Shown piece after piece: positions 1-64,000 of a DNA stretch of 64,000 bases (its first letter is position 1; every line of letters begins with the position of its first letter). This stretch comes from Candidatus Thorarchaeota archaeon (lineage in GTDB: Archaea > Asgardarchaeota > Thorarchaeia > Thorarchaeales > Thorarchaeaceae). The stretch lies in assembly GCA_019057475.1 (NCBI GenBank), contig DXJO01000022.1, positions 1 to 64,000 of the forward strand. Direction: 5' to 3'. The notes below the pieces were generated by a model. The model made no database searches. It was not told the DNA's origin and saw nothing but the letters and a program-made list of their open reading frames with translations. Made by a program: the position numbers and the translations under genes.

Positions 1-110
1 TGCAGACCCCAGTTGTAAGCAAAACGCGCACACCCGGCATGTTGAGAGAGCCTGGTCCTCTGCTGGTTGTTTGGGTCCAGTTCATATTTGAAGGCCCTGA
101 CAATCAGCAT
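1..110 (-). CDS. tnpB: TnpB-family (IS200/IS605 OrfB) protein, N-terminal 36 residues only
   Basis: The gene reads leftwards from an ATG at 110 and runs off the window edge, so only the first 36 residues are visible. They begin MLIVRAFKYELDP and continue with a pattern ending in CARFAYNWGL. This matches the conserved start of TnpB/OrfB proteins: a basic K-Y-x-L-x-P strand, then a helix ending C-R-F-x-Y-N-W. TnpB is the RNA-guided nuclease accessory protein of IS200/IS605 elements. Whether the catalytic RuvC part is intact and whether a guide RNA follows it cannot be seen here. A TATA-like stretch (141-150, read on the minus strand) lies about 26 bases before a plausible transcript start. The assignment rests on a short but characteristic stretch. 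Confidence 0.75.
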   Translation of the reverse strand, partial: MLIVRAFKYELDPNNQQRTRLSQHAGCARFAYNWGL

Positions 111-150
111 TGAACATCCACACCACTCAATCCTGAGCAGTATGTTTTAA
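1..150 (-). mobile_element. Left-edge part of an IS200/IS605-type element
   Basis: The start of the TnpB reading frame marks the 5' side of an IS200/IS605-type element, most of which lies outside the window. The element end is not resolved. I saw no clear terminal hairpin or target motif between 110 and the next gene at 267, so the right boundary given is only an estimate. Confidence 0.4.
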
Positions 151-266
151 CCACCTACAAAATGTCTAAGATTGTGCAAGTTCTTGGAAGCTGCTGCATC
201 CCCCAAGAGAACAACTATTAAGCACACGTAGACCGACTTAGCTGGCCAATACTGGAGGCACACTCT

Positions 267-479
267 GTGACTGACTGGAAGAATGTATTCCAAGAACTGA
301 AGGGAACCGGGGCTACTTTTACTGTCTACCTGCGATACATGCAGAAAGACACTCTGGCGAAGATTCCTAACGTAAGAGTCAAGGAAATTTACGATGACCA
401 TGTCAATCTAGAGAACCCGAGTGGGTTTGGAATCCTTGGCTATGAGGACATACTTTACCTGTCAATTCCCCGACAATAG
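267..479 (+). CDS. Small beta-rich protein, possibly Sm/Hfq-like fold
   Basis: A 70-residue protein starting at GTG 267 with a good ribosome site (GGAGG at 254-258, 8-base spacing). A TATA-like CTATTAAG near 212-219 fits a transcript start near 242. The predicted pattern is a short N-terminal helix, then strands around TFTVYLR, VRVKEIYDDHVNLEN and GILGYEDILYLSIP. That order (helix, strand, long bent strand with D-D-H-V-N-L, hydrophobic last strand) resembles Sm-like or SH3-like small barrels, but there is no diagnostic motif. Function is unknown. The fold idea is inference. Confidence 0.6.
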   Translation: MTDWKNVFQELKGTGATFTVYLRYMQKDTLAKIPNVRVKEIYDDHVNLENPSGFGILGYEDILYLSIPRQ

Positions 480-523
480 CATCCTCGTCTTTTTAGGATT
501 CATCTCTTGGCTACGCCACACCT

Positions 524-2425
524 TCAAAGACTTGGTGCATATTTCTTTGTCCATTCTAGGGACAGTGAACGTATTTTCTTCTCAGTAGGCAAACCAGTTT
601 CCAAGTCCCAACCTCTGAGCCGGTAGTAGTCGTCCAACATCGGCTCAAGATCTACGGTCTGTCCCTTACCTGGCCCCTCGGGCATTGGTTCATGGGTGAA
701 CCGCTTCGGAAGCTTGTCATCAGCTCTAGTGATTCCCTCTCGTGCATTGAAGAGTCGTTTGAGGGTTACCTGTCTTTCCGCGATCTTTGTAAGGTTCTTG
801 ACATCTCCGAACGACTTCTCACCAGTAGCTAGAGGCAACATCTCCGCGAAATCTTCCATCCAGAAGATGGGAGGCCATGACACAGAATACCAACAGACAA
901 TGAGAGTATCTCGAATGCAGTAGGCGTTCTCGCTCTCAACCACCGCTGTGGCCTTGTACTTCTCAGTATACGGGTCAATGATTTCGGGAAGCTTGTCTGC
1001 ACCCCATCTATCGGCAGCAACTTTTTCGTAGCCAAGCTGATCGACGACAACAAGGCTCCGGAGGTGATCTGCACCTCGAGCTCCTGTCGCATGCCCTAGG
1101 GCAATGCTGCGATGTGTACGCCCGTCCTGCCCAGAAACCTCAAGACCCTTGACATGGATTGCATACTGCTCAGTTCCTCGTCCCAACCGCTTTGCAGCAG
1201 CCCGACTTCCCTCTGCTAAGATATCGCCAAAGCCTTCTCGCTTGCCCATCATCTCCAGTAATTTGATGACAGTTTGGCCGTCACCCCATTCCAGTTGAAG
1301 CCCACCAGTGTCTTTCGTGGTGATTAAATCGTTCTCGAATGCCTCGAACGCAAAACCAATTGTCGCTCCAGCAGAGATAGTATCCATCCCATATCGATTG
1401 CAGATCTGGTTCGCTTTTAGAGTGGTGGGATAATCTGCAATGCCAAGACTGCTGCCAAATGCCATCAACCCTTCGTACTCCGGTCCTTCCCCCAATGTAC
1501 CAGCAAATGGACCTTCACGAACATAGTTCATCTTCTTGCAGCCAAGACTGCAACCGAAACAGGCCCTATCGGAGATTGTGTACCTTGGGCGTATGTAGTC
1601 CCCGCTCAGCTTCTCCCATCCGGGGAACACGCCAGTGCGATGATTGTAAGTTGGAAGCTCGCCTATCTCCTGTTTCACAGCAGTAAGAATCCAAGTTCCC
1701 CACTTCCCCATCTCCTGAGCCTGTGGATTCATTCGGACCCTCCTGTGCGCCGCTTTTGCGAGCTTAGTAAACGCTTCATGGTCGCTAACTTCAACGGCTC
1801 CATGACCTCTTATTGCGATGGCTTTCACGTTTTTCGCACCGAGGACTGCCCCCATGCCAGTCCTTCCAGCGGCTCGAGCATTGTTTATGATAAGAGCCGA
1901 GAATCGAACCTTCCTTTCACCGGCTGGACCCACGGCAGCTATCTGGATGCCTGGATCGCGATGTTCCTTCTTGATGGCAGCAGTAACCTTATGGGTCTTC
2001 ATTCCCCAGAACTTGCTGGCATCCAGAATCTGCAAGTTCGAATCCTCGATTAGAACGTAGACAGGTTTGTCGGACTGACCTTCGATGACCAACATGTCGT
2101 ATCCGGCATACTTCAGTTCGGGCCCAATGAAGCCGCCTACGTGACTTTCCCCCCATATTCCCGTTTGGGCTGCCTTTGACACAAACACTGTGCGCCCGCT
2201 CATCGGCCAAAGAGTTCCTGTTATCGGACCGGTGCTCATGATCAGCTTGTTGTGGCTACTAAGTGGGTCACATCCTGCGGGTACTTCTTCGTACAGCAGT
2301 TTCGCTGCGAAACCGTCACCGCCTATGTAGTCCCGTATCCATTCCATGGGTAATTTGTCAACCTTGAAGTCCCCTTCGCCAAGCTGGACTCTGAGAATGC
2401 GTCCCGTGTAGCCACCAGCTGCCAA
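524..2425 (-). CDS. aor: Tungsten/molybdenum aldehyde:ferredoxin oxidoreductase family protein
   Basis: A 633-residue cytoplasmic oxidoreductase of the AOR family, which oxidises aldehydes to carboxylic acids with ferredoxin as electron acceptor, using a tungsto- or molybdopterin and one 4Fe-4S cluster. The N-terminal part is typical (GYTGRILRVQL, GPITGTLWPMSGR, an A-A-G-R-T-G-M-G-A-V-L-G-x-K pterin region near 185-197). Cluster ligands are visible as C289-x2-C292-x3-C296, with a distal cysteine at 503 or 511. Length is normal for the family. The start is TTG at 2425, one base after the stop of the upstream ferredoxin-like gene and behind GGAGGG, so the two genes are translationally linked. 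The exact aldehyde cannot be told from sequence. Confidence 0.93.
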   Translation of the reverse strand: MAAGGYTGRILRVQLGEGDFKVDKLPMEWIRDYIGGDGFAAKLLYEEVPAGCDPLSSHNKLIMSTGPITGTLWPMSGRTVFVSKAAQTGIWGESHVGGFIGPELKYAGYDMLVIEGQSDKPVYVLIEDSNLQILDASKFWGMKTHKVTAAIKKEHRDPGIQIAAVGPAGERKVRFSALIINNARAAGRTGMGAVLGAKNVKAIAIRGHGAVEVSDHEAFTKLAKAAHRRVRMNPQAQEMGKWGTWILTAVKQEIGELPTYNHRTGVFPGWEKLSGDYIRPRYTISDRACFGCSLGCKKMNYVREGPFAGTLGEGPEYEGLMAFGSSLGIADYPTTLKANQICNRYGMDTISAGATIGFAFEAFENDLITTKDTGGLQLEWGDGQTVIKLLEMMGKREGFGDILAEGSRAAAKRLGRGTEQYAIHVKGLEVSGQDGRTHRSIALGHATGARGADHLRSLVVVDQLGYEKVAADRWGADKLPEIIDPYTEKYKATAVVESENAYCIRDTLIVCWYSVSWPPIFWMEDFAEMLPLATGEKSFGDVKNLTKIAERQVTLKRLFNAREGITRADDKLPKRFTHEPMPEGPGKGQTVDLEPMLDDYYRLRGWDLETGLPTEKKIRSLSLEWTKKYAPSL

Positions 2426-2426
2426 T

Positions 2427-2990
2427 CTAAGACCCTCCGCCGGACGACTGTGTCTCTGCGCTGTGTTCTATCTCTCTTAGATAACTTACAACCTTGCCAT
2501 GGCGTTCGAATGTTGTGGCACTGGATATGGGCCCATATTGAATTGCGCCGGTCGGGCAGACCTTGGCACACTCGGGGTCCCCACCGCAGTGGTCGCACTT
2601 GATGATGCGCATTTCCGTTGTATCCAACAGAATGACTCCATTGACACAGGCACCAACACAGGATTTGCAGAGAATGCACTTGTCATGGTCGAGGAAGACC
2701 ATCTTAGATATAGGATCTCGCCTCATGGCGTATACGGGACACACCTCAACACAGGGGGCCTCCTCACAAGGCCCGCAAACATTAGGTATGTCAATGCCCA
2801 AGTCGTCGTATCGAAGTATCTTGAGCCGAGCTAAGCTTGGCTGAAAGCGGCCTTCGTGTTCTGCGGAACAAGCTAGCTCACAGATTCTGCATCCAGTACA
2901 TTTCGTATAATCAACTGTCAGCTGTGATGGCAGCCACACCACCTCGGGGGAGCGCACTTGCATGTGTTTGTACGCTAAAAGCTTTGGCAA
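2427..2990 (-). CDS. Polyferredoxin-type 4Fe-4S electron carrier, AOR partner
   Basis: A protein of up to 187 residues with four cysteine clusters (CTGCRICELAC, CGPCEEAPCVEVCP, CILCKSCVGAC, CDHCGGDPECAKVCP). This is the HycB/DmsB-like arrangement that binds four 4Fe-4S clusters. It sits directly upstream of and almost touching the AOR gene, so it most likely carries electrons to or from AOR. The long start is TTG at 2990. A TATA-like element at 3008-3019 would place the transcript start at about 2988, which suggests either a leaderless TTG start or use of the internal ATG at 2963 (residue 10). I kept the longer form. The C-terminal 25 residues are not cluster-binding. Confidence 0.88.
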   Translation of the reverse strand: MPKLLAYKHMQVRSPEVVWLPSQLTVDYTKCTGCRICELACSAEHEGRFQPSLARLKILRYDDLGIDIPNVCGPCEEAPCVEVCPVYAMRRDPISKMVFLDHDKCILCKSCVGACVNGVILLDTTEMRIIKCDHCGGDPECAKVCPTGAIQYGPISSATTFERHGKVVSYLREIEHSAETQSSGGGS

Positions 2991-3007
2991 TCAGCAAATG
3001 TCAGCTG

Positions 3008-3019
3008 AACAATTTATTA
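3008..3019. promoter_or_regulatory. Near-palindromic TATA box shared by two divergent genes
   Basis: The sequence AATTTATTAGG can be read as a TATA box on both strands (ATTTATTA and TAATAAAT). On the plus strand it predicts a start near 3040 for the gene at 3055. On the minus strand it predicts a start near 2988 for the ferredoxin-like gene. Position-based inference only. Confidence 0.45.
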
Positions 3020-3054
3020 GGCTATCAAGTTGCTAGAAATCCAAGGTATTAACT

Positions 3055-3306
3055 ATGAGCACCCCCGAGAAGAAAGCTAAGAAGAAGGACAACTACCTGG
3101 AGATTGAGTTTCAGCTTGGAGACCTGAAGTTCGCGGCGAGAGGAAAGACTCTCAATGTGGAACGGAATTTCAGGATGCTCATTGACTTGGTTGAGGATGG
3201 TAAGCTCAACTTGAGCATGACAGAACAGCTTGAAGAAACGATTGAGGAACTTGGCGAACCTTTGGAGAAGGAAGCGGAACTGGATCCTGCGCCCTCATGG
3301 GAATAA
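3055..3306 (+). CDS. Small charged protein, function unknown
   Basis: An 83-residue acidic protein with a lysine-rich start (KKAKKK) followed by a beta-strand-like segment (YLEIEFQLGDLKFAARG) and a helical, glutamate-rich second half. AAGGT lies just before the ATG at 3055. No known motif was recognised. The N-terminal E-I-E-F-x-L-G-x-L-K-F-x-A-x-G pattern looks like a small beta hairpin. It is divergent from the AOR operon and followed by a coiled-coil gene on the same strand. Confidence 0.65.
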   Translation: MSTPEKKAKKKDNYLEIEFQLGDLKFAARGKTLNVERNFRMLIDLVEDGKLNLSMTEQLEETIEELGEPLEKEAELDPAPSWE

Positions 3307-3412
3307 ATAAGCTAGAGGTTTTCTCCCAAGGTACTGTCTAGAAAAGGCAGAAAGCCAAAACGAAAAAGGAAATGCACACACAAACACAATGCATCAGAGA
3401 ATTCCTTAAGAG

Positions 3413-4054
3413 ATGCACTTAGCTAATGACGGGTTGATTTTGATGAGTCACGGTGACGGAATGCGGCACGACGATGAGGGCCCATACTATCTTGAGCCTA
3501 GCGAGGTGGTTTCACAGTACAGTGTGGAATGGATAGCGCTCAGGCAATCGTATGGGGAAGTGAAAGCAAAACTCAGTGCTGTGCAGAGTCAACTCACGGA
3601 GCTAGATCTCAAGCTGCAAAAGGGCGTGATAGACGATGACGCTCATCTAGAGCAGTATCGAGAGCTATGGCGCACTTCAACGCAGATTGTCCAGGTGAAA
3701 AGAGAGGTTGAAGGACGTCTTTATGAAATCCAGCGAGATATTAGAGCTGCCAACAGAAAACCAAAGGAACTGGAAGCGGACAGATTTAGGCGTGAACACA
3801 TTGAGCAAGAAAAGAACAACGCAATGATTGAATGGATGGGACTCAAGCCAAGTTTCGACCTAATCGCGGAAAGGCGGAAGGAAATCGCTTTGGAGATGAA
3901 CAAGATTGAATTGCAGAGAAGAAACCACGAAATCGCCGATGAAGATTATAGGCGTCTGAAGGTCGATCAGATAAGCCAGCTCGCCCAACTGAGGACTGTG
4001 GAAACTGACGTTAAGGGTCGTCTAAACGAGCTACTTGATGTAATCAGAAAGTAA
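3413..4054 (+). CDS. Coiled-coil protein with internal duplication
   Basis: A 213-residue, mostly helical, charged protein. Residues from about 62 and from about 163 align with each other: LKLQKGVIDDDAHLEQYREL followed by V-K-R-E-V-E-G-R-L-Y-E-I-Q-R-D-I-R corresponds to IELQRRNHEIADEDYRRLKV followed by V-E-T-D-V-K-G-R-L-N-E-L-L-D-V-I-R. The protein therefore contains two copies of a helical hairpin joined by a basic linker (ANRKPKELEADRFRREH). There is no signal peptide or membrane segment. The start is ATG 3413; ATG 3443 is a possible alternative. Function unknown. A structural or filament-forming role is possible but not shown. Confidence 0.75.
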   Translation: MHLANDGLILMSHGDGMRHDDEGPYYLEPSEVVSQYSVEWIALRQSYGEVKAKLSAVQSQLTELDLKLQKGVIDDDAHLEQYRELWRTSTQIVQVKREVEGRLYEIQRDIRAANRKPKELEADRFRREHIEQEKNNAMIEWMGLKPSFDLIAERRKEIALEMNKIELQRRNHEIADEDYRRLKVDQISQLAQLRTVETDVKGRLNELLDVIRK

Positions 4055-4108
4055 CGATATCAAACGACATGTGCACTCTCAAAAAGGCATAGAAAAAGAG
4101 AGTGCAGA

Positions 4109-4125
4109 GCCCCCGTGATGGGGGC
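4109..4125 (-). terminator. Hairpin terminator of the glutamate dehydrogenase gene
   Basis: A perfect GCCCCC/GGGGGC stem with the five-base loop GTGAT (plus-strand reading), extended by GCAG/CTGC around it. On the minus strand it follows the gdhA stop and is followed by T-rich sequence (complement of 4081-4100), as in an intrinsic-type terminator. Confidence 0.7.
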
Positions 4126-4138
4126 CTGCCATTTCATT

Positions 4139-5485
4139 CTAGGACAAGTAGCCCATTGCAATCATGGAATCGGCAACCTTCAGGAAGCCTCCAATGTTTG
4201 CACCTAGGACATAGTTGCCCTTGTCACCGAACTTCTCTGAGGTTTCGTAGGCAATCTGGTGAATGTTCACCATGATCTGATGCAGCTTGGCATCAACCTC
4301 TTCACGCGTCCAGAAGAATCGCATGCTGTTCTGAGCCATCTCAAGGCCAGAAGTTGAAACACCACCTGCGTTTGCAGCCTTGCCTGGTGCGTACAGGACC
4401 TTGGCCTCTTGGAATATCTCTACAGCCTCAGGAACACAGGGCATGTTGGCGCCTTCTCCAACGGCAATTACGCCATTGTCGACAAGTGCTTTAGCCTCCT
4501 TTGCGTCAACCTCGTTCTGGGTTGCGCTGGGCAGGGATATATCACACTTAAGGCTCCAAGGACTGCCTTTGGCGGAATAGTCCACCTTGAAATGCTCTGC
4601 ATATTCCTTGATGCGTCCTCTGCGGACATTCTTGAGGTCCATGACCCATGCGAGCTTTTTCGCATCGATGCCATCTGGATCGTGAATCCATCCGCTCGAG
4701 TCGCTCAAGGATATGACTTTCGCCCCAAGCTGGGTGCATTTCTCAGTAGCGAACTGAGCGACGTTGCCTGAGCCAGATACACAAACGGTTTTACCCTTCA
4801 TGTCATCCTTACGAGTCTTCAGCATCTCCTGCACAAAGTAGACTGTACCATAGCCTGTGGCCTCGGGACGAATCAACGAACCGCCAAAGGTCCGACCCTT
4901 TCCGGTGAGTACACATGTGCCGTGGAGATTTGTGATCTTTCCGTATGCACCATATAGATAGCCGATCTCACGAGCGCCAACACCGATGTCTCCAGCGGGA
5001 ACGTCGATGAATTGGCCCACATGCCTGTAAAGCTCCATCATGAAGCTGGTGCAGAAATTCTCCACTTCAGAGTCGGTCTTGCCCTTAGGATTGAAGTCTG
5101 AACCACCCTTAGCACCACCCATTGGCAGGCCAGTAAGGCTGTTCTTGAATGTCTGCTCAAAGCCTAAGAACTTCAATAAGCCTTGTGTGACCGACGGATG
5201 TAACCTCAGACCGCCCTTGTAGGGGCCAATTGCTGAGTTGTACTGAATCCTGAAACCCCGATTAAGTTGTATTATGCCATCCCGATCCTTCCAAGGTATG
5301 CGGAACTGAATGATCCGCTCTGGCTCGACAATCCTCTCAAGAATTGCGAATTCCTTGTACTTGGGGAACTTCTTGATGGCAGGTTCCAATGTTTCAAGAA
5401 CCTCAAGCACGGCCTGATGGAAAACAGGCTGATCGGGGTCCTTCTCTTTAATACCTTCATAAACACTCTCGATGTAGCTGTCCAT
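4139..5485 (-). CDS. gdhA: NADP-type glutamate dehydrogenase (hexameric, bacterial type)
   Basis: A 448-residue enzyme interconverting glutamate with 2-oxoglutarate and ammonia. It matches the E. coli GdhA subtype throughout: the ERIVEPERIIQFRIPW region, NSAIGPYKGGLRLHPSV, PMGGAKGGSDFNPKGK with the catalytic lysine, DVPAGDIGVGAREIGY, GGSLIRPEATGYGTVYF and the C-terminal NIGGFLKVADSMIAMG. This subtype is commoner in bacteria than the hyperthermophile archaeal GDH type, so ancient transfer is possible. A TATA-like TTTATCTA (around 5535) and a weak purine-rich ribosome site precede the ATG. It is transcribed alone and ends at a clear hairpin. Confidence 0.96.
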   Translation of the reverse strand: MDSYIESVYEGIKEKDPDQPVFHQAVLEVLETLEPAIKKFPKYKEFAILERIVEPERIIQFRIPWKDRDGIIQLNRGFRIQYNSAIGPYKGGLRLHPSVTQGLLKFLGFEQTFKNSLTGLPMGGAKGGSDFNPKGKTDSEVENFCTSFMMELYRHVGQFIDVPAGDIGVGAREIGYLYGAYGKITNLHGTCVLTGKGRTFGGSLIRPEATGYGTVYFVQEMLKTRKDDMKGKTVCVSGSGNVAQFATEKCTQLGAKVISLSDSSGWIHDPDGIDAKKLAWVMDLKNVRRGRIKEYAEHFKVDYSAKGSPWSLKCDISLPSATQNEVDAKEAKALVDNGVIAVGEGANMPCVPEAVEIFQEAKVLYAPGKAANAGGVSTSGLEMAQNSMRFFWTREEVDAKLHQIMVNIHQIAYETSEKFGDKGNYVLGANIGGFLKVADSMIAMGYLS

Positions 5486-5598
5486 TGGTCCTCACTCACC
5501 ATGATGTGTTTGACGAGTGCGCCCCCATTCCATCCGATAGATAAATTCATCGGAACACACCCCATGGCTTCCGGTTTCGTTGGGGCTGAACCTTCATC

Positions 5599-6336
5599 TT
5601 ACTGAATAGACCCATCGGGTGAGTCATCCTTTTCAGTTCTGCCATAGCCCAATCGATCCCTTTCGCGTGAAGGAGCTGTGGAATTTGGCGTCCTCTCACT
5701 TGAGATGTCTTTATCACACTCCGGACACAAGAGAGCATGGGTTTCTCTCACTTCAACTATCTTGCCACAGGAGATGCAGGTCCATAGTCCGGACTGAAAC
5801 ATCCTCGTCTTTCGAAAGACAGATCTTGCCATTCCGCGGAGTTCAACGGGACAGTCTGCGGCAACACCTCTCATCCCTCCTGCCGACCACTCACAGACAA
5901 TGGAAACGAGCGTTGTCGTTAACTCAATCATTCTTGTTGTCAGGTCCTCAATCTCATGCGAGGTCTCAGACTTGATGTCATGACGGGTATCAGGCACATC
6001 GGCGAGAATCTCCAAGAATGCAAAGAATGCCGGAACAGGGAAACGGTCTTTTTCTGTAGACTCCACCATCTGTGCCAACACTGCGGAAATCATGAGCGTT
6101 TGGGTGTAGTCTTCTCGGAGAATCTTGTCAATAGCTCTCACGATGGCCTGGGAGTCTAGCGAATACTTGGAGGAATCGAGTGCACTCTCCTTTGCGATAT
6201 TCTCTATAGCTTGCTTCAGGCCATTCCCTGTTGCCATCGCTTGATTGATTCTCTTCGCCACATCTCGATACGACACTCCAGCGTCATCTGCGAGCTTCTG
6301 TAAGACATCGCGGGCAGTCAAACTCAACGTCTTCAC
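5599..6336 (-). CDS. Helical protein with C-terminal zinc ribbon, function unknown
   Basis: A 245-residue protein. The N-terminus (SLTARDVLQKLADDAGVSYR) looks like a helix-turn-helix or a ribbon-helix-like region. The middle is all helical. Residues around 188-207 form a zinc ribbon with CISCGK and LCPECDK, preceded by a tryptophan (GLWTCISCGK) as in rubredoxin-like knuckles. The last 35 residues are polar and probably disordered. There is no membrane segment. It is separated from gdhA by a 113-base promoter region, so it is probably a separate unit. Family not recognised; a regulatory or nucleic-acid-binding role is an inference from the ribbon. Confidence 0.7.
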   Translation of the reverse strand: MKTLSLTARDVLQKLADDAGVSYRDVAKRINQAMATGNGLKQAIENIAKESALDSSKYSLDSQAIVRAIDKILREDYTQTLMISAVLAQMVESTEKDRFPVPAFFAFLEILADVPDTRHDIKSETSHEIEDLTTRMIELTTTLVSIVCEWSAGGMRGVAADCPVELRGMARSVFRKTRMFQSGLWTCISCGKIVEVRETHALLCPECDKDISSERTPNSTAPSRERDRLGYGRTEKDDSPDGSIQ

Positions 6337-6431
6337 GTACCTGTGGGGGCACGGTACAGTGGCACGACAATCATTTTAGGTTGTCGCAGATAGTATTGAG
6401 AGCGTACCAGGATTTCAGAGGATGAACATTC

Positions 6432-6977
6432 ATGATGTTATCGGATGTGGACATCGAGAAAGCGATTGAGAAAGGAGCAATTCGTATTGAACCATTTGAC
6501 CCCGATGCGTTAGGGCCTTGTAGCATTGACTTGAAGCTCGATTCCGTCTTCAGGTTATACAATCCGGGGTCTCCGGTGGATATAGCGTCCGGACACGACC
6601 TGGGAAAGGATACCAGACTCATCGATACAAAAGGGGAACCATTCATGATACTGCCGGGGCAGTTCGTCCTTGGCCAAACCGTGGAGCATCTTGCTATTTC
6701 ACATGAATATGCCGCTCTTCTAGAAGGCCGCTCAAGTGTAGCAAGGCTGGGGATAATCGTCCACGCTGCAGGGTTAGTTAATCCAGGGACAGGGACTGAG
6801 AAACCTGGAAGGCTCACGCTAGAGATATTCTGTGAGAACCTGAGTCCCGTGATGCTTCATCCAGGAATGCGGATTGTTCAGATTATGTTCATTCCTCTGA
6901 GTAGCCCCGCCAGAGTCGGATATGATGATAGACGGGGGAGTCGCTATGTGGGTCAAGAAGAACCCGAGATTCGGTAG
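6432..6977 (+). CDS. dcd: dCTP deaminase family protein
   Basis: A 181-residue trimeric dUTPase-fold protein that should deaminate dCTP to dUTP (or do so bifunctionally), supplying dUMP for thymidylate synthesis. Diagnostic stretches are SDVDIEKAIEKGAIRIEPFD at the start, GPCSIDLKLDSVFRLY, LEGRSSVARLGIIVHAAGLV, and RLTLEIFCENLSPVMLHPG with the catalytic glutamate in T-L-E-I. The start is ATG 6432 or 6435. The next gene on the strand is PRPP-synthetase-like, consistent with a nucleotide-metabolism neighbourhood. Confidence 0.92.
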   Translation: MMLSDVDIEKAIEKGAIRIEPFDPDALGPCSIDLKLDSVFRLYNPGSPVDIASGHDLGKDTRLIDTKGEPFMILPGQFVLGQTVEHLAISHEYAALLEGRSSVARLGIIVHAAGLVNPGTGTEKPGRLTLEIFCENLSPVMLHPGMRIVQIMFIPLSSPARVGYDDRRGSRYVGQEEPEIR

Positions 6978-7031
6978 TTGGGCACAAGTCTCATATAGGC
7001 GCAATCTCCGCAGACAGCCCGGTGGTCATCC

Positions 7032-8018
7032 ATGAAAGACTACGACGTGATACTGGCGAGTGGTGCAGAGCATCTCCGCGAGAGATTTAGAGACCTAGGA
7101 TTCAGGGTTTTCTCTTCTGACTGGAACTACGATGGACGCAGGCTTTTCCCTAACACTGACCTGTACGCGAGAATCGCTGAAGTCCACAAACTAGCGAACC
7201 GGAAAGTTGTCGTCATTCAGAATTGCACTGGGTCGGGTCCTGCAGAACAAGAACCTCGGACCACATCAGACCGTATTGTTGAGATTCTCCTATTGCTAGA
7301 TATACTACGGGCACCAGTTGATGTCGACAAAAGAGGCCATAAGGAGTACAAGACCACTCCAATTCCACCGCCATCAAGCGTGGAAGTCGTATTGACATAC
7401 CAACCCTTCGCTTTGCAGGATAAGGCGTTCCTGACTGGTGAGGCATCGTCAAGCAGATGGGCAATAGAAGAGATCTCCAAGGCGTGCAATAAGGTATGGG
7501 TAGTAAACCCACATGCCGTTGAAACCATTGATTGGATGCAGAAATTGCAGGATCGGGACTTGCTCGAAATCATTGATGTCATACCCGACCTCATTGAATT
7601 CGCTGTGACCCAGTTTGGCTTTGATGATTATATTGTCGTTACACCTGACGAAGGGGGTCAGGAACGGTTCAAGGTTGCCGGTTTCGGCAAGAGTAGGAAG
7701 AATTCCTTCACGGTAGAGCTGTCTGGCGATGTCGATGTATCCGATCGGAATGTACTCATTGTTGATGACCTCACAAAAACCGGAAGCACGCTAATCAAAG
7801 CGCGCGCGCGATTGAAGAAGATGAAGGCCAAGAATATCGGGCTTGTTGTTGCACATACTCTGCCAATCATGAAACGTGGCGAAGAACTTCTGGAGAAGCT
7901 CATCTCCAAGAGCAAAGGGCGGATTGTCGCCACCAACACCATTCACACACGTTGTTTCTGTCACAACAACCCGGCGCTTACGTTTAACATCGTCGATTCG
8001 CTTGTGAAGGCAATCTAG
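7032..8018 (+). CDS. prs: Ribose-phosphate pyrophosphokinase (PRPP synthetase)-like protein
   Basis: A 328-residue PRTase-fold protein. Canonical PRPP synthetase makes phosphoribosyl pyrophosphate from ribose-5-phosphate and ATP. Visible features: an N-terminal half with VVVIQNCTGSGPAEQEPR and an L-L-L-L-D-I-L-R helix; the flexible-loop region VVLTYQPFALQDKAFLTGEA, equivalent to the P-Y-x-x-x-x-R-Q-D-R-x-F-x-x-G-E region; and the PRPP-binding signature NVLIVDDLTKTGSTL near residues 240-254. The canonical R-Q-D-R is A-L-Q-D-K here, so activity as a true PRPP synthetase should not be taken for granted. It lies 54 bases after dcd on the same strand. Confidence 0.83.
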   Translation: MKDYDVILASGAEHLRERFRDLGFRVFSSDWNYDGRRLFPNTDLYARIAEVHKLANRKVVVIQNCTGSGPAEQEPRTTSDRIVEILLLLDILRAPVDVDKRGHKEYKTTPIPPPSSVEVVLTYQPFALQDKAFLTGEASSSRWAIEEISKACNKVWVVNPHAVETIDWMQKLQDRDLLEIIDVIPDLIEFAVTQFGFDDYIVVTPDEGGQERFKVAGFGKSRKNSFTVELSGDVDVSDRNVLIVDDLTKTGSTLIKARARLKKMKAKNIGLVVAHTLPIMKRGEELLEKLISKSKGRIVATNTIHTRCFCHNNPALTFNIVDSLVKAI

Positions 8019-8109
8019 ACAGTGGCTTTAGATTCGTCAGGCTCTGGAGCGAGAGAAAAGACATAATTAGCCAAGAGTATAGACTTCCAACGTCGTGTAG
8101 GTGTTCATC

Positions 8110-9768
8110 ATGGTTCGACAGCTTGCATTGGACTTTGTGTATGGAAAGCAGGATTCAAGGCCCAAATCTGAAAGCGTTGGCTTAGCATTGGCTTTCGCCT
8201 TGGCGGAATCAAGCAAAGGAACACGGAAGAGGATTGCCAGCCTAAGTCAAACATCTATACCATACTGGATCGTCCAGGTTTCGGGAAGCAGTTCAATTCT
8301 ACTTGCTGCCGCTGGAGAACCTTCGCAGTCGATTACCTTCACAGAGAGTCCAGCATCAGGAGAGATTCGTCGAGTACTCAGCACTGAGATTACTGAAGCA
8401 AAGCAGATACCTGAAGCAGTAAGCAATCTGCTGACGCTTCTTGACAAAATCGAGCTTGTCACTCATCGAATAAGGAACCTGGAAAAACCGGGTCCGTTCA
8501 CTGCGCAGGGCAAGATGGTTGTGGAGATAGACCCGTCAGCTCAGCCTAATCGGCTGGAGATAAAAGTTGATTCTCAAGCAGCTCTGAACATCAGCGAAGA
8601 ATTCCAAGGTCTCACAAGCGAAGCATCATCTCGTCTAAACAGTATGGAAACCCTTCAGAAGCTTGTGGATGAGAAGATGAGGAACCAACTCAACATCATG
8701 GAGCACGTAATGGTAGCTGAAAAGGGGAAATGGGAACAGCGTGCAAGGTTGATGAAGGAAATCGCGGAGATAGAGATGGATGAGCTGAAAAAGAAGAGGG
8801 AAGATCAGATCTATGAACTCGAAGATAAACACAAGATGGATCTTCGCGCCATGACAGCGGACTTTGCAAGAGCTATTGCAGACATTGAGCAATTCTTTGA
8901 CGGGATGATTCAGAGAGTAAGGGAAACAAGGACCAAGATTGGAAGAATGGGAGACAATGTGGAAGGAGGCATAAACGAGCAACGCTCACTCATAGATTAC
9001 CTTACAGAAACCGTTCCACAGTATACGGAAATATTGGAGAGGATGAATGAGAAGTCCGAACAAGTCCTAAAGACGATGGCGGAGTTCGAGAAAGCACTTG
9101 ATGAGAAAAGCAGAGAGACCTCTCAGGATACAGACGCGCAGATTAGTCAGCGCAAACACAGACTTGTCGATTTCGCAATGGAACAGCAACAAAGGCAGAA
9201 CGAGCTTGAAGAGTTGGATGAGAGTGCAAGGGCGGCGGTTCAGAGTATTGAGATGGCAATTGACGAGAAAGTTGTCAAACTGAAAAACGAGTTGGATGAT
9301 TTGACGACCCTAACACTTGGTAACGACTCCATTAAGGGTCTCGCGCCTCTGTCACGGTTGGATGTTGTTACCTATGTTGCATTCTATGATGATGGGAGCT
9401 TTGAGATCTTCACGCCTTGCTTCTTGCCGGAGAAGCACATAACAACTCGGGTGGGTCACATTCCAATCGATACGTCGTTTGATGACCATATCAAGAGGGC
9501 AATAGCCAACTGGGAGAAAGCAGACTCATCTTTTGCAGACAGCTTCAAGAGAGCCTGCACGCGGGGCAATACCCTGATGAAAGATGGCGCAGAAGCCTTA
9601 CTACTGGATGGCCTGAATGAACTCCAAAGAAAACACCTGCTTCAAGAAGACACCAAGGAGAAAATGAAAAACCTCTGGCAGAAATATGCCGCTAGGTGTC
9701 CCGAATGCGGAGCGAAGATAGAATCAAAGGCCAAGTTCTGTCAGAGCTGTGGTGCAGTGAATATCTAG
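8110..9768 (+). CDS. Long coiled-coil protein with C-terminal double-CxxC zinc ribbon
   Basis: A 552-residue protein from ATG 8110, chosen over GTG 8101 because AGGTG at 8099-8103 is correctly spaced from the ATG. Residues 1-110 form a globular alpha/beta head. About 165-410 is a long, highly charged coiled coil rich in E/K/R with heptad-like hydrophobics. About 410-480 is a small globular domain (VVTYVAFYDDGSFEIFTPCF). The C-terminus has the zinc ribbon CPECGAKIESKAKFCQSCGA. No membrane segment. The layout resembles structural or scaffold proteins. No known family was recognised. Confidence 0.8.
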   Translation: MVRQLALDFVYGKQDSRPKSESVGLALAFALAESSKGTRKRIASLSQTSIPYWIVQVSGSSSILLAAAGEPSQSITFTESPASGEIRRVLSTEITEAKQIPEAVSNLLTLLDKIELVTHRIRNLEKPGPFTAQGKMVVEIDPSAQPNRLEIKVDSQAALNISEEFQGLTSEASSRLNSMETLQKLVDEKMRNQLNIMEHVMVAEKGKWEQRARLMKEIAEIEMDELKKKREDQIYELEDKHKMDLRAMTADFARAIADIEQFFDGMIQRVRETRTKIGRMGDNVEGGINEQRSLIDYLTETVPQYTEILERMNEKSEQVLKTMAEFEKALDEKSRETSQDTDAQISQRKHRLVDFAMEQQQRQNELEELDESARAAVQSIEMAIDEKVVKLKNELDDLTTLTLGNDSIKGLAPLSRLDVVTYVAFYDDGSFEIFTPCFLPEKHITTRVGHIPIDTSFDDHIKRAIANWEKADSSFADSFKRACTRGNTLMKDGAEALLLDGLNELQRKHLLQEDTKEKMKNLWQKYAARCPECGAKIESKAKFCQSCGAVNI

Positions 9769-9771
9769 CAC

Positions 9772-9996
9772 CTACTCTAGGTATTCATCTGCCTTTTTAG
9801 TTGCAATCCAAGCCTTGGATGTAAACCTCTCGACCAGACCCTCTTTCTCCAGGGTGTTCAGTGATTGCACTACACTGTTATTATCGCACTCAACATGACG
9901 ACCCTTGAGTATTCCAGTTATAGCAGAAGGTCTGTGGCTGTCAGTCTTAATGACGGCCAAGATTTGACGGTCAAGATCCGTAATTTCTTTGCTCAT
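9772..9996 (-). CDS. Small winged-helix DNA-binding protein
   Basis: From ATG 9996 this is a 74-residue winged-helix protein: MSKEITDLDRQILAVI, then a recognition region (NNSVVQSLNTLEKEGLVERF) and a wing ending in AWIATKKADEYLE. The frame stays open upstream to 10038, but a TATA-like TTTTAAG at 10028-10034 (reverse sense) predicts a transcript start near 10004. That favours a leaderless start at 10002 or 9996. The gene is convergent with the coiled-coil gene, its stop only 4 bases away, and divergent from uridine phosphorylase, so it could regulate that gene (inference). Confidence 0.7.
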   Translation of the reverse strand: MSKEITDLDRQILAVIKTDSHRPSAITGILKGRHVECDNNSVVQSLNTLEKEGLVERFTSKAWIATKKADEYLE

Positions 9997-10092
9997 CGTC
10001 ATCAACAAGACCGCCGTCGGGTGCATTCTTTTAAGCATATCTCTAGAACAGCAGTCTTGCCTGTTTCATCACAACCGGCATAATCCTTTTTA

Positions 10093-10110
10093 CGCGGACT
10101 CATCCGCGTG
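10093..10110. promoter_or_regulatory. Hairpin upstream of uridine phosphorylase
   Basis: CGCGGA and TCCGCG flank the loop CTCA in the divergent intergenic region between the small winged-helix gene and uridine phosphorylase, ending about 20 bases before the udp start. It could be an operator for the winged-helix protein or an mRNA leader hairpin. Position-based inference. Confidence 0.4.
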
Positions 10111-10127
10111 GCGCAGGTTGACGATAG

Positions 10128-10874
10128 ATGTCAGATGAACGAGAGTACCACATCGGAATAGCCCCAAGGGAGATTCCTCCTCTTGTGCTCCTGCCTGGAG
10201 ACCCCGACAGGGCGCGACTGATTGCTGAGCAGTTTTTTGATAACCCTGAAGAAATAGCAAAGAAGAGAGAGTACTGGAGTTTCAAAGGAGAGTATAGGGG
10301 AGTTCCAGTGGCAGTCTGTTCAACAGGAATAGGTTGTCCATCTGCAGCTATTGCTATTGAGGAATTGATCAAAGTCAGGTGTACCACCTTCATCAGAGTA
10401 GGAACAGCTGGCGCGATTGATTCCACTCTGGAATCTGGAACTGTTGTCATCTTCACTGGAGCTGTGAGAGACGAGGGTACATCAAAGCAATACGTGCCAG
10501 TGGAGTACCCGGCCCTAGCGGATCCAGCACTAGTTATCGCACTTGAGAAGGCCGCTCGGGACAGAGGGGCCAAGTATCGAGTTGGGGTTGGCCACAGTAA
10601 GGATGCATTCTACAGTGAGCACCCGGGACTAGTAGCAGACCCAGCTCGAATGAAAGCCCGATGGGACACTCTAAGAAGAATAAACGTACTAGCAACAGAG
10701 ATGGAAGCAGCAGCGCTGTTTGTAATAGGACAAATGAGGGAAGTAAGCGTAGGGGCTGCTTGTGTCATCATAGGGGAGCCCATAGAGAACGAAACGAAGA
10801 TAGTTGGAAAGCCGCCCTTGGACGACCTCGTGACAATTGCGTTAAACGCCATCACTTCTTCCAGTCGCAAATGA
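10128..10874 (+). CDS. udp: Uridine phosphorylase / purine nucleoside phosphorylase family protein
   Basis: A 248-residue enzyme of the NP-I phosphorylase family, which splits nucleosides with phosphate into base and ribose-1-phosphate. Motifs: LVLLPGDPDRARLIAEQF near the N-terminus (phosphate-binding G-D-P-x-R), VCSTGIGCPSAAIAIEEL, TFIRVGTAGAID, and the ribose-binding T-E-M-E-A-A-A-L near residue 195. The pattern is closest to uridine phosphorylase, but the substrate cannot be fixed by eye. Confidence 0.9.
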   Translation: MSDEREYHIGIAPREIPPLVLLPGDPDRARLIAEQFFDNPEEIAKKREYWSFKGEYRGVPVAVCSTGIGCPSAAIAIEELIKVRCTTFIRVGTAGAIDSTLESGTVVIFTGAVRDEGTSKQYVPVEYPALADPALVIALEKAARDRGAKYRVGVGHSKDAFYSEHPGLVADPARMKARWDTLRRINVLATEMEAAALFVIGQMREVSVGAACVIIGEPIENETKIVGKPPLDDLVTIALNAITSSSRK

Positions 10875-10907
10875 ATTCTTTGAATGAAACATTGCTGGGT
10901 CCCGAGA

Positions 10908-11720
10908 TTAAATATCGCCAAACCAGACTTTCTTCTGAACCAGCATATGAAGGTCTTCAGCGCTTTTCCTGTCAATCCCAGTGGCTGCAACCAGCTGGTC
11001 AGGACTTGTAGCTACAAGATCTGTGACTGTAGCGATGCCTGCATTCAATATCGCACTAATGGTTGTGTCTGGGGTTCTAAGCTCGGTGAGTAATGACCTC
11101 AGCTCGTTCTCACTGGCCGCGCTAGCAATTGGAGGTGCAACACCGGGCATCTCAGTTTCAATGGGTTCAGCACCAGGAGGTGGTCCTGCTTCGTCTGCAG
11201 CTGGTGGACTAATGTCATCCTTCAGTGCTTTCAATGCTCCGGGCTCACCAAGTCCCGTATGCTTAGCCAAGAAGGAAGGCCGCAGGATGATTATGCCAAC
11301 GAGAATCATCAGACTCAGCAGTGGAATGAGCAGGAAGGGTGGGATGTGGCCACCAACCAAGCTACCATCAGGTCCAAACCAGATTAGTCCGCTCTCAATT
11401 CCTCCTGTGAAAAGCCCGATAACCGAGCTGCCAGCCAATTCGGTTGCGAAGAGGAGCCATATAGGCGTAAACAGTGCCAAGCCTCCAACTTCAAACAACA
11501 GGAATTCCTTGAACGTATCACGCTTCACGAAATAAACGATTATGACGGGAGCAATTATGATTAGTATAGACACAACAGTCCAAATCTGAAATAAGCCCCA
11601 AAGCGCATCAAGCTCCGCTTGGTCTGTGACGCCTTTTCCTACGAGCCTGATGGCAGCACTTCCCAAGAAGATTATTCCAGTAATAATGGCTCCGTAGAGA
11701 ATTCCTAGGGCATATCTCAA
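10908..11720 (-). CDS. Membrane protein with C-terminal helix-hairpin-helix domain
   Basis: A 270-residue protein with about four transmembrane helices in residues 1-150 (for example LGILYGAIITGIIFLGSAAI and PPFLLIPLLSLMILVGIIIL). Then comes a proline/alanine-rich linker and a cytosolic helix-hairpin-helix-like domain over the last 70 residues (ILNAGIATVTDLVATSPDQL, then GIDRKSAEDLHMLVQKK). Such domains bind DNA or proteins, but membrane anchoring argues for a protein-interaction role. The start is TTG 11720 behind a GGTGGAG stretch. It is divergent from wecB. Confidence 0.75.
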   Translation of the reverse strand: MRYALGILYGAIITGIIFLGSAAIRLVGKGVTDQAELDALWGLFQIWTVVSILIIIAPVIIVYFVKRDTFKEFLLFEVGGLALFTPIWLLFATELAGSSVIGLFTGGIESGLIWFGPDGSLVGGHIPPFLLIPLLSLMILVGIIILRPSFLAKHTGLGEPGALKALKDDISPPAADEAGPPPGAEPIETEMPGVAPPIASAASENELRSLLTELRTPDTTISAILNAGIATVTDLVATSPDQLVAATGIDRKSAEDLHMLVQKKVWFGDI

Positions 11721-11866
11721 TGTGCATCTCCACCTCTGGCATCAATAGCCGAGATTGCATTCGTTTGAATTGCTAATAGGTGTTTTTGGCATTCCCAGAA
11801 TGTAAATCTGGCTGCGCCCGTCAGCCTTATGAGGGCGTAGAGTGATTGAAACCAAAGTGAATCGAA

Positions 11867-12952
11867 TTGCGTCCGTTCTTCGTCCTCGGGACACGACCTG
11901 AGATAGTGAAACTCGCTCCAATCATCAAGGAATGCGAGAATAGGAATATCAAGTGTTTCCTGTTGCACACCGGCCAACACTATTCCAAGTTCATGAGCGA
12001 ATTATTCCTCAAGGATCTGAGCCTTCGAGAACCTGACAGGAATCTCAACATAGGCTCGGGTACACACGGAGAGCAGACTGCAAAAGCACTTGTTGGAATC
12101 GAGAAAGAACTCGTTAAGGAAAAGCCCGATGTTGTTTTAGTCCAGGGCGATACAAATGCAGTGTTGTCAGCAGCACTCGCATCAGTGAAGATGGGCATCC
12201 CTGTAGCTCACGTTGAGGCTGGATTGAGAAGCTATGACACACGAATGCCTGAGGAGCACAATCGTAGACTCACTGATCACGTTTCGAGCTACCTGTTCGC
12301 ACCTACTCAGAACTCAGCTGCGAATCTTCGCAAGGAAGATGTGTGGGGTAAGATTTTCGTCACCGGTAACACCGTAATTGACACTCTAGAAGAACGTCTG
12401 CCAGCTGCACGAAAAAGGGGACTCATAATTGAAGATGTAGAGCCAAACGCGTTCATCCTTCTTACGCTCCACAGAGCAGAGAATGTGGACAACAAGAAAA
12501 CACTCTCCGGATTGGTTGATGGATTGCTGCAGCTGGAAGCAGACATTGTCTTCCCAGCGCATCCTCGAACAGTTACTAGGCTGGAGAAGTTTGGTCTGAT
12601 GGGAGAATTGCAATCTAGAGGAACCGTGCATATTATCGAACCAACGGGCTACCTTGATTTTCTGGCGTTGTTGGATTCTTGTTCTTACGTCCTCACCGAC
12701 TCAGGAGGAATTCAGGAAGAAGTTACTGCGCCAACGATTAACAAGAGAGTCTTCGTTCTCAGAACCTCAACCGAGAGACCAGAAGCTGTTGAATCAGGAC
12801 ATGCATCAGTCGTGGGAGTGAACCCCAGCGAATTCCCCAAGGCAATACAGATTGCAGTAAGAGCTGGGCTGAATGGCAAGAGGTCCTGCCCGTACGGCGA
12901 TGGCACAGCGTCACAGAAAATCGTGAACATTCTGCTTGATCAGTTGGGATAG
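11867..12952 (+). CDS. wecB: UDP-N-acetylglucosamine 2-epimerase (non-hydrolysing)
   Basis: A 361-residue cytoplasmic enzyme converting UDP-GlcNAc to UDP-ManNAc for surface glycan synthesis. The start is TTG 11867, chosen because the protein begins with the expected strand and loop (FFVLGTRPEIVKLAPII). Further signatures: LLHTGQHYS, VLVQGDTNAVLSAALAS, HVEAGLRSYDTRMPEEHNRR, TLHRAENVD and SDSGGIQEEVTAP. Length is normal. No other glycan genes flank it directly. Confidence 0.95.
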   Translation: MRPFFVLGTRPEIVKLAPIIKECENRNIKCFLLHTGQHYSKFMSELFLKDLSLREPDRNLNIGSGTHGEQTAKALVGIEKELVKEKPDVVLVQGDTNAVLSAALASVKMGIPVAHVEAGLRSYDTRMPEEHNRRLTDHVSSYLFAPTQNSAANLRKEDVWGKIFVTGNTVIDTLEERLPAARKRGLIIEDVEPNAFILLTLHRAENVDNKKTLSGLVDGLLQLEADIVFPAHPRTVTRLEKFGLMGELQSRGTVHIIEPTGYLDFLALLDSCSYVLTDSGGIQEEVTAPTINKRVFVLRTSTERPEAVESGHASVVGVNPSEFPKAIQIAVRAGLNGKRSCPYGDGTASQKIVNILLDQLG

Positions 12953-13079
12953 AGTCAAGCTCCACAAGTGCATTTTCGTCCATTTTGAAGCTGAATCGCG
13001 GTTTTCCCTTATAAGGAAGGCATCAAAACAGTGTTAGAAACGCCTTAAACGCGCTTTCTGGCGCTATTCTTAGAGAAGT

Positions 13080-13087
13080 CTTATAAG
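13080..13087 (+). promoter_or_regulatory. TATA box of the histone-fold gene
   Basis: CTTATAAG at 13080-13087 predicts transcription from about 13110. The ribosome site GGAGA (13124-13128) and ATG 13139 follow with good spacing. A second TATA-like CCTTATAAGG lies at 13006-13015. Confidence 0.55.
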
Positions 13088-13138
13088 CGACCGAGGCGCG
13101 TTCTAGATGACTCCTACGGGAGAGGAGATATCAAAACA

Positions 13139-13309
13139 ATGCCTTACATAGTAAAGAAAGCCGTTCAGGACTATGCACGCAGGAACAACATGAAAGTTTC
13201 AGCAGACTTCTATGCTGCAATGGACAAAGAAATCGATGCACTGCTTACCGCAGCTGCAACGAGGTGCAAAGACAACAAACGCAAGACCCTGAAGGCCTAC
13301 GATCTGTAG
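13139..13309 (+). CDS. Small histone-fold protein (DUF1931-like)
   Basis: A 56-residue basic protein. The sequence has an N-terminal helix (KKAVQDYARRNNMK), the pattern V-S-A-D-F-Y-A-A-M-D, a long central helix (EIDALLTAAATRCKDN) and the ending RKTLKAYDL. This matches the small archaeal histone-fold family of DUF1931 type, in which R-K-T-x-x-x-x-D-L closes the fold. Such proteins may bind DNA or pair with other histone-fold proteins; function is little known. It has its own TATA box, ribosome site and terminator, and is thus a single-gene unit, probably well expressed. One cysteine lies in the middle of the central helix. Confidence 0.82.
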   Translation: MPYIVKKAVQDYARRNNMKVSADFYAAMDKEIDALLTAAATRCKDNKRKTLKAYDL

Positions 13310-13329
13310 ACCATGTGTACATCTAAGAA

Positions 13330-13381
13330 GGAAGAGCTGGAAGCGAGCACGATTTTGCTTCCAGGTCCCTTCCTCTTTTTT
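13330..13381 (+). terminator. Hairpin and T-run after the histone-fold gene
   Basis: CTGGAAGC (13337-13344) pairs with GCTTCCAG (13357-13364), and GGAAG/CTTCC extends the stem. The run TCTTTTTTCTT follows. Typical intrinsic-type terminator. Confidence 0.75.
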
Positions 13382-13433
13382 CTTACCGTCACTCTTATTT
13401 GAACTACCTTTTCTCCATGCTGCAGTTGTATGA

Positions 13434-14228
13434 ATGGAGAACAGGCTGTTGAAAAAAATCGTTCTTACCAACGATGATGGACCGTATAGTTCGGGGCTAC
13501 TGAAGCTGGCTGACACATTGGCCAAAGACATGGAGCTTATTGTTGTAGTACCAGATAGTCAGCGAAGTGCCACAGGAAAAGCGCTAACGTTCAACAGACC
13601 GATTCGTGTCTATGAACATGGTGAGAAGAATGGCTATCGACTTGTCACTCATGACGGAACCCCTGCAGACTCAGTCCCGCTTGCACAGGAGTTTGTGAAG
13701 GACATAGACATGTTTGTTTCCGGCATTAACTCAGGAGCAAACATTGGGTATCAGAGCATGCTGACCAGTGGCACCGTCGGTGCCGCCTTCGAAGCGGCGA
13801 TGCAGGGCTACCCCGCTCTGGCAACATCTAGAGTCGTAAACCCTCAAGAGTGGTTCAACCCGAGAGACTCCAGACATGAATACGCCAGAGAGTGCGAAAT
13901 AACTCGTGACATTGTCAAATGGGTGTTGAAGAAAGGACTGCCTGAAGGGATCGATGCATTGAATTTGAATTTCCCCTGTGAGATTGACGCCGACACCTCA
14001 ATCATTTACACCAAGCCCACAATCGTTCGTATGAGCAACGATATCGAGCGCAGACTGGATCCCAATGGAAGTCCGTACTACTGGCTTCGTGGCGTGGAGA
14101 AAGAAGCCGCAGAAGGCTCGGACGCGTATGAGGTCATCACCAATGGCAATATCTCACTCTCACCCATTGTGATTGAGAGTGCAAGAAACGAAGATGTCGA
14201 AAATCTTAGAAAATTCATGGTGGATTAA
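13434..14228 (+). CDS. surE: SurE 5'-nucleotidase / phosphatase
   Basis: A 264-residue metal-dependent nucleoside-monophosphate phosphatase. Motifs: IVLTNDDGPYSSGL with the metal-binding N-D-D at the N-terminus, VVVPDSQRSATGKALTFNRP, DGTPADSV, VSGINSGANIG and TSGTVGAAFEAAMQG. All of these are conserved in SurE. The start is ATG 13434. Its last 14 bases overlap the convergent downstream gene. Confidence 0.94.
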   Translation: MENRLLKKIVLTNDDGPYSSGLLKLADTLAKDMELIVVVPDSQRSATGKALTFNRPIRVYEHGEKNGYRLVTHDGTPADSVPLAQEFVKDIDMFVSGINSGANIGYQSMLTSGTVGAAFEAAMQGYPALATSRVVNPQEWFNPRDSRHEYARECEITRDIVKWVLKKGLPEGIDALNLNFPCEIDADTSIIYTKPTIVRMSNDIERRLDPNGSPYYWLRGVEKEAAEGSDAYEVITNGNISLSPIVIESARNEDVENLRKFMVD

Positions 14229-15225
14229 CTTTCTTCAGGGCGCTCCACAAAGCATCTGTGGACGGGCGAGCCAACTGCATTGCCGCCCCCTCGGAGTAAA
14301 TTAGACGTTTCTCTTCATCTTCGAGGATGCGACCCAGAATTGTTGCTTGGACATTCTCCGATTCTATTGCTGCTATGACATCATCCACATGGTTGGAATC
14401 GCAAGTCATGAGCATGCATCCACTGCTGATGAGCTCTAGCACGTTCACGTCAATTGCATCGCACAGCAGTTTCGTCGTGTGATGAATGGGTATCCGATCC
14501 AGTTCCACTTCAAAGCCCACTCCACTCGCATCACACAGCTCATGCAAACCGCCAGCCAGTCCTCCTTCTGTTGGATCATGCATCGCAGTCAGATGACCAG
14601 TTTTGAATGCACTTAGTCCCTCAGATACTACACTGATTTGACTCCTTAGCGCTAATGCCTCATCGAGAACGGCTACATCTAGCTCTTTGGAGAGTACTTT
14701 TCGGCCCTCGGCCGCTAATATGGCAGTCCCCTCAATCCCTACAGTCTTTGTCATCACAACTGCATTTCCGGGTTGTGCGCCTGATGAGGTCACATAATCC
14801 CCCTCACTGGTTTCCCCCAGCATGAAGCCTGCTACTATGGGCTTCTCAATACCTTCCGTAATCTCTGTGTGTCCTCCAGCAACGGTTATGCCAAGCGTCT
14901 TTGCGGCGCTATCTATCTGACTCATTATGCGACCCACTTCAGCTGCAGTGCTGCCCACAGGAAGCATGATTGATGTCAGGAACCATCTGGGGGCAACGCC
15001 GAACGTCGCCACATCGTTTGCGTTGATGTGCACTGCAAGCCACCCGATATCCTCAATTGACCCTGTAATTGGGTCTGTGGAAGCAACGATTACTCGGTTC
15101 CCAATCCTAATCAAAGAGGCATCTTGCCCTATTCCAGGACCAAGAATTAAATCTGGGTCACTTCTACCTAAATGTGTGAAAACCAACCGTTCGAGAACAT
15201 CTGGTGGGATCTTGCCAGGGAGCAT
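14215..15225 (-). CDS. AIR synthase-related protein (PurM/HypE/ThiL superfamily)
   Basis: A 336-residue two-domain protein of the PurM-like ATPase superfamily. The N-terminal domain has GPGIGQDASLIRIGNR and STDPITGSIEDIGWLAVHIN, and the glycine-rich GGHTEITEGIEKP. The C-terminal domain has MHDPTEGGLAGGLHEL. It resembles the hydrogenase maturation protein HypE but lacks the C-terminal P-R-I-C cysteine needed for cyanide transfer (it ends KKVNPP), so it is not a functional HypE. The true substrate is unknown. No hydrogenase genes are in the window. Confidence 0.85.
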   Translation of the reverse strand: MLPGKIPPDVLERLVFTHLGRSDPDLILGPGIGQDASLIRIGNRVIVASTDPITGSIEDIGWLAVHINANDVATFGVAPRWFLTSIMLPVGSTAAEVGRIMSQIDSAAKTLGITVAGGHTEITEGIEKPIVAGFMLGETSEGDYVTSSGAQPGNAVVMTKTVGIEGTAILAAEGRKVLSKELDVAVLDEALALRSQISVVSEGLSAFKTGHLTAMHDPTEGGLAGGLHELCDASGVGFEVELDRIPIHHTTKLLCDAIDVNVLELISSGCMLMTCDSNHVDDVIAAIESENVQATILGRILEDEEKRLIYSEGAAMQLARPSTDALWSALKKVNPP

Positions 15226-15409
15226 ATCGTTTGACTCCTTTACGTCAAGAGGTGCGCATTGGTACTGTGCACAGGTGTATGAAAAGTGAAATCATAGAGT
15301 ACCCATACTGGGCTCTCCTCACTCACTATGACACAAGGCAATTCTCGCACCAATGCGCAACTCAAGCAGCAAGCAGATACTAATAACCTAATCGAGAGCA
15401 CTGATGCGC

Positions 15410-16843
15410 TCAATGTGACAAGTACGCTTCTGCTTCTACCAAGTCTGAGGCTCTAAAGCGCACCTTTTCGTGGCTTCCCTTGAGAAGCATACCAAGCACC
15501 GAGTCAGTCCGCATTAGCTCCCTTGATAGGTATGCACGTCCGCCTCCAGCGCGAGCAATCAGGTACGCACCGAACGTCTTTCGAAACTCCGGTACGGCCA
15601 ACAATGTTTCCATTGGATTGTTGTGACCCTCCTTTCGCATCCTGAGCATTGTGGCCAGCTCTAGCGCGTCATGGTATGGACGCTTGAGTATCCGAGCCCA
15701 CTGAACCTGTTCGGGATCGACATTGACTGTAGCCAACCGCACATTGGCCTTGCGAAGCATCCGTGAAGCCTTGACCAAATCCCGGACTGGAGTATACTTA
15801 GCTTGACCGGGTCCTACAGATTGAGCAAGGGGAACATTGGGCGCAAAGTCGGATATGATAATCACAAGAGGCTCGATGCTCTCCCTACGCATCCTCTCTC
15901 TCTTGATGGTTTCGAGGGATTTCATTAGCCCTTCAGCCAGAGGCGTAAGGCCTGATACTCTCAATCGGGTGAAACCGCGATAGAGCTTGTTCCAGTTCGA
16001 TGTGGGGGTCTGAACTTCGACTGCCCCGCTATCTTTGAATGCAATTATACCTGCGCGGTCTCTGGACCCTCGAGTTTCACGCTCTATGCGCTCTAGGAGA
16101 TCTCGTACTTGGCTCATACTCCCCTTCATGGACATACTTACGTCGATGACAAGGATGACCGTCAAGGGTATTCTTGCAGTGAAGACTTTCTCCCTGATGT
16201 CGCTCTTGGAGATTACTAGCTTCTGACCAGGCGTTATTCTACCTGTTCTCGCCACAGCTGCAACTACGGTGGAAGGCAAGTGAATGCTACTTGCGTTCTT
16301 CGGCGGTACTCGAAACCTCAAGGAGCGACCGTGTTGTGAGGTTTCAGATGCTTTTAGAGATCCCGCAGACCGAGAGCTGACCCTCTTGTTAACCCACCCG
16401 CCAGAAGAAACCTTTGACCGTTTCATAACCTTGGAACGAAGCTCCCTGGCGTCAAAGATAGCCTCACCACTGGCAAGGTCAGGAATCTTCACAAAGAATC
16501 CTGCATCGATACCGATTGGAGATTCTCTGATTTCAGACTTGAAACCAATGACCTTTGTGGGAGGCTTGAAGCTATAGGGTCGCGTAGCGAAGCCCCATTC
16601 ATCACCCGGTTCAGGAACCCCGTCCCCCGATTCTACAGTATCTATCCCTGCCGCGGGTCCACTCTTCCTTCGCATCATGGTTCGTAGCCAAAGGCGGATT
16701 GTGTAGTAACTGAGGGGAACGAACACAATGGTGTTCAGAATGAAAAGCGGAATCGTTGGGAATGTGCCCAACGGATAGCCTACTAGAAATGAAATCGGGC
16801 TGAAGTATATCCAAGCGAAATACAAAAACACAGTCACCATCAT
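15410..16843 (-). CDS. Membrane-anchored VWA-domain protein (chelatase D-like)
   Basis: A 477-residue protein with two N-terminal membrane helices (residues 1-55), a basic linker, and a VWA domain from about 225. The MIDAS motif D-V-S-M-S is present (VILVIDVSMSMKGSMSQ), as are T-P-L-A and S-D-F. It lies 44 bases downstream of the AAA ATPase gene on the same strand, the classical AAA/VWA pairing of magnesium-chelatase I/D and MoxR-type systems. These pairs act as metal-insertion or complex-remodelling machines. The membrane anchor is unusual for a chelatase D subunit, and no porphyrin genes are nearby, so a remodelling role at the membrane is more likely (inference). Confidence 0.85.
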   Translation of the reverse strand: MMVTVFLYFAWIYFSPISFLVGYPLGTFPTIPLFILNTIVFVPLSYYTIRLWLRTMMRRKSGPAAGIDTVESGDGVPEPGDEWGFATRPYSFKPPTKVIGFKSEIRESPIGIDAGFFVKIPDLASGEAIFDARELRSKVMKRSKVSSGGWVNKRVSSRSAGSLKASETSQHGRSLRFRVPPKNASSIHLPSTVVAAVARTGRITPGQKLVISKSDIREKVFTARIPLTVILVIDVSMSMKGSMSQVRDLLERIERETRGSRDRAGIIAFKDSGAVEVQTPTSNWNKLYRGFTRLRVSGLTPLAEGLMKSLETIKRERMRRESIEPLVIIISDFAPNVPLAQSVGPGQAKYTPVRDLVKASRMLRKANVRLATVNVDPEQVQWARILKRPYHDALELATMLRMRKEGHNNPMETLLAVPEFRKTFGAYLIARAGGGRAYLSRELMRTDSVLGMLLKGSHEKVRFRASDLVEAEAYLSH

Positions 16844-16887
16844 AATAGCACAGATCGTGCCCTTGATGGGGTCACCCCGGGGACGCC

Positions 16888-18126
16888 TTATTTTCCTCGG
16901 CGTTTTTTTTTGCCGTCTCCAGATCCTTTGGTTGCGAAGCTAGATTGTCTGCCGAAACTGCCTCCACTAGAACGACGGCCGGTTTCTTCCTTAGACGGTG
17001 GCACCTCAGTGGGGGATTTGCGCTTATCAGATTTCTGCGTAATATTAACCGCTTTTGTGATGGCTTGATCAATATCCGTGGACGAAGGCGGATCCAACAA
17101 ACCACCCCTTCGGGTTCTGTGACTCAACGTGAGCTGGGACGCTATCTTCATGTCGTCTAGGGCAACTTCCTTGCGCCCTTCAAGGGCGGCGCGAGTGATT
17201 GCTGTCTTGCTAATTATGATGTCTGGTCTGACTCCATCAACTTCAAGGGCGTCGCAGGCCATAGCAATAGCCCTGAGACTGTGCTCCGGCAAGACTACTT
17301 CTTTCAGTATCCCCTTTGCCTGGACAATTCGTTCGCGAAGACTTGCCTGCTCCTCGGACCATTCATGTAGGAATCGTTCCGGATCGATTTCAAAAGAGAG
17401 GTTCCTGCGCACCAAGTCCATCCGTTGCTCAATTGTGAAGTTACTGTCCACTGCAACGTGCAGAGGAAATCTGTCAAGCAGCTGTGGACGCAGTTCTCCC
17501 TCTTCTGGATTCATAGTGCCTATGAGTACAAAGTCTGCTGGGTGTGAGATGGATATACCCTCGCGCTCGATTACGTTGACTTCAGTTGCAGCAGCATCAA
17601 GAAGGTCATCAACCAGATGATCAGGCAGTAGGTTAATCTCGTCAACATAGAGTACATTCTGATGGGCCTCAGCGAGAATCCCAGGCCTGAGTGCTTGAAT
17701 GCCCTCCTGCAGAACCTTTTCGATGTCAAGAGCACCGATCAGTCGATCCTCCGTCGTGGAGAGCGGCAGGTTCACGACTCGCATCTTCCGTTTGTGGGAC
17801 TTCAATTCCTTGCTGGATTTCATGCGTGCTAGGCACTCAGCACATAGGAACTCCTTTCGTGATGGATTGCATCCAAAACGACAATCATCAACCACGTCGA
17901 CCTCAGGCAGTAGGTCTGCCAGGGCTCTCACAACAGTGGTCTTCCCAGTACCTTTTGGTCCTGAGATGAGGACACCTCCTATTCGTGGGTTGACTCCATT
18001 CAGAATTAGAGCTAGCTTGAGATGTTCAAGGCCGACGATGGATGTGAATGGCAAAACAGATCTCTTTAGCTCGCTCACAAGTTTTCCAGTCCAATTTGAT
18101 GCTGCTTGTTGGAAAGTTAAAGACAC
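16888..18126 (-). CDS. Mg-chelatase ChlI-like AAA+ ATPase
   Basis: A 412-residue AAA+ ATPase. Walker A is GPKGTGKTTVV, Walker B is VLYVDEINLLPD, sensor 1 lies in LIGTMNPEEGELRPQLLDRF. A cysteine-containing insertion (CRFGCNPSRKEFLCAECLAR) looks like a zinc knuckle after the first strand, seen in archaeal ChlI-like proteins. The C-terminus is lysine- and glycine-rich (SGGSFGR, KGSGDGKKKRRGK). The start is GTG 18126, 39 bases from the divergent thrC start. It forms a two-gene operon with the VWA protein and probably powers conformational change of a target recruited by it. Confidence 0.9.
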   Translation of the reverse strand: MSLTFQQAASNWTGKLVSELKRSVLPFTSIVGLEHLKLALILNGVNPRIGGVLISGPKGTGKTTVVRALADLLPEVDVVDDCRFGCNPSRKEFLCAECLARMKSSKELKSHKRKMRVVNLPLSTTEDRLIGALDIEKVLQEGIQALRPGILAEAHQNVLYVDEINLLPDHLVDDLLDAAATEVNVIEREGISISHPADFVLIGTMNPEEGELRPQLLDRFPLHVAVDSNFTIEQRMDLVRRNLSFEIDPERFLHEWSEEQASLRERIVQAKGILKEVVLPEHSLRAIAMACDALEVDGVRPDIIISKTAITRAALEGRKEVALDDMKIASQLTLSHRTRRGGLLDPPSSTDIDQAITKAVNITQKSDKRKSPTEVPPSKEETGRRSSGGSFGRQSSFATKGSGDGKKKRRGK

Positions 18127-18165
18127 AAATAAGGCTGCGCGTTAACGTAGGTCTGGGTCTATTGA

Positions 18166-19338
18166 GTGATATCACACATCTCACACCTTGAATGCCCCCG
18201 GTGCAGCAGGAAGTATAATGCTGAAAGGACGGCGTCCTATTGCATCTGTGGTTCACCTCTCTTTGCAATCTATGACACGATAGGTGTGAGTGAGGCTGTA
18301 GGACGGGGCGAGTTCCCGTCAAGAGTGAACTCCATGTGGAGATACTCTCAGCTCCTCCCTGTGAAATCGCCATCCTTTATTGTAAGCCTGGGGGAAGGCT
18401 GGACACCACTGAGTCTGTCACGACGACTTGGCCGTCATCTGGGTCTCAAGATATTGAGGATTAAGGATGAAGCCCAAAACCCCACTCTGAGCTTCAAAGA
18501 CCGAGGTCTCTGCGCGGCGATATCAAAGCATCTCGAACTCGGTAGCAATGCATTCGCTCTACCCTCCGCCGGTAACGCGGGAATATCCACAAGCGCATAT
18601 TGTGCGGCTGCAGGAGTACCGGCCCATATCTTCATGCCAACAGAAACCCCAGAAGCATTCTTTCGGGTTTGTGAAACATTTGGAGCGGAAGTTGTCAAGG
18701 TCGACGGCACTATCTCAGACAGCGCGGCTGAGATGAGAAAAAGAAACGGTGACTGGATGGACCTTTCAACAACAAAGGAACCCTATCGTGTTGAGGGAAA
18801 GAAGACATTGGGCTTCGAAATCGCTGAACAACTGGGATGGAAAATGCCTGACGTAATTATCTGTCCGACAGGAGGAGGAACCGCCCTGATTGCCATTTGG
18901 AAGGCGTTCGATGAACTCGAAGCCATTGGATTGGTGGGAAACGAAAGACCACGCATGTATGCCGCACAGAGCGGCGCATGCGCACCGGTAGTACGGGCTG
19001 TTGAAAGAAACGCAGAAGAGATTGAACCATGGCCCAATGGGAACACAATTGCCTATGGTCTTAGGGTTCCAAGCCCTTTTGCGGGGCATCTATTACTCAA
19101 TACAATTAGGCGCTCCGGAGGCAGTGCAGTCGCTGTTGCTGAACAGGAGATTGAACCAAGCCGCAGAATGGCGGCACTGATGGAAGGTCTGGAGATATGC
19201 CCAGAGGCGGCTGTTGGACTAGCAGGTCTCCGAAACTTGATTGAATCGGGAGAAATCGACTACTCTGAGGACATCGTGCTTCTGAACACCGGTTCCGGTG
19301 CTCGATATCCCTTCACGAAAACCAATCTGAACCATTAA
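18166..19338 (+). CDS. thrC: Threonine synthase
   Basis: A 390-residue pyridoxal-phosphate enzyme turning O-phosphohomoserine into threonine. An N-terminal zinc-ribbon-like CPRCSRKY...CICGSPL precedes the fold II core: LGEGWTPLSLSRRLGR, NPTLSFKDRGLCAAISK with the PLP lysine, PSAGNAGISTSAYCAAAG, and the phosphate loop CPTGGGTALIA. Archaeal threonine synthases often carry this ribbon. The start is GTG 18166. It ends in a 4-base overlap with the convergent phosphatase gene. Confidence 0.92.
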   Translation: MISHISHLECPRCSRKYNAERTASYCICGSPLFAIYDTIGVSEAVGRGEFPSRVNSMWRYSQLLPVKSPSFIVSLGEGWTPLSLSRRLGRHLGLKILRIKDEAQNPTLSFKDRGLCAAISKHLELGSNAFALPSAGNAGISTSAYCAAAGVPAHIFMPTETPEAFFRVCETFGAEVVKVDGTISDSAAEMRKRNGDWMDLSTTKEPYRVEGKKTLGFEIAEQLGWKMPDVIICPTGGGTALIAIWKAFDELEAIGLVGNERPRMYAAQSGACAPVVRAVERNAEEIEPWPNGNTIAYGLRVPSPFAGHLLLNTIRRSGGSAVAVAEQEIEPSRRMAALMEGLEICPEAAVGLAGLRNLIESGEIDYSEDIVLLNTGSGARYPFTKTNLNH

Positions 19339-19991
19339 ACAATGTACTCAAGTATATGCCTTAGATCATTACCCTCGATTGTGACCATTGCGGCCTCAGC
19401 TACTTCCTCGGTTTCAGGCCGGAAGGCTATGGATAATCCAACATGGGAGAAGATTGTCATATCGTTCTTCCCATCACCAACGTATGCAGTTTCGCTCAGT
19501 GGAACTCCAAAATGGTTGAGGATCTCTCTAATCTCATGAATCTTCTCACCCCATCCCACTTTAACCTCGACGCCCCCAGTCAGTATCCCGTCTGAAATAA
19601 GCAGTCTATTTGTTAGAACATACTCTATGCCCACTCGTCGACCGATATCATCAGCTAGGATATCAAGTCCACCAGAGAGGATTGCTACTTGGATTCCCTG
19701 CTCTTTCAGCCGTGCGATGGTTTCTTGAGCGCCAGGGACTGTTCTTGTTTCCGCGACTACCCTCATCACTTCCTCGACGGGCTGCCCCTTCCAGAGACCT
19801 GCATCAAGCTCGGCCCATTGATTGTAGGTAATTTCACCTGCAAAGAACTGACCGAAATATGTCTTCCCTAGTTTCTCTGTCCCAAAATGCTCGTGGAGCC
19901 GCCACCAGATGCTGGAGTGACAGGTTAGAGTGCCGTCAGCATCAAAAACAACCAATCGAATGGGCAAAACAATAACACCTTCCGAACCCAT
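19335..19991 (-). CDS. serB: SerB-like HAD phosphatase (phosphoserine phosphatase family)
   Basis: A 218-residue HAD hydrolase. Motif I is VVFDADGTLT, motif II is ILSGGLDI, motif III/IV is AYVGDGKNDMTIF. The cap (FGTEKLGKTYFGQFF and the helical region after it) is of the phosphoserine phosphatase type. The ATG at 19991 has no good ribosome site. The TTG at 19967 (protein starting LPIRLVVFDADG) has GGAAGGTG at the right distance and may be the true start. It follows the ESCRT-III gene by 18 bases on the same strand and may be co-transcribed with it. Confidence 0.82.
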   Translation of the reverse strand: MGSEGVIVLPIRLVVFDADGTLTCHSSIWWRLHEHFGTEKLGKTYFGQFFAGEITYNQWAELDAGLWKGQPVEEVMRVVAETRTVPGAQETIARLKEQGIQVAILSGGLDILADDIGRRVGIEYVLTNRLLISDGILTGGVEVKVGWGEKIHEIREILNHFGVPLSETAYVGDGKNDMTIFSHVGLSIAFRPETEEVAEAAMVTIEGNDLRHILEYIV

Positions 19992-20009
19992 GGGAGGGGT
20001 TCTGTTTTC

Positions 20010-20669
20010 TTAGCTCTCAGCTTCACGCTCTCGTTCCTCACGGGCTTCCCTTTCCAGGTTGGCCAGAAGATCGTCGATCCGCTTCTCTTCAGACTTGCCT
20101 TTCTCACTGGAGATTGCTTCTCCCTTCGTTCGAAGTGGTGGCAGAACACCCTCTTTCTCCAGCAAGATTTCCGCTTCCATAGAATCAAGCTGGCGGTCAA
20201 TTCGCTCTTCTGCTTCTACTGAAGCCCCTGTTGTGGAAAGGTCCTCCGACAACAGCTCCCCGGCAATAGTTATGTGTTCGAAAGATTCTGATAGCTTATC
20301 AAGCTGCGTCTGAATCTCGATTGGAGTCAGAAGAGTCCGTGCCTCCATCAACGCTTCGTTTGCAATGCCGAATGCTCGCAGAACCTCAGCCTGATCTCTT
20401 GCCTCCTCAATATTTAGGAGTGCAGTTTCGAGGGTGAGAAACTGCTGCTGATAACGCCCCTTGCGATTCTCAAGGTCGACAACTATGCTCAGGTGTGATC
20501 TTGCAGATGTACGGTCGCCCTTTGCCATGGCTTCCTTCGCAGATTTTTGTTCCTCAGTCATTCTTGTTTCGAGACGTCGAACTCTAAGTGTCAGAGCATT
20601 CATTGTGCCCTTCATCTCAAGCATTCCGCGCTCAGCATCAACTTTCTTCTTGCCGCTCAGAAAACCCAT
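20010..20669 (-). CDS. ESCRT-III (Snf7/CHMP-like) protein
   Basis: From ATG 20669 a 219-residue, almost wholly helical, charged protein. It starts MGFLSGKKK, the short amphipathic basic N-terminus typical of Snf7 proteins. A long basic helical hairpin follows (ALTLRVRRLETRM; AKGDRTSARSHLSIVVDLEN), then T-L-E-T-A-L-L-N-I-E-E-A-R-D-Q-A-E-V-L-R-A, corresponding to the eukaryotic L-x-x-x-x-N-x-E-V-L-x-A region. Next come an acidic half (IQTQLDKLSESFEHI, IDRQLDSMEAEIL) and a C-terminal helix IDDLLANLEREAREE that may be a MIM-like tail. ESCRT-III polymers constrict membranes in division and budding. The frame is open to 20726, but a TATA box (GTTATAAGG near 20707) supports the start at 20669. The usual Vps4 neighbour is absent. 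Confidence 0.83.
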   Translation of the reverse strand: MGFLSGKKKVDAERGMLEMKGTMNALTLRVRRLETRMTEEQKSAKEAMAKGDRTSARSHLSIVVDLENRKGRYQQQFLTLETALLNIEEARDQAEVLRAFGIANEALMEARTLLTPIEIQTQLDKLSESFEHITIAGELLSEDLSTTGASVEAEERIDRQLDSMEAEILLEKEGVLPPLRTKGEAISSEKGKSEEKRIDDLLANLEREAREEREREAES

Positions 20670-20780
20670 AGTATACACCGATGTTGGCCTTTCACAGTAA
20701 CTTGCCTTATAACGCCATTTAACCATTACGGGCAGATAGTATTATAGATAGTCATTCCTTCAAAGACATGAGAAGATACT

Positions 20781-21599
20781 ATGACGCTCATGCAGGTTCT
20801 GAGAAGGGCAGTAGAAGCTGCAAAGAAGAATGTCCTGGACAATTTAGATTTGGCAGCGGAGCAAACTGGGACGCTTAATCCATTCGGTGACAGAACTCTG
20901 CTACTTGACCAGCAAGCAGAAGATATCATTGTAAGAGTGCTGCGGGAGTCCGGGATGCAGTTTGATATCATGACTGAGGAGCGGGGCGTAATCAAAGCTG
21001 AGGGGAACCCAGAATTCCTAGCAATAGTGGATCCAATTGATGGTTCAGCCAATCTAGAGAGAGAAATCCCTCTCTGTTCTATCGGAATCTCGGCTATTCC
21101 ATTCTCAGACATCATAACGACCGATGACGTAACTCTAAGCATCATCGACTCCATCTTCACGGACGAAACCTACGTGGCTACCAAAAGTCAAGGCGTGAAA
21201 AAGAACGGGAAGAGTGTTCGTCCCAGAAAGGGCACACCAATCGAGAATGCAATCATCTCCTATGACACAAAGCGAAAGTGGGAAGGGCAATTTGCTAAGG
21301 CATCCTCCAGAACTTTGACAGCTGTTTATGACATGCGAAGAAGTGCCAGCAACTTGCTGGATCTCTGCTGGACAGCGGCTGGTTCACTTGATGCGATGGT
21401 TGACCTTAGGGATATGCTGCCGATTGTGCATGTTTGCGGAACTCATATGGTTCTGGAAGCGGGAGGTGTTGTACTGGACAAGAATGGGTCACACTTCACG
21501 GTGCCCATTGATATGAACGTAAGGATGAGCTTTGTCGCTGCTTCCACAAATGAACTTGCCAAAGAGATACTCGCCGCGTTCAAAGGGGTTACATTCTGA
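20781..21599 (+). CDS. Inositol-monophosphatase / fructose-bisphosphatase family protein
   Basis: A 272-residue metal-dependent phosphatase of the lithium-sensitive superfamily. Metal ligands are seen in IMTEERGV, AIVDPIDGSANLERE and, near the C-terminus, the region around SLDAMVDLRDMLPIVHVCG, where the usual W-D is changed to R-D. The family hydrolyses inositol phosphate, fructose-1,6-bisphosphate or similar substrates; the substrate here is open. A TATA-like TATTATAGA near 20737-20745 precedes it, and it is divergent from the ESCRT-III gene. Confidence 0.85.
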   Translation: MTLMQVLRRAVEAAKKNVLDNLDLAAEQTGTLNPFGDRTLLLDQQAEDIIVRVLRESGMQFDIMTEERGVIKAEGNPEFLAIVDPIDGSANLEREIPLCSIGISAIPFSDIITTDDVTLSIIDSIFTDETYVATKSQGVKKNGKSVRPRKGTPIENAIISYDTKRKWEGQFAKASSRTLTAVYDMRRSASNLLDLCWTAAGSLDAMVDLRDMLPIVHVCGTHMVLEAGGVVLDKNGSHFTVPIDMNVRMSFVAASTNELAKEILAAFKGVTF

Positions 21600-21675
21600 A
21601 ACCCATCTGCAGGTCTAGGTCACATCTAACAGCTTAAAACGGATTACTTTTTCCAAGAAGGACACGTGATGCAGT

Positions 21676-22491
21676 ATGTCGAAACCGATGGCCTCCCCTG
21701 AAATTCTCGAAGCTATGAAAGATATCAAGTACAAGATTGTAGTACTCTCAGGAAAGGGAGGAGTGGGAAAGACAACTGTAGCCACAAACCTTGCGATTGT
21801 CTTTGCAAAGAGGAAGCTTGCGGCTGGTGTGCTCGACGTTGACATCTATGGACCCAACGTTCCAAAGCTCCTTGGGCTTGAGGGACAGCGTCCAACAGTG
21901 GAAGAGAATTTCATACAACCAGTAGTTGGTCCGTTGGGTCTCAAAGTGATGAGTATGGGATTCCTCTTGCAGAAGAGCGATGATGCTGTTGCTTGGAGAG
22001 GCCCACTAGTAGCCAAGGCAATAAACCAATTTCTTGGCAATGTGCGATGGGGCAAGCTTGACATCCTTGTTGCTGACCTTCCTCCGGGAACAGGGGACGA
22101 AATTCTAAGTATTCTTCAGCTAATACCCGACATCTCAGGAGTCGTGATAGTATCAACTCCCCAAGAAGTAGCTGTGCTTGACGCCAGACGTGCAATCCAA
22201 CTTGTCGAGAAAATGGGTGTACCTGTACTTGGCATCGTTGAGAATATGGCGGAGTTTGTATGTCCCAACTGTGAAGAAGTTCACAAGATCTTTGGAGAAG
22301 GGGCGGCAAAACAAGCTGCTAAGGAATACAATATTGAACATCTGGGAACTCTGCCCTTGGACCCAAGAGTCATTTCTCTGAGCGACGAAGGCACGCCGTT
22401 CGTATTAGAAATGCCAGACTCCAAGGTGGCCAAGGCATTCGAGAATCTTGTGGATAAGCTAGCAAAGAAGATAGGAATGAAAGCGGCTTAG
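21676..22491 (+). CDS. Mrp/NBP35-type P-loop ATPase, Fe-S cluster carrier
   Basis: A 271-residue ATPase of the ApbC/Mrp/NBP35 family that carries and delivers Fe-S clusters to target proteins. The deviant Walker A is VLSGKGGVGKTTVATNLA. Further motifs are GVLDVDIYGPNVPKLLG, RGPLVAKAINQFLG, DLPPGTGDEILSI and PQEVAVLDARR. The cluster-binding C-x-x-C is in FVCPNCEEVHKIFGEG. The start is ATG 21676. Confidence 0.95.
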   Translation: MSKPMASPEILEAMKDIKYKIVVLSGKGGVGKTTVATNLAIVFAKRKLAAGVLDVDIYGPNVPKLLGLEGQRPTVEENFIQPVVGPLGLKVMSMGFLLQKSDDAVAWRGPLVAKAINQFLGNVRWGKLDILVADLPPGTGDEILSILQLIPDISGVVIVSTPQEVAVLDARRAIQLVEKMGVPVLGIVENMAEFVCPNCEEVHKIFGEGAAKQAAKEYNIEHLGTLPLDPRVISLSDEGTPFVLEMPDSKVAKAFENLVDKLAKKIGMKAA

Positions 22492-22531
22492 AATGCTCTT
22501 GCACAAGCAAATGTTTCGGGCTTGCGAGTAA

Positions 22532-22945
22532 CTATTCGTCAGACTTTTCATTTTCCATTTCGTTTGGTGATTCGGGCGCCTCTTTGGTGGCTTCAACTTC
22601 CTCCGGCTCGGCTTCTTCTTCCTCTGGAGCTTTGCTGGAATCCCCTTCCTCAGCTTCTTCGCTACCAGGTGAGAGTTTCAAGACCATGACATATCCAAGG
22701 GCAAAAGCAACTATCCCGAGAAGGATTGTGATCCAGAAAGTCCCGCCCGATCCGAACCACGCATTTGGATTGATCAACAGGTTTGACAGAGGAGTACCTA
22801 GCAATACATGCTGAACCCACATCGGCACTGTGAAAACAAGGGGCAGAGTGATAATCACTAGTATGATTGCCGACAGAACGATCTCGTATGTGTACGCGAG
22901 TATTCTACGAAAGGTGCTATCAATTGCGTTCTTTGCCTTGGACAA
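22532..22945 (-). CDS. Two-helix membrane protein with long acidic tail
   Basis: A 137-residue protein with two membrane helices (about 20-42 and 70-90) and a cytosolic tail of about 45 residues that is almost entirely E, A, P, S and K. The start is TTG 22945 behind AAGGAGAG, with a TATA box TATTAAAAA (minus strand, near 22981-22989). No family was recognised. The tail probably is disordered and may bind a basic partner (inference). Confidence 0.75.
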   Translation of the reverse strand: MSKAKNAIDSTFRRILAYTYEIVLSAIILVIITLPLVFTVPMWVQHVLLGTPLSNLLINPNAWFGSGGTFWITILLGIVAFALGYVMVLKLSPGSEEAEEGDSSKAPEEEEAEPEEVEATKEAPESPNEMENEKSDE

Positions 22946-23042
22946 TGTGTTCTCTCCTTAGCCAGTCGACCTGTGCCGCCTTTTTAATACTTACTCCAGA
23001 CGGATGCTATTCACATCAAGTCATCTACTCAAAAAGAGTGTA

Positions 23043-23132
23043 GGGGCCCAGAAAAAGCAAGTTTGCCAGCGCGTGTGTCTTAGGATGGATTCTTGAGAGA
23101 GGGAGGGAGAGATGGCAAACCGTTCGGGCCCC
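23043..23132 (+). ncRNA. Candidate structured RNA element 1
   Basis: GGGGCCC (23043-23049) pairs perfectly with GGGCCCC (23126-23132). Inside it GTTTGCCA (23061-23068) pairs perfectly with TGGCAAAC (23113-23120). The loop contains GAGAGAGGGAGGGAGAGA. The strand is unproven, since both stems also form on the other strand. Confidence 0.4.
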
Positions 23133-23186
23133 GCCGAGTATTATTAGTTCCTATTAGCATATAAGTATATTGTCTGCGTAAGCATC

Positions 23187-23340
23187 CAACTCAATTCCAA
23201 GATGCTGATAGATCCTCTAAGCCGTAGTCAGGTCCGGGGAAAGAATAGAGGAAAAGTCAAGAAGGTGATGGCGGGGGGCCAGAGAACACTGAAGGAGGAG
23301 AGAGAATGGTGAATTTCAGGAGATGGCCCCCTTAGCCTTC
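23187..23340 (+). ncRNA. Candidate small RNA transcribed from the TATA box at 23158
   Basis: The TATA box CATATAAGTAT predicts a transcript start near 23187. The downstream sequence has no usable frame and ends in the inverted repeat GGGGGGCCA (23273-23281)/TGGCCCCC (23324-23331), with an inner CTGAA/TTCAG pairing. GAGGAAAAGTC near 23248 recalls, but does not match, the conserved GAGGAAAGTCC of RNase P RNA. Confidence 0.3.
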
Positions 23341-23574
23341 ATACATGTTATTGTGGAATTTATTATTAAAGGAAATTAGGATATATACGCCACAAATATT
23401 ATCGCGATTTTCTCAATTCGGAGGGCTCAATTCACACATCCGCCCCTCTCAAGCAAGCAAAAAGGCAAGGCCTGATTTTGTTTGTGCCCCCCCACACTCC
23501 TCACTTGTTCATTGTTGGTGCGGCAATAAGCGTAGAAGTAGTTGCAGACCGGGGGGTTTGAGCAAAACGATGCA

Positions 23575-23979
23575 TTACAATTCGTGCGCTTGTTCCATTC
23601 GGGTTTGAATATGCATATTGGTGGGAGTACAGCCGTGAGAGAACACCTCGACGATAAAGGGGTTCCGAGCTTCCGCTACCTTAGTCCACATTGCGTTATC
23701 CCGTCGGTAGTATCGATAATCCAGATTACCGTGACGGACCTCTAGAATGGATTTTGCTGGCAGTTCCTCCAGATTGGTGACTTCAAGCTGATGACCGGGG
23801 TTTTCAGTGCCAACTGGGTTGGATAGGAAGAGCCTGAACACTTCGTCATTGGATGGCATGAGAACAGCAACATGTGGGCGATCGACAGAGTTCCACTTGG
23901 ATGGAACTGGGGGCTTGCGGCATGTGTACGCACCGATAGCGGAGCGCAACATCAGATAGGCACCCTTATCGATTATCAC
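23575..23979 (-). CDS. Hypothetical protein, doubtful
   Basis: A 134-residue frame from GTG 23979 with a weak ribosome site (AAAGGA about 10 bases upstream). Composition is ordinary for a soluble protein. There is a possible alpha/beta core (HVAVLMPSNDEVFRLFLS; HQLEVTNLEELPAKSILEVR), and no family was recognised. It lies beside the RNA-like region and has no co-directional close neighbour. It could be a lineage-specific gene or a chance frame. Confidence 0.4.
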   Translation of the reverse strand: MIIDKGAYLMLRSAIGAYTCRKPPVPSKWNSVDRPHVAVLMPSNDEVFRLFLSNPVGTENPGHQLEVTNLEELPAKSILEVRHGNLDYRYYRRDNAMWTKVAEARNPFIVEVFSHGCTPTNMHIQTRMEQAHEL

Positions 23980-24226
23980 TTTCTATATCCGTCCTTTCGC
24001 GTTTTCCGTTGAGGAAAATTTACAGGTATGAAAGGATATCGCTGGTGAGCAGTATATAACTATCCACGACTTACCGCATCGCGGCAGTGTCGTTAGAAGC
24101 GTTCGTATGGCATCAGCAGAGCCCTGCGCATTCCAAGTGTGATTGGCTACAGTTCGTTCGAAGGAAGCATTGCACGACAAGACCTTGATAGGTCATTCCA
24201 ACTTAACAAACGGCCAAAAGAGAAGA

Positions 24227-24910
24227 CTACTTGTCCACACCAATCCGAATACGAACTTCAGCAAGAACACGCGATAATGAGTCCAGGGTCAATGAAGCTC
24301 CTGCACGTCGTAGTGATTCATGATTGGTTTCTCCGGTAGTGACTCCCCAGAACTCTACGCCTGCTCTCTTCGCGGCAACGGCATCTATGCCAGCATCTCC
24401 CACGTAGACAGATTCGTTCCGCTCGACGTCGAGTCGTGCAACGATTTTCAATAGACCATCAGGGAATGGTTTTGCTCTTGGAGATTCGTGACGTGTCTGG
24501 ATGATATCGAACAGACCACCTAGCTTCGTCTGCTCAAGAATGGTGTTAACTGAACCACGACCGTTGTTCGTGAGTATCGCAGTTTTGAGTCCAAGGTCTT
24601 TTATCCCGTTGATAACCTCGACAGTGTCCTCAATAAGGATGACTTGCTTCGTAGCGCTAGCTTCGTGCTTATCGAGAATTGCATCCATCTCGGACTCATA
24701 TTTATTCCATTTATCAGGAGATATGCCACCGGAGAGGAAGTACTCCCGTGCCTTTGTGGTGGAACTAGAAATCCCATCAGCAGGCTCAAAAAGCTCTCTC
24801 GGCGCGCCCCTGCTGATGAAGTATGCTTTGGTGTCTCTGCGCATTGCTTCCAGTGGCAGATTCAAGATAGTGAGCGTTCCGTCAAGGTCAAAAACCACAG
24901 CTTTCAGCAT
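24227..24910 (-). CDS. HAD-family hydrolase (phosphoglycolate-phosphatase-like)
   Basis: From ATG 24910 a 227-residue HAD phosphatase. Motif I is AVVFDLDGTLTILN, motif II is AILTNNGRGSV, the motif III lysine is in RAKPFPDG, motif IV is VYVGDAGIDAVAAKRAGV. The helical cap between motifs I and II is of the type used on small phosphorylated metabolites. The frame extends to 24946, but the protein start at 24910 (MLKAVVFDLDG) is the natural one. It is the second gene of a minus-strand pair with the gene at 24998. Confidence 0.87.
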   Translation of the reverse strand: MLKAVVFDLDGTLTILNLPLEAMRRDTKAYFISRGAPRELFEPADGISSSTTKAREYFLSGGISPDKWNKYESEMDAILDKHEASATKQVILIEDTVEVINGIKDLGLKTAILTNNGRGSVNTILEQTKLGGLFDIIQTRHESPRAKPFPDGLLKIVARLDVERNESVYVGDAGIDAVAAKRAGVEFWGVTTGETNHESLRRAGASLTLDSLSRVLAEVRIRIGVDK

Positions 24911-24997
24911 CGAGTGACACCGCGTCGGGTGCCACAGGGGTCCCACTTAAGCATGCCCCTGTGTTCCAGAGGTAAGATTTTCTTGATTGTGAACTGC

Positions 24998-25504
24998 TTA
25001 ATCGGATTCATCAGGACTGTAGACAAGTGCCTTAGTGCACGTAGCATCCATAGTTGCTGGTTTTGGAACCTCCATCTTGACTCCAGGCGCAATACCTTCA
25101 GCTACGGCGCTTACGTATGGCCAACAGACTGATTCACAGTAGAGTTTCCCCTTCTTGAGGAAGCCTTCGTGCTGCGGACAATACGGATGATCTGTTTCCA
25201 CGCGATTGTCAGAAATCCATCTTGGTTTCATCTTCGCGCCCATCACGTGGCCAATGACAATCCACGCATCCAGAGCATCTTTGAGCATGTTCCCAAGGCC
25301 AAGGGTTTCCTTCATTGCAATCGCGTCCTCATTCCCTAATCTTTGAAAGACCTCGGCGACCGCATCTAACCCATCCTTGCCAAATCGTTCTTCCATCACA
25401 ATGGCAGTTTCAGTCATCAAGCGACCCAAGTTGCTTCTCAGTTCCGAAACCTTATTTCCAGCAGGGATAATCCCTTTGACAGCTGCGGTTTTCATTATTC
25501 CCAT
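24998..25504 (-). CDS. Cysteine-containing protein, possibly ATC hydrolase-like
   Basis: A 168-residue protein. The first 90 residues are helical, with the pattern LGRLMTETAIVMEERFGKDG. The second half has spaced cysteines and histidine (HPYCPQHEGF; LYCESVCWPYVSAVAEG; MDATCTKAL). This layout resembles the family around L-2-amino-thiazoline-4-carboxylate hydrolase (substrate-binding helical domain plus C-x-x-x-C-W region), but I am not certain. A metal or Fe-S cofactor is possible. It is the first gene of a minus-strand pair with the HAD phosphatase and is divergent from the sugar isomerase gene. Confidence 0.7.
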   Translation of the reverse strand: MGIMKTAAVKGIIPAGNKVSELRSNLGRLMTETAIVMEERFGKDGLDAVAEVFQRLGNEDAIAMKETLGLGNMLKDALDAWIVIGHVMGAKMKPRWISDNRVETDHPYCPQHEGFLKKGKLYCESVCWPYVSAVAEGIAPGVKMEVPKPATMDATCTKALVYSPDESD

Positions 25505-25635
25505 AACGAGTCCTCGCGATATTGCGGAGCGTTCAATCTAATGAAGATTGCTGACGAACCGCAGAGAACTCGATTGCCGCCATGTAGGAATCAGCTTTAA
25601 GATGGAATACTGTTCTTCTCGATTGGTGATCTGCT

Positions 25636-26658
25636 GTGAAGAGTGTAAAAGGGATAGACACGAATGACATGAGAGCAATGGTCGAGGCGTTTCCTTCGCT
25701 TCTGAGTTTGACGAAACCGGACCCATCGATAATGACCATGGCATCGCAGGCGTTCTCTTCAGGACTTCATGGGATCTGCATAGCAGGAATGGGGGGCAGT
25801 GCAATTGCGGGTCAGATGGCCAAGGCACTCTTGGCTCAAAAGGCACAGGTGCCCCTCATCACATGGAGAGACTACGAGCTTCCGCGCTGTGTCACAAAGG
25901 ATTGGGCGGTTATCTGCGTAAGCTACTCGGGCAATACAGAAGAAACACTCTCAGCATTCGAAACGGCCAAGAAGGTGGGTAGCGCGTTGTTTATCGTAAC
26001 AACCGGCGGCGCGATATTGGAGCAATCCAAGGACCTGCCAGTTGCATTACTTCCTAAGGGCATCCAGCCAAGGGCTGCGCTTCCAGTTATTTTCTCGCTT
26101 GCCCTGCCGATTGTCGAGGCCTTGATCGGGATTGATAGCACTGATTTTTCCAAGCTGTCAGTGGTTCTGGAGGGCTTGGTGAAGCGTTGGGGAAATGAAA
26201 TTATGTCCCCAAGAAACCTTGCTGAACGCATCAGCTCGCTTGTTCCGCTCTTCATAGGTTCAGGACATATGGTGCCGGTGTCTTATCGAGCCAAGTGTCA
26301 AATCAACGAAAACGCAAAGACTGTTGCCTTCAGCGCGGAGCTGCCTGAAGCAAATCATAATGAAGTCGAGGCGTCCCACACGTACAAGGAGTACGGAATC
26401 GTGCCCATCTTCCTAAGGAGCACTCATGAGAGTAAGAAAATGTCCGCGCGGTTTGAAGCCACAGACGCAGTGTACAGGCAGAGCGATTGTGCGCCAGTTC
26501 ATGTTCGACTGAGTGGATTGAGCGAACTGGAAGAAACTCTCGCGATTGCACATTACTTGGATATGCTGTCAGTCGACGCCGCAGACATCCGAGAAGTTGA
26601 CTCTGTTAGAGTTGACAAGATTGCGGAACTCAAGCGAAGACTCGCAGAGGGGTTCTAA
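25636..26658 (+). CDS. Bifunctional phosphoglucose/phosphomannose isomerase
   Basis: A 340-residue SIS-domain enzyme interconverting glucose-6-P or mannose-6-P with fructose-6-P, feeding archaeal glycolysis or glycan synthesis. Signatures: CIAGMGGSAIAGQMAKALL, ICVSYSGNTEETLSAFETA, the catalytic ELPEANHNEVEAS loop, and a C-terminal helix region with LDMLSVDAADIREVDSV. The pattern is that of the archaeal-type PGI/PMI. The start is GTG 25636 behind GGTGAT. It ends 4 bases inside the convergent next gene. Confidence 0.93.
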   Translation: MKSVKGIDTNDMRAMVEAFPSLLSLTKPDPSIMTMASQAFSSGLHGICIAGMGGSAIAGQMAKALLAQKAQVPLITWRDYELPRCVTKDWAVICVSYSGNTEETLSAFETAKKVGSALFIVTTGGAILEQSKDLPVALLPKGIQPRAALPVIFSLALPIVEALIGIDSTDFSKLSVVLEGLVKRWGNEIMSPRNLAERISSLVPLFIGSGHMVPVSYRAKCQINENAKTVAFSAELPEANHNEVEASHTYKEYGIVPIFLRSTHESKKMSARFEATDAVYRQSDCAPVHVRLSGLSELEETLAIAHYLDMLSVDAADIREVDSVRVDKIAELKRRLAEGF

Positions 26659-27209
26659 GTGTGACCCTCATGAGTGAATGTTATGCGCATGGGTGATGCC
26701 GATGCACCGAATACATCATAAGATAAGACTAGGAGTATGCTGAAGGTCCAGTCATCGGAATTTTCAGCATCGTAGAGTATCTGCTTGTCAAGAATCTCAT
26801 AGATCGTTTCGCCCACAGTGAAGTTCGTATCATAACCTGGATACAGCGGTTGGTCCGCTAGGGGAATATATCTTCGCCATTGTTGTGTGTAGAGAAACGG
26901 CCTTTCGTTCAACTCGACCTGTACTCGGAAGTACGTGATCGATGCATCACCGGCAGAACCCGTCGACACGTTAGCGTTGAACACGAGTGTGATACGAGGA
27001 TTAATCGATTCGTTCGTAGGATCCAAGCCTGTAATCCTGACCTCGAGTAAATTCAATTCCAAATTGGCGACGAGCGAGTAGCTCCCAGCAAAATAGGAGC
27101 TGCTTGTCGCAAATCCCAAACCGCTCACGATTCCAAGTATGAGTGTAGCAACGACTATAATGTTCTGTGTCTTTGTGTCCGCAATCATATTGACCAACAC
27201 CATTTTCAC
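26655..27209 (-). CDS. Single-span membrane protein with extracytoplasmic domain
   Basis: A 184-residue protein. One membrane helix near the N-terminus (NIIVVATLILGIVSGLGFAT) is followed by a beta-rich external domain of about 150 residues with an N-glycosylation-like N-A-N-V-S. GTG 27209 is the longest start; ATG 27203 or ATG 27188 are alternatives. It lies 51 bases downstream of the presenilin-like protease gene on the same strand, so it could be a partner or substrate of that protease (inference from position only). Confidence 0.7.
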   Translation of the reverse strand: MKMVLVNMIADTKTQNIIVVATLILGIVSGLGFATSSSYFAGSYSLVANLELNLLEVRITGLDPTNESINPRITLVFNANVSTGSAGDASITYFRVQVELNERPFLYTQQWRRYIPLADQPLYPGYDTNFTVGETIYEILDKQILYDAENSDDWTFSILLVLSYDVFGASASPMRITFTHEGHT

Positions 27210-27260
27210 CTGAAACGGTCGGATATCTCCCTTGTGCTCTGCGCATATGAACAGAGCGGA

Positions 27261-28130
27261 TTACCCAACAATGAATGTCAACGCCACCAAATGAACAATC
27301 CACGGAAACAGGGCGAGAAGCGCAGGCAGCGGAATTGCAGGGAGTATCTCACCTTCCTTCGAGATGACAGTGGCGTTAATCACAATGCCAAGCAAACACA
27401 ACAAGATGGATGCCGCCCATACGAAGGAAGGGAAGTAGACAAAGGAGTGCGCCGAGATAAGGGCAAACGTGATGAAGTCGCCGGCCCCCACCGCAACTCT
27501 CTCTGACTGAATACGCGCATAATCAAACGGATCTGAAGCAATCCTTCTTGATATCGTCACTGGCTGAGCTGCAGGTGAGAACTTCGTGAGGAAGAAGTCT
27601 TCGAGGATTATCGCTATGATCAGTACGAACATGGTCGATGTAATCATGGTGATTCCCATGAATATCCCGAAGATGCTACTGTAAAATGCAACGTATAGAT
27701 TCCGAAGCATGGGCGGGATGGCATCGATTATAATCATTACAATCGACAACATTGACACGCCCAATGAAACAAGCAACACAACTCCTTGGAAAATTCCTGT
27801 GGTCCCCTTGAAAAGTACCAAGAGGAGGGATTGGCCTAGAAACATTGATACGAAGAACAGAATGGGAGACGCGACGAAGGCCACTACTAACTTCCTTGTG
27901 CCACGCCCTCTCCTTTGAATCACCCAGAACAGCAAGAATACGACAGTACCACCGAGGAGAACCGACACCACGGCCTCGATCACTACTTGCATGGGACTGT
28001 AGCTACTAGCAGTGCCGATGAGTCGGCCGATGATTGCGGTGTCCAAGACAACCATTGCCACGTAGGAACCCAGCAGCAGAGGAACGGCAGAGAGCAAGAT
28101 CAGGATTGCACGCGATCGGTCCAGTTTCAT
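27261..28130 (-). CDS. Presenilin/signal-peptide-peptidase-like intramembrane aspartyl protease
   Basis: A 289-residue protein with about nine hydrophobic segments. The second catalytic motif of GxGD proteases is present as VAVGAGDFITFALI (G-A-G-D). The P-A-L motif is in the last helix (IPLPALLALFPWIV). The first catalytic aspartate, normally Y-D, is probably in AIILEDFFLTKFS (E-D). Spacing and order (D, polar loop, G-x-G-D, P-A-L) are right for the archaeal presenilin homologue family, which cleaves membrane-spanning peptides. The replacement of Y-D by E-D is noteworthy. It is followed by the membrane protein at 26655. Confidence 0.72.
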   Translation of the reverse strand: MKLDRSRAILILLSAVPLLLGSYVAMVVLDTAIIGRLIGTASSYSPMQVVIEAVVSVLLGGTVVFLLFWVIQRRGRGTRKLVVAFVASPILFFVSMFLGQSLLLVLFKGTTGIFQGVVLLVSLGVSMLSIVMIIIDAIPPMLRNLYVAFYSSIFGIFMGITMITSTMFVLIIAIILEDFFLTKFSPAAQPVTISRRIASDPFDYARIQSERVAVGAGDFITFALISAHSFVYFPSFVWAASILLCLLGIVINATVISKEGEILPAIPLPALLALFPWIVHLVALTFIVG

Positions 28131-28200
28131 CCCATTGTCTCCAGAGTGACTTACATTGGCCGGGGTTAAAGAAGCTGAGTTCTCCGCAAGCCTTTATGAG

Positions 28201-28225
28201 AACCTATAGTCAACTCGCTCTTAGG
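28201..28225. repeat. 25-base copy of sequence found at the dppF 3' end
   Basis: AACCTATAG, one base, then C-AACTCGCTCTTAGG here matches 36129-36156 (which crosses the dppF stop) and its duplicate at 36699-36726, apart from a 3-base indel and one or two changes. It sits on the other side of the transporter locus in the same orientation. Confidence 0.6.
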
Positions 28226-28251
28226 TTGATAAGGGAAAAAAGAAAGGGGAT

Positions 28252-28267
28252 GGGGACGAATGTCCCC
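28252..28267 (-). terminator. Hairpin after dppA
   Basis: GGGGAC/GTCCCC with the loop GAAT, 12 bases past the dppA stop and followed on the minus strand by a T-rich run (complement of 28230-28247). Confidence 0.7.
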
Positions 28268-28278
28268 AATAGATTGCT

Positions 28279-30111
28279 CTACTTCTGTCTCATTAAAACA
28301 TATCCACCGACGAGGATAACCACCGCAGCACCGACTGCACCGGCTACAATAGCCATTGTGAAGTCAGGAGGAGCTACCGTTGTTGTGTCAGTGTCTGGCG
28401 TTTCCACAGTTTTGTCAGGTCCGAAGAAGTAGTTCGGGTTGTACGTCAACTCAGTGAACTCACCCGCAACATACTCGGTTATGATGAATGGTCCAGAGGT
28501 CACAAATTCCTCAACTGGTGGATTGGGGCTCCATTCGGCCCAGTCCTCAATCACAATCTCCTGCATGATATGCTTCGGAAAGATTGGCTTGAATGCGACG
28601 CCGTGCAGGTGCCAGTAGGACTCAGTGTTGAACTCCACAACAACTGTGTAGGTTGATGGAGCATATGCGGCACTCATCTCCAGCAGGTCTGGCCGATATC
28701 TGTTTCCAGGTGCGTCTCTTAGGAAGTTCAGTGAGAACGCGACATCCTCAGCCGTCAATGGAGTACCATCAGTCCAAGTGGCATTCTGGAGGATGTTGAA
28801 GGTGAACCGGGTGTGCCCTACAGGAATTGCGTCATTTTCAGCATGCGTTTCAGCCAAGTATGACTCAGCCAGCCACAACATGTCCAAGCCAGTGGAATCA
28901 AGAGTCATCAAGCTGTCATAGAGCTCGGTCAACACTTGAATGGTGTAAGCTGAGCTAGCACCCAATAGGTTGAATGTGTCAAGGTCGAGCGAGTTGCTCC
29001 AACGGAATGTTCCGCCGAACGGACCACCCTGATCAGCCTTTAGATGGACTTTCTTGTTCGTCCAAGTGCCGGGGACTCCATCGGACCAATCGTTGACGTG
29101 ACCCGCGAACTTGTCATCTCGCCAAGCGTGGTACTTTATGTTCTGGTAGGTGATGATGTACGGACACTCATAGACCCAGATCTCCTGCAGCTTGATTGCG
29201 GCAGCATAGACTGTGTCATAGTCCGTTGAGTGGAGCAAGTCGTCGATGTAATAATCGTAGGTAGAGTTCTTAAAGTTCGGGAAGTTTAAGAATGGCTCGT
29301 CTGCGTTCCATGAAGCCCACTCTTTACCTAGGAAGTCAACGTCAGCTGAACCAAATTCCCAAGCAAGGAAGCACATGTCGTAATCGAGGTGGTTGTTAAG
29401 CCTACCGAGATACTCGTAGAAGTCAGTGGGTTCAGAGGTAGCCTCAATACCCAGATCAAGTAGAGCATCTGCGATGAAGGCTCCAACCTCGATGGCGATT
29501 GGTGAGGATGATGCACACTCAACCAGGATTGGGTCGAAATCACCTTTAGGACCAGTTAGGAATTCAGCTCCTTTTTCATAGTAAAACCCGGCGGCTTCCA
29601 GAAGATCTTTACCCTTCTGTACCTGTGGTTCATAGTAAGTATAGGGTAGCTGCCCCTCAATGGACCATCCGTTCTGCTTAGGTACAGGGGAATCTTGTGA
29701 TCCTGAGAATCCTTCGAATATGTCAGCAGAGATTGCATTCTTGTCTAATGCGAATGCTATTGCTCTCCGGACAGCTGTATAGTTGAGCGGATACCTATCA
29801 CAATTGATTGTGACGAATCCATAGCCATTTCTCAGTACATTGGTAAGTTGTATGTTCTCAGCTACCTCGAGTGCCGGAATAAAGGTTGGATCAAGGAAGC
29901 TATCGATAACATCGATTTCGTCATTTTGTAGTGCAAGAACTTGCAAGTCGTCGCTCGTAATCACATCGAATCTAAGCTTGTCAATATACGGACCGGTCTT
30001 AGCATGACCAGGTATCGTTTGAGCTGTGGCAAAAATCGGTGAGATTGCCATCAATGCGAAAGCAGCAACGAGCGTAATAGCAATTGTTCTCTTAGCACGA
30101 GTGCTTGCCAT
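28279..30111 (-). CDS. dppA: Oligopeptide ABC transporter substrate-binding protein
   Basis: From ATG 30111 a 610-residue protein. A signal peptide follows the start (RAKRTIAITLVAAFALMAIS, cut near ATAQ). The body is a class C (SBP_bac_5) fold, recognised by IAFALDKNAI, GTPLTAEDVAFSLNFLRDA, YTVVVEFNTESYW and ending in SGPFIITEYVAGEFTELTYN. After a threonine-rich linker, a C-terminal helix (AIVAGAVGAAVVILVGGYVL) with M-R-Q-K anchors it to the outer face of the membrane, as usual in archaea. The frame continues to 30210, but the signal peptide marks the start. Family order of lobes appears circularly arranged: a binding-type repeat lies at the N-terminus and the GTPLTAEDV block comes late. Confidence 0.92.
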   Translation of the reverse strand: MASTRAKRTIAITLVAAFALMAISPIFATAQTIPGHAKTGPYIDKLRFDVITSDDLQVLALQNDEIDVIDSFLDPTFIPALEVAENIQLTNVLRNGYGFVTINCDRYPLNYTAVRRAIAFALDKNAISADIFEGFSGSQDSPVPKQNGWSIEGQLPYTYYEPQVQKGKDLLEAAGFYYEKGAEFLTGPKGDFDPILVECASSSPIAIEVGAFIADALLDLGIEATSEPTDFYEYLGRLNNHLDYDMCFLAWEFGSADVDFLGKEWASWNADEPFLNFPNFKNSTYDYYIDDLLHSTDYDTVYAAAIKLQEIWVYECPYIITYQNIKYHAWRDDKFAGHVNDWSDGVPGTWTNKKVHLKADQGGPFGGTFRWSNSLDLDTFNLLGASSAYTIQVLTELYDSLMTLDSTGLDMLWLAESYLAETHAENDAIPVGHTRFTFNILQNATWTDGTPLTAEDVAFSLNFLRDAPGNRYRPDLLEMSAAYAPSTYTVVVEFNTESYWHLHGVAFKPIFPKHIMQEIVIEDWAEWSPNPPVEEFVTSGPFIITEYVAGEFTELTYNPNYFFGPDKTVETPDTDTTTVAPPDFTMAIVAGAVGAAVVILVGGYVLMRQK

Positions 30112-30307
30112 TATTCTCTCTATCTCCTTTTCCGAGTCGAATCGGATGTCGTTCAGCTGTTGGTGCATGATAAAAGTGTTTTGTTGCAAGCGGACACACA
30201 TAGAAGTCAATCAGCATAAAGGACAAAGAATTGTTAAGCGAGCGAGGAATATGGATAGATGTTAGTCAACGAATGTATGCACTCCCAGAGAAACAGAACA
30301 AAAGCAA

Positions 30308-30330
30308 GGGAAGGGCGTGATGCCCTTTCC
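30308..30330 (-). terminator. Hairpin between dppB and dppA
   Basis: GGGAAGGGC and GCCCTTTCC flank the loop GTGAT. It lies between the dppB stop and the dppA start, so it may cap or stabilise a dppB message or attenuate read-through into dppA. Confidence 0.6.
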
Positions 30331-30347
30331 TACTAGGTAGTGCCATG

Positions 30348-31397
30348 CTATCCGTATTTGATTCGCGGATCCAACACGCCATACAACAGGTCAGCTATGA
30401 AGTTCGCGAGAATCGCAGTAATCGCTATGACCATGAATATCGCCTGTACAACAGGGTAGTCCAAAATGATGAGACTTCTGAAGATGTACCGGCCCAACCC
30501 ATACCAGCCAAACACTGTTTCCGTAAGCGTTGCACCGTTGATCAGGAACCCGAATGTCATCGCGATTATTGTAACCATCGGGAGCATTGCATTCTTCAGG
30601 CCATGTTTGTATAGAACCTGATTCTCATCCAACCCCTTTGCACGCGCAGTCAAAATGTAATCCTCTGTCATAACATCAATTAAGCTATTACGCATGTAAA
30701 GGAAGTATCCGCCATAGCCACCGACACCGAGCGTGACCATAGGCAGAACCAAATGATGAAGGATGTTACCGGCGATTATCAGCCCGCCAAGTGGATCATC
30801 TTTTGAAGCGATCCAAACATCAGGGGTTATCGTGCCGCCAGACGGAAACTGAATCAGCCCCCCGGTCAAGTTTGGAACATAGAATGAGAACGTCATTAAT
30901 AGCATCATACCTACCCAGAAGACCGGCAATGCATAGATGAACAGAGCTACTGTCACTGCTCCAACATCTCTATTTGACCCTGGGTCTGCCGCAACTTTGA
31001 CTCCTGTGAAGATACCTAGGATGATGGCGACAATAGAAGAGGTACCCATCAATAGAAGGGTGTTTGGCAAACGAGCCATAATCTCATCGGTTACAGGTCT
31101 CTGGCTGACAAATGAATATCCAAAGTCGCCTGTGAACATGTTGACTACATATCTCCAGAACATGTAGATCCAGTCAAAGATGTCAGGATTAGGTACCAAA
31201 CCAAAGCGCGCATAAATCTCCTCGAGTAGCTCTGCGGTCATATTGCGACGCAGGTTTACATCAATCATGAGGTCAACCGGGCTAACACCGAAGAGGAGTG
31301 TTGGAAGTCTGAAGAGGAAAAAGTTGAAACATACTACTGCCACCACTAGCAGAAACATGTAGATGAGTCTTCTAATGACATACTCGCGCAATCCCAT
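30348..31397 (-). CDS. dppB: Oligopeptide ABC transporter permease, DppB type
   Basis: A 349-residue inner-membrane permease. The N-terminal RRLIYMFLLVVAVVCFNFFL helix, the P-N-T-L-L-L-M-G-T-S segment and the cytoplasmic EAA loop (TARAKGLDENQVLYKHGLKN) are typical of DppB/OppB. About six membrane helices. It starts at ATG 31397 and should pair with the downstream-numbered DppC permease to form the channel. Confidence 0.94.
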   Translation of the reverse strand: MGLREYVIRRLIYMFLLVVAVVCFNFFLFRLPTLLFGVSPVDLMIDVNLRRNMTAELLEEIYARFGLVPNPDIFDWIYMFWRYVVNMFTGDFGYSFVSQRPVTDEIMARLPNTLLLMGTSSIVAIILGIFTGVKVAADPGSNRDVGAVTVALFIYALPVFWVGMMLLMTFSFYVPNLTGGLIQFPSGGTITPDVWIASKDDPLGGLIIAGNILHHLVLPMVTLGVGGYGGYFLYMRNSLIDVMTEDYILTARAKGLDENQVLYKHGLKNAMLPMVTIIAMTFGFLINGATLTETVFGWYGLGRYIFRSLIILDYPVVQAIFMVIAITAILANFIADLLYGVLDPRIKYG

Positions 31398-31553
31398 TGT
31401 TCATGCTCCTTATTCATTTGTCCGCAGTACATAGTGTCACTGAGTACTGCAATGATGTACAATTTCCACCGACCTAATAAGGATACCGTTCAAGGAGACC
31501 AGCAGAGATTGGACGATCAGTGAATAGAATAGTGGAAGAAAAAAGAAATGATA

Positions 31554-31572
31554 GAGGCCCTGTAAGGGCCTC
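31554..31572 (-). terminator. Hairpin between dppC and dppB
   Basis: GAGGCCC/GGGCCTC with the loop TGTAA, 18 bases past the dppC stop. An A-rich plus strand next to it gives T-rich RNA on the minus strand (31530-31548). Confidence 0.65.
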
Positions 31573-31589
31573 GGGATTCAAGAGAGCGG

Positions 31590-33194
31590 CTATCTCTGTC
31601 TAAGTCTTGGATTGAGAACTTGGTCTAAGGTATGTCCGACAAAGGTGAATGCCAAGGACAAGATGGTGATCATCAGACCTGGGAAGACAACCACCCACCA
31701 GGCACCGTGAGTAAAGCCACCAGTACCTTGAGCGTCAGCAAGCATCCTACCCCAACTTGGTTGACCTGGATCAGTCAGACCAAGGAATGCAAGACCAGAC
31801 TCGGATAGAATAGCTCCCACAACACCCAGAGTGATGTTGGCGAACAGAATGGGAGTCACGTTTGGCAATATGTGCCTCATAACGATGTAAGTGTCTGAGG
31901 CACCAATCGCCCTTGCAGACTCGACATAGGCCTTGTTCTTCTCAGCCATCACTTGAGATCGTATAAGCCGCGATGTCCCAGTCCACCCTAATATCGCGAT
32001 CACTATAATGATATTGTCTGTGGTGGGTCCGAGAAATGATGCCATTATCATCATTAGCGGTAATCCCGGAATGACCAGAAGGAAATCCACAAGTCGCATG
32101 AGAATCTCGTCAGTTTTTCCACCAAGGTACCCGGCAGTCAGACCAACTATTACACCGATTGCTGTTGATATTGCGGTTGCAAGAATTCCGATGGTGAGAG
32201 AGATTCTTGACCCAAATATTAGCTGACTGAAAGCATCACCCCCCTTGTCTGTTGTTCCCAGCAGACCAAAGTAGGAACCGAAAGCAACCAAGCTTATCGA
32301 TTTGACTGATACAGTTACTGAGCCTGTGTACTCAAACTCGGGAGTTGATCCAAGATAGTTGTGGAAGACCGCTGTTGGGACAAGGCCAACGGCTATTGTG
32401 AGAATATCTTCGAGATCTTCCTGCCAACCAGTCGCGTTTTCGGCCATGCCTCTCCAGCCTTCAACGATATCAAGGTAACTCAAATCTATTTGCCGGGCGC
32501 GATAACTATCCGAATATAGTGGGTAGGACCTGTAAACGTTGCGCCAGTTCCCACTGTAGTCGATAAGCCAAACATACACTTTGAACATAAGACCCCCTTC
32601 CAGCCTGGCAAAATCGCCTGTCTGAGTAATAGCGAAGTCAATGGTCATGTTTACGTCGCTGGGAATAGCCTCGTAGGGCCATTCAAACTGCTGTGTGAAG
32701 TAGATGAAATCATTAGAAGCAGGTAGATCGTCATCTGGATCTGGAGGTGTTCGCCAAGACATCGATTCATTGGAATGAATCCATGTGAGATTCACATGGT
32801 TGAAATCATTATCTCCAGTCGATTCATGGTACAAATAATCGAATTCGTCTTGGTTGGAACCGTTTTTGTAGAACACGGGGGCAGCAGGATCAATCATCCA
32901 TGAGTCCGGATCCTCCAAAGCTGTATCTGGCATCCATTCGGCAGTTATAACTCCCTCTGGATCAAATACTGACACCCATTGTGGAGCCATGTAATTCGGT
33001 GCAACCCTTGCTGTGGGCGAAGGATCATGAGTTGCTATCCATGGAGCTCCGATTGCCATTCCTACATACAGAACAAGCAAAACTATTCCAAGCAAGCCGA
33101 TTCTATGTTTCTTGTATTCTAGCCAAAAGCCAGACAGACTTACATACCAATTGCGATCTCTCCAACCAGCTGATTTTTCCGCACTCGTAGACAA
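31590..33194 (-). CDS. dppC: Oligopeptide ABC transporter permease, DppC type, with large external insert
   Basis: A 534-residue permease, much longer than the usual 280-320 residues. The N-terminal helix (LLGIVLLVLYVGMAIGAPWI) is followed by about 240 residues of acidic, aromatic, external sequence before the permease core resumes near residue 300 (GGDAFSQLIFGSRISLTIGI). The EAA loop is VESARAIGASDTYIVMRHIL. The insert is predicted to lie outside the cell and may form a docking site for DppA (inference). The start is TTG 33194 behind GGAGATAAG. First gene of the minus-strand half of the transporter locus. Confidence 0.9.
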   Translation of the reverse strand: MSTSAEKSAGWRDRNWYVSLSGFWLEYKKHRIGLLGIVLLVLYVGMAIGAPWIATHDPSPTARVAPNYMAPQWVSVFDPEGVITAEWMPDTALEDPDSWMIDPAAPVFYKNGSNQDEFDYLYHESTGDNDFNHVNLTWIHSNESMSWRTPPDPDDDLPASNDFIYFTQQFEWPYEAIPSDVNMTIDFAITQTGDFARLEGGLMFKVYVWLIDYSGNWRNVYRSYPLYSDSYRARQIDLSYLDIVEGWRGMAENATGWQEDLEDILTIAVGLVPTAVFHNYLGSTPEFEYTGSVTVSVKSISLVAFGSYFGLLGTTDKGGDAFSQLIFGSRISLTIGILATAISTAIGVIVGLTAGYLGGKTDEILMRLVDFLLVIPGLPLMMIMASFLGPTTDNIIIVIAILGWTGTSRLIRSQVMAEKNKAYVESARAIGASDTYIVMRHILPNVTPILFANITLGVVGAILSESGLAFLGLTDPGQPSWGRMLADAQGTGGFTHGAWWVVVFPGLMITILSLAFTFVGHTLDQVLNPRLRQR

Positions 33195-33546
33195 TGGCTC
33201 TTATCTCCTTTCACGTGATCGATTGTTCTCTGTTCAATGTGTTTCGCAGTTTTGCAGAAACCAACGAATCCTTGACCGATTCTTCGCTTTCACCCATTAA
33301 AAAAGGTCACTATAGGCGCTTCCGAAACCAGTCGCATTGGGGATACGGAGATTCAAAACAACCAGTGTAGGAAGTAAGGGGTCGCGAGGAATGGCGACTA
33401 TCTCGACGATCAGTGGAATATCTCTTGAAATCCACCCGTCAAGGATTGTCCAGAAAAGGTCAACGTACTCAGGTCTTCGATTCCAAGTGCAGAATGGATT
33501 GATCCAAGTTCTGATAGATAGGTACTAGCGTAGGTTCTTGATGATG
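33195..33546. other. Intergenic region upstream of dppC, no gene seen
   Basis: 352 bases between the dppC start and the end of the small membrane-protein gene. It must hold the dppC promoter. A possible TATA box is the complement of CATTAAAAAAGG near 33295-33306, though that implies a leader of about 75 bases. A 63-codon plus-strand frame (33337-33528) has no ribosome site or protein-like pattern. Confidence 0.5.
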
Positions 33547-33861
33547 TTACTTTTTGTGATCCTCATCGAATAGTGTATCAACAAACGGATCCTCATCAAT
33601 TGGTTCTTCAAGATCCTCGATTCCTCTGGCATTTCTTGCTTTGATTATATCCTTGGTCCGTCTTGATGCAGCCCATAAATCAGCGAAGACCACGCCAACC
33701 AGGAACATGGTAAAAACTCCGGTTAATGATAGCACTATTCCAATAAAACGAAGCACTTGTATCGTCGTGAGAAGGAGCCCACCAAAAATGAGCAGAACAG
33801 GAATCAGCAGTATTCTCTTCTGTGGTTCCTTTCTGGTTATCGGAAAAGATCGTACTGTCAT
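33547..33861 (-). CDS. Small two-helix membrane protein
   Basis: A 104-residue protein. Two membrane helices (about 18-36 and 40-62) are followed by a cytosolic tail with R-R-T-K-D and a strongly acidic C-terminus (EEPIDEDPFVDTLFDEDHKK). It starts at ATG 33861. It sits between the two halves of the peptide-transporter locus, but no link to transport is proven. Confidence 0.7.
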   Translation of the reverse strand: MTVRSFPITRKEPQKRILLIPVLLIFGGLLLTTIQVLRFIGIVLSLTGVFTMFLVGVVFADLWAASRRTKDIIKARNARGIEDLEEPIDEDPFVDTLFDEDHKK

Positions 33862-33964
33862 TATCAGTCGATAGGTCGTCCTACTGCTATCCTTTTACTC
33901 TTTTCGAACTCATAGGTTGAAGGCATAGTTTTGTCTAGAGCAAAAAGCTGTCGCAGAAAGCAAG

Positions 33965-33973
33965 TTATATAAG
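33965..33973 (+). promoter_or_regulatory. TATA box for the dppD-dppF pair
   Basis: TTATATAAG predicts transcription from about 33995. The leader of about 74 bases ends in AAAGGAGATAGAGGA before the dppD ATG. Confidence 0.5.
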
Positions 33974-34068
33974 TGCGACACAGAAGGACGACAAATCAGT
34001 GAAGGGATAGTGAAGTCATTTCGTAGTCCCGATAGTCAAAGATTCATATCCCCAAAGGAGATAGAGGA

Positions 34069-35058
34069 ATGACCCTGCTTGACATACAGTCGCTTAGAAT
34101 GTACTATCAGACACAAAAAGGTCTTGTAAAAGCAGTTGACAATGTATCCCTACAGCTTGAGTCAGGAGAGTCCATTGGGCTTGCAGGCGAATCAGGTTGT
34201 GGTAAGTCTAGCCTTGCTTACTCAATTATGCAATTGCTACCGCCAGCAGCCAACATCGTAGGTGGTAACATCTACTTCAAGGGAGAAGACCTCCTGAGAA
34301 AGAGCGCACGTGAGATGCGAGACATCAGATGGAAGAACGTGGCAATCGTGTTCCAAGGCGCCATGAATGCGCTGAATCCAGTCTTCGAGATCGGTGACCA
34401 GATTGCAGAAGCCATCCTGATGCACGAAAATGTTACAGAGGAAGAAGCTCTCGACCGTGTTTCAAAGCTGTTTGAAATGGTCGGGCTTGACCCGTCTCGA
34501 ATTCACAACTACCCACACGAGTTCTCAGGAGGCATGCGCCAGAGAGCCATGATTGCAATGGCTCTGGCCTGTAATCCGGACCTTGTGATTGCAGACGAGC
34601 CTACCACAGCTCTCGACGTAACAATTCAGGCCCAGATACTGAAGCTTATGCAAAAGCTGCAGAAAGACCTAGGTCTATCACTAATCCTGATCACGCACGA
34701 CTTGAGCGTTATCGCGGAAACCTGCGACAAGACAGCGATCATGTATGCCGGCTGCATTGCGGAGCTCGCAGACGTTGTGTCGGTGTTCAAGGAGCCAATC
34801 CATCCATACGCGGCGGGACTGGTAGCTGCTATTCCGAGCATGGTGAAAGCCGAGCATAAGAAACTCTCATCCATTCCGGGTTCACCTCCAGATCTCATTG
34901 ACCCGCCATCAGGGTGTCGATTCCACCCGAGGTGCCCGTACGCAAAGGACATCTGCAATAAGGAAGAGCCTGCCTTCGAGGAAATCGATCCTGGAAGATG
35001 GGTAGCGTGCCACTTTGCTGAGCAGTTGAAGGGCGAACTCACCGTAAACATAGATTGA
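34069..35058 (+). CDS. dppD: Oligopeptide ABC transporter ATPase, DppD type
   Basis: A 329-residue ABC ATPase. Walker A is [16 protein letters not shown], the ABC signature is [14 protein letters not shown], Walker B is [16 protein letters not shown], and the switch histidine is in [13 protein letters not shown]. The C-terminal oligopeptide-transporter extension has the cysteine motif [14 protein letters not shown], a probable Fe-S or metal site common in Dpp/Opp ATPases. A good ribosome site precedes ATG 34069. The gene lies 13 bases before dppF. Confidence 0.95.
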
Positions 35059-35071
35059 GGAGGTTCATAGA

Positions 35072-36136
35072 ATGACAATTGAAGATTATTCAGGAGCACT
35101 TGGCCGGTCCGAGGATATCGCAGACGGAGAACCCCTAGTTCAGATACTCGGCATGCGCAAGTGGTTCCCAGTAAATGTTGGCTTCCTCTCGTCAATGTTG
35201 TACAAGCAGGAGCTTTACGTGAAGGCCGTCGATGGTGTTACCTTTGACATCATGAAGGGAGAAATCTTGGTTCTGGCAGGTGAATCAGGCTGTGGCAAAA
35301 CAACCACAGGTCGATGCCTTCTCTACCTTGAAGCCCCTACAGATGGAACTGTAGTCTATGCGGGCATTGATTTGGCCACATTGGATCGTACTGAGATGAA
35401 GGACTTGAGAAAGCGAATGCAAATCACCTTTCAAGATCCGTACGAATCTCTTAATCCAAAGCAGAGCATCCATAGCATTGTTGCAGAGCCACTCGTTGTA
35501 CATAAGATTCCGTTGACACCCAGTCAGAAGAGACAGCGTGTGTTAGAGGCTTTGGAGAGTGTTTCCATCACGCCGGCAGAAGATTTCATCGACAGGTATC
35601 CTCACGAACTGTCAGGAGGACAGAGACAGAGGATATCAGTCGCTAGAGCACTAATCCTTCACCCCGAGTTCATGGTTGCTGATGAGCCAGTATCAATGCT
35701 GGACGTTTCAATCCGGGCAGAGATTCTCAATCTTCTACTGAAGCTCAGAGAGGATCTTGGGCTCACTTATCTGTTCATCACACACGACTTAGCAGTAGCA
35801 AGCTACATTGCAGATCGCATTGGGATCATGTACTTGGGAGTCATTGTTGAAATCGGTCCAGCGCATTCTGTTGCATTCGAGCCGCAACACCCCTACACTC
35901 GAGCTCTGATCTCCGCGGTACCTTCTGGAGACCCCACTGTGAAGCGCCGTGTTGAGTCACTCAAGGGAGAACCGCCAAGCCCAATCAACATCCCAACGGG
36001 CTGCAGGTTCCATCCAAGGTGTCCGTACGCTCAGGAGATCTGCGTGCGTGAGGTTCCTGAAGACAGGGATATGGGTGAAGGTCACTACGTGGCATGCCAC
36101 TTTGCCGGCGAGCTTGGTGAACCGACCAACCTATAG
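35072..36136 (+). CDS. dppF: Oligopeptide ABC transporter ATPase, DppF type
   Basis: A 354-residue ABC ATPase partner of DppD. Walker A is [15 protein letters not shown], the signature is [16 protein letters not shown], Walker B is [15 protein letters not shown], and the switch is [15 protein letters not shown]. The C-terminal [10 protein letters not shown]-x-x-I-C motif is again present. The last 21 codons and stop lie inside the 570-bp tandem duplication and reappear as a remnant at 36641-36705. Confidence 0.95.
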
Positions 36137-36170
36137 ACCCTAACTCGCTCTTAGGCGACACACACGAAGA

Positions 36171-36186
36171 CTCACGCCATCGTGAG
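36171..36186 (+). promoter_or_regulatory. Leader hairpin before the first duplicated gene
   Basis: CTCACG and CGTGAG with loop CCAT lie nine bases before ATG 36195. The copy before the second gene (36741-36756) has one loop change, CTAT, leaving the stem intact. The ATG has no standard ribosome site, so the hairpin may affect translation. Confidence 0.45.
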
Positions 36187-36194
36187 GCGTTCAT

Positions 36195-36632
36195 ATGACT
36201 GAAGTGTCCGATCGACCTCGAGTGCTAAAAGCAATCAAGAAATGCATCTCTGACGCTCACGAGCATTTCCAGGAGGCTATGGACGCGCTGGATGAGATAG
36301 GTCGCGCGTCACTTGCGACGGGGATGACATCACTCTTCGGAGGATACCAGTTGAAAGACCCGAAGAGAAAATACCGAATAGCAAGAATAGAGATTAAGGC
36401 CGCAGAGAAGGCTCTTTTTCCGCTCACCAAACGATTTCGTGATGGCAGAGTCAATGCAGAGCACTTCAAAGATGAGAAGGCATTGTCGCTTCTGAAGGAC
36501 CTGACTGAATTCGACTACCAAATACTAATCAGACTCCTATGGGAACACAAAGGCAGAGAATCGGCATGGTATCGATTGGAGGAGCTCAGCAATAAAGCCA
36601 AGGCAGTCTTTGAAAAAGTTGCAGACCTATAG
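36195..36632 (+). CDS. Duplicated helical protein, copy A, function unknown
   Basis: A 145-residue soluble, basic, almost all-helical protein with no membrane segment. It starts MTEVSDRPRVLKAIKKC and has conserved blocks A-H-E-H-F-Q-E-A-M-D, AEKALFPLTKRFRDGRVNAE, and LLKDLTEFDYQILIRLL near the C-terminus. Its family was not recognised. It follows dppF by 58 bases. Copy B downstream has the same ends but a different middle (residues 35-75), as if the central helix pair had been under different selection or been replaced. Confidence 0.78.
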   Translation: MTEVSDRPRVLKAIKKCISDAHEHFQEAMDALDEIGRASLATGMTSLFGGYQLKDPKRKYRIARIEIKAAEKALFPLTKRFRDGRVNAEHFKDEKALSLLKDLTEFDYQILIRLLWEHKGRESAWYRLEELSNKAKAVFEKVADL

Positions 36633-36640
36633 AACATATC

Positions 36641-36705
36641 ATGGGCGGAGGTCACTATGTGGCATGCCACTTTGCTGGCGAGCTTGGTGAGCCGGCCAAC
36701 CTATA
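36641..36705 (+). pseudogene. Remnant of the dppF 3' end
   Basis: Twenty-one codons of the dppF C-terminus with the stop changed from TAG to TAA, created by the tandem duplication. There is no start or ATPase domain, so it is non-functional as coding sequence. Nucleotide differences from the parent are mostly synonymous, in keeping with purifying selection on the parent and drift in the remnant. Confidence 0.85.
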
Positions 36706-36764
36706 AACCTCAACTCGCTCTTAGGCGACACACACGAAGACTCACGCTATCGTGAGGCGTTCAT

Positions 36765-37202
36765 ATGACTGAAGTGTCCGATCGACCTCGAGTGCTAAAA
36801 GCAATCAAGAAATGCATCTGTGACGCTCACGAGCATTTCCAGGAGGCCATGGATGCGCTGGATGATAAAACTCGCTGGTCACTTCGTCCGGTGTTGACGT
36901 CAATCTTCGGAGGGTACCTAACAAAGAACCGGAAGGCAAACTACCATAAGGCAAGTATGGAGGTTGCGCTGGCAGAGAAGGCCCTCTATCCGCTCACCAG
37001 ACGATTTCGTGATGGCAGGGTCAATGCAGAGCACTTCAAAGATAAGGAGGCCTTGACGCTTCTAAAAGACCTGACTGAATTCGACTACCAGGTACTTATC
37101 AGACTCCTATTGGAACGTAAAGGGAGAGAATCTGCATGGTATCGATTGGAGGAGCTCAGCAAGAAAGCCAAGGCAGTCCTTGAAAAAGTTGCAGACATAT
37201 AG
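36765..37202 (+). CDS. Duplicated helical protein, copy B, function unknown
   Basis: A 145-residue paralogue of the gene at 36195. The first 34 residues differ by only one or two changes. Residues about 36-75 are largely different (T-R-W-S-L-R-P-V-L-T-S-I-F-G-G-Y against A-S-L-A-T-G-M-T-S-L-F-G-G-Y), and the last 65 residues are about 90 percent identical. Both reading frames are intact, which suggests that both proteins are used. Function unknown. Confidence 0.78.
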   Translation: MTEVSDRPRVLKAIKKCICDAHEHFQEAMDALDDKTRWSLRPVLTSIFGGYLTKNRKANYHKASMEVALAEKALYPLTRRFRDGRVNAEHFKDKEALTLLKDLTEFDYQVLIRLLLERKGRESAWYRLEELSKKAKAVLEKVADI

Positions 37203-37302
37203 GCCATATCGTGAACCATTTACCAGAGTGCCAACAAAGGTAATAACAGTTCGCGAAGACTGTGAATCCTGAAGACAGTCAGATTGGAGTGGTTCGAGTT
37301 TC

Positions 37303-37980
37303 ATGAGTAGTGCGCCTGTCGGGAAATCCCTGAAACATAATCTTGAGAGAACAATTCGTGTAATGGAGAACATCTCTCACTCGCTGACCCTCATGGAAAG
37401 ACACCTGACATCATTGGAGAACTCACACCTAATGAAAGACCTCATCACTGAGGGCGAGTATGTCGTCGGAAATTTACCTGGGGTCATTTGCATTCCCTCG
37501 ACTCTGAAGCAAAATGACCCACTGCAGCCAGCACTGAATCAAATGAAGGCGAGAGGGCGTAGGATGCCTTCGATGATTAGACTAGGTGACTCCATGGAAT
37601 CCGTGGAAACATGTGACAAGGTCGTGAGAATAATCAAATCCGAGATCTTGCCAGCATTGGATGACAGTGCGTTCGTAGTCAATCTCAGATGGGATGAAAT
37701 GATTAGTCCTTTTGAATCCAATCGTACCATAGTCATAGGAAAGAGGTATAGCAAGGGCTCTAGGAAACGATTCAAGCGCTTGGAGAGGACTCTTGGAGAA
37801 CTCGGTGTGCACGTATTGTCTGACAGTGGAGAGTACGGAGGGGGACCACTGGTTTATGCCATTACGAGAGCATTGCCGACTAAAACCAATCTGCTGGTAT
37901 TCGAACTTACGCTATCGATGTCTGTGGCGTGCGAACCCAACATCGTGACACAGATACTTGAATCTCTCCAAGGACACTAG
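37303..37980 (+). CDS. Protein of unknown function upstream of the GCS2-like gene
   Basis: A 225-residue soluble protein. An N-terminal helical region (residues 1-50, coiled-coil-like) is followed by an alpha/beta domain with VVGNLPGVICIPSTL, VVRIIKSEILPALDDSAFVV and TIVIGKRYSKGSRKRFKRLE. The ending (LLVFELTLSMSVACEPNIVT) looks like a core strand and helix. No family was recognised. Its stop lies 10 bases before the start of the large ligase-like gene, so it is almost surely co-expressed and probably works with it. Confidence 0.72.
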   Translation: MSSAPVGKSLKHNLERTIRVMENISHSLTLMERHLTSLENSHLMKDLITEGEYVVGNLPGVICIPSTLKQNDPLQPALNQMKARGRRMPSMIRLGDSMESVETCDKVVRIIKSEILPALDDSAFVVNLRWDEMISPFESNRTIVIGKRYSKGSRKRFKRLERTLGELGVHVLSDSGEYGGGPLVYAITRALPTKTNLLVFELTLSMSVACEPNIVTQILESLQGH

Positions 37981-37990
37981 GTGCTTAGAT

Positions 37991-40900
37991 ATGACAGAGG
38001 AAACGGCTGGTACAGAGGAAATGCAATTGCCGTTTCCACATGGTATCGAGGTTGAACTCCAGGTCATCATGAGAGATGGAAACTGGTTCCGCGGGGAGGA
38101 GATCCTGGAAGTATTCGATAGGCTGGTGTCCAGCGCGAAGAACCTGCTTGACAAGAGGATTAGAGCGGCAAGTGTGCCCTCAGTTAGAAGCAAGTATAGG
38201 CACTCATCGCAAACTGAGGAAGGTGAGCGTGGTTCCAGAATCGTAGTGAATTACGAGGACCCAGCAGGGGAGGCAAAGGAATACACCATTATCGGCCATG
38301 ACCCGAATGTCACGAGCCTGACGTGGATACTCGAAGTGGCAACACCCCCATGCACAACACTAGAAGAACTTGCCTGGTGGGTTCAGACACTCATCGCAAT
38401 CTCATATGATGCTCTACCCAAGGACATGTATGTGCTGCTCATTTCAACTGGCCTGAATCCCACTCAGGAATACATGAGGAATCTCTCATTTGGAGAACAT
38501 CATCATATCCTCAGTCCCGAGATCGAAGAGAGTTCACGCCTCGCGGTCTACAATATGATCCGAAACTTCACTCCTCATCTAATTGCGTTGTCCGTGAATT
38601 CCCCATTTGAAAACAAGAAGTCCACAGACGAGGTCTATATCGACTCAGAAGGAAGAACACGCGCTCCAAGATGCAAGAGATCAATCAGACTTCTCAAGAA
38701 CACCACACAGATGGGACCCACAAATAAATTCGAGCTCATACCATACATGAAGAAACCAGACAAGGAATTCTTTGCAAAGCATGTTAATCGTAGCTTCGCA
38801 AGAATGGTAGATATGTACCCGTTCACGGATTATGGTACAATAGAAGTAAGAGTCTTTGACACACAGTTATCAGTCCCTCGAAGGGTCGGTATCGCCTTGA
38901 TCTTGCAGGCGCTCGCCCTGAAGGCGATACGACTGTCCGCGAAAGGTGTGCCTATTCCAGATATGGGCGCCAAGTCGATTGCTGCCAACAGGGCTTCTGC
39001 TGTTGCGGCCGGTCTATGGGGACCGTTCCATCCGGGAGAGGACAGTAAGAATCTGGAGTTCATAGAGATCTACAACCATCCAATTAACGATGATGGAACA
39101 TTGGACAATACACGGCGAAATCGATTCATGGGAGATGCTGTTGCTTCGATGCTCTATCTCATCAGAGATGAGCTCGAAGACATGAGAGCGATTGATAACC
39201 CATTCATGCAGCCCTTGATGGTTTCGGTGTTTGGGAGCGAGTTCGTGGAGCCGAGAACTACATGTGCAGACTACCAGCTTGATGTCTACGCGAAATCAGA
39301 ACAAAACATGGTCACATTACTTGGACGCCTAGGAAGTATCACTAGGGAATGCTGTACCAATTGGCTTTACGACCCGCTGGAAGGAGTCCCACGACTTCCA
39401 ACCTGGCTTTGTTGGTGGAAGGGTCTCGAGCCGGAGATCATAACTGATAAGGAGAGGATCTTCGCGGGTCAAGAAGCAGGATTCGACTTATCTATCCGAA
39501 ATCGAACCGACCGAGACCTTCACAATCTCACTGTATCCTACAGGATAGAAGATTCTGAAAGAAATGTCATAGAACAGAACATCCTGCCAATCTCAAGAAT
39601 CGAATCAGGCGAGATTCATGTCGCTCGGATCACATTCCCAACTAAGCGTCAGGTCCATGCCTACAACATCATTGCATCAATCGGTGTCGCTGGCAAGGAA
39701 ATCAACCTGAGAAGCACTATCAATACATACTGGATGACAGCAAGCGTCAAGCCTGCTACAACCACACAGTTTGCCGATAGCAGGACTCCAATCCTGTTTT
39801 CTGGTGAGATAGACACGAACTACCCCACAAGGACTACAGTCACTTGCGAGATTGCAGTGATTAGCCCAAAGAAAGAAACTGTCATTGCCAATGTGTACTA
39901 CCCTGTTGTCGTTGAGGGAGGAGACCTTCTCTTCTTTGAGTCGTCTGACCTGCCACCTCTGGTAGTATCTGCAGAAGCCTCCAAAGGGGTCGAAAGATGC
40001 GTTCTGCGAATTAGATTGATTGATCATGATAAGAGTACAATCGCACTTAGCACGTCGAAGCCCTTCTACATTGGTTTTGTAAGACGAGGCCCAGAAATAA
40101 CCATCCAAGCGAATCTCAAAGGAACACACAGTCCTGGGGGGATTCTTCAAGGCGAGGTGGTGCTCAAAGCCGGACAACACGAAATGCCTAAGGGTTCAAG
40201 ATTGATTGTTCATTACAAGACAGATACAGGGGACACGCACGTAGTAGCGGAGGCCGATGCTTGGGAAGCTGTATCGAGCCCGCTCAAATTCGATTGGCAG
40301 ATTCCGCCAGCAGATCCGGGAATGCTGGCGCGAAGAACTGCGTCCATCCGAGCATCACTGGTTTCCAATGGAATGGAGATTGCATCGAGTGAATCTGATG
40401 CCTTCATAGTGGCTCATGTCGAGGTCAGAACCAGCATTGATTCGCTGAAGGCGCCAGACAGATCCCAGATAGGCGGCATGGTGGCAGGTTGGCTCAGAAT
40501 AAGACGCAACACGGAACAGGGAGAGCCTGCCACTTTGACTATGTCTTTGCGATTCACAGATGATGACGAACACATTGTCTTGAATCAAGCTGTCAAGCAA
40601 AGCAGGAACCTGTCTCTTGCGTATGGGCCATTTACCATACCTGAACCGAGAACGAAGAATGTGCCGTCAAGCGTCACTCTTGTGGCCAAGCTAGACTATG
40701 CAAATGCTCAGATGGACTGCAAGACAGCAGAAATATCGCTTGTCGCCATGGATGAAACCAGACCTGCTAGTCTGAACTTCAGCGGAGTCCCAACATATGT
40801 TTCTCCTGATGACCAAGTTCATGCTGCGATTCACGTCACCAACTCATCTGCTGAAGCTATGAAAGGAATGCTGTCGGTGCGTCTTGAGTCGGTAATTGGA

Positions 40901-41428
40901 ACGGAGGAAGTATTCATTCGGGAGATTGATCTAGCGGCTGAGGAAACTCGCGTCTTCGCGATTCCTGTGAGAATACCTTTGAGTGCGGAAATGAGCACAG
41001 CGCATCTGAAAGCAGCCTTGCGTCTGGAAACCATGCTTCTGGAAAAAAGGCATAGATTCAAGGTGAAAGCGATTGAAGAACCACTCTTTCATGTGCGTTT
41101 CTCCATCAAGGATGACAGGGGCCAGGAGATACCGGGCCTTGTTCCGCGTGAGTCAAATATCGTGATTGGGGTTCATGTTCAGGTCGTTAAGCGAGGTTTG
41201 GAAAACTTGATGGTTTCTCTGCGCGTGATGTCCAAAAGAGAAGTGGTAAGGGAATTCCGAATGCCGATCCCCGAATCTGAAACTGCGTTCAAGTCTGAGG
41301 TTCGTTGGACCACCCCCAAGTTGGAAACCATAACGGGGTACTACTTGGATGCAGCAATCATTCACGGAGAGATATCATTGCCTACGCGCGCGGTTAAATG
41401 CGAAAAGAAGACCTTCGCGGTATACTAG
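37991..41428 (+). CDS. Glutamate-cysteine-ligase-like (GCS2) enzyme fused to a long beta-sandwich region
   Basis: From ATG 37991 (AGGTG 7 bases upstream) a 1145-residue protein. Residues 15-480 show the carboxylate-amine ligase pattern of the GCS2/YbdK family: PHGIEVELQVI, the central FGEHHHIL, ALSVNSPFENK and YGTIEVRVFDTQ. Such enzymes join an amino group to a glutamate-type carboxylate using ATP. From about 490 to the end there are five or more Ig-like/CARDB-like beta-sandwich units (for example FAGQEAGFDLSIRNRTDRDL, YVSPDDQVHAAIHVTNSSAE, LVPRESNIVIGVHVQVVKRG). There is no signal peptide, so the sandwiches are probably cytosolic. This fusion is not one I know. The upstream gene is closely linked. 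Confidence 0.8.
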   Translation: MTEETAGTEEMQLPFPHGIEVELQVIMRDGNWFRGEEILEVFDRLVSSAKNLLDKRIRAASVPSVRSKYRHSSQTEEGERGSRIVVNYEDPAGEAKEYTIIGHDPNVTSLTWILEVATPPCTTLEELAWWVQTLIAISYDALPKDMYVLLISTGLNPTQEYMRNLSFGEHHHILSPEIEESSRLAVYNMIRNFTPHLIALSVNSPFENKKSTDEVYIDSEGRTRAPRCKRSIRLLKNTTQMGPTNKFELIPYMKKPDKEFFAKHVNRSFARMVDMYPFTDYGTIEVRVFDTQLSVPRRVGIALILQALALKAIRLSAKGVPIPDMGAKSIAANRASAVAAGLWGPFHPGEDSKNLEFIEIYNHPINDDGTLDNTRRNRFMGDAVASMLYLIRDELEDMRAIDNPFMQPLMVSVFGSEFVEPRTTCADYQLDVYAKSEQNMVTLLGRLGSITRECCTNWLYDPLEGVPRLPTWLCWWKGLEPEIITDKERIFAGQEAGFDLSIRNRTDRDLHNLTVSYRIEDSERNVIEQNILPISRIESGEIHVARITFPTKRQVHAYNIIASIGVAGKEINLRSTINTYWMTASVKPATTTQFADSRTPILFSGEIDTNYPTRTTVTCEIAVISPKKETVIANVYYPVVVEGGDLLFFESSDLPPLVVSAEASKGVERCVLRIRLIDHDKSTIALSTSKPFYIGFVRRGPEITIQANLKGTHSPGGILQGEVVLKAGQHEMPKGSRLIVHYKTDTGDTHVVAEADAWEAVSSPLKFDWQIPPADPGMLARRTASIRASLVSNGMEIASSESDAFIVAHVEVRTSIDSLKAPDRSQIGGMVAGWLRIRRNTEQGEPATLTMSLRFTDDDEHIVLNQAVKQSRNLSLAYGPFTIPEPRTKNVPSSVTLVAKLDYANAQMDCKTAEISLVAMDETRPASLNFSGVPTYVSPDDQVHAAIHVTNSSAEAMKGMLSVRLESVIGTEEVFIREIDLAAEETRVFAIPVRIPLSAEMSTAHLKAALRLETMLLEKRHRFKVKAIEEPLFHVRFSIKDDRGQEIPGLVPRESNIVIGVHVQVVKRGLENLMVSLRVMSKREVVREFRMPIPESETAFKSEVRWTTPKLETITGYYLDAAIIHGEISLPTRAVKCEKKTFAVY

Positions 41429-41669
41429 CTCGAATCCTTCAAGGCGGAAGTCGTTTTGCGCAAATCCAATCCCTCACCGCAATGAAATTAGCAATTCTAG
41501 CGATTCAAACTTCGACGATTTGTAATATTCGCTGCAAAGGTATAATAGGAGCAGGGCGAGCGCCCTGAGTTAATCAGACAACTTGACCATCAACTAATAT
41601 ATGCTCATAGAACAATCCTCGATGAACAATGATACGATTACCAAGTAACATGGTAAGGAATACGAAGAC

Positions 41670-42596
41670 GTGAACCGGATGTTGTTAGAGTTACTGTCAC
41701 ACCCAGTTGTTTCAGGCCTGATCGTGATGGGCTTCTTGGGAGTCCTGACATACAAGGTTCGCTTTGTTGATATATCTGGTCTAATTGCTGCGTTCGTCGT
41801 AGGGTTCACAGTCTGGGCTGCAGGTGGACCCGCTTCCTTTGTGGTTCTTCTCTTTTTCTTCATCAGTGCTGGAATTGCCACGAAATACAAGTACAAAGCA
41901 AAGGCAAAGAAGGACCTTGCTCAGGAAGGCAAGGGTAGAAGAAGCTGGAAGAATGTCCTCGGAAGCGGCATCATCCCAATGATTTTCGCTATCGGCATGC
42001 AACTTGCGGCGCAATCAGTAATACCCGTTGATCCATTCTGGATGTTTGGAGGCTTTGTGGGCGCGGTGGCCACAACTTCCGCTGACACTCTGGCGAGTGA
42101 AATCGGAGTTTTCAGCAAATCAAAACCAAGACTGATTACTAACCTAAGGAGAAAGGTGCCAGCAGGGACCATAGGCGCAGTTTCACTCCTAGGGGAGTTG
42201 GTTGCGGTCGCGGCTGGTGCGATAATAGGTCTGGTTGCCTTAATCTTTGCAGTGTTGAATCCAGCTAGTGTGTATGTATCTTCTTTCGAGCAATTGCTAT
42301 TCATCTTGCCTCTCTCAGTGCTTACAGCATTCATCGGATGCAACCTTGACAGTTTCTTGGGTGCCATTGCACAGAACAGGTTCGTGTGCGAGATATGCGG
42401 CGCCATCACTGACAAGGAGTTCCACTGTGACTACGAAACGAAGTATGTAGGTGGCTACAAGCAGTTCACCAACATGCACGTGAACCTTGGCTCCTCTGGA
42501 TTGGGAGCAACGCTGGGAATCGTTCTTGGAGCCGGGCTTTTTATCTGGATACTCGGTGCCCTATTCTTCTGGGTAGTGGTGTCGTCCAAGAACTAG
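41670..42596 (+). CDS. DUF92 / TMEM19-like integral membrane protein
   Basis: A 308-residue protein with six or seven membrane helices. The family signature is clear: GAVATTSADTLASEIGVFSK, then KPRLITNLRRKVPAGTIGAV, and the helix that follows. DUF92 relatives include plant VTE6, a CTP-dependent phytyl-phosphate kinase, so a role in isoprenoid-phosphate or lipid metabolism is plausible. A short cytosolic insertion has C-x-x-C and H-C (FVCEICGAITDKEFHCDYE), a possible metal site. The start is GTG 41670. Confidence 0.85.
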   Translation: MNRMLLELLSHPVVSGLIVMGFLGVLTYKVRFVDISGLIAAFVVGFTVWAAGGPASFVVLLFFFISAGIATKYKYKAKAKKDLAQEGKGRRSWKNVLGSGIIPMIFAIGMQLAAQSVIPVDPFWMFGGFVGAVATTSADTLASEIGVFSKSKPRLITNLRRKVPAGTIGAVSLLGELVAVAAGAIIGLVALIFAVLNPASVYVSSFEQLLFILPLSVLTAFIGCNLDSFLGAIAQNRFVCEICGAITDKEFHCDYETKYVGGYKQFTNMHVNLGSSGLGATLGIVLGAGLFIWILGALFFWVVVSSKN

Positions 42597-42788
42597 ATCT
42601 CAGATATCCACAGATTCTTGCCTATATTCTCGACTTCTCGATTGAAACTGCAGGATGGTCTGAAGGTGGATGCTATCACTCTGCACAGAATGGTCCAATA
42701 ATTTCAAATGCCGGAATGATATGTTCTGCTATGCACAGAATCGCTCATGTAGTCAGCCAAACTACAAGAAATGAGCGGAGAGGATAGA

Positions 42789-43574
42789 ATGTCAAGATTC
42801 ATTCGTTCAAGAGCTTACCCATGGGCTTTGACAGGTGTATTTGCTGCCATACATCTTGTGATAACACTGATCCCATTCAGCCTCAGTGTAAGCGGGTCGG
42901 GTCTAATCTCATTCGGTATGCTTTCTGCTCCAATAGTGGGCTTCCTTCTTGGTCCATTCTTCGGTACTATAGCTGTTCTCATTGGATCCTACTTGGGAAT
43001 CTTCGTCAACCCAGAGATTGCACTCATTGGACTTGCTACACCCATAGCTACCAGCGCTGGTGCGCTAGCTGCGGGCTTGATAAGAGCGAAGAAAACAATC
43101 TTCGTACCGATAATATACATAGTCGCCATGCTCCTTTACTTACTGAGCCCAGTTGGGCAACAGGTCCCAGAATTTGTGTGGTTCCACGTGATAGCGTTCG
43201 TGCTCTCACTTCTTCTGGTAATTCCACGGGTTTCGGGAAGGATTAGCGATGAGCTCGAACTGAAACAGACAATAACAGCCAGAGCTCTATTCTTGTTAGC
43301 CCTAGTTTCCGTTACTCTTGATCAAGCCGTGGGCTCTGCGATAGGTTCCTTTTATCTGGTGTATATTGCAGGTTTTGACTTATCATTGGTCGTGTCTTGG
43401 TTCGTGCTGGGAGCCCTCATATACCCCATCGAGAGAATCCTTGGGGCCCTAATAGTGGTTGTACTTCTGCGAGCTGTAGTCGAGAGCTTTTCGGCGGCCT
43501 ATTTCCAGCTGCCGTTAACTCCCTTAGGCGCTGCAGGTTCTGTAACTGCGGATTTCATCGACTTGGAGGAGTGA
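42789..43574 (+). CDS. Energy-coupling-factor type S component-like membrane protein
   Basis: From ATG 42789 (GGAGAGG five bases before) a 261-residue membrane protein with about seven helices. The start (YPWALTGVFAAIHLVITLIP) and the block APIVGFLLGPFFGTIAVLIG are typical of ECF substrate-binding S components, which bind vitamins or metals. No ECF ATPase or T component is near, so it would share a remote module. The ligand is unknown. A start at 42771 would add six residues but has no ribosome site. Confidence 0.6.
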   Translation: MSRFIRSRAYPWALTGVFAAIHLVITLIPFSLSVSGSGLISFGMLSAPIVGFLLGPFFGTIAVLIGSYLGIFVNPEIALIGLATPIATSAGALAAGLIRAKKTIFVPIIYIVAMLLYLLSPVGQQVPEFVWFHVIAFVLSLLLVIPRVSGRISDELELKQTITARALFLLALVSVTLDQAVGSAIGSFYLVYIAGFDLSLVVSWFVLGALIYPIERILGALIVVVLLRAVVESFSAAYFQLPLTPLGAAGSVTADFIDLEE

Positions 43575-43685
43575 TGAAATACAAAAGGATTCGGAAGCTC
43601 TGCGATGTATCTGGTTCTGCGATGTATTCGAAGCTCTTACACCTTTAACAAGAGGCTACGACTTCGAGAAATTAGGAGGGCATCA

Positions 43686-44432
43686 TCAATTTAGAAGGAC
43701 TGCGCTGACGCTGGTTGCATATACCTCAAAGTACAACAGCGGTTCCGCATACGACGGCTCAGAGCTCCAGACACGAAGACCCCTACGGGGCCACCCGCTA
43801 ACAAATGCATGGTCCTCGTCAAAGACCCAAAGCTTGCCACGCATCTCACTCGGAAGGTCAACGCCGAGTGTGACAGCGGGTTCATCGCCAAGACCTCCAA
43901 GCCCGACTTCAAGACCGTAATTTCCGAATGTCACGTTTTCTTCCAAGATGAAGGTGATATGGCCAGTACTCACGAAGCTCATGCTGCGGCCCCCAATAAT
44001 CGCACCATTGTCATAGGTCACTGTCATTGTAACATTCTCGCACTGGCCCAAGAAGACATCATAGGGTGTACCCGTGCCAAGAACGACGCTAAGTGACCTG
44101 ATATTGCCATCCCGCTCTCCGCCCATCCATATCCAGACCTCTGTCGCCCCAGCGCCACCCATCTTGTCGATGTGGAAACTGGAGGACACGAACCCAGCAT
44201 CCACGAGAATCACATCTACCGAGTAAAGGAGTGCCGTGTCGTTGACAAAGGACACATCCACCGAGCAGTCCTTTAACCAAGTGAACCTTATCACAACAGC
44301 TCGGTTCTCCCCCTCTGGAATCTGCTCCTCGAAGTGGAAGTCTGTGCCGTAGGGATAGAACACAACGACGAAGAGTGCGCTGGATAATACCGTGACCATA
44401 ATGAGTACAAGTAGAACCTTCCGCTTGTTCAT
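43686..44432 (-). CDS. Membrane-anchored or secreted beta-rich protein
   Basis: From ATG 44432 (AGGAGAAGG about 7-10 bases upstream) a 248-residue protein. A short basic start and one membrane helix (KVLLVLIMVTVLSSALFVVV) are followed by an external beta-rich domain of about 215 residues with several N-x-S/T sites (N-D-T, N-V-T twice). There is no recognised family. The frame extends to 44495, but the signal-anchor favours the shorter start. Confidence 0.72.
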   Translation of the reverse strand: MNKRKVLLVLIMVTVLSSALFVVVFYPYGTDFHFEEQIPEGENRAVVIRFTWLKDCSVDVSFVNDTALLYSVDVILVDAGFVSSSFHIDKMGGAGATEVWIWMGGERDGNIRSLSVVLGTGTPYDVFLGQCENVTMTVTYDNGAIIGGRSMSFVSTGHITFILEENVTFGNYGLEVGLGGLGDEPAVTLGVDLPSEMRGKLWVFDEDHAFVSGWPRRGLRVWSSEPSYAEPLLYFEVYATSVSAVLLN

Positions 44433-44774
44433 TGCCATCCTTCTCCTACTTGGGCGTTTAGCCTCATAAAGATGCAGGCTTGTGGCACTGCACAAATTGC
44501 CATGGAATTGGAACCCTGCTATGATTGAGAGCCTGCATTGTTGGTAGCCTGCAGAAGAACTGAAGTGCGACCTTTCCCCCGGAATGACCCGTGTCTATTC
44601 TTTCCTCTCATTAGGAGAAAACCCATTCCCGCCGAAATGGCGCCGTGATAAACGAAACTTCATATGGATTCGCGCGATAGAATCACTAGGGAATGGGGGG
44701 TTAAACCCGCTTCCGTGGTTGAATCACACGTAGAGTGTGTGGATAGGAGAAATAAGAAATTGCAAATAGATTTA
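44433..44774. other. Divergent intergenic region, no other gene seen
   Basis: 342 bases between two divergent genes if the shorter starts are used. It holds both promoters. AAATAAGA (about 44748-44755) is placed to give a nearly leaderless SPFH transcript. No hairpin or repeat stands out. Confidence 0.4.
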
Positions 44775-45590
44775 ATGATGTTCACATTCGCGATTGTACT
44801 ACTCGCGTTCTTTGCGTTGATGTTCATCGCAAGCGGCATTAAGGTGCTGAAAGAATGGGAGAGAGTAGCCATACTCAGACTTGGCAAGTTCAAGCACATC
44901 AAGGGGCCTGGAATTATTTTCGTTGTGCCAATGCTTGATAAGATTGCAATGAAGGTCTCTCTCAGGCTTCTGACCTACGCTTTCAAGACTGAACGGTCTT
45001 TGACAAAAGACAATGTTCCGGTCGTCGTTGATGCGGTGATGTACTTCCGTGTCATAGATGTGGAGAAGGCGATTCTGACCGTCGAGAGATACGCTGTGGC
45101 GGTCGAACTCGCGGCACAGACCACGTTACGAGAAACTATCGGCAAAATCACTCTTGACGAGCTGCTCTCTGAGAGAGATCAGATTGCAGAGCACATGCAG
45201 GAACTCATCGACGAGAAAACTGAGCATTGGGGAGTTAAAGTAACAGCGGTAGAGATTCGTGATGTCGTCATCCCGTCGGCACTGCAGGACGCAATGAGCA
45301 GAGAGGCACAGGCTGAGAGGGAGCGCAGAGCGCGAGTCACACTAGCTACGGCCGAGCTCGAGGCTTCCGAGAATATGCTTCAGGCGGCCAAGAAGTACGA
45401 GCAGTCTGAGGTTGGCTTGGTTCTGCGGACTTGGAATATTATGCAAGAAATATCCAAGAACGCCAACCTGATTATCATGGTGCCAGCCACAATACCGGAG
45501 GTTGGATTGACAGCTGCTACAGCGGTAGCGTTGAGCGCTGGAACCGGTGGCATAAAGATGCCGAAGGACAAGGGGATGGTGCAGAAATAG
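44775..45590 (+). CDS. SPFH/stomatin-family membrane protein
   Basis: A 271-residue protein from ATG 44775: one membrane helix (FTFAIVLLAFFALMFIASGI), the SPFH domain (WERVAILRLGKFKHIKGPGI, NVPVVVDAVMYFRVIDVEKA, LRETIGKITLDELLSERDQI), then a coiled-coil helix rich in A/E/R. Stomatin-like proteins form ring or raft assemblies that control membrane proteases. The frame remains open to ATG 44664, adding 37 residues not seen in the family, so I prefer the start next to the membrane helix. It precedes an NfeD-like gene by 22 bases, the classical stomatin/NfeD pair. Confidence 0.9.
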   Translation: MMFTFAIVLLAFFALMFIASGIKVLKEWERVAILRLGKFKHIKGPGIIFVVPMLDKIAMKVSLRLLTYAFKTERSLTKDNVPVVVDAVMYFRVIDVEKAILTVERYAVAVELAAQTTLRETIGKITLDELLSERDQIAEHMQELIDEKTEHWGVKVTAVEIRDVVIPSALQDAMSREAQAERERRARVTLATAELEASENMLQAAKKYEQSEVGLVLRTWNIMQEISKNANLIIMVPATIPEVGLTAATAVALSAGTGGIKMPKDKGMVQK

Positions 45591-45612
45591 ACACGGTCTG
45601 TGTCATAATGAG

Positions 45613-46326
45613 GTGGACAAGATAGACGCTTGGATTAAGATATTCATCGTGCTTGTGATGCTGTCAGCGTTGAGCTTGGTCGTAGGATATATGATCCACG
45701 ACCCATTCGTGGGATTGATTCTCCTAGCGGTCATCCTCACTCTCTTAGTTGTCACAGTCGAGCCGGCCACTGGAAAGGCGATGGCACAGGTGACGATTCC
45801 TATCGTCATCATTCTGTTTGTATTCCAGATCGTTCTGAACCCATCCTTCCAATTTGAGATCTGGATGCTGATCGTCGTAGGGGCAATCCTCTACTTGATG
45901 TTCACTCTCTTCACTGGAGGAGGCGCGCTCGAGGGGAGTCTGATTGATGCGAAGATGTCGCTGAAACTGTTTCCGATTTACGGCTTAGCGATATTGCTAG
46001 CGTCAATCGCAGATCCGTCGAACAGAACAACTGCCATCATGATGGCCGTTACTATCGGGGGGATGATGGTGCTCTACTGGGTATTCCTGAGGGACTACGA
46101 AGAGTGGCCAGAGGTCACCTATGGACCCACCAGTGTGATTGCTCTGACGGATTTGAATCCGCGAGGCAAGGTGAAGACGGGAGCCGAAGTTTGGTGGGCA
46201 AAGGCCACAGACCCCCCGATACAGGCAGGAGAGCGTGTCATGTTTCGGGGAGTCAGCGGGCTCACGATGGTCGTTTCAAGGTACAAAGACGATCAGGACT
46301 CAGAACACGAGTCAACCAACGATTAG
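45613..46326 (+). CDS. nfeD: NfeD-like membrane protein with C-terminal OB domain
   Basis: A 237-residue protein. About five membrane helices (residues 8-165) are followed by an OB-fold domain (VIALTDLNPRGKVKTGAEVW, GERVMFRGVSGLTMVVSRY), the NfeD hallmark. NfeD proteins bind stomatins through this barrel, and the SPFH gene lies directly upstream. No ClpP-like protease domain is attached, so this is the short membrane class. The start is GTG 45613. A hairpin terminator follows at 46333. Confidence 0.88.
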   Translation: MDKIDAWIKIFIVLVMLSALSLVVGYMIHDPFVGLILLAVILTLLVVTVEPATGKAMAQVTIPIVIILFVFQIVLNPSFQFEIWMLIVVGAILYLMFTLFTGGGALEGSLIDAKMSLKLFPIYGLAILLASIADPSNRTTAIMMAVTIGGMMVLYWVFLRDYEEWPEVTYGPTSVIALTDLNPRGKVKTGAEVWWAKATDPPIQAGERVMFRGVSGLTMVVSRYKDDQDSEHESTND

Positions 46327-46332
46327 ATTGTG

Positions 46333-46366
46333 GGGTCGGCTAACCCGACCCTCAACCTCTTTTTTC
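46333..46366 (+). terminator. Hairpin and T-run after the NfeD-like gene
   Basis: GGGTCGG (46333-46339) pairs with CCGACCC (46345-46351) over the loop CTAAC-type bases, followed by CCTCTTTTTTCTT. The hairpin ends at the stop of the convergent CPBP gene, so it may serve both. Confidence 0.75.
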
Positions 46367-47167
46367 TTGGCCCCGTTTTAGAATGAGCCAGATGATAGAC
46401 AGTCCGAATAGAAAACCCAATACCGTTGTTATGCCCCACTCGATTTGGAATATCTCAGGGCTAATGACAGGCTCTCTTGGATAGACTGGGAAGGCGATAA
46501 AGACAACGATATTCCACGCGAAGTGAAACCCAATAGGCACCCAAAGCCGTTCATTGGAATAGTAGTAGCCCAGACTCAGCACTGCACCGCCCACGAAGAG
46601 ATTGAGCGTGAAAAGTATGACTAGATGAAGCGGGACGGATCCAAGAGGCGTCCACCAAGAGAAATGAAGAAGCGCAAAGACTAGAGAGCTAATTGCTATG
46701 CCCTTGCCTCGTCCCCAGAGCTCGACCATTCGAGGCATCATATAGCCACGATAGCAGAGCTCCTCAAAGTAGGAAACCGGAATGGCGATGATAATCACTG
46801 ATAGTACAAGTTCTTCCGCAAACGACGATGGAGATGCGACTTGACCTCCAAAGGCGAAAGCTATTAAAAAAACTAGAGCGGCTGCTGCGCCTCCAGCAAT
46901 TCCCCCAACGATTAGATGTGGCCAGGTATTCTTGTCGGTTTCGAGGCCCAGCTCTGTAACAGAATCGCCTCCTTCCTGCTTCACGAATTGAAGTACTGTA
47001 AGGAACTTGAGAGGGAATGTCATCCAGGACAATAGGCTACGCACTGATTCGTACTCTTCGGTACCCAGAAAGAGTGCAGACAGCACGTGAGGCATTTCTG
47101 CAAGTAGAAGCATCAGAAGGCAGAACAGAATGATTCGCGCTACTTTGTCAGTTCGTTCTTCAGACAT
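46352..47167 (-). CDS. CPBP (Rce1/CAAX-like) intramembrane metalloprotease
   Basis: A 271-residue membrane protein with about seven helices. The catalytic motifs are present: motif 1 E-E-L-C-Y-R-G (YFEELCYRGYMMPRM), motif 2 F-A-L-L-H-F (SSLVFALLHFSWW) and motif 3 H-F-A-W-N (PIGFHFAWNIVVF). The family cleaves prenylated or hydrophobic peptides, or acts in bacteriocin immunity. The substrate is unknown. It stands alone on the minus strand, opposite the SPFH/NfeD pair. Confidence 0.9.
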   Translation of the reverse strand: MSEERTDKVARIILFCLLMLLLAEMPHVLSALFLGTEEYESVRSLLSWMTFPLKFLTVLQFVKQEGGDSVTELGLETDKNTWPHLIVGGIAGGAAAALVFLIAFAFGGQVASPSSFAEELVLSVIIIAIPVSYFEELCYRGYMMPRMVELWGRGKGIAISSLVFALLHFSWWTPLGSVPLHLVILFTLNLFVGGAVLSLGYYYSNERLWVPIGFHFAWNIVVFIAFPVYPREPVISPEIFQIEWGITTVLGFLFGLSIIWLILKRGQEKRG

Positions 47168-47405
47168 CGGATTCGCCGTAAACGGCCTGATATCTAATGC
47201 CTAAATCTCATCCGGTAGCGATATCCAGATAATTTGAAAACCTGCGCAAGCGAGCTGAGACGCATTCGCCACCGATATGTATACAGCTAGCCAACTGATT
47301 TAAGTGGGCGACACCATTTCGACTTCCAAGGCTTGTGAGTACTGCCGCCATCGAATACAGAATCACATTTGACGATGGCCTAAGTAATCCAAGGAGAGAG
47401 GTCTC

Positions 47406-48590
47406 TTGTCGAATGCTCGTAGACTATTGTTGGAGTTCGAAACGGAAGAGGTTGGCGTTCGTGCCAGAGACAATGCGAAGATGAGAAAAGCCCTAGTTCG
47501 TGCATTTTCAGACCCCTCAGAAATTGTTAGGGAACGAGCTTTGATTGCGGCGATTGACCTTGGAGACGCCAGCATTGTGACGGATATCAGGGCACCGTTG
47601 GATGATGATAATGCGGACGTTCGCGTTGCAGCAGCTCAGGCATTGGCCTGGTACCATCAACCAAGAACTATTCCGGCTCTGATTCACGGCCTGAAGGATT
47701 CAAACACTTGGGTGAGGTCACACTGTGCACTAGGCCTTTCCAAGTTGCTCCACGGCCCGATATGGGCACGGATTCCCGGAGAGGACATAGACATCATCCA
47801 CGCGGACTTTCCTGAAATGGATGAGGACAACATCAGGATATTTCTCCACAAACTGGAGCTCTCCGAGGAAGCAGTAGACCAATTCATAATGTGGAAAAGC
47901 GCGAAGTTCGAGATTGAGATTGACGAGAGCATTTTGATTAAGGAAACTGAAGGAAAACCAATCATCCTTTCAGCTGCAATGACCGAAGGCGCCGAACCAG
48001 TAAGAGATTCTGGCCTCTCTGAGGAAGTGGAAACGATCTTGAGCGAACTGCCAGATGAAGTCAGAGCGTCATTGCCTTCCGAAGACCTTCGCAGATTGAC
48101 CCCCTCAACTGCGAGGGAGCTTGTCACCTCATTGACCGCCAAAAAACCCAAGAAAAAGGCTGTCAGAGTCAAGCGGGTGAAGAGGGTACGCAAGAAGAAG
48201 AAAAAGCCTCTCGCTCGCGAGCAGCTCATTGAGAAGATACCAGCCGAGGTTCGAGAAACCGTTTCTGAGGACGTTCTCGAATCCCTAAGTACTGATGAGC
48301 TTGAGGCACTAGTTGCTGCAACACCTGAAGTAGAGGAAGCTGAACCCGCTGTAGAGGAGCCTGAGAAAAAGAAACGGAAGAAGAAGTCCGGTGAGGCACT
48401 TCCGCCCGTCGATGAGGAAGCGATCGAGGATCTGCGGTGGCAGGGATTCGTTGACAAATATGGCGAGGAAAAAGCCGACTTGCTTATCACGGTATCTCCA
48501 GAAATGCTTGAAGGTATTCCTCAGGAGCAGATTGCTGACATGGACATGGACACTCTCAGGAGCTTGATCCAAGCATTGGAACCTCGATAG
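47406..48590 (+). CDS. HEAT-repeat protein with basic linkers and three 30-residue repeats
   Basis: A 394-residue protein from TTG 47406 behind AAGGAGAG. Residues 10-115 are HEAT-like (VRERALIAAIDLGDASIVTD; VRVAAAQALAWYHQPRTIPA; VRSHCALGLSKLL). A lysine/arginine-rich linker (KKPKKKAVRVKRVKRVRKKK) and a second (EKKKRKKKSG) separate three copies of a helical unit: LPDEVRASLPSEDLRRLTP, IPAEVRETVSEDVLESLST and VSPEMLEGIPQEQIADMDM, each followed by an L-x-x-L-(V/I)-x-x-L helix. The layout suggests a scaffold that binds nucleic acid or several partners. It is convergent with the VWA gene, with stop codons 8 bases apart. Confidence 0.8.
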   Translation: MSNARRLLLEFETEEVGVRARDNAKMRKALVRAFSDPSEIVRERALIAAIDLGDASIVTDIRAPLDDDNADVRVAAAQALAWYHQPRTIPALIHGLKDSNTWVRSHCALGLSKLLHGPIWARIPGEDIDIIHADFPEMDEDNIRIFLHKLELSEEAVDQFIMWKSAKFEIEIDESILIKETEGKPIILSAAMTEGAEPVRDSGLSEEVETILSELPDEVRASLPSEDLRRLTPSTARELVTSLTAKKPKKKAVRVKRVKRVRKKKKKPLAREQLIEKIPAEVRETVSEDVLESLSTDELEALVAATPEVEEAEPAVEEPEKKKRKKKSGEALPPVDEEAIEDLRWQGFVDKYGEEKADLLITVSPEMLEGIPQEQIADMDMDTLRSLIQALEPR

Positions 48591-48598
48591 GTGAATGC

Positions 48599-49804
48599 CT
48601 ATCCAGATCCCCGAATCACAACTGCGAACTCACTTGCTAGTTTACCATACCATTCTAGCAGGTCACGCATATTATCTACATGACGATAGATTCCGTTCCC
48701 ATACTGGGAGATGGCTAGCATCAGTTCTTCGTCAATTTCGCTGCGCTCTCCTAGTCCAATGCAATAGATGACCAAATTGACAGCCTCAGTGAAGCGCTCC
48801 TTCAACACTTTTAGTGGCGGGGGTCCAGATGTTGTCATTCCATCAGTAAGCAATATCAACATGGTTGGTTTCTTGGTATCGTCAAAAGCCTCGAGAATCT
48901 CGTGCGCTTTTATCAACGCGGAGCCCATGTCGGTCAGAGTGCCACCTTCTTCAACTTTGTCTACTACGTGAGTGCTGATTATCTGAAGGCCAAGTGCCTT
49001 TTCTCGGCCCGTGCATTCCACAAAAGGCTGAACTTCGCCTGTGTCGGAGCTGAGAAATGTCATCTCACTCACTTCCTTCTCGAAAGTAATGATACCAACC
49101 TTCTCACCATAACCCCTGCCGACTTTCTCAGCTAGGTATAGGAGGATAGCCATCGCAGCTGCTTCGGCACGGCTGACCATACTGCCCTCTTCAAACCGGT
49201 CAAGGAATGCCTGAACTTCCGGGTTATCACCCGCGAGGTCCTTCAGACCCTCCCGGGCATGCGCTATATCCTGAACTGGAACATCGGTGGTCTTCATTGA
49301 TCCACTAGTGTCAATACATAGTATTGCGTTGAAGGGTGTGGCTATGCCAACTGTCTTGAACTCATACCCGGTCTTCTCTCTCAATGCTTCAAAGGCAAGC
49401 TTTGCGAAGCTTTTCCCGGATAACAGCGGTCTGACATTCATTATCTCTACATTCGCATTCATCTCGGGCCAATTGAATGACATCCCCGGATAGACAAGCC
49501 GACCATCAATAATTTTCTCAAGAGACTTTACTCTTTCAGCTGCACGGGTGACCAAGTCATCTGTGTTGGCGTCTTCTGTAAGTGGCTTCAGACCGAACTC
49601 CACGTACTCTAGAGCTGTCATATCCTTATCATAGAGCGTTACTTCAACCATATCCGATTCCATAAGCAATGAAGCTTCCAGAATCAGTGTGTCAATCACA
49701 ATTTGGTCCGGAGGAACGTCCTTGCTCTTCCTAATCTCTGCAGCTCCCCAAAATGCAGATTGAGAGTCTTCAAAAACGACGATAGATCCCATCTCTGCGT
49801 TCAA
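48599..49804 (-). CDS. Cdc48-N-like barrel plus VWA domain protein, intact MIDAS
   Basis: From TTG 49804 a 401-residue protein. Residues 1-125 look like the Cdc48/p97 N-domain: a double-psi barrel (SIVVFEDSQSAFWGAAEIRK, then MVEVTLYDKDMTALEYVEF) and a second lobe (GRLVYPGMSF). From 157 there is a VWA domain with MIDAS residues D165, S167, S169, a T-L-T near 291 and D321 (LLTDGMTTSG). In-frame sequence with barrel-like pattern (LRGYANLHPKTAKALNAEMG) continues about 38 codons upstream with no ATG, GTG or TTG. The real start is probably ATT 49894, or the gene is frameshifted near 49914. A TATA box lies at 49923-49930. It is the partner gene of the amidohydrolase at 49951. Confidence 0.82.
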   Translation of the reverse strand: MNAEMGSIVVFEDSQSAFWGAAEIRKSKDVPPDQIVIDTLILEASLLMESDMVEVTLYDKDMTALEYVEFGLKPLTEDANTDDLVTRAAERVKSLEKIIDGRLVYPGMSFNWPEMNANVEIMNVRPLLSGKSFAKLAFEALREKTGYEFKTVGIATPFNAILCIDTSGSMKTTDVPVQDIAHAREGLKDLAGDNPEVQAFLDRFEEGSMVSRAEAAAMAILLYLAEKVGRGYGEKVGIITFEKEVSEMTFLSSDTGEVQPFVECTGREKALGLQIISTHVVDKVEEGGTLTDMGSALIKAHEILEAFDDTKKPTMLILLTDGMTTSGPPPLKVLKERFTEAVNLVIYCIGLGERSEIDEELMLAISQYGNGIYRHVDNMRDLLEWYGKLASEFAVVIRGSG

Positions 49805-49922
49805 AGCTTTAGCAGTCTTAGGATGAAGATTGGCGTAGCCTCTTAGGTCGCCACCGTCAACGATTTCAAGTTTCGCCTTCTTAGTGATGGCAATAGCCTC
49901 CGCTACAAGTTTCCCGTCCTCA

Positions 49923-49930
49923 TTTTATAA
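49923..49930 (-). promoter_or_regulatory. TATA box of the Cdc48N-VWA gene
   Basis: TTATAAAA on the minus strand predicts a transcript start near 49901, next to GGAGG (49901-49897). This makes the ATG at 49923 unusable from this promoter and supports initiation further in. Confidence 0.5.
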
Positions 49931-49950
49931 AGAATTGTGAGGTACTAAGG

Positions 49951-51450
49951 TCATCCAAGCATGGACTCAATCGCAGATGTGAATTCTTTGGGGGTTGAAA
50001 AGAGCTTCGAGTTGCTTGTCAGGTCAGTTGAGAGAATGGGGTGCTTCTTCTGTTGCGCCAACTCAGTAGAGAGCATAGTGGCCTTTTCGTAGTCGTTCAG
50101 GATGATGCAACTAATCATGTCATTGGGGTGCGATTTCACCCAGACTATGAATTCACGCGCATCATCTCGCGTTCGTAATGTCATGAAGTAGGAATCAAAG
50201 TATATGCCGTTGTCGCCCCCCGCAGACATCGGCCGCAGGTCAGGCCATGTCCTTTTGGGGGGCAGCATGTAGTCCACAGAGGCGAGATTTAGTGCACCCT
50301 CTGCTATCTTTGCGATAAGGCTAGTTTCCAATACTGAACGTGCAGACTTTTTCTTCTGTGTGCATGTTAGCATTTGGGGGTTCTCATGAGCCATACGCTT
50401 TGTTCGGAATGGCGTTCCAACGAGGGACAATGCGTTGCCTCCAAGGATCCTCTGAATGTCACTGAGAGACCCCAAGAAATCCCTAGATAGAAGGTGTAAA
50501 ATCACATCGGCGGCTTGGACTGAGAGAAAGCTGTAGTCCGTGCCGAAAAGAAATTTCTCTGACCAATGAAAACCGGCATTTGCCAGCATATCGGTGGCTG
50601 TGCGAAACAGAACAGGAACATCCTGATCATGAAGGGTTGAGGTTTCTCCATAGATGACAGGGTCTCTCAGCAGCTCGTGGAAATGGGGGTCTCCAGGACT
50701 CATCCCGCAATGAGCCAAAATAATTTTCAAACCTTTCATTGCTTTTGCATACTTTTGCTCGTTTCGCATGGCTTCGACCATGGCATGTATCCGTCGCGCC
50801 GTTTTTACGTTCCGAGTGTCGAATATAATTGGAACCTTCAGCTCGCCAGCCTTTCTCACGACACGTAGAGTCATTTCATCTTCGATTTCTTCAACGAAAA
50901 GCTGTGCTACCGGATGCAGCTTAAGACCCCTAAGTCCGAGCTTTGTTACTGCGCGATTAAGCTCTCGGACTGCTGCGGTTCTAGACCTCAGAAAGTCTTT
51001 TGGGTCAACTCTTGCGAAACCAATCAGCCGAGTTGAGTGAGGAGCACGAGTGGTCCATCCCGCGATTTTATCATTTGATACCTTGAAGGAAGCCCCCTTG
51101 CCTTCCTCTAGGTAGTCATCTGTGAAGGGAAAGACAATGGTTCTGTCTACAAGCCATCCATGATTAAGTCGCGCCCAACTCTTCCGACTGGAGAAACATT
51201 TGGAGGGTAGGTTGGAAGGCACCACATCCACGGGTTCGAACAAGAGTGCATCACTCTCTTTCAGGTCCTTGACCATGCGCTGCATTTCAAACCAGAGCAG
51301 AGCGTAAAACTCGTACGCGCCAGGAGGTGTGTTTGTGTGTCCTTTCTCGCGACCCATATGGTGATGCGCGTCTACGATATACAGCCTGAACTTCTGTCCC
51401 TTCTTGATGCCTTTCTCAGGCTGGTCCTCAATCGCTCGAACTACGAGCAT
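49951..51450 (-). CDS. Amidohydrolase (TIM-barrel, Amidohydro_2-like) with C-terminal extension
   Basis: A 499-residue protein. Metal ligands of the amidohydrolase superfamily are visible: H29 and H31 in VDAHHHMG, H179 in LRGLKLHPV, H247 in IILAHCGMSPG, and D305 in LFGTDYSFL. The family includes decarboxylases and hydrolases of small carboxylates. After the barrel (ending near 345 with ILGGNALSLVG) comes a 150-residue alpha/beta extension with ALNLASVDYMLPP and REFIVWVKSHPND. The start is ATG 51450. It lies 147 bases upstream of the Cdc48N-VWA gene on the same strand. The divergent 887-residue protein carries a degenerate copy of this whole protein, including the extension. Confidence 0.85.
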   Translation of the reverse strand: MLVVRAIEDQPEKGIKKGQKFRLYIVDAHHHMGREKGHTNTPPGAYEFYALLWFEMQRMVKDLKESDALLFEPVDVVPSNLPSKCFSSRKSWARLNHGWLVDRTIVFPFTDDYLEEGKGASFKVSNDKIAGWTTRAPHSTRLIGFARVDPKDFLRSRTAAVRELNRAVTKLGLRGLKLHPVAQLFVEEIEDEMTLRVVRKAGELKVPIIFDTRNVKTARRIHAMVEAMRNEQKYAKAMKGLKIILAHCGMSPGDPHFHELLRDPVIYGETSTLHDQDVPVLFRTATDMLANAGFHWSEKFLFGTDYSFLSVQAADVILHLLSRDFLGSLSDIQRILGGNALSLVGTPFRTKRMAHENPQMLTCTQKKKSARSVLETSLIAKIAEGALNLASVDYMLPPKRTWPDLRPMSAGGDNGIYFDSYFMTLRTRDDAREFIVWVKSHPNDMISCIILNDYEKATMLSTELAQQKKHPILSTDLTSNSKLFSTPKEFTSAIESMLG

Positions 51451-51563
51451 GTGTTCTTCGCTCCTCTAGGTAGGAGATACATCAAATGCTCGACATAAAC
51501 CATTGCGTGAGATACATTCATCTGATATTTCATCTTGGAAGACGTGACACGAGGTAAGACTCG

Positions 51564-54227
51564 ATGCTTGTGGCTGAAGACATTGCGGCAAACGAGATAA
51601 GACGGTTCTTTGTAGTGGACGCGTCACTTCATCTCGGGTCAGTTAGAGTCGGCACGACTCTCAGCACATTCGACCCCGCAAGAGCCTTTACATACTTTGG
51701 CGCTCTTGAGAATCAATTGATAGAATACGCGTCCCGCTTCTCCGAGTCATTCCAATACATTCCACGGCGAGCTTATAGCTACTTGAAGCATCCGCCTATC
51801 CTCTCAAGCTTGTGCCAGAGCACGCTAGAGGAACCTGAGTCCAGCTGGTTGGTCGACCAATTCTTGACATGTCCACTCATCAGTGTGGGACATACATCAC
51901 TTCCTAAAGCAGAACAGATGAAAAACACAAAGTCGATTCAGGAATGGTCCATGGGCCCCCCGTATGGTCCCAGATTGTACCATATCCAGGATATGCGTCA
52001 CGGACGTCACACCCGCTCCGGTTGGGGGTGCATAATGAAAGCTGCCGACCTCGGGCAACGCATGGAGGAAACGAATCTCAACGACCTTGATGGTTATATC
52101 CAGATGGGGCATCCAGTATTTGTGGAAATGGATGAGCCGGATGACATTGACATTGTATTGAAATGGCTCATTACCCTAAAGGAAGCAGGACACAAAAGAC
52201 CATCATTGCTGCTTGATCCAAGAGCTCACAAGGATTGGAACGCAGGAATCACAAGGCTAGTTGATATCCCAAGGAGCAGGATTCTGACTTCAGGAGCCAC
52301 TATCTCATCGCTCTCGACCCTTGTGCGGCACCTCAGGAAAACCAGCATAGAAGCAGATTGGTCATCAAGACTAGTTTTCGCCACCCGTTATCCTGAAACA
52401 CAGAGCGGAGATGGCGTTTCAGAGATTCTAAGCTATCTACTGAGTAAGAACCTGGCGGCCAGTCCACAAGAACTCCAGAGAGTGCTTGGTGGGAACATCT
52501 TGTCCATGATGCCTCCAAGACCGTCGTTCCTTTCTTATGCTGATAATGACTCTGCAGTTGTTGCAGAGGGACACCTAGGCAAGGCATCGCTAAACGAGAT
52601 TGCGCGCATCCTCCGATTGGTGGTTGGTCGCAGACTTCAGAGCGTCGCTTCGGTTGATTACATGATCGGAAATGATGGAGGAGTCGTGCACCTAGATGGC
52701 GCATTGGTAACTCTCACGACACCATCGACGAATACAGCTACTAGTATGGCAATAATCCTCGAGAGGAATGGTTCCTTGAAGCTCGTAGGATGGAAGCGTA
52801 CATTCACAGATACACTGCATACTAGGAACAGCGAGGCATTTTCCACACTTGCTAGATCAATAGCAATGTCAGATGGACTCATTTTGAGTTCTCCCTCCCA
52901 AATGACGCGGTTCGACCAAGCTGTGATGAGCTGCTTGCAAGTTAAGAACCCGCAGGAAATCTTGTCGGCTCTGCATTTCCAAATGGACATTGCTGACTAT
53001 GAACAGGGAGCGATTCTCGTTTCTCCTGACGATATGCGCGCGCTCAACGTCAGCGAGGGGGACCATTTGCTTGTGCTTGACACCGCAACAACCCGATGGT
53101 GGATCGGCAAGGCTGTGATGGACGAAGAACACCCGAGGAAGCGGATAGGAATCTCTTCGCAAGATGCGATGCTTGGGGGTTTCACTGAATCAAGAAATGT
53201 TGACCTCGCCAAAACTGAAAGGAAGGTAGTCAATCTTGGCGAAACGGTCCTTTCATTTGACAATGCGGATGGCCCCCCAAATGGAGAAACCTCTGCATCA
53301 TTGCATCTCCGAACTGATACTGTCAGAAGGATGTTGCATAATAGGTTCGTTGGCAAAGGTATGAAGTTCAGTATTGGAAACGGAGGGCACGAAATCTGCC
53401 TTACGTTCGCGCAATCCAGCCCCAGACTAGATCCGAGCCAGATCGGTCGCATGAATGGCGCGTCGATTCGATTCCAACCGTCCCAATCACTCAGGGAGTT
53501 CAATGTGATTATCAGTGTTTCAGCAGATCAGAATATGCGAATACGAGACATCACGCTAAAATCAAAGTACTCGATCCAATCTAGGCTCGAACCATTAGTA
53601 GAGAGGGTCCCAGAGCTAGGAGCCTTCTTGAGTGGCCTTGGTGACACAATTACAAGAGCTGAGCTAGCCGCCCTGTTTTCGTTACTTGTCGTGAGCACAA
53701 TTGCGGACAATCGCACTGGAGGGCGTCTAGGTATTGTCACAGTCACTGTTCCAGCTCAGAAGTTTTCTGTTCAGAAGAGAGGTGTTGTCCAGTCATTTGT
53801 GGAATTTCGGGAGGACCTATCTTCCGAGGAAGTCCTGATTTCCATGGTCTATTCAATACTTGATACCTTGCGACAATCCGTGCAAGCGGTCAGCATAGCA
53901 GATGGTTACAGAGCCGTTGCAGAAATGTTGGAGGATTTCGGTCCTGAACGACCGACCCTAGTGATGATTCTTGGAAGTGATGTGGATGATGACCATGGAA
54001 GACCCTTCCTTCGAGCGATAGCTGAAAGCGAGAGGTGTTTGTTTGACTTCATGGGACTTGGTATGACTTTTGATGAGAAGAAAGCGCTGCAAGTGTTTGA
54101 CGGTATTGTCGGAGGAGTCTACCCAATCACTTCATTCTCAACACGCGCCTTTGACGACTATCTACTTGGGGCAATCGACCACGTTGTGCCAATCGTTGAA
54201 GAGCCAGAATTTAAGGGAAATCAATAG
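51564..54227 (+). CDS. Fusion of pseudo-amidohydrolase, Cdc48-N-like barrel and degenerate VWA domain
   Basis: An 887-residue protein starting at ATG 51564. Residues 10-420 align with the neighbouring amidohydrolase (VDASLHLG for VDAHHHMG; LQRVLGGNILSM for IQRILGGNALSL; LQSVASVDYMIG for ALNLASVDYMLP), but the ligands are lost: H29 to S21, H247 to S243 (ILTSGA), D305 to R275 (FATRYP). Residues 480-625 are a Cdc48-N-like barrel (GAILVSPDDMRALNVSEGDH; RFVGKGMKF). Residues 645-875 align with the VWA protein at 48599 (VPELGAFLSGLGDTITRAE for NPEVQAFLDRFEEGSMVSRA), yet the MIDAS is gone (IISVSADQNM for LCIDTSGSM). It is probably an inactive scaffold bringing both active paralogues together. Its stop overlaps the next convergent gene by 17 bases. 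Confidence 0.82.
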   Translation: MLVAEDIAANEIRRFFVVDASLHLGSVRVGTTLSTFDPARAFTYFGALENQLIEYASRFSESFQYIPRRAYSYLKHPPILSSLCQSTLEEPESSWLVDQFLTCPLISVGHTSLPKAEQMKNTKSIQEWSMGPPYGPRLYHIQDMRHGRHTRSGWGCIMKAADLGQRMEETNLNDLDGYIQMGHPVFVEMDEPDDIDIVLKWLITLKEAGHKRPSLLLDPRAHKDWNAGITRLVDIPRSRILTSGATISSLSTLVRHLRKTSIEADWSSRLVFATRYPETQSGDGVSEILSYLLSKNLAASPQELQRVLGGNILSMMPPRPSFLSYADNDSAVVAEGHLGKASLNEIARILRLVVGRRLQSVASVDYMIGNDGGVVHLDGALVTLTTPSTNTATSMAIILERNGSLKLVGWKRTFTDTLHTRNSEAFSTLARSIAMSDGLILSSPSQMTRFDQAVMSCLQVKNPQEILSALHFQMDIADYEQGAILVSPDDMRALNVSEGDHLLVLDTATTRWWIGKAVMDEEHPRKRIGISSQDAMLGGFTESRNVDLAKTERKVVNLGETVLSFDNADGPPNGETSASLHLRTDTVRRMLHNRFVGKGMKFSIGNGGHEICLTFAQSSPRLDPSQIGRMNGASIRFQPSQSLREFNVIISVSADQNMRIRDITLKSKYSIQSRLEPLVERVPELGAFLSGLGDTITRAELAALFSLLVVSTIADNRTGGRLGIVTVTVPAQKFSVQKRGVVQSFVEFREDLSSEEVLISMVYSILDTLRQSVQAVSIADGYRAVAEMLEDFGPERPTLVMILGSDVDDDHGRPFLRAIAESERCLFDFMGLGMTFDEKKALQVFDGIVGGVYPITSFSTRAFDDYLLGAIDHVVPIVEEPEFKGNQ

Positions 54228-54504
54228 CATCAGAAATCGCGGCGAGTCTAGTTTCGAAGGATTGTGTTTTGCGCTCCAGTTTTTCCAGAGTCATGCGAAC
54301 TCCTTCTATTAGGGTAACCAGATTCGATAACGTTCCAGTGCCAGATTCGGATACCCCCCTCATGTGCACCTTCAAATGATTGTCTAGATCCTTAGTAACT
54401 AGAAACACCCTACCTGCAATCTCTTCAAGTGCTCTCAACCGATCTGCAGTCTGTTCCATCTGGTCAACCAATTCACTCAGATCTCCATCAGCCACATGAA
54501 TCAC
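54211..54504 (-). CDS. Small coiled-coil protein
   Basis: A 97-residue helical protein with heptad-like leucine/valine spacing (LSELVDQMEQTADRLRALEE; TLIEGVRMTLEKLERKTQSF). Its ATG overlaps the stop of the upstream coiled-coil gene by 4 bases (ATGA), so the two are translationally coupled and may form a hetero-oligomer. Last gene of the minus-strand cluster that starts with the VWA gene at 55981. Confidence 0.75.
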   Translation of the reverse strand: MIHVADGDLSELVDQMEQTADRLRALEEIAGRVFLVTKDLDNHLKVHMRGVSESGTGTLSNLVTLIEGVRMTLEKLERKTQSFETRLAAISDAIDFP

Positions 54505-54803
54505 CCTTGCAGATGGTCGTCGGTTTGCGCCAGTGCGCGCTCAAGAGTTTCCAGCCGCTTTGATAGACTTTCAAGACGCTCTACGACTTCGCTGAGTCTG
54601 ATGTCTATTTGACTTGATACAGACGCCTCGTGCCGTTCAGTCGTGTCTAGTGATGGGCGCACCTGAGGTTCGCCTGATAGCTTAGCTAGTCCATCTTCTA
54701 GGTCCGCCACAGTTTGGAGAAGGTCTGGAATGGACACTTTGTCGAGTCGTTTGTTAATCAAGATAAGTGCACGTTCGATCTTCTCAAGCTTGCGCGCGCT
54801 CAA
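54501..54803 (-). CDS. Small coiled-coil protein
   Basis: A 100-residue protein with two helices (KLEKIERALILINKRLDKVS; RLSEVVERLESLSKRLETLE) around a polar linker. The start is TTG 54803 behind GGAGG, 14 bases after the VWA gene stop. It couples to the next gene through ATGA. No known family. It is probably an adaptor or oligomerisation subunit of the VWA protein (inference from operon structure). Confidence 0.75.
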   Translation of the reverse strand: MSARKLEKIERALILINKRLDKVSIPDLLQTVADLEDGLAKLSGEPQVRPSLDTTERHEASVSSQIDIRLSEVVERLESLSKRLETLERALAQTDDHLQG

Positions 54804-54817
54804 ACAGATGCCTCCAT

Positions 54818-55981
54818 TCAGTATAGTCGTGTCTTGTAGATTTCATGTGCTAATGGTTTGGAACCATACAGAACCTCTACTCTAATGTTAGCTTTTCCTT
54901 TCTCATCCGACATTGGTACAAGCTTCAGCGTAATCTTCTGATCAGACCTGGGACCGACCTCATGCTTTTCATTGGTGACCTCAGACACTGAATCACCAAC
55001 GACAATTGAAACGATAACCCGAATTCCAACAGTGACTTGACTTGGGTTGACAATCCTGATTCGGTAATTAAACGCTTTGCCCCCAACAAGTGCATCAGGC
55101 ACCGCTCCGAGGTCCACAGACAACCCTAGATGGTCAGATGTCAGAGGTCGTCCCTTTGGCCATCTTGTGATTCGCCCCAGCTCTTGTAGTCTTGAAAGCG
55201 ATGTTTTGAGAACCCTCAACTCCAGGCCAAGCTCTTCTGCAGCTTCAGCCAGATCAAAGCTCCCATCATGGCGTTCATAAAACAAGAGGATGCGTCTGTC
55301 CTCCTCAATGAGATCGCCAACACTCTCAAGAATCTCCAAGATTGCTTCAGGCAGTTCATCAGCCTCACGAAGAGAGAAGTATCTTCCACTTTCTACGAAT
55401 TCTGCAATGCTTCTAAACGACGTTTCCACCAGGGGATTGCAGCCACATACAAACGGAAAGAATGTGGTACCGAAGTTGTCCTTCATGGCCTTAAGCTCAG
55501 CCTTTGGATCATAGCCCTTGGGACATCCATCGGGAAAGTAATCGTCACCTAGTGAATTGTAGTCCGTTCCATGTGGCGGCGCATCGCCCACTAGGAGGAG
55601 AACTTTGTACGCATCATTCGACCATGAAAGCTTTGTGCGGGCATCGAACAGTCCATCTGCCACAGCCTCAGGAGTATCACCACCTTCGGATGGCTTCAGG
55701 TCAGATATCTGGCGATGCACCTTTTTCATTTGGTCAGTGAAGTCAAAGACGCGTGTCACGTAGGTGCGGTCTTGAGGGGGATGATCCCTGTACGATACTA
55801 TTCCGAACCGAATTCTCAGGTCTTTGGTGCGAGTCACAACCTTATCCACGATGTCGAAGAGACTATCCTTGACTGCGCGGATGTCATCCTTCATGCTTCC
55901 TGTGGTATCAACTACAAAGGCAACGTCCAGCTTCGCAGGGGGCACCCCTATCGTCTCCTGCCGGACGAGAGAATTAGCCAC
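54818..55981 (-). CDS. VWA-domain protein with winged-helix and beta domain
   Basis: A 387-residue protein. The N-terminal VWA domain has an intact MIDAS (D25-x-T-x-S29 in FVVDTTGSMKDD; the G-G-D-T-P loop; L-L-V-G-D-A-P-P-H-G) and resembles the VWA of alpha-kinase-type proteins (SYRDHPPQ; FPFVCGCN). Residues about 230-275 form a winged helix (FDLAEAAEELGLELRVLKTS; LQELGRITRWPKG). Residues 290-387 form a beta-sandwich (FNYRIRIVNPSQVTVGIRVI). It heads a three-gene minus-strand operon with two coiled-coil genes. It is not closely similar to the VWA gene at 48599. Confidence 0.85.
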   Translation of the reverse strand: MANSLVRQETIGVPPAKLDVAFVVDTTGSMKDDIRAVKDSLFDIVDKVVTRTKDLRIRFGIVSYRDHPPQDRTYVTRVFDFTDQMKKVHRQISDLKPSEGGDTPEAVADGLFDARTKLSWSNDAYKVLLLVGDAPPHGTDYNSLGDDYFPDGCPKGYDPKAELKAMKDNFGTTFFPFVCGCNPLVETSFRSIAEFVESGRYFSLREADELPEAILEILESVGDLIEEDRRILLFYERHDGSFDLAEAAEELGLELRVLKTSLSRLQELGRITRWPKGRPLTSDHLGLSVDLGAVPDALVGGKAFNYRIRIVNPSQVTVGIRVIVSIVVGDSVSEVTNEKHEVGPRSDQKITLKLVPMSDEKGKANIRVEVLYGSKPLAHEIYKTRLY

Positions 55982-56042
55982 AATTAAGCTTTTGGAGGAT
56001 AATTACAAACACAGCAGGCTTTTTGAAGGCTTGAAAGAATCG

Positions 56043-56435
56043 ATGCACGTGAAACTGATGAACGAGAGCGCAGTCGTTATTGAAATCGAGTTCGATGATG
56101 GAACTGTCTTGAAAGGAGTACTTGACAGAGTGTTAGGCCCGCTCATCATCGCAGATATTAAAGCCGCTGCACCAATCGATGGCAAGGCTGCCCTAATGAG
56201 AGGAGCTATGCAGATAACAATTGGAATCAAGAGAGGCAATCGGAGACCCACAAATGATGTGAAAAAAGGTGACATTGCATACATGCCACTCGGCGACAAT
56301 CTCTGCATCTACCTCAAGGATACGCGAACATTTAGTCCAGTAAACATCTTGGGCAAAGTCACATCAGATGATGTTCTTGAGAAGCTTGACAGAATTCGTC
56401 GTGGTAGCAGGGCCACGTTTCGGATTATGGAATGA
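56043..56435 (+). CDS. Cyclophilin-like fold protein (DUF369-type)
   Basis: From ATG 56043 a 130-residue protein. The ending is diagnostic: VKKGDIAYMPLGDNLCIYLK, then T-F-S-P-V-N-I-L-G-K-V, as in the cyclophilin-like domain family where G-D-I-A-Y-x-P-x-G-x-x-x-C-I-F precedes S-x-V-N-x-I-G. The family has a cyclophilin fold without proven isomerase activity. The frame is open into the VWA gene on the opposite strand, but that part is a shadow. It is divergent from the VWA operon and convergent with the E2F-like gene. Confidence 0.75.
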   Translation: MHVKLMNESAVVIEIEFDDGTVLKGVLDRVLGPLIIADIKAAAPIDGKAALMRGAMQITIGIKRGNRRPTNDVKKGDIAYMPLGDNLCIYLKDTRTFSPVNILGKVTSDDVLEKLDRIRRGSRATFRIME

Positions 56436-56445
56436 AGCAGAGGAT

Positions 56446-57042
56446 TCAAATTCGTTGTAGATTCCTAATGATCTCCTCATTCTCGTCAGGCGTTTTGACT
56501 GTTGGATCAACGGTCATTCCAGGTTCGTGGGTTTCAATCAGAACCTCCATTCCAGAGTCCTTGACTTTCTTGAACCCGTTGCTAGATAGCGCCCGAACTG
56601 TAAGATGAGTCGTATTGAATTCAGTCCTGGCGAGGGTTTCCACTGTTCGCAATTCTCTTCGCAACTTCGATCTAGTCATGCGAACTTGCTCTTTGAGCTC
56701 AGCAACTTGGACTTGCAATTCCCTACGTTGACTATGCTCAGTTTCAAGCCGCAACTTCAAATCGGCATAATCAGCCTTTGGGATGTAATCCTTTGTCCGG
56801 TCAATCCAAGTGACTGTTGTGCCATCGAACCGCCTTTTTGTAGCCACAAGATCCAGTGCATTCAAGATCGCGATGACATCATACACCCTTCGCTTTGGAG
56901 CGTTCAACATGTCGGCCAGAATGTCACTGCGAACCCCCTCGGTTCCGCTCGCCTTCAAGAGCCTAATTGACTCTTTTGCCAGTTCAACCAGCTTCACAAT
57001 CGCACCCCAAGAATGTGCCGGCGTATGGCGGCCTCCGAGCAC
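56446..57042 (-). CDS. E2F/DP-like winged-helix transcription factor with coiled coil
   Basis: From GTG 57042 a 198-residue protein. Residues 14-82 resemble the DNA-binding domain of eukaryotic E2F/DP factors: a first helix (IVKLVELAKESIRLLKASG), a second (RSDILADMLNAP), then the hallmark K-R-R-V-Y-D-V recognition helix (RRVYDVIAILNALDLVATKR; E2F has R-R-I-Y-D-I-x-N-V-L-E-x-I-x-L-I) and a wing ending T-V-T-W-I-D (E2F: x-I-x-W-x-G). A coiled coil follows (about 92-135, LRLETEHSQRRELQVQVAEL), then a small beta domain. The order (winged helix, coiled coil, beta) parallels the E2F dimerisation region. A TATA box at 57069 predicts a leaderless start at GTG 57042; the frame stays open to 57222. Confidence 0.78.
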   Translation of the reverse strand: MLGGRHTPAHSWGAIVKLVELAKESIRLLKASGTEGVRSDILADMLNAPKRRVYDVIAILNALDLVATKRRFDGTTVTWIDRTKDYIPKADYADLKLRLETEHSQRRELQVQVAELKEQVRMTRSKLRRELRTVETLARTEFNTTHLTVRALSSNGFKKVKDSGMEVLIETHEPGMTVDPTVKTPDENEEIIRNLQRI

Positions 57043-57068
57043 ACTCCCAGTGGGTTTCGGGTAGGAAG

Positions 57069-57076
57069 TATTTAGA
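57069..57076 (-). promoter_or_regulatory. TATA box of the E2F-like gene
   Basis: TCTAAATA on the minus strand, about 26 bases before 57046, so the transcript would begin almost at GTG 57042. Confidence 0.5.
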
Positions 57077-57223
57077 TGTTTGTGTTGTGTAGCGATTTTC
57101 CGATGGTTCTCACTGATAACCAAAGCTATTATTACTCGAATGATTCTGCGAAAAATCGCCGGGTAAAATGAGCGGTTTGTATGACCAATGAGCATCCAGG
57201 GTGAGGTGCCGTCAACACCCAAG

Positions 57224-57232
57224 ATTATTTAT
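57224..57232 (+). promoter_or_regulatory. TATA box of the cDPGS-like gene
   Basis: ATTATTTAT predicts transcription from about 57254, giving a 34-base leader with AGGTGG before ATG 57288. The two promoters of this divergent pair are about 150 bases apart. Confidence 0.5.
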
Positions 57233-57287
57233 CATGCATGCTTCGCACGAGCCACCAGTTCACACACATTGACAGGTGGCAGTTGAT

Positions 57288-58619
57288 ATGGACAGAAGAA
57301 AAATAGTGATTATGGGCGCAGCTGGTCGTGATTTCCACAACTTCAACACATACTTCCGTGACAATGAACATTATGATGTTGTTGCGTTCACAGCTGAGCA
57401 AATCCCCGGGATAGGGGACAGAATATATCCACCGGAACTTACAGGTAAGCTTTATCCCGATGGCATTAGGATCTATCCGGAAGAGAAACTCCCTGAGCTG
57501 ATCGAGAAGTACAACGTCGAACAGTGCATTCTAGCATACTCTGACCTTCCATACTACACAGTAGGCAGCAAGATTGCATGGGTTAACTCTCTGGGACCGG
57601 ATATTCGACTGATGGGTCCTAAGCTCACCATGTTGAAGAGCAAGAAACCAGTGGTAGCCATCTGTGCAGTGCGAACTGGTTGTGGCAAGAGCCAGACATC
57701 TCGGAGGGTAAATCAGATACTCGTTGACAAGGGCCTGAAACCGGTGAATATCAGACACCCCATGCCCTACGATCCGGACCTGACCACTCAGATTGCTCAG
57801 AGGTACGAAGTGCTGGAAGACTTAGACCGTTACAACTGCACAATCGAAGAGCGCGAGGAATACGAACCCATGATTAGCATGGGAGTGATTCTCTACGCAG
57901 GAGTGGATTATGGCCAGATTCTGAAGCAAGCTGAGAAAGAGGCGGATGTAATTACATGGGATGGCGGTAACAACGATTTCTCATTCTACAAACCTGACCT
58001 TCTCATTACGCTTGTGGACCCTCTCAGGCCAGGACACGAGATTTCATACTATCCCGGCGAAACCAACCTAATAATGTCAGACGTCGTCATAATCAACAAG
58101 GTAGTTACGGCAGATTATGATGATATCGAGGAGGTTCGTGATAACATCATGGCGGTCAATCCCAACGCCATCATAATCGAGGCTGCCTCACCACTCACGG
58201 TTGATGATATGGACCTCATCAAAGGCAAGAGAGTGATTGTAGTCGAGGATGGACCGACAGTGACTCACGGCGACATGCCGTTTGGTGCTGGGTATGTTGC
58301 AGCGCGTAAGGCAGGCGCAATCATCGTTGACCCAAGGCCATTCGCTGTGGGCAGCATAAAGGAAACCTTCGAGAAGTATATGCACCTCGAGGATGTTTTA
58401 CCCGCGATGGGATATGGCGATACACAGATGAAGGAACTTGAGATGACCATTAACAAGTCCGATGTAGACGCAATAGTGATTGGAACACCAATTGATCTTG
58501 GAAAGCTCATCAAGATCAATAAGCCTAACACAAGGGTCAGATATGATCTACAGGAGATTGGGCGACCGAACCTTGAAGATATCCTGTCGGAATTCGTCAA
58601 GAAGCATAAGCTGAATTGA
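57288..58619 (+). CDS. Cyclic 2,3-diphosphoglycerate synthetase-like GTPase
   Basis: From ATG 57288 a 443-residue P-loop protein. IVIMGAAGRDFHNFNTYFRD at the start and FTAEQIPGIGDRIYPPELTG are typical. The P-loop is AVRTGCGKSQTSRR. VITWDGGNNDFSFYKPDLLI and VVIINKVVTADYDDIEEVRD follow, and VVEDGPTVTHGDMPFGAGYV is in the second half. The family makes cyclic 2,3-diphosphoglycerate, a thermoprotectant, in some methanogens. Close relatives in other archaea and bacteria have unproven function. It is a single gene with its own TATA box and a strong terminator. Confidence 0.9.
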   Translation: MDRRKIVIMGAAGRDFHNFNTYFRDNEHYDVVAFTAEQIPGIGDRIYPPELTGKLYPDGIRIYPEEKLPELIEKYNVEQCILAYSDLPYYTVGSKIAWVNSLGPDIRLMGPKLTMLKSKKPVVAICAVRTGCGKSQTSRRVNQILVDKGLKPVNIRHPMPYDPDLTTQIAQRYEVLEDLDRYNCTIEEREEYEPMISMGVILYAGVDYGQILKQAEKEADVITWDGGNNDFSFYKPDLLITLVDPLRPGHEISYYPGETNLIMSDVVIINKVVTADYDDIEEVRDNIMAVNPNAIIIEAASPLTVDDMDLIKGKRVIVVEDGPTVTHGDMPFGAGYVAARKAGAIIVDPRPFAVGSIKETFEKYMHLEDVLPAMGYGDTQMKELEMTINKSDVDAIVIGTPIDLGKLIKINKPNTRVRYDLQEIGRPNLEDILSEFVKKHKLN

Positions 58620-58632
58620 ATGGATAGCTGAA

Positions 58633-58668
58633 CCTGAGGATGATGCATTCCTCAGGACATCCTTTTCT
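58633..58668 (+). terminator. Hairpin terminator of the cDPGS-like gene
   Basis: CCTGAGGA (58633-58640) pairs with TCCTCAGG (58649-58656), followed by ACATCCTTTTCTT, 14 bases past the stop. Confidence 0.75.
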
Positions 58669-58737
58669 TGCACATTGAAATGGGGATAGGAAGTCGCACC
58701 TGGACTGCTCCCGATGAACGAAAGAAAAAAACGTGGG

Positions 58738-58762
58738 AGGACGAGCTAATCAAGCCCGTCCT
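58738..58762 (-). terminator. Hairpin terminator of the minus-strand membrane-protein gene
   Basis: AGGACG/CGTCCT with partly paired interior lies 8 bases past the stop of the gene at 58770. On the minus strand it is followed by CCCACGTTTTTTTC. Confidence 0.7.
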
Positions 58763-58769
58763 TTGTTGA

Positions 58770-59720
58770 TCACCAGTATTCTTTGGAAGCAACGCGTGAT
58801 CTGGACTCTAGGTCCCTGTAAAGCACTGCTGCAAAGATATAGTTAATCCCACTGAATAGCAGCGCATTGATGATTGCCAAAACGTACAACAGGACGTTTG
58901 GACCATAGGCCGCTAAAGGAAACGCCAGCAGAATCTGGGGCACTAATGCGATGACTGCCACCGCGATGCCTATAAAAATCTGACCACCGACGATGTGCCA
59001 GAAGTTACCTGTTGTCAGCTTCCAAGCTCTCTTTATCGAATCGATTGCACCCAAGTCCTCAGCGACAACGACTGCGGTAGTAGGAGACAGGCGTATACTG
59101 AAGTAGAGAGCCACGATTAATCCAACCATGAGGACAGCAAGGCCCGTCATCATCGCGCTTATGGCTTCCATTGAAGGGTTGAAGGGGTCAAAGGCTGCCA
59201 AAGAACCAAGAAGGAGAAACAGGCCAGGAGCCATCGCTCCGGTGACAATCAATGCAAGAAGAAACTGCGCCACAATCATAGTGGACAGCCTACTAAACGC
59301 AAACGAAAGGCTTGATCCCACATCAGCTTGGTGAAAGCCATAGTCATCAAGTGCGAATTTGATACCACCTCCAGCAATCACGGCAGTTACAACCATACCA
59401 ACAACAGCTAGCACGGTTCCGATGATGATTATTTCAATAGCCAAGGCTGGTTCGGCCATTGCAAAGCCCAGCAATGTGTTGATAATGTCTGAGCTTACGT
59501 AGACCACCAGATCAAACGCAAGCAAGTCGTAGAGTGCATAGAACACTGCAAGTTGAAGCACAATGTAGGCCACTCCAAGAAGGCCAACCATCAGAATGTA
59601 GCTCGGTAGCTTCCGCACCCATACACTCAACGTTCTCGTCGCAAGGTCCAATGCACTCACTGTGAAATCCTGTTCAGGTGGTGCAGAGGGCTCAAGTCCT
59701 AATCCTTCGTCATTTTCCAT
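58770..59720 (-). CDS. Integral membrane protein, glycerophosphodiester-phosphodiesterase-membrane-domain-like
   Basis: From ATG 59720 (GGAGGA six bases before) a 316-residue membrane protein with about six helices. The acidic N-terminus is followed by TVSALDLATRTLSVWVRKLP. Repeated blocks resemble a family of archaeal and bacterial six-helix proteins of unknown function (SIRLSPTTAVVVAEDLGAID, then SIKRAWKLTTGNFWHIVGGQ, the A-W-x-L-T-x-G-N-x-W motif). It may form a channel or lipid-related complex. The frame is open to 59813, but the ribosome site supports 59720. Confidence 0.75.
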   Translation of the reverse strand: MENDEGLGLEPSAPPEQDFTVSALDLATRTLSVWVRKLPSYILMVGLLGVAYIVLQLAVFYALYDLLAFDLVVYVSSDIINTLLGFAMAEPALAIEIIIIGTVLAVVGMVVTAVIAGGGIKFALDDYGFHQADVGSSLSFAFSRLSTMIVAQFLLALIVTGAMAPGLFLLLGSLAAFDPFNPSMEAISAMMTGLAVLMVGLIVALYFSIRLSPTTAVVVAEDLGAIDSIKRAWKLTTGNFWHIVGGQIFIGIAVAVIALVPQILLAFPLAAYGPNVLLYVLAIINALLFSGINYIFAAVLYRDLESRSRVASKEYW

Positions 59721-59813
59721 AAATAGTCCTCCTAGGTGATTTTGATGTTGAGGTGCAATCTTATAATATCTCCGGACTGAATAGGGCAAAGGGGCGGAGT
59801 ACGCGACAAGCAA

Positions 59814-60380
59814 TCATGCAGGTTTCGGCCGGGCGTCGAAGATCTCCATGAACTTCATGCCTCCTGCCTTGTCAAGAAGCTCCTCGAAGGCAATGATGAC
59901 CACGTTCGGAGTGATTTCTGTGCTCTTCTTCGTGATGGAGGCGACCTCATGAATCAATGAGGTGTGGTCTGAATTGACGGCAGCCTTTGGAGCTACATAG
60001 AGATTCAGCACGTCCATGCTGTACGGATCATTCATGTCTTCCTTTGCTACCTCTATCTGGAGCTCCTCAATGCCAGCAAGTGTGAGAAGATCGGTGCGCA
60101 AAGCAGTGAGATTTACTGCCGCGCCCTTGACCTTCTTCTCGCTTATGCCCATGATTTGGATCTGCGCCTCTGCGTCGTTCGTCCGTCCGATGTCCCAGAA
60201 GAAAGGCCCGTCCATCCCGCATACCGGACACTTCCCTCGTTCCTGCCGAGATGCAACATCGCCTAGCAGGAATCCCTCCACTATCGTGCCAGTTCCGTCA
60301 AGGTGGAAAAGAGTCACGTTTCCGGGTTCATCCTCGCCCACAAACTCGTATGACCCATCATCGTTGAGCTTAACAAGCTC
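59814..60380 (-). pseudogene. C-terminal part of a PaaK-like acyl-CoA ligase, beyond an in-frame TAG
   Basis: These 188 codons continue the frame of the upstream ligase directly after its TAG (60383-60381) with no new start for 13 codons. The protein-like sequence begins at once (ELVKLNDDGSYEFVGEDEP), includes NVTLFHLDGTGTIVEGFLLG and the C-terminal lobe with a zinc-like C-P-V-C-G (KCPVCGMDGPFFWDIGR), and has a normal ligase tail (ILG-type IMGISEKKVKGAAVNL). A separate start (GTG 60344 or ATG 59991) is possible but would leave a fragment. Either the gene is broken by a point mutation, or the TAG is read through. Confidence 0.75.
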
Positions 60381-61406
60381 CTAGGCCATGAGAAGAGGAC
60401 TAACGTTATGATATGGACCATCATAGTCGCACTGAACAGCAAATGATGTCTTGCTCTCTGAGGAAGCATAGCCACCGATGATTCGAACCTCCTTAGCTCC
60501 CTTCTCTGTCAGCGTCTGAACTACATCTTCAGCAACACGAGGGTAGATTTTCTCTCCGGCTAGGAGAACCACAACCTTCTCCTGTGCCTTGTAGTCTGAA
60601 TCAGCCATCTCGCGGAAGAACCTGTTTCTCATGTAACTGGGCATGCCAGCGAAACCATTAGCCTTGAAGGCTCCAGCGATATCAACAAGCTTGTTCGTTG
60701 GAATTGCCCCGCCGCCACTAGTGGCAATGTAGAATTTTGACATCTGCCTGAGACCTAGATTCACAGCGTGCCATCCTAGGTGAGGAGCGTACGGAAACAG
60801 GTTCATGCTGACCATCTCCCAACCTTCATGAGCCCACGCATCAACAGCCATTTGACCAACTTTTACGCAGTTCTTGAAGAGCAAGTCGTTATCATGTCTA
60901 GTGAGAAAGACAGGGGAAGGAAGACCTGATGCTCTACCTGAGCTCAACCAGAATTGAAGAGGAGCATACAGGTACGTCAATCGTTTCTTGAGCCGCTCCA
61001 TTGCCTTTGCGCCTCCTAAGTGCAGCTTGACGCGTGCGCCGTTATTGCGGAGGAAACTATACAAATCATTGTAACCGGCTGCCTTGGAGAAGCTCATGAG
61101 GTTCTTGATGACATCTGCAGGATCGCGATCCTCTCCGTCAACCTGTGAAGGATTTAGTACAAAACTCGCAAGGTTATCTTTGTAGTCTATCTTGCGGACA
61201 AGGGGTATCTGATACTTTGCCCAATCTTCAATGCAAGTTATGTTGAATGGGTCTATGTTGTTCTCCTTGAACAAGCGCCGATAGTATGGATGATTAGGCC
61301 AGACTTGATATCTGATGAAAGCCCTAAACTTCTTGTCCTGCATTTCTTTGATTTCACGATGATTAGTCCGCTTGAGTTCCTGAAAAGTAAAAGTAGTCTT
61401 GGTCAT
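60381..61406 (-). CDS. PaaK-like acyl-CoA ligase (phenylacetate-CoA ligase family), first part up to an in-frame TAG
   Basis: A 341-residue N-terminal part of an adenylate-forming ligase that would activate an acyl or aryl acid with ATP and CoA. It begins MTKTTFTFQELKRTNHREIK behind AGGAGG and has HPYYRRLFKENNIDP, WLSSGRASGLPSPVF (P-loop-like S-S-G-x-x-x-G-x-P), GFAGMPSYMRNRFFR and EKVVVLLAGEKIYP. It stops at TAG after VSPLLMA. The family usually has about 430-530 residues; together with the next 188 codons this would be 530. Functional only if the TAG is read through or the two parts assemble. Confidence 0.8.
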   Translation of the reverse strand: MTKTTFTFQELKRTNHREIKEMQDKKFRAFIRYQVWPNHPYYRRLFKENNIDPFNITCIEDWAKYQIPLVRKIDYKDNLASFVLNPSQVDGEDRDPADVIKNLMSFSKAAGYNDLYSFLRNNGARVKLHLGGAKAMERLKKRLTYLYAPLQFWLSSGRASGLPSPVFLTRHDNDLLFKNCVKVGQMAVDAWAHEGWEMVSMNLFPYAPHLGWHAVNLGLRQMSKFYIATSGGGAIPTNKLVDIAGAFKANGFAGMPSYMRNRFFREMADSDYKAQEKVVVLLAGEKIYPRVAEDVVQTLTEKGAKEVRIIGGYASSESKTSFAVQCDYDGPYHNVSPLLMA

Positions 61407-61583
61407 CAGACAGCCTCCTGCTGCATCTCTCTCAAGACCGGTTTAGACCAAATCGCAAATGATAAACATTCCGAGCCACATTCGAAGAGGTGTCAAACGT
61501 GTTAGGCTCTGAAGTAGAAACTCATAATAGTGTACTCTAATACTCCATTCAACGGGAATCGCATAGTAAGGAGATTTACAGCG

Positions 61584-62015
61584 TTGTCCGAAACTGACGA
61601 AAAACTTCAGAAAGGAATCATCGAACTAGACAAAGGCAACGACAAGAAGGCCTTCAGCCTCTTCAAAGAGGTGTTCGAGAATAGGCAAAACAGGCTCATA
61701 AGAAAAGTCCAGGAGAATCCGAAATCTCCAACGCTCATGCTGGATGCAATGTATATGGTCCATGGATTAGTTTGGCTCAGAGTGGCTGAGGCAGGCAAGG
61801 ACAAGAAAAATAGTGTAGAGCTCCTGGCCAAAGCGGTTGGTACAGTTGAGGCCGCAAGAACTGCACTCGGACCGCTCGTGACTGGTCTGGCTCAATGGGC
61901 GGGAGAAAAAAGAATTACCGCTGTAAAAAATAAAGCACTTGGTCTCCTTGCGGCCACGAAGGATCTTGAGGACATGGCAAAGAAAGCCCTCGAAACACAA
62001 GTCAAGATGGGGTAG
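61584..62015 (+). CDS. Small helical protein, function unknown
   Basis: From TTG 61584 (GGAG 10 bases before) a 143-residue protein made of helices: LSETDEKLQKGIIELDKGND, KAFSLFKEVFENRQNRLIRK, a hydrophobic MYMVHGLVWLRVAE, and a C-terminal helix LEDMAKKALETQVKMG. It looks like a TPR-type or four-helix protein. A TATA-like CATAATAG near 61520 fits this start better than GTG 61530. No family was recognised. Confidence 0.7.
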   Translation: MSETDEKLQKGIIELDKGNDKKAFSLFKEVFENRQNRLIRKVQENPKSPTLMLDAMYMVHGLVWLRVAEAGKDKKNSVELLAKAVGTVEAARTALGPLVTGLAQWAGEKRITAVKNKALGLLAATKDLEDMAKKALETQVKMG

Positions 62016-62042
62016 TCGAGGATCCGCAGGTCCCACCAAATC

Positions 62043-62387
62043 CTACGATTCACGGTCTTTCATGTATTGAATCCATTCTTCCGCAGGAAAACGCTCCTTC
62101 ATGATTTCAAGTTCTGACAGAACAGAGGACTCAAGGTCAACGTCGAAATGGTTCACTAGCTGCATAAACAGATTGAAGACCTGAGCGAACTCTCTGGGGA
62201 GATCGTCCTTATTTGGCGCATCATGACCGAGCCCTATCGCCTTGTAGCCCTCTTCAACGGTTATGTGGCGAGATATCTCTCCTAACTCTTCAACAAGATG
62301 TGTGAATACTTGAGAGGCTGGAAACTTGTCCCATCCGCGCTCGCGTTCGAATTCCGCGATTACCTTCTGAATTTGACTCAGGTCCAT
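62043..62387 (-). CDS. MazG-like nucleotide pyrophosphohydrolase family protein
   Basis: A 114-residue all-alpha protein. FERERGWDKFPASQVFTHL, then V-E-E-L-G-E-I-S-R-H and FAQVFNLFMQLVNHFDVDLE follow the MazG/phosphoribosyl-ATP-pyrophosphohydrolase pattern. The first glutamate cluster (E-E-L-G-E) is intact, while the usual E-x-x-D in the second helix is weaker (R-E-F-A-Q-V), so activity is uncertain. The gene starts one base after the COG2517-like gene stop and is co-transcribed with it. Confidence 0.75.
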   Translation of the reverse strand: MDLSQIQKVIAEFERERGWDKFPASQVFTHLVEELGEISRHITVEEGYKAIGLGHDAPNKDDLPREFAQVFNLFMQLVNHFDVDLESSVLSELEIMKERFPAEEWIQYMKDRES

Positions 62388-63086
62388 CTACATCATCCTC
62401 TTGGTTATCTGCATGACTTGCGCTCTTGCTTGATCAAGCGCGGAATCAGGCGGGTTTGCCAGAGGCCCAAGTCCAGTCGCTTCTGGAAGCGCTTCTCCAC
62501 CCAAGAACATGGCCTCGCTCACAGCATTCATCATCTCTGCGGGAGGCAATACTGCACAAGATAGCTTCACGCCCGGTTTGACATCCGGAAGGTTGGTCAC
62601 TATGTGCCAAATACGAGAGCCGTCTGTGCATCTGCAGGAGAGTAGGTTCTTGGAATTCTCTACAGGATTTGCCTGACTGACCTCCACTGCGAGGATATCA
62701 ATGGCATATGCAGGATCCTCGTTATACTCAGCTAGCCTTGTCGGGATACCCTTCACAATGCGAAGCGCGTAGTCAACCTCGGATAGCATGAGGTGCTCCT
62801 TTCCAGTTTTAGGTTTGAAGCCGGCTGACTCAACCGCGGCATTATAGATATCCGCGAAACCATCGATGGCAGCAACCAAGTTATTGGTAGCCTCAAGGAC
62901 AGCCAATGCAGAGGCATCAATGTAGGAGTACTTGACCTCGTAGAAAAGACTTCCAGCAATCTTCAGCGCTTCAACGAGTTTGCCGTACTCCACGTGAACC
63001 TTGAGCCTTCTGCCACTTACTACGTCGTTTAGGCGCCTGAGTGCATCTTCAAGCACTAGTACCCTTGCATCCTTCGCAGTGTCCAT
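62388..63086 (-). CDS. Predicted RNA-binding protein with C-terminal EMAP/tRNA-binding domain (COG2517-type)
   Basis: A 232-residue protein. Residues 1-120 are helical. Residues about 125-205 follow the OB-fold tRNA-binding domain of EMAP II and the MetRS C-terminus: YAIDILAVEVSQANPVENSK, CRCTDGSRIWHIVTNLPDVK, then V-K-L-S-C-A-V-L-P-P-A-E-M and V-S-E-A-M-F-L-G, where the family has S-x-G-M-x-L. This combination matches the archaeal COG2517 family. It should bind structured RNA, probably tRNA. The start is ATG 63086, with a TATA-like element at about 63121-63129. Confidence 0.82.
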   Translation of the reverse strand: MDTAKDARVLVLEDALRRLNDVVSGRRLKVHVEYGKLVEALKIAGSLFYEVKYSYIDASALAVLEATNNLVAAIDGFADIYNAAVESAGFKPKTGKEHLMLSEVDYALRIVKGIPTRLAEYNEDPAYAIDILAVEVSQANPVENSKNLLSCRCTDGSRIWHIVTNLPDVKPGVKLSCAVLPPAEMMNAVSEAMFLGGEALPEATGLGPLANPPDSALDQARAQVMQITKRMM

Positions 63087-63160
63087 TGGCTACACCGTGC
63101 TGAAGAGTGGCTAGAGTCCTGATAAAAACATCTCCCAATGGGCGAGTAGGCCACGAGAAG

Positions 63161-63170
63161 TGATATATAG
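63161..63170 (+). promoter_or_regulatory. TATA box of the longin-like gene
   Basis: TGATATATAG predicts a transcript start near 63193. This excludes ATG 63173 as the start and supports TTG 63218. Confidence 0.5.
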
Positions 63171-63217
63171 CAATGCGGGGTATCGGTTCAAGAGTTCCCT
63201 GCTGTGAGAGAAGTATA

Positions 63218-63829
63218 TTGATTCAAGCCATCTACATCCTGGTAGCAGATAGCGGTCTTTGCGTACTTGACAGGAAGTATGGAAAGGCGGAAATGGACCC
63301 GAACCTAATCAGTGGTTTTCTAACAGCGCTCATTCAGTTTGGTCGTGAACTAAGTTCAGGTAACCGTGTACACGTCATCGATTTCGGCGCCTTTGATATC
63401 TGTCTCTCATTGAGGAACAACGTGATTGTCGCAGCTACAATCGACAAGACTGATGACACAAACGCGGCGATGGCAATCCTTAGTGATGTCAATAACGCAT
63501 TTGTAAAGGAGTACCGTGATACTCTGGAAGATTGGGATGGTAACCTAGAGCCCTTTGAGAAATTCAATAAGACCATCGATGAGATAACGAAGGACGGAAA
63601 AGCCTCAGAGAAGAGAGTTATTGTGCCGGTGATCAAGGGAAAGGTTTCCCCCATGCTAGTCCGTCTTGGTCAGATGAAACAATCCACCTTTGACGTTGCG
63701 CAGAAATGCAAGGGCAATCTGACTACACGAGCGATAGCTGATCAACTAGGAATAAAGCTGAAGGATGTCCAAAAAGCTATGCAAGAGCTTGAGGATGCGA
63801 GAATCCTCGAATGGAAAGAGATCGGCTAG
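63218..63829 (+). CDS. Longin-like protein with C-terminal winged helix
   Basis: From TTG 63218 a 203-residue protein. Residues 1-120 look like a longin/adaptin-sigma fold: IQAIYILVADSGLCVLDRKY (first strands: hydrophobic strand, turn with D-S-G, strand), a helix with F-L-T-A-L-I-Q-F, strands HVIDFGAFDICLSLRNNVIV and AATIDKTDD, then VNNAFVKEYRDTLEDWDGNL and the final helix PFEKFNKTIDEI. In eukaryotes such domains sit in vesicle-coat and SNARE proteins; Asgard archaea have many with small GTPases. Residues 150-203 form a winged helix (NLTTRAIADQLGIKLKDVQK, ALQ-type M-Q-E-L-E-D-A-R-I-L-E-W). The combination suggests a GTPase-linked or regulatory platform. No GTPase gene is visible next to it. 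Confidence 0.72.
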   Translation: MIQAIYILVADSGLCVLDRKYGKAEMDPNLISGFLTALIQFGRELSSGNRVHVIDFGAFDICLSLRNNVIVAATIDKTDDTNAAMAILSDVNNAFVKEYRDTLEDWDGNLEPFEKFNKTIDEITKDGKASEKRVIVPVIKGKVSPMLVRLGQMKQSTFDVAQKCKGNLTTRAIADQLGIKLKDVQKAMQELEDARILEWKEIG

Positions 63830-63923
63830 CGGAACTCAGCATTCATTCTCAATACCCACCATACAAGAGCCAGTGTGCAGACGATTGACTTGAGATGAGC
63901 CATCTGGAGAGGCTATTGCACAG

Positions 63924-64000
63924 CTACTGCGTATGGCCCCATTCACTACCTGTAACAATCAGTATGAGGCCAATCACAATGAGTCCTGGAGCAAGAACTC
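63924..64000 (-). CDS. 3' end of a membrane-protein gene, cut by the window edge
   Basis: Read on the minus strand, the last 24 codons before TAG 63926-63924 encode a membrane helix and short polar tail (APGLIVIGLILIVTGSEWGH and two more residues). It is convergent with the longin-like gene. The rest lies outside, so the family is unknown. Short length keeps confidence low. Confidence 0.4.
   Translation of the reverse strand, partial: VLAPGLIVIGLILIVTGSEWGHTQ

Follow-up and report, generated by a model that had tools for sequence, protein, structure and literature searches.

A conserved, putatively non-catalytic fusion paralogue of an amidohydrolase-VWA pair that co-occurs with a GCS2-like ligase in Asgard archaea

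Across the Asgard archaea, which are the archaea closest to eukaryotes, an amidohydrolase (AMH), a Cdc48N-VWA protein (VWA) and a GCS2-like ligase form the best co-occurring gene unit, joined in Thorarchaeia by a second VWA protein (VWA2). Thor- and Jordarchaeia additionally carry an 887-residue fused protein (FUS) related to both AMH and VWA. The reading favored here, tentatively and with somewhat less than even confidence, is that FUS is an old, selected and non-catalytic paralogue of the AMH-VWA pair that would bind the partners of this pair as a scaffold or competitor, while the pair itself would work with the ligase.

The window, i.e., the whole stretch of 64,000 nucleotides analyzed, belongs to a single contig from a genome of 3.34 Mb. 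FUS is encoded at 51564..54227 on the forward strand, next to AMH (49951..51450) and VWA (48599..49888, 429 aa), both on the reverse strand. The first-pass annotation had described FUS as aligning with both neighbors in one chain, and profile alignment (hhalign) bears this out: the AMH profile matches residues 7-457 (probability 99.9, E 2.4e-34) and the VWA profile residues 468-859 (probability 100, E 1.2e-40), the latter comprising a double-psi/Cdc48N-like barrel and a degenerate VWA domain. At the level of profile comparison, both matches are far above chance; FUS itself gave no family above the cut-off in Pfam and none named by NCBIfam. Its predicted model (pLDDT 87) shows an alpha/beta barrel-type N-terminal half, a double-psi barrel and a VWA fold, so the two folds on which the earlier proposal depended are both predicted. 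TIM-barrel structures were not among the best 50 Foldseek matches of FUS, a list occupied by p97 and DEPDC5, and the barrel assignment rests on the AMH profile alignment together with the secondary structure of the model.

Both halves of FUS have lost metal-binding residues. In the barrel, the AMH ligands H29, H31, H179, H247 and D305 pair with S21, H23, A160, P219 and R275, respectively, and four of the five are gone from the window copy. The earlier assignments of H29 to S21 and D305 to R275 stand, whereas that of H247 to S243 was a misalignment (S243 pairs with S271) that leaves the overall loss unaffected. All MIDAS positions are lost from the second half, with D193, S195 and S197 of VWA replaced by S653, D655 and N657, T319 by V777 and D349 by S805. 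Homology is retained, yet the N-terminal half does not carry the Amidohydro_2 metal site (HxH, H, H, D), nor the C-terminal half the MIDAS set (DxSxS, T, D), and catalysis by the N-terminal half would not be expected from its sequence. The ligands are absent from all Thorarchaeia copies of FUS, the exceptional H23 being kept in the window copy and gone from most relatives; Jordarchaeia copies are partly degenerate, with HxH remaining in some and the beta-8 Asp missing.

The neighbors, as had been noted, keep their ligands. AMH is an Amidohydro_2 hydrolase (PF04909, E 3.1e-13) whose metal site is intact in 34 of 34 aligned copies. For VWA, the DxSxS motif is found in 34 of 34 copies and the T and D residues in all 33 copies covering that region, the remaining copy (L073) being truncated and lacking it. 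VWA is the most conserved member of the set, with 77-94% identity in Thorarchaeia. Out of 29 members of the VWA family, 12 are matched by CDC48_N (PF02359), at best with E 1.2e-9; the window copy is not among the matches listed. The VWA model superposes on the p97 N domain (5epp) with a TM-score to target of 0.72; profile and fold thus both identify a CDC48_N-like double-psi barrel.

The VWA gene probably begins at an unusual codon. No consistent ATG, GTG or TTG start was found across 26 Thorarchaeia orthologues, and in-frame canonical start codons occur near the site in some relatives, none of them conserved. At the position corresponding to 49886..49888 (reverse strand), the codon is ATC, ATT or ATA in all 26, and in nearly all of them it lies 8 nt after a GGAGG Shine-Dalgarno sequence (49897..49901, reverse strand, in the window), and codons 2-28 are under purifying selection. 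Translation starts upstream of the first TTG (49804), probably at the ATC (Ile) codon at 49888. A TATA-box-like TTTATAA (49925..49931, reverse strand), present at this junction in nearly all Thorarchaeia loci, suggests that VWA probably has its own promoter.

In phylogenetic trees of both halves, all FUS sequences fall on one side of a branch (support 100/99 and 100/100), and this clade of Thor- and Jordarchaeia sequences lies outside all active AMH and VWA copies; the trees contain long branches and their root is not fixed. According to these trees, FUS is one old clade of single origin, and a recent fusion of its present neighbors is ruled out as its origin. Open frames of 950-975 aa in relatives, which resembled AMH-VWA fusions, proved to be two frames parted by a stop codon. 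Contamination may account for a partial FUS copy in the Sigyn bin G221, since the AMH of this bin falls inside the Jordarchaeia clade and bin contamination is 9%; G221 was therefore not counted as a separate FUS lineage. Within the genus, purifying selection acts on FUS as a whole (dN/dS 0.15-0.18), and the AMH-like half (0.12-0.15) is about as constrained as active AMH (0.10-0.15). Judged by these rates, FUS is a maintained protein and not a decaying gene, and its description as an inactive paralogue of both neighbors agrees with the profile matches, the ligand loss and the selection on it. Relative-rate tests of whether constraint on FUS relaxed after partner loss gave ratios of 1.6-1.7, against 0.7-2.3 in the controls.

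Co-occurrence elsewhere, which had been suggested as a check, was found widely in the phylum for AMH and VWA. Among 231 genomes, VWA is present in 128, AMH in 133 and both in 121, and 119 carry AMH, VWA and the ligase; the corresponding phi values are 0.83 for AMH-VWA, 0.83 for VWA-ligase and 0.92 for AMH-ligase. FUS occurs in 41/41 Thorarchaeia genomes with AMH and in all eight genomes examined of two Jord-type families; those Thorarchaeia that lack it have lost AMH and VWA as well. Most Asgard genomes carrying the AMH/VWA/ligase system lack FUS, 90 other Asgard genomes have AMH and/or VWA without it, and the ligase is a more constant partner of the pair than FUS. The three-gene module first proposed is thus incomplete, the GCS2-like ligase and, in Thorarchaeia, VWA2 having been missed.

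In the window, the GCS2/YbdK-like carboxylate-amine ligase is encoded at 37958..41428 (forward strand), with an N-terminal part of ~485 aa followed by a long beta-rich C-terminal tail. A search with the ligase family matched 138 genomes, the window being matched at 38003-39406, ~7 kb from the AMH/VWA/FUS module. The window sequence alone scores 19.3 bits, just below the Pfam cut-off of 21, and matches the family profile with E 3.8e-138. Assignment to GCS2/YbdK is indicated by the retained ExE, HxH and ExR motifs and by the match of the family profile to the YbdK structures 1r8g and 1tt4 (E ~1e-11); unlike YbdK/GCS2 ligases, the Asgard proteins carry a long beta-rich tail in several classes and have AMH and Cdc48N-VWA as genetic partners. 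In other Asgard families, AMH, ligase and VWA are clustered, with the ligase beside AMH and VWA in 14 of 19 loci, and five Jord-type genomes (G050, G066, G140, G141 and G143) have a ligase copy 7-18 kb from FUS on the same contig.

Because the counts over 231 genomes share ancestry, independent losses within Thorarchaeia carry more weight. Four lineages of this class lack AMH, VWA and VWA2, namely G009, G015, G018 and the genus of G016 and G026. In G015, G018 and G016, no ligase gene stands at the usual site, and the ligase of G009 is decayed and truncated, with altered active-site motifs; in G026, neither FUS nor the ligase was found genome-wide, and the inspected stretch ends before the ligase region. 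The lost genes occupied separate positions between retained genes (DUF92-like, SPFH, HEAT and s203), so that one deletion does not explain their joint loss. These repeated losses indicate that AMH, VWA, VWA2 and the ligase behave as one unit, which FUS follows loosely: it is intact in G009, G015 and G018 and gone in G016. Where FUS remains intact without AMH, VWA, VWA2 and an intact ligase, either it has another job or the losses are recent.

Several neighboring genes differ in how closely they follow this unit. VWA2 (54818..55981, reverse strand) has an intact DxTxS motif and shares the losses of AMH and VWA. A small protein, p225 (37303..37980, forward strand), is encoded immediately upstream of the ligase; it was not found at the four inspected loci with a deleted or decayed ligase, and by profile it weakly resembles a protein of other Asgard clusters, C2 (hhalign probability 77, E 2e-5). 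Two short coiled-coil-like frames, cc1 and cc2 (54211..54803, reverse strand), occupy a place where relatives have a VWA-like gene with a degenerate MIDAS (VWA') and/or a coiled-coil gene of ~390 aa. The HEAT-repeat gene (47406..48590, forward strand) is retained in 46 of 47 Thorarchaeia genomes, also beside FUS where AMH and VWA are lost, and is thus a neighbor that is not co-lost. SPFH (stomatin-type) and NfeD genes lie at 44664..46326 on the forward strand.

The conservation of a ligase together with a hydrolase suggests amide bond formation and cleavage. The GCS2-like ligase would use ATP to make an amide bond, and AMH would hydrolyze this bond or a related product; Cdc48N-VWA would serve as the recognition part, a Mg2+-dependent adaptor for a partner. 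With its AMH-like and Cdc48N/VWA-like surfaces, FUS would bind these partners as well, but without turnover. The evidence on FUS is best matched by a regulatory pseudoenzyme that may have a second role. This second role, perhaps with the nearby SPFH proteins of Thor- and Jordarchaeia, is suggested by the fact that FUS outlives its partners, and it leads to a serious, though on balance unlikely, rival: that FUS acts largely independently of AMH and VWA, for instance together with the SPFH/NfeD and HEAT proteins at the membrane, and that adjacency reflects origin and not joint work. FUS and HEAT do remain adjacent where AMH, VWA and VWA2 are gone, and an SPFH gene flanks FUS in Jordarchaeia genomes as well. 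However, FUS is found only in families possessing AMH and VWA, and among Thorarchaeia it is never missing while the pair is kept and is gone in genus g11, which lacks the whole set.

The first-pass annotation had instead made FUS the obligate organizer of a three-protein complex, joining one active AMH and one active VWA and delivering a client through the Cdc48-N-like barrel. The adjacency of the three genes in nearly all Thorarchaeia genomes with AMH agrees with such a complex, as does the domain order of FUS, which mirrors the AMH-VWA gene order. It is nevertheless improbable, given the 90 Asgard genomes that manage without FUS, the more constant partnership of the ligase, and the survival of FUS in three Thorarchaeia lineages without the pair, which leaves an obligate complex unsupported. 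That FUS is not dead at all, with changed chemistry or a small ligand bound in a remodeled barrel, appears very unlikely: the strong purifying selection on its AMH-like half, the near or full invariance of positions such as D19, G25, D98, P184, W266, P277 and D283, and the H23 of the window copy would be consistent with it, but the residues at the old metal-ligand sites change freely from one Thorarchaeia genus to another, unlike those of a reused active site.

Comparison with known systems places the single families but not their combination. AMH shares the barrel and its HxH, H, H, D ligands with ACMSD-like amidohydrolases of Amidohydro_2, from which it differs by an extra C-terminal region; among solved structures, its sequence gave only a remote match (3nur, E 0.008). 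The archaeal VWA protein VWA2 of PDB 5a8j matches VWA in sequence over the VWA domain only, excluding the Cdc48N-like barrel. By structure, the best Foldseek match of both the VWA and FUS models is the GATOR1 subunit DEPDC5/Iml1 (E 1.9e-12 and 4.9e-11, respectively), in which the NTD is similar to NSF-N and the SABA domain to a Sec23 domain (PMC8534245). VWA appears to share the arrangement of this NTD-SABA half, with an NSF/p97-N-like domain ahead of a vWA-like one, but lacks SHEN, DEP and CTD because the protein ends right after its VWA domain. Whole-length superposition of VWA on DEPDC5 is loose (TM 0.44, rmsd 8.7) and sequence search of the PDB gave no DEPDC5 match at E up to 10, so that this likeness is a lead and does not establish membership. 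No described counterpart to the AMH/VWA/ligase/FUS composition was found in the open-access literature, which likewise held nothing relevant on Asgard archaea with DEPDC5/GATOR1, on VWA with amidohydrolases, or on the ligase.

A broader and quite unlikely scheme, considered as a whole, would be an Asgard make-and-break amide modification, in which the GCS2-like ligase forms and the amidohydrolase removes an amide on a target chosen by the p97-N/VWA adaptor, perhaps related to the NTD-SABA half of DEPDC5, and in which the old dead fusion would regulate the system in Thor- and Jordarchaeia. The present findings define a specific group of enzymes that Asgard archaea inherit together and that is now open to testing, and the natural knock-out lineages tell which parts of the system depend on each other. 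FUS offers a case of an apparently dead two-domain enzyme retained over a very long time, and the resemblance to DEPDC5, if it reflects real descent, would bear on the origin of eukaryotic nutrient signaling.

In the Cdc48N-like barrel and VWA protein, VWA, translation seems, as judged from the sequence, to begin at an isoleucine codon (window 49886-49888, minus strand). Across the window and 25 Thor loci, the apparent start is ATC in 21 cases, ATT in three and ATA in two, with GGAGG located approximately 8 nt ahead of it. Were the gene annotated from the first TTG (49804), 28 barrel residues would be missing from the product. Loki-type VWA proteins (L152-L179) additionally carry one or two extra double-psi-like domains and a proline-rich linker, all placed N-terminally.

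Between the genes for the fused pseudoenzyme, FUS, and the second VWA protein, VWA2, several Thor loci (including L045, L053 and L067) contain two further genes: VWA', which is VWA-like but whose MIDAS is degenerate, and a coiled-coil gene of about 390 aa; cc1/cc2 (window 54211-54803) is all that is left of this interval in the window. In genome G027 (contig C1, positions 556552 and 2070937), the Amidohydro_2 hydrolase is reduced to a 75-residue stub adjoining FUS, and the HEAT-repeat gene lies 1.5 Mb away, the module being interrupted internally by either a rearrangement or an assembly break.

Directly upstream of the GCS2/YbdK-like ligase, the small protein p225 (window 37303-37980) is weakly similar to the C-terminal part of C2, which adjoins the ligase in other Asgard families; two similar 145-aa ORFs lie in tandem upstream of it (window 36195-37202). 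A search for p225 in four loci with a deleted or decayed ligase did not find it. In G009, a genome without the hydrolase and VWA, the ligase (L205 3017-5140) is truncated to 708 aa versus 1156 aa, with changed TPPC, HxH and ExR motifs, and is, on these sequence grounds, a putative second pseudoenzyme in the making.
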